From contig JAAZGG010000145.1 of the NCBI GenBank assembly GCA_012511355.1, positions 1 through 16,885 of the forward strand: a stretch of DNA of 16,885 bases, in the 5' to 3' direction. Under the pieces are notes generated by a model. That model did not search any database and was not told the origin of the DNA. It saw only the letters and a list, made by a program, of their open reading frames with translations. Source of the DNA: a bacterium (GTDB taxonomy: Bacteria; Bacillota_I; Bacilli_A; RFN20; UBA1709). The position numbers were made by a program, and so were the translations under genes. Shown one piece after another: positions 1 to 16,885 of this stretch (the first letter of the stretch is position 1; each line of letters starts with the position of its first letter).

Positions 1-660
1 AATATGAAAGTTAAAGTGGAAGCTCAGAAAAACTTATTAATTACCACGACATCTGGGAGTTATGTTGGCGGTCCAACAACCGTTGATCTTTCAATAGATA
101 AAGATACTTTAGTCCCCACGTCTTGTGATGCCACTCAACCAAGCTTGAACTGGTATAAGGTTAAAAATTCTACTGGTATTAATTTTTCATCAGGAGCAAA
201 GGGTGATGATACTACTTTTCAAACGGCCTCAGCGACTGAAGGAGACTATGTAAAAACAACATTCTATATCAAATCAGTTGGCGAAGGTGCTGAAAGTTTA
301 AGGGCTGCTGTTTCAGTAATGGCAGGAGGGGGAGGAACCCATATAGTTGATAGAGCTTATCGCGTTTTAGTTGTTGTCGATGCTGAAGGTGCTAGTAGAA
401 AAGTTTATGCTCCAATTGCAGGTCATTCAACAGGGTATTACACTATTAAAGGTGTTGATGTCAATGATAAGCCACAAATGAGTACGGGAACAGTTACTCC
501 CGATGTAGCGGATAATGTTATTTTGGCAGAATTAGAGGCTGACACCGAATATACAGTGGATGTTTATATTTGGTGTGAGGGTCAAGATGACGCTTGTACA
601 TCTCTAAACGCTGTAAGTCTAACACCAACAACCTTCCAAATTGCCTTAACTGTTGAATAA
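1..660 (+). CDS. Secreted surface-type protein, C-terminal part (5' end outside window)
   Basis: The frame is open through base 1. The first ATG (base 4) has no SD site in view and no signal peptide follows it, so this is almost certainly the 3' part of a longer gene. The roughly 218 visible residues are rich in Thr, Ser, Val and Gly and poor in Lys-rich helices, as in an extracellular beta-sandwich. Three Cys are visible (about 41, 191 and 198), two of them in a short acidic loop with the pattern WCEGQDDAC. The opening pattern (VKVEAQKNLLITT) resembles what usually follows the signal peptide in camelysin/TasA-like, SipW-processed proteins of Bacillota; this comes from memory of the family, not a search. 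Two SipW-type peptidases lie just downstream, so this protein is a natural candidate substrate. A strong terminator follows the stop. Function is unknown; it could be a fibre subunit or a wall-surface protein. Confidence 0.65.
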   Translation, partial: NMKVKVEAQKNLLITTTSGSYVGGPTTVDLSIDKDTLVPTSCDATQPSLNWYKVKNSTGINFSSGAKGDDTTFQTASATEGDYVKTTFYIKSVGEGAESLRAAVSVMAGGGGTHIVDRAYRVLVVVDAEGASRKVYAPIAGHSTGYYTIKGVDVNDKPQMSTGTVTPDVADNVILAELEADTEYTVDVYIWCEGQDDACTSLNAVSLTPTTFQIALTVE

Positions 661-676
661 GAAGAACAAAATTTAT

Positions 677-710
677 AAGGGGTTTTACGGAGCCGCAAAG
701 CCCCTTTTTC
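677..710 (+). terminator. Rho-independent terminator after the surface-protein gene
   Basis: AAGGGG (677-682) pairs with CCCCTT (701-706). The stem extends inward by U-A and G-U pairs (683-686 with 697-700), and a T run follows to 709. The hairpin begins 17 bases after the stop codon. It ends only about 20 bases before the c-di-GMP aptamer. Confidence 0.85.
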
Positions 711-726
711 TTAAAAGTTTATTAAT

Positions 727-791
727 TTAGCAAAACCATGGAAACATGGTGACGCAAAGCTATAGGGTCTAAATAGACAGCCAGTTGCAAA
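727..791 (+). promoter_or_regulatory. Cyclic di-GMP-I (GEMM-I) riboswitch aptamer
   Basis: The class I c-di-GMP aptamer pattern is complete. P1 is GCAA (730-733) with UUGC (785-788). P2 is the perfect hairpin ACCAUG-GAAA-CAUGGU (735-750) with a GNRA tetraloop. The conserved GACGCAAAGC (751-760) follows. P3 is GUCU-AAAU-AGAC (767-778) inside the flanks GGGUCUAA and AGCCAG. The family binds c-di-GMP and controls motility, adhesion and surface genes. Here it leads into a signal peptidase / AAA+ / EAL operon, which independently supports a c-di-GMP role. No convincing promoter lies between the upstream terminator and the aptamer. Confidence 0.88.
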
Positions 792-821
792 TTTCTTTGT
801 CGCTGGCTGTTTCTGTCTTTT
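775..821 (+). terminator. Expression-platform terminator of the c-di-GMP riboswitch
   Basis: AGACAGCCAG (775-784) pairs with CTGGCTGTTT (803-812). An inner stem, GCAAA (787-791) with TTTGT (796-800), is closed by TTTC. The tail to 821 is T-rich. The 5' arm is the 3' strand of aptamer P3 plus the conserved AGCCAG, and the inner loop consumes the 3' strand of P1. Aptamer and terminator therefore cannot form together. I infer that c-di-GMP binding prevents termination (ON switch). Confidence 0.7.
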
Positions 822-839
822 AGGAAGGTAAAAGCCCAA

Positions 840-890
840 ATGATACCGTATTTTCTAGTCAAAAGTTCATTTATAAACGCGTTTGACTAA
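840..890 (+). CDS. Possible 16-residue leader peptide downstream of the riboswitch
   Basis: ATG at 840 opens a 16-codon frame (reading MIPYFLVKSSFINAFD) ending in TAA at 888-890. An SD-like AGGAAGG (822-828) lies 11 bases upstream, directly after the riboswitch terminator, so the SD is only transcribed on read-through. The frame carries an imperfect hairpin, AGTCAAA (857-863) with TTTGACT (882-888). It is short, with no recognisable family, and the spacing is longer than ideal. It may be a chance frame. Confidence 0.2.
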   Translation: MIPYFLVKSSFINAFD

Positions 891-899
891 TAAAAATTA

Positions 900-929
900 T
901 AGACAAGGGCGTTTTAACTATACTATAAT
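900..929 (+). promoter_or_regulatory. Candidate sigma-A promoter of the signal peptidase operon
   Basis: TAGACA (900-905) and a perfect TATAAT (924-929) are separated by 18 bases, predicting a start near 936. It lies downstream of the c-di-GMP riboswitch, so transcripts from it would bypass riboswitch control and give basal expression. The rest of the 661-982 gap holds the terminator, aptamer, expression platform and inverted repeat listed separately. Confidence 0.55.
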
Positions 930-946
930 AAGTTTTAGCGAAAGAA

Positions 947-968
947 TTAATAAGTAGCAACTTATTAA
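947..968 (+). repeat. Perfect 9-bp inverted repeat in the leader of the signal peptidase gene
   Basis: TTAATAAGT (947-955) and ACTTATTAA (960-968) flank the 4-base loop AGCA. The repeat sits just downstream of the predicted start site and 3 bases before the SD GAGG (972-975). It could be an operator for a repressor or an mRNA hairpin that modulates translation. It is not a terminator because no T run follows. Confidence 0.6.
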
Positions 969-982
969 AATGAGGTATCAAA

Positions 983-1747
983 ATGGAAAAGAAAGCAACA
1001 GGAAAAAAAGTTGGGCGTATAATTGGCAATATCGTTTTTGTTTTATTTCTAGTTTTAATTCTCTTTATTGCCATCACAAACTTGAAAGCCAAATCCAATC
1101 ATGGAATTCCCAATATCTTTGGTAAAGGCTTTTTAGAAGTTGCGTCTGACTCAATGAATGGCGATAAGCCCGATTCATTTAAAAAAGGCGACTTAGTAGT
1201 CGTTGACGTCGTAGATCTAAACGATTCTCGGGTGAAAGAATTAAAAGTTGATGACATCATAACTTATTATGACACTGGTGAAGCTAAAATAATTTCACAC
1301 CGAATTATTGAAGTAAAAGGTACAGCGAACATACCAGTATATGTTGTCAAGGGTGACTCGCCCGATGCTGTTAAGACCACAGAGGTTAACTACACTAGCG
1401 TTATGGCAATTTATAACCATAAAGTTGCCGGCTTAGGAACTGTCGTTGGTTGGTTTTCCACGCCGACTGGTTTCTTTATCATCGTCGTCTTACCCTGTGT
1501 GGCCTTCTTAGTTTATGAAATTTATCATTTTGTCAAGACTTTGACTGCTTATAATAAAGAGAAAAATAAAGGGGCCAGTAAGGAAGTTGAAACTGAACAA
1601 CTGGTGGCCCTTAGAAAAGAGGCGCTGGAGGATCTAGTTAAATCTGGAGTCTTGAGTACTGAAGAGGCTGAAACAAAATTGAAGGAATATCAAGATAGTT
1701 TAAGTCAGACTGAAGTTGAAGAAGTCAAAGAAGAAAATAAAGAATAA
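983..1747 (+). CDS. Signal peptidase I, SipW/ER-type (Ser/His)
   Basis: This 254-residue membrane protease should cleave signal peptides on the outer face of the cytoplasmic membrane. Helix 1 spans about 11-32. The catalytic Ser57 is in ASDSM (54-58). His106 in ISHRI replaces the Lys general base of the common bacterial enzyme, which defines the archaeal/ER/SipW type. The KGDSPD box (123-128) follows, and helix 2 spans about 161-184. The tail from about 190 to 254 is highly charged and probably a cytoplasmic coiled coil. It is longer than in SipW and may dock the ATPase encoded next. SD GAGG lies 7 bases before the ATG. It is the first gene of the operon behind the c-di-GMP riboswitch. In Bacillus, SipW matures TasA-like fibre proteins, so the surface protein at the window start is a plausible substrate. 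Confidence 0.88.
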   Translation: MEKKATGKKVGRIIGNIVFVLFLVLILFIAITNLKAKSNHGIPNIFGKGFLEVASDSMNGDKPDSFKKGDLVVVDVVDLNDSRVKELKVDDIITYYDTGEAKIISHRIIEVKGTANIPVYVVKGDSPDAVKTTEVNYTSVMAIYNHKVAGLGTVVGWFSTPTGFFIIVVLPCVAFLVYEIYHFVKTLTAYNKEKNKGASKEVETEQLVALRKEALEDLVKSGVLSTEEAETKLKEYQDSLSQTEVEEVKEENKE

Positions 1748-1749
1748 CA

Positions 1750-1775
1750 AGAAAGGGTAAGCAATTGCCCTTTCT
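1750..1775 (+). repeat. Intercistronic hairpin between signal peptidase and ATPase genes
   Basis: AGAAAGGG (1750-1757) pairs with CCCTTTCT (1768-1775), and the spacer contains the palindrome GCAATTGC. The hairpin would hide the SD-like AAAGGG and the TTG at 1765. This favours the ATG at 1795, which has its own SD, as the start of the next gene. With no T run, it is more likely an RNA-processing or stability element than a terminator. Confidence 0.5.
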
Positions 1776-1794
1776 AAATGAAGGGGTTGGTCTA

Positions 1795-3414
1795 ATGGAC
1801 GGTATTAATAGATTCGCACAATATTTCATGGATTTTTGTTCTAATGTTTGGGAACAAATTAAGAGTTTTTTTGTTGCCTTTTATAATATTGTAGCGGATG
1901 TCTTAGTTCGCAATCACATTTCTAATTTTCGTATAATCGGGGAATATGCTGATAAGTTCACCGTTTTATCTTGGATTTTATTTGTGTTTATTGAAGCGCT
2001 TATTTGCGCCTTTTTAGTTTTATTAGTTTGGAAGATTGTCCAATTATTGAGTCGTTGGCTCAAGTTTAGACGCAAAGAAGTTGACAAAGAAGATCTTCTA
2101 ATTGAAATCGCCAAATTAAAAACGCAAGTAGTCAAAGTTACTAGAGAAAAGGATCGCATTCTTTCTTTACAACTCGGCAGTGGGGGAGGACTTGTCGATA
2201 CTGAGAGTTTAAATCTTGGTCCTAGTTTAGTTCCCTCAACAGCCCTAGACACGATTCCGGATACTACAGAAATTGTTAGCACCACTGAAAGCAAGGATGA
2301 ATTAGCGCAGGTTGTTAGCGATTCGCGCTTCTCAAAACTAATTTTAGTTGATGAAAAATATAAAAATGGTAATTATGTTGTGACCATGACGGCGGAGGAT
2401 ATGGTTGGTTTACCAGAACTGGTTGCCCGCTTTGTCAACTATTCAGCCTCACAACACAAGTTATTCTATACCCCTAAGACCATTTCTAAATATGTGGCGG
2501 GGTTAGCTACTTCTAAGATTATTATTCTTGAAGGTATCTCGGGTACAGGTAAAACCTCTTTACCCTATGCCTTCTCCCGTTTCCTTAAGAATCAAGCGGT
2601 TATTGTTTCTGTTCAGCCTTCTTGGCGTGATCGGACTGAGATTTTAGGTTATCTTAACGAATTCACTAAGAAATTTAATGAGACCGATTTATTAAAAGCC
2701 GTTTATGAGGTTTCTTATCGTGAGGCTGTTAACACTATCGTGCTTGATGAATTGAATTTAGCCCGTATTGAGTATTATTTCGCTGAGTTCCTTTCGGTGA
2801 TGGAAATGCCGGATATCTCTGAGTGGAAGCTAGATTTAGTACCCACTCAACTACCTGGAGATCCCAAGCACTTAAATGGTGGCAAACTTTTAATTCCCCA
2901 AAATGTTTGGTATGTAGGAACGGCTAACCGTGATGACTCCACCTTTACGATTACCGATAAGGTCTATGATAGAGCCATCACCATCTATCTTAATGAGAGA
3001 GCGAAATACTTTGATGCGCCCTATACTGAGCCGGTTAATATCTCCTATGATTATTTAGAAAAGCTCTTTAGTATGGCGGCTGAGAAACATCCGATTTCTT
3101 TAAAGGCTCTTCAAAATCTTGATAAGATTGATGTCTTTATTCAGGATAATTTCAAGATTGCTTTTGGTAACCGTATTCTCAAACAGATTAGAATCTTTGT
3201 TCCTGTCTATGTTGCCTGTGGCAATACCGAGACTGAGGGACTTGACTTTATGATCTGTACCAAAATCCTTAAAAAGTTTGAGGCCTTAAACCTTCCGTTC
3301 TTACGCAAAGAGTTAGAAGAGTTAATTTCCTTAATTCAAAAATTATTTGGCAAAGACGCCTTCACCGAATCAATTGCCTATCTGCGCGATTTATTGAAGA
3401 TGGCGGGCGCTTAG
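1795..3414 (+). CDS. Membrane-anchored McrB-like AAA+ ATPase
   Basis: I chose the ATG at 1795 because SD AAGGGG (1781-1786) lies 8 bases upstream. An in-frame TTG at 1765 would add ten residues. In 539-residue numbering, an amphipathic N-terminus is followed by a transmembrane helix (about 56-80), a charged coiled coil (about 94-126) and a low-complexity Ser/Thr linker (about 128-170). The AAA+ core has Walker A GISGTGKT (247-254) and Walker B with Asp318-Glu319 followed by LNLAR, the McrB/MoxR-like DE(I/L)N(R/L) form. The sensor-1 segment GTANRDDST (375-383) and a following DRA Arg complete it. Such ATPases are hexameric NTP-driven remodelers, and McrB powers the McrC nuclease. Here the N-terminal DNA-binding domain is replaced by a membrane anchor, so the substrate is probably at the membrane. 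The next gene, 15 bases downstream, is its likely partner. Confidence 0.8.
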   Translation: MDGINRFAQYFMDFCSNVWEQIKSFFVAFYNIVADVLVRNHISNFRIIGEYADKFTVLSWILFVFIEALICAFLVLLVWKIVQLLSRWLKFRRKEVDKEDLLIEIAKLKTQVVKVTREKDRILSLQLGSGGGLVDTESLNLGPSLVPSTALDTIPDTTEIVSTTESKDELAQVVSDSRFSKLILVDEKYKNGNYVVTMTAEDMVGLPELVARFVNYSASQHKLFYTPKTISKYVAGLATSKIIILEGISGTGKTSLPYAFSRFLKNQAVIVSVQPSWRDRTEILGYLNEFTKKFNETDLLKAVYEVSYREAVNTIVLDELNLARIEYYFAEFLSVMEMPDISEWKLDLVPTQLPGDPKHLNGGKLLIPQNVWYVGTANRDDSTFTITDKVYDRAITIYLNERAKYFDAPYTEPVNISYDYLEKLFSMAAEKHPISLKALQNLDKIDVFIQDNFKIAFGNRILKQIRIFVPVYVACGNTETEGLDFMICTKILKKFEALNLPFLRKELEELISLIQKLFGKDAFTESIAYLRDLLKMAGA

Positions 3415-3429
3415 TTGGGGTGCGTTTAA

Positions 3430-5124
3430 ATGGCAAAGGCAAAGACCAATTATGAGAAACGCTTTTATCAACGCATCTTAAAAGCTATCAATAGAGAAGA
3501 CGCCAAAGGGTTTTATAAAGAATTTAATAATGCGATTAAAAGTGGCAAAATGACCATTAGCCAGATGCGGACCAAGAGTCAGCTTTCTTTTGATGCGACT
3601 TGGATCAATGTTATTACCAGTTACTTACCATATCTAGAGAAGATTGTTCGCAATCCTAGGATCTATATGGAAGCCATCGAGATGGTAACACCAATTCAAT
3701 CAGCCAAGAAAATCACCGCTCGTTCCGTTCAGCATCTTTCAGCCAATGTGCAAAATGTTCAAGAGATTCGTAGTGATGGAACCATCGTTCCTTCTAAGGT
3801 GTTATCCACCATCTACGAAGACACGATGAATATCTATGAAAACCGCTTTATTATGACACTTATTTCTAAACTGGCGGCTTTTGTGGAAGTGCGTTATGAG
3901 CAAATTGCTGAAAAAACGGAGTCCTATCAAACCGATTATTTAAGAGTTCAAGATGTCTTTAAGTGGCGAAACTATGATATTGAAGCCAATATTGATTTAA
4001 AGGTTAAAGAACAGGTTGAGGATGAAGAAAGTCAAAAGAATTTAGAACTCGTCGAGGATATCAGAACCATCCGTAGTTATGTACGGGGTTTTATGCAGTC
4101 GGTTTTCTATCAAACCATGAAGGAAAGTCGGGCGCGAGCCGTTAATCCGCCGATTCTAAGGACCAATATCATTGTTAAGTCAGTTGAATATAATAGTTGC
4201 TTAAAATTATGGCAGTTCTTAGATTCCTATCGCCAACTTGGGGTCAGTGTTGGTGTCTTTGATAAGGAACTGGATTTTGATGAAGACTTTGTCAATAAGG
4301 TCAGCGATATGTTAATGCTGAATTATTCTTTAATCACCGAGAATCAAGCTGATCGTGAAGACACTTATAATCTTTTGCCCTATAAAAAGCGTAGAGAAAA
4401 AGAAATACGCTTTAGTAAGACCGAATTAGTTGTTGAGGAAATGCTGGATGAGGATGCCGATATTAAAGCCGTTCCCCCTACTATTTCCGAATACTACTAT
4501 CAAAGGATGAAGCAGATTTCAAAGACCAACTTCACTAGACAAGTGAATTCCGGTATTTCTTATAATCGTTCCTTTTTAAATATTTATAAGAAAATGTTAA
4601 AAATTGAAAATGGTGTGCAAAAAGAAATTCTACAAGGTCTTGAAAAAAGATTACGTAAAAGATATCCAACTAAGATAAAATCCGCCGCCAAGGTCACTTT
4701 TTTGAAAAGAGTTCGCTCAATTTATAAATCGGTGATTTTAATTAAGAAAGCCGACTTAGAAAGCGCGGAGGCGAAGTTAAGAAAAGCCGAAGCCGATCTT
4801 GAGAAAAACATGGCTTTAATTAAACCTGAAACCAAAGCTTTCCGCAAGAAAGAGCGGGAAAAAGCGGCGCGCCGGGCTAGAAAGAAAGCTCGGGCCAAGG
4901 GCTTACCAGTACCGAAGATGAAAGATTTAATTAAAGAGGAAGAAGAAGAGCCAATCATTGATCTTCCCGAAGTTGACGATGAAGATCTTTCTGAAAGCGA
5001 ATTATTAGCTAGTGAGGATGAAGTCGTTAAAAAGCCCGTAAAAAAGGCGGTAAACAAAGGCGAACCGGAGCCGATTGATGTCGTCATTGTTAAAGCTAAT
5101 GAGGATGAAGAGGATGAAGAGTAA
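3430..5124 (+). CDS. DUF2357-like partner of the McrB-like ATPase, coiled-coil and acidic tail
   Basis: This is a 564-residue soluble protein with no signal peptide or membrane helix. SD GGGGTG lies 8 bases before the ATG. Residues about 55-300 contain a segment with the pattern IYEDTMNIYENRF (128-140), which resembles DUF2357 proteins found beside McrB-like ATPases; this is recalled from the family, not searched. DUF2357 proteins often carry a C-terminal PD-(D/E)xK nuclease, but I see no such motif. Instead, residues 380-490 are a long basic helical or coiled-coil region ending in an Arg/Lys/Ala-rich stretch (about 471-491), then an acidic tail (about 502-564) of Glu/Asp runs. I infer that it is a McrC-like adaptor that stimulates or tethers the ATPase, not an active nuclease. 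The exact role is unknown. The stop overlaps the start of the second signal peptidase. Confidence 0.6.
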   Translation: MAKAKTNYEKRFYQRILKAINREDAKGFYKEFNNAIKSGKMTISQMRTKSQLSFDATWINVITSYLPYLEKIVRNPRIYMEAIEMVTPIQSAKKITARSVQHLSANVQNVQEIRSDGTIVPSKVLSTIYEDTMNIYENRFIMTLISKLAAFVEVRYEQIAEKTESYQTDYLRVQDVFKWRNYDIEANIDLKVKEQVEDEESQKNLELVEDIRTIRSYVRGFMQSVFYQTMKESRARAVNPPILRTNIIVKSVEYNSCLKLWQFLDSYRQLGVSVGVFDKELDFDEDFVNKVSDMLMLNYSLITENQADREDTYNLLPYKKRREKEIRFSKTELVVEEMLDEDADIKAVPPTISEYYYQRMKQISKTNFTRQVNSGISYNRSFLNIYKKMLKIENGVQKEILQGLEKRLRKRYPTKIKSAAKVTFLKRVRSIYKSVILIKKADLESAEAKLRKAEADLEKNMALIKPETKAFRKKEREKAARRARKKARAKGLPVPKMKDLIKEEEEEPIIDLPEVDDEDLSESELLASEDEVVKKPVKKAVNKGEPEPIDVVIVKANEDEEDEE

Positions 5125-5725
5125 GAAGGGCAAGTATCTCAAAAGAATCGCTTTAGTTCTTCTTGAATTACTCATCCTTTATATTGTTATTAAAGTCGTT
5201 ATTGGGGTGGCGACAAATAGTCCAGTAAATGTCTTTAATCACTATGTCTTCGTTGTTAAGACGGAGTCGATGCAAGACTTTATTAACCCGGGGGATATCG
5301 TTTTTATCCAAAAGTGTCAGATTGATAAGGCGCAAATAGGCGATGTCATCTCCTTTACTTGTATTAACCCCACTCAAACTATTTATGGTAGTAACATCAT
5401 CCATCGCGTAGTTGATAGAGAAGTTGTTGATGGCCTTATAAGACTAACAACTAAAGGCGATGCCAATGTTATTATTGATGAATACCAAGTTACTGGGGCC
5501 AACTTTGTCGGCCGAGTTACCCTAGTATCCCCCTTCCTAGGCCGCGTCTTTAATCTATTTGTCAGTACTTACCTTTCTTTATATCTAATTGTTCTTGTTC
5601 TACTTTTATTTGTTATTGTCAGTGTGATTAAACGTATGATCAAGTTAGTAAAAGAAGAGCATAGACAAAAGGAAAAAGAGAAAATCAAAGAAGAAATTCT
5701 AGCCGAAAAAAGAAGAGGAGAATAG
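5114..5725 (+). CDS. Second SipW/ER-type signal peptidase I (Ser/His)
   Basis: Several in-frame starts exist upstream (TTG 5075; ATG 5078, 5099, 5105). I chose ATG 5114 because GAGG (5101-5104) lies 9 bases before it and it yields a normal basic N-terminus ahead of helix 1. In 203-residue numbering, helix 1 spans about 11-32. Catalytic Ser52 is in KTESM, and His97 in IIHRVV replaces Lys. The KGDAN box is at 114-118. Helix 2 spans about 150-173, and the tail from 174 is very Lys/Glu-rich. The CDS overlaps the DUF2357-like gene by 11 bases, implying translational coupling. It is clearly different from the first peptidase in this operon (TESM against SDSM, shorter tail), so the pair is not a recent tandem copy. 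The two may have different substrates or act as a heteromer. Confidence 0.85.
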   Translation: MKSKKGKYLKRIALVLLELLILYIVIKVVIGVATNSPVNVFNHYVFVVKTESMQDFINPGDIVFIQKCQIDKAQIGDVISFTCINPTQTIYGSNIIHRVVDREVVDGLIRLTTKGDANVIIDEYQVTGANFVGRVTLVSPFLGRVFNLFVSTYLSLYLIVLVLLLFVIVSVIKRMIKLVKEEHRQKEKEKIKEEILAEKRRGE

Positions 5726-5728
5726 AGC

Positions 5729-8272
5729 ATGAAAAAAAGGAGCATCTTTATCTTTCTAGCAGTTTCCATTATTCTTTCCTTATTCATCAGCATAATTTAT
5801 ATCGTTAAAGCCTCTTCAATTGTTGAAGCTAAAGCCCACAGCAACGTGCATAGTGTGGCTACAGAAACCGCGGCTTACTTAGATAACAATGTGCAGAATA
5901 CTCATGATGATATTGCTTTTTATATTGAAAATTCTACGAAAGAAAAAGGTGAACTGGTCAGTGAGCTCTATTCTAAATATAGTAGTCGTTTTATCGGCTT
6001 TGGTTATTGTGAGGGCATAAGCGGCGAAGATCCTAAACTCGTTTCTTATGCGGGCAAGGATGATTATGAGTTATTTGCTTTTAACTTTTCCCATTCGGAG
6101 CGCTTTTTCGCCCAGCAATGTGCCATAACTAATTTATCAAGATTCTTTGATAATCTAACGGATGAGCAAAATGAAGTGGTCATCTTCTATCATTTTGACG
6201 ATTATTTTGCCTTTCAGCCCTTTTCGGCTTATGAGACGATGTTGAGCAGTGCTTATCCTGAGGGCACTAGATATCTTGTTAGCACAGGGGATGGCTTAAT
6301 CTTAGCCAATTCTTTCAGTGACGATATGTCGATGAGCAGCATTTTTAGAATGTCAGTTGATCCCTTCCCTGGTTTTGTTGAGGATATCTTAGCAGGTGAG
6401 GGTCAATCTAAAATAATGAAACTCAATAAAGGCTTATCACATTTAGTTACTGTTTCCACTTGTTTAGAAGATTTTAATGATGATGGTGTTTATATCTTTG
6501 TCATCGTCGATAATATTTATATCACTAATTTCTTGAATTCACTGCTTATCATCACCGCGATTTACAATGCCTTCTTTATTGTGATCAATGTTGGGATGGC
6601 GCTAACCATGTATTTTACTAAGCGCAGCAGTCGGGACTTAATTATTCCCTTTTCCTATGAAGATCATTATGTTTTACTGGTCGGTGAAGATGGTAAGATT
6701 ATAAGTAAAAACAAGCGTTTTAGCAAATCAAAGTATAATTGTGGCAATCTACTAAGAACAGGGGTTGTTGAACTTAAGGAGCAAACAACTGAAGAATTAA
6801 AGAACTTATTAGAAACAGCTTCTTCTTTGACTTTGCGTTATGTCTTTGATGATAAGATTGAAGATATCAATTTCTTGATTTTAAATTCAAAGATCGGCTA
6901 TCAATTAATTGCCGAAGCCTATGATGATGCTTATATAGCTCGTGATAGGAAGGGTAGCAGAAGAGGGGTTAGTATTGATTATGCTTATCAAGATGATTTT
7001 TACGATATTTTAAATAGAAAAGCGCTATTAGAACGTTTGAAGGATACAATTGCCAACAAGAAGAAATATTTAAATGTTTATCTTGTTTGTTGCTCCTTGA
7101 AAAATCACGATGAAATTACGCGTTTATATGGTCAGCATATTCACGAGATGATTAATACAGAAGTTATTAATCGCTTGAAGAAGTCTTTAGATGGTAATGA
7201 GATCTACTCTATCAATGACAATTTCTGTGCTTTCTTTGTTCATTTAAAGGATAACTTCAATGATTTAAGAAGACAGATGGAAGTTATTAATAAAGAGCAA
7301 AGACATCCTATCAGTATCTATTCCAGTGATTCAATAGTTGAGCCCTATTTCGGTATTTATCCTCTTTCTTTAATTGAGGCCAATGAAGATCCAACGCCAA
7401 GAGGTATTATCAATAAGGCGATAATTGCCTATAACCGGGCTAAACAGAGTAAGGATCAAAACTATTATTTATACGATATCAGTTCCGAGTCTTTGCTCGA
7501 ACGTGAGCAAATAGTAGCGGATGATATTAAAAAAGGTATTGAAAACAATGAGTTTGAGACCCACTTCCAACCAGTTTACAATTTAAAAGAAGATCGGGTA
7601 TCGGGCTTTGAATGTCTGTTAAGATGGAATAATGACAAATACCGTTTTGAGTCGCCGTATGAATATATCAAAGTTGCCGAGCATGCGGGCTATATCCACG
7701 ATATTGGTATTTTTACTTTCCGCAAGGCCTTGGAGTTACTTAAAGAGTTAAATAGAGATGATATTCGAGTATCGGTTAACGTTTCGCTTGCTCAATTTAT
7801 GCAGGCTGGCTTTACCACGGATGTTATTAATCTTTTTAAGGAATATGATGTTCCTTATTCCAGTGTGGCGATGGAAATCACTGAGACTTTCTTTGCCGAG
7901 TCTATTCAAGAAATTACTGATAAATTAGAATATATTCGTTCCTTTGGCATTAAAATTTATCTAGATGACTTTGGGACGGGCTACTCATCTTTGCTTTATT
8001 TAGCAGAGTTCCCAGTGGATGTTATTAAGATTGATAAAGAATTTACCAATCAAATTAAAGCTAATGAAAGTGTAAGAACAATTATGTCTTATTTAATTGG
8101 TATGGCTAATGCCATAGGTTTAGATGTGGTGGCTGAGGGTGTAGAAACCGACTATCAGCTCAAGTTCTATGAACGCCAGAAATGCAATTATATACAAGGC
8201 TTTTATTTCTCTAAACCGCTACCAGTGTCTGAGGTCCAAAAGGCCTTAGAAATCAAAAGGAGTGATGTCTAA
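5729..8272 (+). CDS. Membrane sensor c-di-GMP phosphodiesterase (degenerate GGDEF + intact EAL)
   Basis: This 847-residue protein has helix 1 (about 5-27), a roughly 235-residue extracytoplasmic region (28-265, Cache-like by pattern) and helix 2 (about 268-296). A PAS-like segment (about 308-400), a GGDEF-like domain (about 420-585) and an EAL domain (about 595-840) follow. The GGDEF signature reads NDNFC (496-500), so it cannot be a cyclase but could bind GTP or a regulator. The EAL domain keeps all expected metal and catalytic residues: Glu628 (ECL), Arg632, Asn684, Glu716, Asp746-Asp747 (DDFGTG), Lys767, Glu803 (AEGVE) and Gln823. It should hydrolyse c-di-GMP to pGpG. SD AGGAG lies 8 bases before the ATG, and the gene starts 3 bases after the peptidase stop. 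As the product of a c-di-GMP-activated operon it would form negative feedback tuned by an external signal. Confidence 0.9.
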   Translation: MKKRSIFIFLAVSIILSLFISIIYIVKASSIVEAKAHSNVHSVATETAAYLDNNVQNTHDDIAFYIENSTKEKGELVSELYSKYSSRFIGFGYCEGISGEDPKLVSYAGKDDYELFAFNFSHSERFFAQQCAITNLSRFFDNLTDEQNEVVIFYHFDDYFAFQPFSAYETMLSSAYPEGTRYLVSTGDGLILANSFSDDMSMSSIFRMSVDPFPGFVEDILAGEGQSKIMKLNKGLSHLVTVSTCLEDFNDDGVYIFVIVDNIYITNFLNSLLIITAIYNAFFIVINVGMALTMYFTKRSSRDLIIPFSYEDHYVLLVGEDGKIISKNKRFSKSKYNCGNLLRTGVVELKEQTTEELKNLLETASSLTLRYVFDDKIEDINFLILNSKIGYQLIAEAYDDAYIARDRKGSRRGVSIDYAYQDDFYDILNRKALLERLKDTIANKKKYLNVYLVCCSLKNHDEITRLYGQHIHEMINTEVINRLKKSLDGNEIYSINDNFCAFFVHLKDNFNDLRRQMEVINKEQRHPISIYSSDSIVEPYFGIYPLSLIEANEDPTPRGIINKAIIAYNRAKQSKDQNYYLYDISSESLLEREQIVADDIKKGIENNEFETHFQPVYNLKEDRVSGFECLLRWNNDKYRFESPYEYIKVAEHAGYIHDIGIFTFRKALELLKELNRDDIRVSVNVSLAQFMQAGFTTDVINLFKEYDVPYSSVAMEITETFFAESIQEITDKLEYIRSFGIKIYLDDFGTGYSSLLYLAEFPVDVIKIDKEFTNQIKANESVRTIMSYLIGMANAIGLDVVAEGVETDYQLKFYERQKCNYIQGFYFSKPLPVSEVQKALEIKRSDV

Positions 8273-9735
8273 TGATATTAGCAAGAACAGCAAGTACTAG
8301 TGATCCAGTCTTTACGGGTTTGATCATTATTGTGATAATTGGCCTAAGTGTTTTACTACTTTGGTCCATTATCCGCGAAATGAAAAAAAGAAAAAAAGAA
8401 CGGGAACAACCAAAAAAGACCCCAGGTTTAATGTCCTTATCCCATTTGACGGAGTCTTTAAACGAATTTGTTCGGGTTTATCACCTTTCTAAGAAGGCGA
8501 CAATTTTTGTCTTTTCCTTTGCTAATGCCAATGAACTAGCCGAGTCGTTTGGTCGTCGAACCGAGATGATTTTAAAAGATAAGGTTCTCCAGAATGTGAT
8601 AAAAATTCTCCCTAGAAACGCGGTTTTAGCTGAATACAGGAACGAAAGCGATAGTTACGCTTTACTATTAAGAGGCGATTTTCCTGAAGACAAACTCTTA
8701 AGTTTTGCTAACTACCTAGTCAGCGTTATTGAAACTCCTGTTGCGGTTCCTAACCTTGAGATTGAAATTTCCTATTCAGCTTATTTAGGTATTGTCTATT
8801 ATCCAACTCATGCCATTTCGGTTACTGATTTGTTAAACAAGGCCGATGTCGCTCTTTATATGAACCAGAAGAGCCCTAACACCAAATACACGGTTTATTC
8901 TTCCTCTTTCGCGGTTACCGAAGAAGAGAATCTTGTTTACTATAACCAAATCAAAGCCGCCATTAAAAACAAAGAATTTGAACTTTATTATCAACCAATT
9001 TGTGAATGTAAAACCCAAAACATTGTTGGTTTTGAAGCCTTGATTCGCTGGAAACATCCAGAATTAGGCATATTAAATCCAGCCAAATTCCTTTCTGTTT
9101 TAGAGAATTCTGGGGATATAAACTGGATTGGCAAATGGAGCATGCATGTTATCTGTGCTTACTATAATGAACAGCGCGCTCTTTTCAAAGAACATAATGT
9201 TTTCTTCTCAGTAAACCTTTCAGTTAAGCAATTGCTCAATGAGAACTTGGTCAATGATTTTGCCGCTATTCTCAATCAATATCATGTGCCTACTGACGCA
9301 ATTTGTTTTGAAATTGAAGAATATGCCCTTTATGAACGTTATCCTGTCATTCAAACAACGATTCGAGAATTAGGAGAGAAAGGTTTCAAACTCGCTATTG
9401 ATCACTTTGGTTTAGATTCTAATAACATCAAGAAATTAGAATCACAAGAACCCTATATGATTAAACTTGTAGCAAAAGACACCTTGGAAGCCCAAGACTC
9501 CTTTGTTGGGTCGCGTGTTTTCGAGATTTTAATTGATACCTGTAAAAAGCGAAATATTAAAATTTCCTCTTTAATGGTTGAAAATCAAGATGATATCAAA
9601 AAACTTGAAGAAAGCGGTTTTGATTATCAGCAAGGCTATTTTATTGCTGAGCCGATGAGTGCTAAAGACAATGCTGAATTCTTTTCCGCCAGCTTTCGCC
9701 TAAAAGAAGATGAAAGCAAGAAAAAGGAAGAATAA
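8272..9735 (+). CDS. Membrane EAL-domain protein with degenerate GGDEF and probably inactive EAL
   Basis: This 487-residue protein has one N-terminal membrane helix (about 14-36) and a basic linker. A GGDEF-like domain (about 52-210) has signature ESDSY (125-129), so it is not a cyclase. The EAL domain (about 222-470) keeps Glu255 (EAL), Arg259, Asn315, Glu347, Asp377, Lys398 and Gln454. The DDFGTG loop reads DHFGLD, so the second metal Asp is His378. The first Glu of AEGVE is Leu434. These losses normally abolish hydrolysis, which suggests a c-di-GMP receptor or an allosteric partner of the upstream phosphodiesterase. The start overlaps the preceding stop in TAATG, with SD AAAGGAG upstream, so the two are translationally coupled and probably made in fixed ratio. 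It is the last gene of the c-di-GMP module. Confidence 0.85.
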   Translation: MILARTASTSDPVFTGLIIIVIIGLSVLLLWSIIREMKKRKKEREQPKKTPGLMSLSHLTESLNEFVRVYHLSKKATIFVFSFANANELAESFGRRTEMILKDKVLQNVIKILPRNAVLAEYRNESDSYALLLRGDFPEDKLLSFANYLVSVIETPVAVPNLEIEISYSAYLGIVYYPTHAISVTDLLNKADVALYMNQKSPNTKYTVYSSSFAVTEEENLVYYNQIKAAIKNKEFELYYQPICECKTQNIVGFEALIRWKHPELGILNPAKFLSVLENSGDINWIGKWSMHVICAYYNEQRALFKEHNVFFSVNLSVKQLLNENLVNDFAAILNQYHVPTDAICFEIEEYALYERYPVIQTTIRELGEKGFKLAIDHFGLDSNNIKKLESQEPYMIKLVAKDTLEAQDSFVGSRVFEILIDTCKKRNIKISSLMVENQDDIKKLEESGFDYQQGYFIAEPMSAKDNAEFFSASFRLKEDESKKKEE

Positions 9736-9740
9736 AAAGA

Positions 9741-9767
9741 AAAAAGGCAAAAAATGCTGACTTTTTC
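9741..9767 (+). terminator. Weak terminator-like hairpin after the EAL operon
   Basis: An A-rich arm ending in AAAAAGGCA is followed by an A-rich loop, TGC, a TGA bulge and CTTTTT. The stem is short and interrupted, so termination would be inefficient. It is the only candidate between this operon and the cold-shock gene. Confidence 0.3.
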
Positions 9768-9778
9768 CAAAAATTAAG

Positions 9779-9807
9779 TTGCAACCAAGAAATATTCGTT
9801 CTATAAT
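9779..9807 (+). promoter_or_regulatory. Sigma-A promoter of the cold-shock gene
   Basis: TTGCAA (9779-9784) and a perfect TATAAT (9802-9807) are 17 bases apart. The start near 9814 gives a leader of about 48 bases. That leader contains a stem of about 7 pairs from TGCATTT with a downstream ATGCA, a possible temperature-sensitive structure. Confidence 0.75.
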
Positions 9808-9861
9808 AACTTTGCATTTAGAAATAGATGCATAGTCTAAAAATGACGGAAGGAAGTAAAA

Positions 9862-10059
9862 ATGAAGGGCGCAATTAAGATGTTTAGTAAAGAAAAGGGC
9901 TTCGGCTTTATTCGCACCGAAGAGGGCAAGGATGTCTTTTTCCACTACTCCGAACTACAAATGGAAGGCTTTAAGACCGCTGAAGTTGGCGAAGAGGTTG
10001 AATTTGATGTTCAAGAATCGGACAGAGGTCCTAGAGCTGCTAATATTCGCAAGTTATAG
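9862..10059 (+). CDS. csp: Cold-shock domain protein (CspA family)
   Basis: This 65-residue protein is a single OB-fold cold-shock domain that binds single-stranded RNA and DNA and melts mRNA structure. RNP1 is KGFGFI (12-17) and RNP2 is VFFHYS (25-30), both with the aromatic residues that stack on bases. Length is normal for the family. SD GGAAGGA precedes the ATG at 9862. It is a monocistronic unit, with its own consensus promoter upstream and a strong terminator 12 bases after the stop. There is no evidence of a link to the c-di-GMP operon upstream. Confidence 0.95.
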   Translation: MKGAIKMFSKEKGFGFIRTEEGKDVFFHYSELQMEGFKTAEVGEEVEFDVQESDRGPRAANIRKL

Positions 10060-10070
10060 TAGCTAGTGAG

Positions 10071-10094
10071 AAAACCACGAAAGTGGTTTTTTTG
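10071..10094 (+). terminator. Rho-independent terminator of the cold-shock gene
   Basis: AAAACCAC (10071-10078), loop GAAA, GTGGTTTT (10083-10090), then further T residues. This is a perfect 8-pair stem with a GNRA loop. Confidence 0.92.
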
Positions 10095-10109
10095 TTTCTC
10101 ATAAAGTAG

Positions 10110-10115
10110 TATAAT
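10110..10115 (+). promoter_or_regulatory. Candidate -10 element for ychF
   Basis: A perfect TATAAT lies 24 bases before the ychF ATG. The matching -35 position falls in the T tract of the csp terminator and is poor, so this is a weak promoter or depends on an activator. Confidence 0.4.
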
Positions 10116-10139
10116 ACCTAAGAGGTTAGGAGGGGTTCT

Positions 10140-11243
10140 ATGCCATTAACAGCGGGAATAGTTGGTTTGCCAAATGTTGGAAAATCCACCCTTTTTAATG
10201 CCATTACTTCTTCAAGTGTTATCGCTGAAAACTATCCTTTTGCTACTATTACGCCTAATACGGGGATCGTTGAAGTTAAAGATTATCGTCTAAACTTTTT
10301 GACTAAACTTTTTAAATCGGCGAAGACGATAGCCGCCACTTTTGAATTTCGGGATATTGCTGGCTTAGTAAAAGGGGCTTCTAAGGGTGAGGGGTTAGGC
10401 AATCAGTTTTTAGCTAATATTCGCGAGACTGATGCCATTTGTCATGTGGTTCGTTGTTTTGAAAATGCGGCCATTATTCATGTTGATGGCAGCATTGATC
10501 CTCTTAGAGATGTAGAGACAATTGATATTGAGTTAATTATGGCGGATTTAGAAAGTGTTGAGAAACGTTTGAGTCGGATTGAAACTAAGGCCCGCCTTCA
10601 AAAAGAGGGAGAGGCGCTTATTGAATATAACCTTTTAAGTAAGATAAAAGAGAAACTATTAAAAATGCAACCAGCTCGCAGTCTACCTTTTAGCGAAGCG
10701 GAGGCAAGTCTGATGCGCTCCTTTCAACTCTTAACCGCAAAACCTGTTATTTTGATTGCTAACCTAGGGGAAGAAGATATTGTTAATCCTAAGGCCAATA
10801 AATATTATCAAGTTTTAGAAAGTGTCGCTCAGAAAGAAGGGGCTGAATTAGTAGCTATCTGTGCCCAAGTAGAAGCGGATATAGTTTCTCTTAGTCCAGA
10901 AGATAAGGATACGTTTTTAAAAGAACTTGGCTTGCAAGAGAGCGGCCTTGATAAACTCACGCATGCTGCTTATAGTCTATTGGGTTTAAAGACTTTCTTT
11001 ACCGTTGGGTCAAAAGAGAGTAGGGCCTGGACTTTTAAAAGTGGAAGTAAGGCTCCTGTTTGCGCAGGCATTGTCCATTCAGATTTTGAACGTGGTTTTA
11101 TTAAAGCCGAGATTTATAGTTTTGAAGATTTAGTAAAATACGGCAGTGAGCAAGCCGTTAAAGATAAAGGACGATTAAGAATAGAAGGGAAGGATTATAT
11201 CGTTCAAGATGGCGATATTGTCCATTTTAGGTTTAATGTGTAA
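10140..11243 (+). CDS. ychF: Ribosome-binding ATPase YchF (Obg-like OLA1 family)
   Basis: This 367-residue protein has normal YchF length. The P-loop GLPNVGKS (9-16) is followed by the switch region with DIAGLVKGASKGEGLGNQFL. NLGEED replaces the GTPase NKxD motif; in this family that position favours ATP over GTP. A coiled-coil insertion occupies roughly 130-200. The C-terminal TGS domain ends in the characteristic HFRFNV. YchF binds ribosomes and responds to oxidative and translational stress. SD AGGAGGGG is strong. The last base of its TAA is the A of the next gene's ATG, so the lipase gene is coupled to it. Confidence 0.97.
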   Translation: MPLTAGIVGLPNVGKSTLFNAITSSSVIAENYPFATITPNTGIVEVKDYRLNFLTKLFKSAKTIAATFEFRDIAGLVKGASKGEGLGNQFLANIRETDAICHVVRCFENAAIIHVDGSIDPLRDVETIDIELIMADLESVEKRLSRIETKARLQKEGEALIEYNLLSKIKEKLLKMQPARSLPFSEAEASLMRSFQLLTAKPVILIANLGEEDIVNPKANKYYQVLESVAQKEGAELVAICAQVEADIVSLSPEDKDTFLKELGLQESGLDKLTHAAYSLLGLKTFFTVGSKESRAWTFKSGSKAPVCAGIVHSDFERGFIKAEIYSFEDLVKYGSEQAVKDKGRLRIEGKDYIVQDGDIVHFRFNV

Positions 11244-12133
11244 TGAAAAGAAAAGTAGGTTTAGTTTTAGGTGGAGGCGGCGCTAAAGGCGCCTATCAAG
11301 TCGGCGTTTATAAGGCTTTACGCGATCATGGGCTTATCGATGAGATAAAGGCTATTTCTGGCACTTCAATCGGTGCGCTAAACTTAGCCCTTTTAGCCTT
11401 GCAAGAAGTTGATCAAGCTGCGGAGATTTGGCTCAGCCTTACCAAGAGAAAAGTTTTGACTCTTAAGCATTGGAAAGAGTATTTAGATTTCAAGAATTTT
11501 AGTGTTCTTTCGCGTAAGGGAATGCTAGAAATTTTTAGTAGTGAAATTGATTTTAAACGCGTCAGTGATTGTAAGATTCCACTTTATGTCTGTGCCACTA
11601 ATCTTAGAGATAATGTTGGTGAAACCTTTAAATTAAATGGGCTCAGTGAAGAAGAGATTATTGATCGTCTTTCCGCTTCTAGCGCTATCCCCACCGTTTT
11701 CCCCAACGTTGAGATCAATGGCATCCGTTATATGGATGGCTATCTGTATGATAATGTGCCGATTAATAGTCTAGTGGCAAATGAAGATTGCAATTTTTTA
11801 TATGTTGTTCCATTAACCGCCTTTCATTGTTCTAAGCCTGAAGATTACCCTAATCAAACTCTAATTGTCTTTGATGAACCGGCTTTTGATGACTTAAAAC
11901 TCTGGGATGGGACTTTGAGATTTGGCCATGCTGTTGCTAAGTACCGCTTAGAATTAGGTTATGACAATGCGATGCGTCTTATTAATTATTTAAGACAAAA
12001 AGGGCTTATTTATAAGACTAGAAAAGAGAAGGTTAGACGCCTATTTTCTGTCCTTACCAGGCGAACAAAAAAGCTTAAAAAATATTATTCTGTCAGTGGT
12101 TTAGATCCCGTGATTAAAGAGGAAAAAGAATAG
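11243..12133 (+). CDS. Patatin-like phospholipase (RssA/YjjU-like)
   Basis: This is a 296-residue patatin-fold lipid acyl hydrolase. The oxyanion loop LGGGGAKGAYQ (9-19) is followed by the nucleophile elbow GTSIG with Ser42. The Asp-Gly motif MDGYLYDN has Asp165, completing the Ser/Asp dyad. No signal peptide or membrane helix is visible, so it should be cytosolic and act on membrane phospholipids or lysophospholipids. The C-terminus (about 265-290) is strongly basic, which could aid membrane contact. The start overlaps the ychF stop (TAATG) and has only a weak SD, so translation probably depends on coupling. The exact lipid substrate is not evident. Confidence 0.88.
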   Translation: MKRKVGLVLGGGGAKGAYQVGVYKALRDHGLIDEIKAISGTSIGALNLALLALQEVDQAAEIWLSLTKRKVLTLKHWKEYLDFKNFSVLSRKGMLEIFSSEIDFKRVSDCKIPLYVCATNLRDNVGETFKLNGLSEEEIIDRLSASSAIPTVFPNVEINGIRYMDGYLYDNVPINSLVANEDCNFLYVVPLTAFHCSKPEDYPNQTLIVFDEPAFDDLKLWDGTLRFGHAVAKYRLELGYDNAMRLINYLRQKGLIYKTRKEKVRRLFSVLTRRTKKLKKYYSVSGLDPVIKEEKE

Positions 12134-12940
12134 ATGGATTGGATAGAATTTTTAAAATACATCCTATTAGGAATTGTACAAGGAGCCTGTGAAATTTTAC
12201 CGATTTCTTCTAGTGGGCATTTGGTTTTAGCATATGCCCTTTTGGGCTTTGAAGAAGTTAATTTAGCCTTCTCAGTTTTCTTACATTTTGCTTCTTTAAT
12301 TGCGGCTTTAATCTTTTTAAGAAAACAAGTTTGGCGTATTTTAAAAGGCAGCGCACTTTACCTTTTTAAAAAGGATCAAGAACAGAAAAACAATTTTCAC
12401 TATCTTTTACTTTTAATTATAAGTACAGCTGTCACGGCTGTTATCGGCCTTATATTTAAAGATCAAATGGCCAAACTTAGTTCAGTTGCTTTTGTTGGTA
12501 TAGCCTTGATAATAAACGGATTTTGGATTTTAATTTTCGATCATTTAAAGGGGGAAAGAAGAATAGATGATCTTCCCTTGTGGAAAGCTTTAATAATTGG
12601 CCTTGGGCAGGGGGTAGGCGTTTTACCAGGCATCTCTCGCAGTGGAGCAACTATAGGCACATCTATCTGTGTTGGACTCAAAAAAGAAGATGCCGCCGAA
12701 TACGCTTTCTTACTATTTCTTCCTATAACTTTAGGAGCCACTATTTTAGAGGTTCAAGATTTATTGACCGTTGATAAAAATTTAATTCCGGCGTATATTG
12801 CAGGTTTTGTTTTAGCTTTCTTAACCACCTATTTGGCCTTGGTTTTCTTCTTAAAAATTATTCGTAAACGCCGTTTATTACCTTTCGCTATTTATTGTTT
12901 TATTGTGGGCTTAACGGCGACTCTGGTGGCTTTTTTATAA
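12134..12940 (+). CDS. uppP: Undecaprenyl-diphosphatase UppP (BacA)
   Basis: This 268-residue polytopic membrane protein recycles undecaprenyl pyrophosphate to the monophosphate carrier used in peptidoglycan and wall polymer synthesis; overexpression in relatives gives bacitracin resistance. The first signature region has Glu20 and ILPISSSGH (21-29), and the second has PGISRSG (165-171) with Arg169. Both are catalytic in the family. Length is normal. The ATG directly follows the lipase stop, with GAGG 11 bases upstream, giving an ychF-lipase-uppP operon. The last 41 bases overlap the convergent folT gene on the other strand. Its presence indicates a walled organism, arguing against a Mollicute. 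Confidence 0.96.
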   Translation: MDWIEFLKYILLGIVQGACEILPISSSGHLVLAYALLGFEEVNLAFSVFLHFASLIAALIFLRKQVWRILKGSALYLFKKDQEQKNNFHYLLLLIISTAVTAVIGLIFKDQMAKLSSVAFVGIALIINGFWILIFDHLKGERRIDDLPLWKALIIGLGQGVGVLPGISRSGATIGTSICVGLKKEDAAEYAFLLFLPITLGATILEVQDLLTVDKNLIPAYIAGFVLAFLTTYLALVFFLKIIRKRRLLPFAIYCFIVGLTATLVAFL

Positions 12941-13451
12941 TTTTATATAAGCGCGGGTAACTTATATAGATTACAAGACAATAAACACAGGCAAAAGCTA
13001 GTGAAAACGCAAAGCGAAGGGCGATAGTCCCCACGGTTAAAGACAAAGGATAATCAAAAATCAAAGAATCTAGATAAAGGGCACAAGAATTAATGGCCGT
13101 AACACAAAGAGAAGTTGTAAAGGTAATAAGTATTACCTTTTTTAAATTGAAATTATCCTTTATTAGATATTTAGACATTAGACCGCTAAGAAAGCCCCAA
13201 AAAATGGGAGCAATCATCCAAAGAGCGGTAGTATAACTAAGACCATAAAAGAGCATTTGACTGATAAAACCAACAACCGCTCCCGCTAAAGCGCCCACCC
13301 AAGGGCCAAATAAAAAGCCCGCTAAAAGTAAGGGTAACCCATAGATAGTAAATTTAGAAATATTAGAGCGGACACTAATAACATCTAAAATCAGTGACAG
13401 GGCCGCCATACTAGCCGCCACCGCCATTTTATAAGTTTTTGAACTTTTCAT
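12900..13451 (-). CDS. folT: ECF transporter S component, folate-specific (FolT)
   Basis: This 183-residue membrane protein has about five or six hydrophobic segments. It opens with a basic stretch, then the helix MAVAASMAALSLILDVI, and the pattern FTIYGLPLLLAGFLFGPWVGALAGAVVGF is typical of FolT-type S components. It would capture folate and pair with a shared EcfAA'T energising module, which is not in this window. Folate specificity is supported by the THF riboswitch in its leader. SD AGGAGG lies 9 bases before the ATG, inside a regulatory hairpin. It is the only minus-strand gene here, and its 3' end runs 41 bases into uppP. Confidence 0.92.
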   Translation of the reverse strand: MKSSKTYKMAVAASMAALSLILDVISVRSNISKFTIYGLPLLLAGFLFGPWVGALAGAVVGFISQMLFYGLSYTTALWMIAPIFWGFLSGLMSKYLIKDNFNLKKVILITFTTSLCVTAINSCALYLDSLIFDYPLSLTVGTIALRFAFSLAFACVYCLVIYISYPRLYKIIKKPPESPLSPQ

Positions 13452-13453
13452 TG

Positions 13454-13492
13454 AAAAAGACCTCCTTTTAAGAGGTCCGCATAACAGCGGAC
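13454..13492 (-). promoter_or_regulatory. Competing hairpins of the folT expression platform
   Basis: On the minus strand, GUCCGC (13492-13487) can pair with GCGGAC (13480-13475). Alternatively GACCUC (13477-13472) can pair with GAGGUC (13464-13459), which hides the SD and is followed by five U residues. The arms share 13475-13477. The first hairpin also consumes part of aptamer P1. I infer that folate binding favours the second hairpin and shuts off folT, by SD sequestration and possibly termination. Confidence 0.65.
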
Positions 13493-13573
13493 GCGTTAGA
13501 AAACCGCCACTTAGTGTTCGCGCTAACGCAACTTCCCATCATTAGCTACTTTACGCTTTCTAACTACTCTGTT
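13483..13573 (-). promoter_or_regulatory. Tetrahydrofolate (THF) riboswitch aptamer
   Basis: Read on the minus strand, P1 is AACAG (13573-13569) with CUGUU (13487-13483). The conserved GAGUAG, GCGUAAAG, GAUGGGA, GUUG, GGCGGU and GUCCGCU blocks occur in the expected order over 91 bases, as in THF aptamers of Bacillota. It directly precedes a folate S component, the classical target. Confidence 0.88.
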
Positions 13574-13580
13574 TTCTCTA

Positions 13581-13610
13581 ATTATAAGGGAAGTTAGTTA
13601 AAAGTGTTAC
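13581..13610 (-). promoter_or_regulatory. Candidate promoter for folT
   Basis: On the minus strand, TATAAT (13586-13581) is preceded by GTAACA (13610-13605) at 18 bases. Transcription would start just upstream of the THF aptamer, as required. Confidence 0.55.
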
Positions 13611-13634
13611 AAAAAAATAAAAATAATTTATAAT
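13606..13634 (+). promoter_or_regulatory. Candidate promoter for ung, divergent from folT
   Basis: GTTACA (13606-13611) and TATAAT (13629-13634) are 17 bases apart. The -35 hexamer overlaps that of the folT promoter on the other strand, so only one polymerase could occupy the site at a time. The ung leader would be only about 15 bases. Confidence 0.55.
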
Positions 13635-13655
13635 AGGCACAAGGGAGAAGTAAAA

Positions 13656-14315
13656 ATGGTAACAAATGAATGGCAAGCGATTATTGATAAGGAAATCGCC
13701 CAACCTTATTTTCAAAAGTTAAAAAGTTTTATTAAAGAAGAATATGCGACCAAACGCATTTATCCTCGCGGGAAAAATATTTTTCGGGCCTTTGAGTTAA
13801 CCGATTTTTCGGAAGTTAAAGTGGTGATTATCGGTCAAGATCCTTATCACAACGAAGGACAAGCTCACGGCCTTTGTTTTTCAGTGCCCGACAAGCAAGC
13901 CATTCCTCCAAGTTTGAAAAACATCTATCAAGAATTAAAGGATGACGTAGGTTGTTCAATTCCTTCTAGTGGTAATCTTGAAAAGTGGGCTAAGCAAGGA
14001 GTTTTATTGTTAAATGCGGTTTTAACTGTCGTTGCCCATCGTCCCTTATCTCATAGTAATAAGGGCTGGGAAATTTTTACCGAGAATATTATCAGAGTTT
14101 TAAACGATGATGATAGACCGAAAGTCTTTCTTTTATGGGGCGCCTATGCGAAAAAGAAGAAACTTCTACTCACAAATCCTAGGCATTTAGTTTTAGAAGC
14201 TAATCATCCCTCCCCCTTATCGGCTTACCGAGGCTTTTTTGGTTGCAAGCACTTTTCTAAGACTAATGCTTTTTTGATAGCAAATAAACGCCAGCCAATT
14301 GATTGGCAACTTTAA
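13656..14315 (+). CDS. ung: Uracil-DNA glycosylase (family 1)
   Basis: This 219-residue enzyme excises uracil from DNA in base-excision repair. The water-activating loop GQDPYH (60-65) has Asp62. The uracil-pocket Asn is in LLLNAVLTV (117-125). The DNA-intercalation loop HPSPLSAYRGFFGCKHF starts with catalytic His184. Length is typical of family 1. SD AAGGGAG precedes the ATG. It has its own divergent promoter, and its 3' end is followed within about 15 bases by the TPP aptamer of thiT. Confidence 0.97.
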   Translation: MVTNEWQAIIDKEIAQPYFQKLKSFIKEEYATKRIYPRGKNIFRAFELTDFSEVKVVIIGQDPYHNEGQAHGLCFSVPDKQAIPPSLKNIYQELKDDVGCSIPSSGNLEKWAKQGVLLLNAVLTVVAHRPLSHSNKGWEIFTENIIRVLNDDDRPKVFLLWGAYAKKKKLLLTNPRHLVLEANHPSPLSAYRGFFGCKHFSKTNAFLIANKRQPIDWQL

Positions 14316-14327
14316 ACGTGTTAGAAT
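14299..14327 (+). promoter_or_regulatory. Candidate promoter for thiT at the end of ung
   Basis: TTGATT (14299-14304) and TAGAAT (14322-14327) are 17 bases apart, overlapping the ung 3' end. The predicted start (about 14334) falls at the very edge of the TPP aptamer. The aptamer may instead be transcribed from the ung promoter. Confidence 0.35.
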
Positions 14328-14414
14328 AAGCGCGGGAGCTCACGATATGGGCTGAGAGTATCGTATTTGCGATAGACCGATATACCTGATCTAGATAATG
14401 CTAGCGGAGGAAAG
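14326..14414 (+). promoter_or_regulatory. TPP riboswitch (THI element)
   Basis: The conserved blocks are present in order: CGGGAGCTC (14332-14340), GGGCTGAGAG (14349-14358) closed by ACGATA/TATCGT, ACCTGATCTAG (14384-14394), then ATAATGCTAGCGGAGG (14395-14410), with the CTAG/CTAG P4 stem. The SD GGAGG (14406-14410) is part of the 3' conserved segment, so TPP binding should block translation of thiT directly. Confidence 0.93.
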
Positions 14415-14417
14415 AAT

Positions 14418-15002
14418 ATGAACATCAGAATCAGACAGATGACTGAAACCGCTATTTTGATTGCTTTAGCGGTTTTATTAGATTTATTATTCAAAGCAAT
14501 ACCAATTTTAAAGATGCCTACCGGTGGGAGTTTTTCACTAACAATGCTACCACTTATAATTAACGGTTATCGCAACGGCCTTAAATGGGGCATAATTAGT
14601 GGTCTTGCCTATGCTGTTATCAATTTTGCTCTTGATGGCTATTATTGGCATTGGGGTTCAATTGTTTTTGATTATCTCTTGGCCTTTGGTTTACTGGGCT
14701 TAACAGGGTTATTTAAAAATCTTGGGCGAAGAAAACCCATCTATATTTTTGGGATTATTTTTGTTTGTTTTTTACGTTATCTTTGCCATAGTTTGAGCGG
14801 AGTTATCTTTTTTAGTTCTTATGCTGAAGATTGGTTTACTGAAAACCCAACCTCCTTTGCCTACGGCTCAGTTTTCCTTTATTCCTTTGTTATTTACAAC
14901 GGTCCTTATATGTTAGCCAACACTATTGGCTGTTTAATTGCATCTTTAGCGCTTTATCGCTTTATTTATCCAGTCAAGAAGGTGTATAATGGCAACAAGT
15001 AG
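14418..15002 (+). CDS. thiT: ECF transporter S component, thiamine-specific (ThiT)
   Basis: This 194-residue protein has about six hydrophobic helices. The pattern MPTGGSFSLTMLPLIINGYRNG (about 34-55) matches the ThiT thiamine-binding S component, in which this stretch lines the substrate site. Aromatic residues such as Trp76 and Trp78 in YYWHWGS fit a stacked thiamine pocket. It would need an EcfAA'T module encoded elsewhere. SD GGAGG is embedded in the TPP riboswitch 7 bases before the ATG, which confirms both specificity and repression by TPP. The next gene starts 12 bases after the stop, so the two probably share a transcript. Confidence 0.93.
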   Translation: MNIRIRQMTETAILIALAVLLDLLFKAIPILKMPTGGSFSLTMLPLIINGYRNGLKWGIISGLAYAVINFALDGYYWHWGSIVFDYLLAFGLLGLTGLFKNLGRRKPIYIFGIIFVCFLRYLCHSLSGVIFFSSYAEDWFTENPTSFAYGSVFLYSFVIYNGPYMLANTIGCLIASLALYRFIYPVKKVYNGNK

Positions 15003-15014
15003 GTGGTGAAATTA

Positions 15015-16181
15015 ATGGGGGATGTATTTAGAAAAGTCGAGCGAAAAGGCTCATCTTCGGTCAAATGGGACTATCATGTCCAAGGAGATCAAGTGCCTTT
15101 TACTATAGCTGATAGTGATTATGCTTCGCCCAAGTGCATCTTAAATGCTTTAACAAAAAGAGTTAAGGCCGGGCACTTTGGCTATAGTAAAAATGGTGAT
15201 GATTATTTAGAGGCGATTAAAAATTGGTATCATAAAAAGCACGCTTGTGAAATTCAAAGCAAATGGGTTCTACCCACCAGTAACGTTTTAACAGCATGTA
15301 AAATTGCTCTTGAAAGCATTGGTTACCGAGGAGACCGAGTTATTATCATGCCTCCAGTTTATAGTTCTTTTTATAATTTACTAGAAAATCTTGAACGGAA
15401 AATAGTCTGTTGTGATTTAATAAATGATAATGAAAAATACCGAATTGATTTTGTTAAACTTGAAGAACTATTTAAGCGGGGGAATCATATCTTGCTTTTA
15501 TGCAGTCCGCACAACCCAGTTGGCCGTGTCTGGCGTAGAGATGAACTTGAAAAACTATCCGAATTATGCGCTAAATATTCGGTGACAATTATAAGTGATG
15601 AGATTCATTCAGATTTCATTTTAGGTTCTAATAAATTCATATCTATGCTTGAATTTAATGAGGTACACCGCCAACTTTATGTTTTATCAGCTCCAACCAA
15701 AACCTTTAGTCTTGCCGGTTTACTCTCAGCATATCTAATTGTTCCTGATGAGAATAATCGTAACTCTTGTCAAAAGACTTTGACGCGCAATTGTTGCTCA
15801 GTTGTAAATATCCTAGCCGCAACAGCAACTAAGGAAGCTTATACCAATCCTGAAGCCTTTGAATGGGTTCAAAAACAAAACGAGCATATCTTAAAAAATT
15901 ATCAAACGGTTAAAGAATATCTAGCTAAATACTTACCTGAGGCAAAACTACCAGAGCAAGAAGGAACCTATGTTCTTTGGCTTAACTTAAAGTGTTTAGA
16001 TAAATCTTCAGCAGAAATTGTTGATCTTTTAGCTAAGGGTGGGGTTTTAGTCAATTCAGGAAAAAGTTATGGGGCCGATTATGATGGTTATATTCGTTGG
16101 TGCGTTGCTTGTTCGCAAAAGCAATTAAAAGAGGGTTTAAAAAGATTTGTTCGGGTTTTAGGAGCAGGTAAAAAAAGGTAA
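15015..16181 (+). CDS. MalY/PatB-type PLP aminotransferase (putative cystathionine beta-lyase)
   Basis: I chose the ATG at 15015 because SD AGGTGG (15001-15006) lies 8 bases before it. The in-frame GTG at 15003 would lie inside that SD. The protein has 388 residues and a fold type I aminotransferase pattern. VPFTIADSDYASP near the N-terminus is the MalY/PatB hallmark (usually (W)VADMDF). SPHNPVGRVW, SDEIHSD and SAPTKTFSLAG with the PLP Lys229 follow, and a C-terminal RWCVACS carries the carboxylate-binding Arg. Relatives cleave cystathionine or cysteine conjugates and some regulate sugar or sulfur genes. The Asp-Met of the hallmark is Asp-Ser here. It is cotranscribed with thiT and therefore probably under TPP riboswitch control; a thiamine link (sulfur supply) is only a guess. 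Confidence 0.85.
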   Translation: MGDVFRKVERKGSSSVKWDYHVQGDQVPFTIADSDYASPKCILNALTKRVKAGHFGYSKNGDDYLEAIKNWYHKKHACEIQSKWVLPTSNVLTACKIALESIGYRGDRVIIMPPVYSSFYNLLENLERKIVCCDLINDNEKYRIDFVKLEELFKRGNHILLLCSPHNPVGRVWRRDELEKLSELCAKYSVTIISDEIHSDFILGSNKFISMLEFNEVHRQLYVLSAPTKTFSLAGLLSAYLIVPDENNRNSCQKTLTRNCCSVVNILAATATKEAYTNPEAFEWVQKQNEHILKNYQTVKEYLAKYLPEAKLPEQEGTYVLWLNLKCLDKSSAEIVDLLAKGGVLVNSGKSYGADYDGYIRWCVACSQKQLKEGLKRFVRVLGAGKKR

Positions 16182-16207
16182 AGGGTTGAAAAACCCTTTA
16201 TAATTTT
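16180..16207 (+). terminator. Terminator overlapping the aminotransferase stop
   Basis: AAAGGGTT (16180-16187), loop GAAA, AACCCTTT (16192-16199), then an AT-rich tail with TTTT at 16204-16207. The stem begins inside the stop codon. The tail is not a pure T run, so efficiency may be moderate. Confidence 0.65.
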
Positions 16208-16214
16208 GTAGAAT
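16186..16214 (+). promoter_or_regulatory. Candidate promoter of the yebC-family gene
   Basis: TTGAAA (16186-16191) and TAGAAT (16209-16214) are 17 bases apart, each matching consensus at five of six positions. The -35 element lies in the stem and loop of the preceding terminator. Confidence 0.65.
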
Positions 16215-16241
16215 ATAAACGCCTATGAAAGGAAGGATATT

Positions 16242-16885
16242 ATGGGACGAGCGCATGAAGTTAGAAAAGCCGCGATGGCTAAAACCGCTGCTGCTAAGAC
16301 CAAAGTTTATTCAAAATTTGGCAAAGAAATTTTAATAGCAGCTAAAGGCGGCGTTCCTGATCCTGAAATGAACCTCATCTTAAGAAGGGTGATTGAAAGA
16401 GCAAAGAAAGCTCAAGTACCAGCCGATATCATCAAAAGAGCAATTGATCGTGCTAAATCGGGGACGAGTGAGGACTATAGTGCCCAAACTTATGAAGCCT
16501 TTGGTCCAGGGGCCGCCACTTTGATTATTGAGTGTTTGACTGATAATGTTAATCGAACGGTTAGTGATGTTCGTTCAGCGCTAACGAAGAACCAATGCAA
16601 GATGGGAGTGACCGGTAGTGTCTCACATGGTTATGACTATGTTTCCATTGTTTCTTGTAAGGGTGTGAGCGAAGATCAGGTATTAGAAGTATTATTGATG
16701 GCGGATCTAAACATAAAGTCGGTTGAAAGCGTTGATGATGAGGTTGAAATCTATGGAGAGGCGACAGATTTATATAATATCAAGACGGCTTTAGAAGAGG
16801 CGTATCCTGATATTCAGATCGGAACCGAAGAATTGAGTTATGTTCCTATTAATGAAGAGTACACTAGTCTTGAAGGTGATGATAG
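16242..16885 (+). CDS. YebC/PmpR family protein, 3' end outside window
   Basis: The frame runs from ATG 16242, after SD AAGGAAGG, to the window end with no stop (214 codons; full family length is about 240). The start MGRAHEVRKAAMAKTAAAKTKVYSKFGKEI is the YebC signature region. PDPEMN, then ERAKKAQVPADIIKRAIDRAK, YEAFGPGAATLIIE, LTDNVNRTVSDVRSALTKN and MGVTGSVSHGYD follow in family order. YebC proteins were described as transcription regulators, and more recently as ribosome-associated factors that relieve stalling at proline runs; which applies here is not visible. It has its own promoter. Confidence 0.95.
   Translation, partial: MGRAHEVRKAAMAKTAAAKTKVYSKFGKEILIAAKGGVPDPEMNLILRRVIERAKKAQVPADIIKRAIDRAKSGTSEDYSAQTYEAFGPGAATLIIECLTDNVNRTVSDVRSALTKNQCKMGVTGSVSHGYDYVSIVSCKGVSEDQVLEVLLMADLNIKSVESVDDEVEIYGEATDLYNIKTALEEAYPDIQIGTEELSYVPINEEYTSLEGDD

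Follow-up and report, generated by a model that had tools for sequence, protein, structure and literature searches.

Organization of the locus

The window, a 16,885-nucleotide stretch of bacterial DNA (contig JAAZGG010000145.1), belongs to a draft genome of 886,552 bases that is ~67% complete. Along its forward strand lie the end of a gene for a secreted-looking protein, a c-di-GMP-I riboswitch, a signal peptidase, an AAA+ protein, a DUF2357 protein, a second signal peptidase and two GGDEF-EAL proteins (Table 1). The four core genes, from peptidase to peptidase, are all open, packed and on the same strand; open reading frames and domain searches confirm the original prediction of a packed operon in which an McrB-like ATPase and a DUF2357-like partner sit between SipW-type peptidases.

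Table 1. Features of the window, with the basis of each call where one applies
Feature	Position	Strand	Basis
Gene for secreted-looking Ig-like surface protein, 3' part	4..660	+	ORF; cut by contig start
Terminator-like hairpin after the surface-protein gene	678..709	+	by eye
c-di-GMP-I riboswitch aptamer (RF01051)	719..792	+	62.5 bits, gathering 35, E 1.7e-9
Terminator-like hairpin; 5' arm is the aptamer's 3' strand	775..822	+	computed fold, arm comparison
Promoter-like TAGACA-18-TATAAT between riboswitch and operon	900..929	+	11/12 match
SipW-type Ser/His signal peptidase, upstream paralogue, charged C-terminal tail	983..1747	+	NF046067, E 1.5e-24
Membrane-anchored McrB-like AAA+ protein (helix, coiled coil, Walker A, Walker B, N-x-D-D)	1795..3414	+	
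DUF2357 protein: resembles the non-nuclease half of McrC; long coiled coil, then acidic tail	3430..5124	+	
Second SipW-type Ser/His signal peptidase, downstream paralogue	5114..5725	+	TIGR02228, E 7.5e-19
Membrane GGDEF-EAL protein, all eight tested EAL positions intact	5729..8272	+	
Membrane GGDEF-EAL protein, degenerate EAL, 2/8 positions lost	8272..9735	+	

The AAA+ gene probably starts at its ATG (the frame is open from TTG 1765), and the second peptidase probably near ATG 5114, overlapping the DUF2357 stop codon (open from TTG 5075). The product of the truncated first gene has fn3 and Ig_7 matches in Pfam, all below cut-off, and a C-terminus with the W-x-E-G-x-D pattern of the SURF family. 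A pattern scan for terminators over 600-1010 (loop limit 8) found none, and the hairpin that shares a strand with the aptamer is missing from its output though present in the computed fold. Because the promoter-like site, of which 1.1 are expected by chance, falls between riboswitch and peptidase, the operon may also be read from an independent promoter. Farther along the window lie a THF riboswitch (13483-13573, minus strand), directly 5' of a minus-strand gene for a small membrane protein (12900-13451), and a TPP riboswitch (14322-14430, plus strand), upstream of another small membrane protein (14418-15002).

A membrane-anchored McrB-like protein and a partner without a recognisable nuclease

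Compared with solved structures at E <= 0.01, a profile of the AAA+ family (22 rows) matched McrB chains only (three sequences, E ~1e-4 to 2e-4). One membrane helix is predicted, at residues 70-88 of the TTG-started frame, within 168 N-terminal residues for which searches returned no DNA-binding domain, in line with the earlier proposal that a membrane helix and coiled coil take that domain's place; the accompanying label 'ATPase' is wrong or too strong, because McrB is a GTPase. The residues N388-x-D390-D391 are invariant in 22/22 relatives; set against McrB without gaps, their spacing also permits the reading NxxD.

At least 8000 candidates matched the AAA+ protein (E <= 0.001), and a scan of the genome collection confirmed at least 535 relatives, the best 80 of which, together with the window, make up the 81 loci surveyed here. 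Walker A and at least one membrane helix (by a simple hydropathy test) are present in all 81 AAA+ proteins, N-x-D-D in 80 and the Walker B pattern DE-NLA in 73.

The partner matches DUF2357 (PF09823) at 31.3 bits (cut-off 23.3), the sole Pfam domain found in it, and its structure model matches only the N-terminal, non-nuclease half of McrC (McrC residues 3-191). Among 81 homologues of the partner, no nuclease motif emerged, nothing past residue 271 being conserved at 80% or more, and no conserved acid-x-K/R pair was seen beyond residue 155. The original prediction was right in seeing no PD-(D/E)xK motif in this DUF2357 protein, and the check that it proposed for a cryptic nuclease fold or site revealed none in either the model or the conservation. 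The basic coiled coil and acidic tail that it described are equally real: residues 418-490 are modelled as a single long helix inside a basic stretch (415-510; 30 K/R, 15 D/E), followed by a tail at 511-564 with 6 K/R and 21 D/E. No membrane helix is predicted in any of the 70 DUF2357 proteins encoded next to the AAA+ gene in the surveyed loci.

Those 70 are drawn from the full set of 81 loci. Three others (L051, L066 and L070) reach a contig edge, and eight (L041, L043, L045, L055, L062, L068, L072 and L076) have no DUF2357 at the locus; in all eight of these a copy was found elsewhere in the genome. Several of these matches span at least one stop codon, and their open frames run to 514-636 amino acids. 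Two contigs each carry a pair of operons close together, one with the AAA+ gene only and one with AAA+ and DUF2357: PGXL01000003.1 (L043 and L024) and DIER01000016.1 (L041 and L026). An AAA-only operon may borrow its DUF2357 partner from a neighbouring operon.

Paired signal peptidases accompany the AAA+ gene

Ser/His signal peptidases do flank the pair on both sides, as had been proposed: both match peptidase models, the second one that of archaeal-type signal peptidase I, and both retain the serine (SDSM and ESM) and the histidine (HRI and HRV). The original prediction had also considered a pair found mostly in defence islands without peptidases; what the survey returned is a SipW-type peptidase at every one of the 81 loci, in 135 copies, all on the operon strand, lying directly upstream of the AAA+ gene in 67 loci and within four genes downstream of it in 62. 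Among the 131 copies of at least 150 residues, 129 have the serine motif SM and 114 have HR[IVLAM], most of the remainder having His followed by another residue. One SipW-type copy, upstream of an AAA-only operon (L041:1038-1676), has neither motif.

A midpoint-rooted tree of the 131 peptidases places 64 upstream and 61 downstream copies on opposite sides (support 94/80), with the six other copies scattered over both; the position labels require 4 and 2 changes, against ~44 when shuffled. The paralogue pair is therefore old. Past the second helix, the two groups carry C-terminal tails with medians of 51 and 45 residues, 44-48% of them charged.

We also searched 58 related genomes, picked by kinship rather than by match. 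A peptidase lies within 6 kb of 31 of the 40 strong AAA+ hits (E 1e-70 or better), compared with ~2% expected by chance for an assumed mean genome of 1.3 Mb. Of the nine strong hits left, six belong to a two-AAA layout; in G024:C8 our own model did find a peptidase, the G055 hit sits where its contig begins, and G022 shows none. Among the weaker hits, 1/8 has a peptidase. Layouts of other kinds raise the alternative of a general-purpose membrane machine that works with varying partners, SipW cargo being only one client. Three loci (L111-L113) show AAA - DUF2357 - AAA beside proteins of more than 1000 amino acids, most of which start with a membrane helix, and have no SipW match; another (L114) combines an AAA+ protein of ~600 amino acids and SipW with downstream genes that look ABC-transporter-like by eye; and three more (L131, L132 and L135) encode an AAA+ protein of ~900 amino acids and DUF2357, with no SipW match within the retrieved stretch. 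Set against the SipW link, which holds without exception among the 81 best loci, this alternative seems to us improbable.

A c-di-GMP riboswitch tracks genes for putative secreted cargo

The original prediction guessed c-di-GMP control from the EAL genes; the case is stronger than that, since a riboswitch precedes the operon. As aptamer and terminator are mutually exclusive, the ligand should turn expression on, and we predict an ON switch. Downstream of the aptamer, 55/84 riboswitch copies carry a segment antisense to its 3' strand and then a T run, compared with 1.4% of shuffles. An Rfam search recovered c-di-GMP-I aptamers in 7/7 sources tried (13 copies), and a model built from these 13, run on 1.2 Mb, found 84 complete copies in 50 of the 81 loci and two cut ones, all on the operon strand. 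Where at least 8 kb precede the AAA+ gene (39 of the 81 loci), a riboswitch is present in 34 and upstream of AAA+ in 32; the other 42 loci have one in 16.

For 80 copies the following gene could be called: 53 precede a surface cluster, 6 the peptidase-AAA operon (the window's included), 18 other small clusters (7+5+4+2), several of whose proteins have AWF-type signals, and 3 something else. Among the 58 kin genomes, 11 have the riboswitch, 8 of them together with a strong AAA+ hit, and an AAA+ hit is found no more than 10 kb from 7 of the 19 copies. The remaining 12 copies fall in ten stretches, which were judged by eye: an AWF-type secreted protein follows the riboswitch in six (L121, L122, L125, L126, L127 and L129), SipW genes with short secreted proteins in one (L128) and GGDEF/EAL genes in two (L123 and L130), with nothing clear in the last (L124). 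Two c-di-GMP-I riboswitches were found in the window's own draft genome, one before the operon and the other before two AWF-type secreted proteins. The riboswitch tracks cargo first and the motor operon second.

The putative cargo is a cluster of secreted-looking proteins present in 67/81 loci (189 copies, all co-directional), many of which bear a T[FY]AWF signal. A crude test finds a SipW-like signal in 138 of the 175 with an intact start, and the curated model TIGR04088 matches 1/10, below cut-off. One modelled subunit weakly resembles donor-strand pilins and TasA. A 767-residue operon protein (L014:14666-16969) joins an AWF-type signal to carbohydrate-binding modules (CBM_5_12, four stretches).

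GGDEF/EAL genes occur in 28/81 loci. Where two copies show all eight EAL positions, which we take to be the catalytic ones, the first is intact and the second lacks one or two in 18/20 loci, a pattern that suggests an enzyme paired with a receptor.

Distribution and inheritance

With 17/149 genomes drawn from the phylum encoding it at E 1e-70 or better, and 33/58 genomes of close relatives at E 0.001, the AAA+ protein is patchily distributed, in some genomes present in several copies, and does not belong to the phylum's core set. Named hosts are Acholeplasma granularum (L014), A. oculi (L061), Paracholeplasma vituli (L006) and Peloplasma aerotolerans (L038). In the 45 loci that have all four genes, AAA+ distances correlate with those of DUF2357 (r 0.96) and of the peptidases (r 0.87 and 0.89), the top of 500 shuffles being 0.29. 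Correlations of this kind are in keeping with genes inherited together and need not appear in a drifting defence cassette, though shared ancestry of the hosts could by itself account for a part. In two genomes (L106 and L108), viewed by eye, dnaK/dnaJ-like genes flank the pair on one side and a shared set of two housekeeping-like genes on the other, an arrangement that suggests vertical inheritance.

These patterns bear on whether the operon might be a membrane-tethered anti-phage defence system derived from McrBC. Its McrB/McrC ancestry speaks for this, as does PADLOC, where the AAA+ protein counts as a defence candidate (model PDC-M26A, matched in 22/22); yet no nuclease is seen in the DUF2357 model or in homologue conservation, peptidases are found at all 81 loci, c-di-GMP riboswitches are present, and the distances are correlated and the gene order conserved, so that we regard defence as very improbable. 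A PADLOC scan of 100 of the 250 neighbouring ORFs (E 1e-10) matched 31 families: mad3 with nine members, mad8 with four, two with two each and the other 21 shown with one each, the strongest match being PDC-S01 at 2e-123. These matches, not tied to individual proteins, neither show nor exclude defence islands.

A proposed role in building surface fibres

We think it probable that the operon is a c-di-GMP-switched module for surface-fibre biogenesis, in which a membrane-tethered McrB-type ring and its DUF2357 activator would power or gate how SipW cargo is processed and assembled. There is good support for this role of the module; the motor's own job in it we infer, along with the ring, pore insertion, the nucleotide, the contact with the peptidases and the fibre itself. 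Secreted Ig-like subunits would enter the membrane by SipW-type signal anchors, be cut by the two specialised peptidases and assemble once outside, TasA-style donor-strand exchange being the probable mechanism. The AAA+ protein would form a ring, tethered through its helix and coiled coil to the inner face of the membrane; DUF2357, in effect McrC minus the nuclease, would plug the pore as activator, its long coiled coil reaching from the nuclease's place to partners such as the charged peptidase tails; and NTP hydrolysis would power or gate the processing and release of cargo. The lean of the original prediction towards envelope or secretion work over restriction stands, given the missing nuclease and the peptidases at 81/81 loci, while the remodelling by the motor that it envisaged stays conjectural.

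A bolder version, which we advance only as a tentative and rather unlikely one, would make the operon an McrBC-type machine turned into a dedicated, NTP-driven, c-di-GMP-riboswitch-activated assembler of TasA-type donor-strand fibres, the DUF2357 stalk turning or wobbling in the tethered McrB pore so that its coiled-coil shaft acts on the SipW peptidases or on the anchors of the cargo. To our knowledge, it would be the first dedicated NTP-driven assembly machine for such fibres. For McrBC itself, the accessible text of PMC6624300 has McrC inserted in the McrB pore and gives a rotation model.

One genome (G008) has the riboswitch, SipW, AWF-type proteins and a 1712-residue protein and no AAA+ match; cargo is thus not strictly dependent on the motor. 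This genome and the charged peptidase tails favour a gatekeeper or quality-control role, in which the McrB-like ring would pull out signal-anchored cargo that is stuck, or toggle the peptidases via those tails, without driving assembly. Such work is a habit of the AAA+ family; the role presupposes contact of the ring with peptidases or cargo, which again we only infer, and we judge it unlikely, if a serious contender. Should the fibre-biogenesis reading be true, a restriction-type motor would have been reused for cell-surface building, and automated defence annotation of such pairs would be misleading. Riboswitch, cargo and peptidase paralogues turn the vague label 'McrBC-like' into a testable hypothesis.

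Comparison with known systems

The original prediction called the module undescribed, which is wrong: by comparison of features, the operon fits a group named CoCoPALM, whose treatment was deferred, in the accessible text of PMC11090510. There, CoCoPALMs have an McrB GTPase domain with an NxD motif that in many cases has D or E as the next residue, a transmembrane helix plus coiled coil homologous to FtsB, signal peptidase family neighbours and an McrC homologue fused to a coiled coil. The window has the same kind of NxD-type McrB domain joined to a membrane helix and a coiled coil, a coiled-coil-bearing McrC homologue and signal peptidases as neighbours; weak tests by sequence found no FtsB match to its AAA+ protein. 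In our literature search, only PMC11090510 and its preprint were recognised as treating the group, and their accessible text names it from sequence alone and yielded no function. The kind itself is thus already named and uncharacterised; relative to that text our analysis adds the riboswitch, the cargo family, the paired peptidase paralogues and the GGDEF-EAL pair. A CoCoNuT whose McrC lacks a nuclease would encode a HEPN or other nuclease in its operon; domain searches found none among the window's operon genes.

As in the SipW-TasA and Clostridium perfringens sipW-bsaA operons, a SipW-type peptidase lies beside secreted subunits, and the weak match list of the modelled subunit includes TasA and donor-strand pilins; unlike them, the window has two peptidase paralogues, an McrB-type motor pair and c-di-GMP riboswitches. 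C. perfringens BsaA polymerises with SipW, and the word 'ATPase' is absent from the main text of PMC7395162 as accessible.

With E. coli McrBC, the operon shares an AAA+ domain nearest McrB and a DUF2357 model that aligns to McrC 3-191; it differs in its membrane anchor and in that no PD-(D/E)xK nuclease or DNA-binding domain was recognised in the window's pair. In the LapD-LapG-LapA system, a degenerate GGDEF-EAL receptor acts alongside a large surface protein. The window shows a similar pairing, a degenerate GGDEF-EAL protein as putative receptor together with a large surface protein, which is an analogy only, and its peptidases, unlike those of that system, are of the SipW type.
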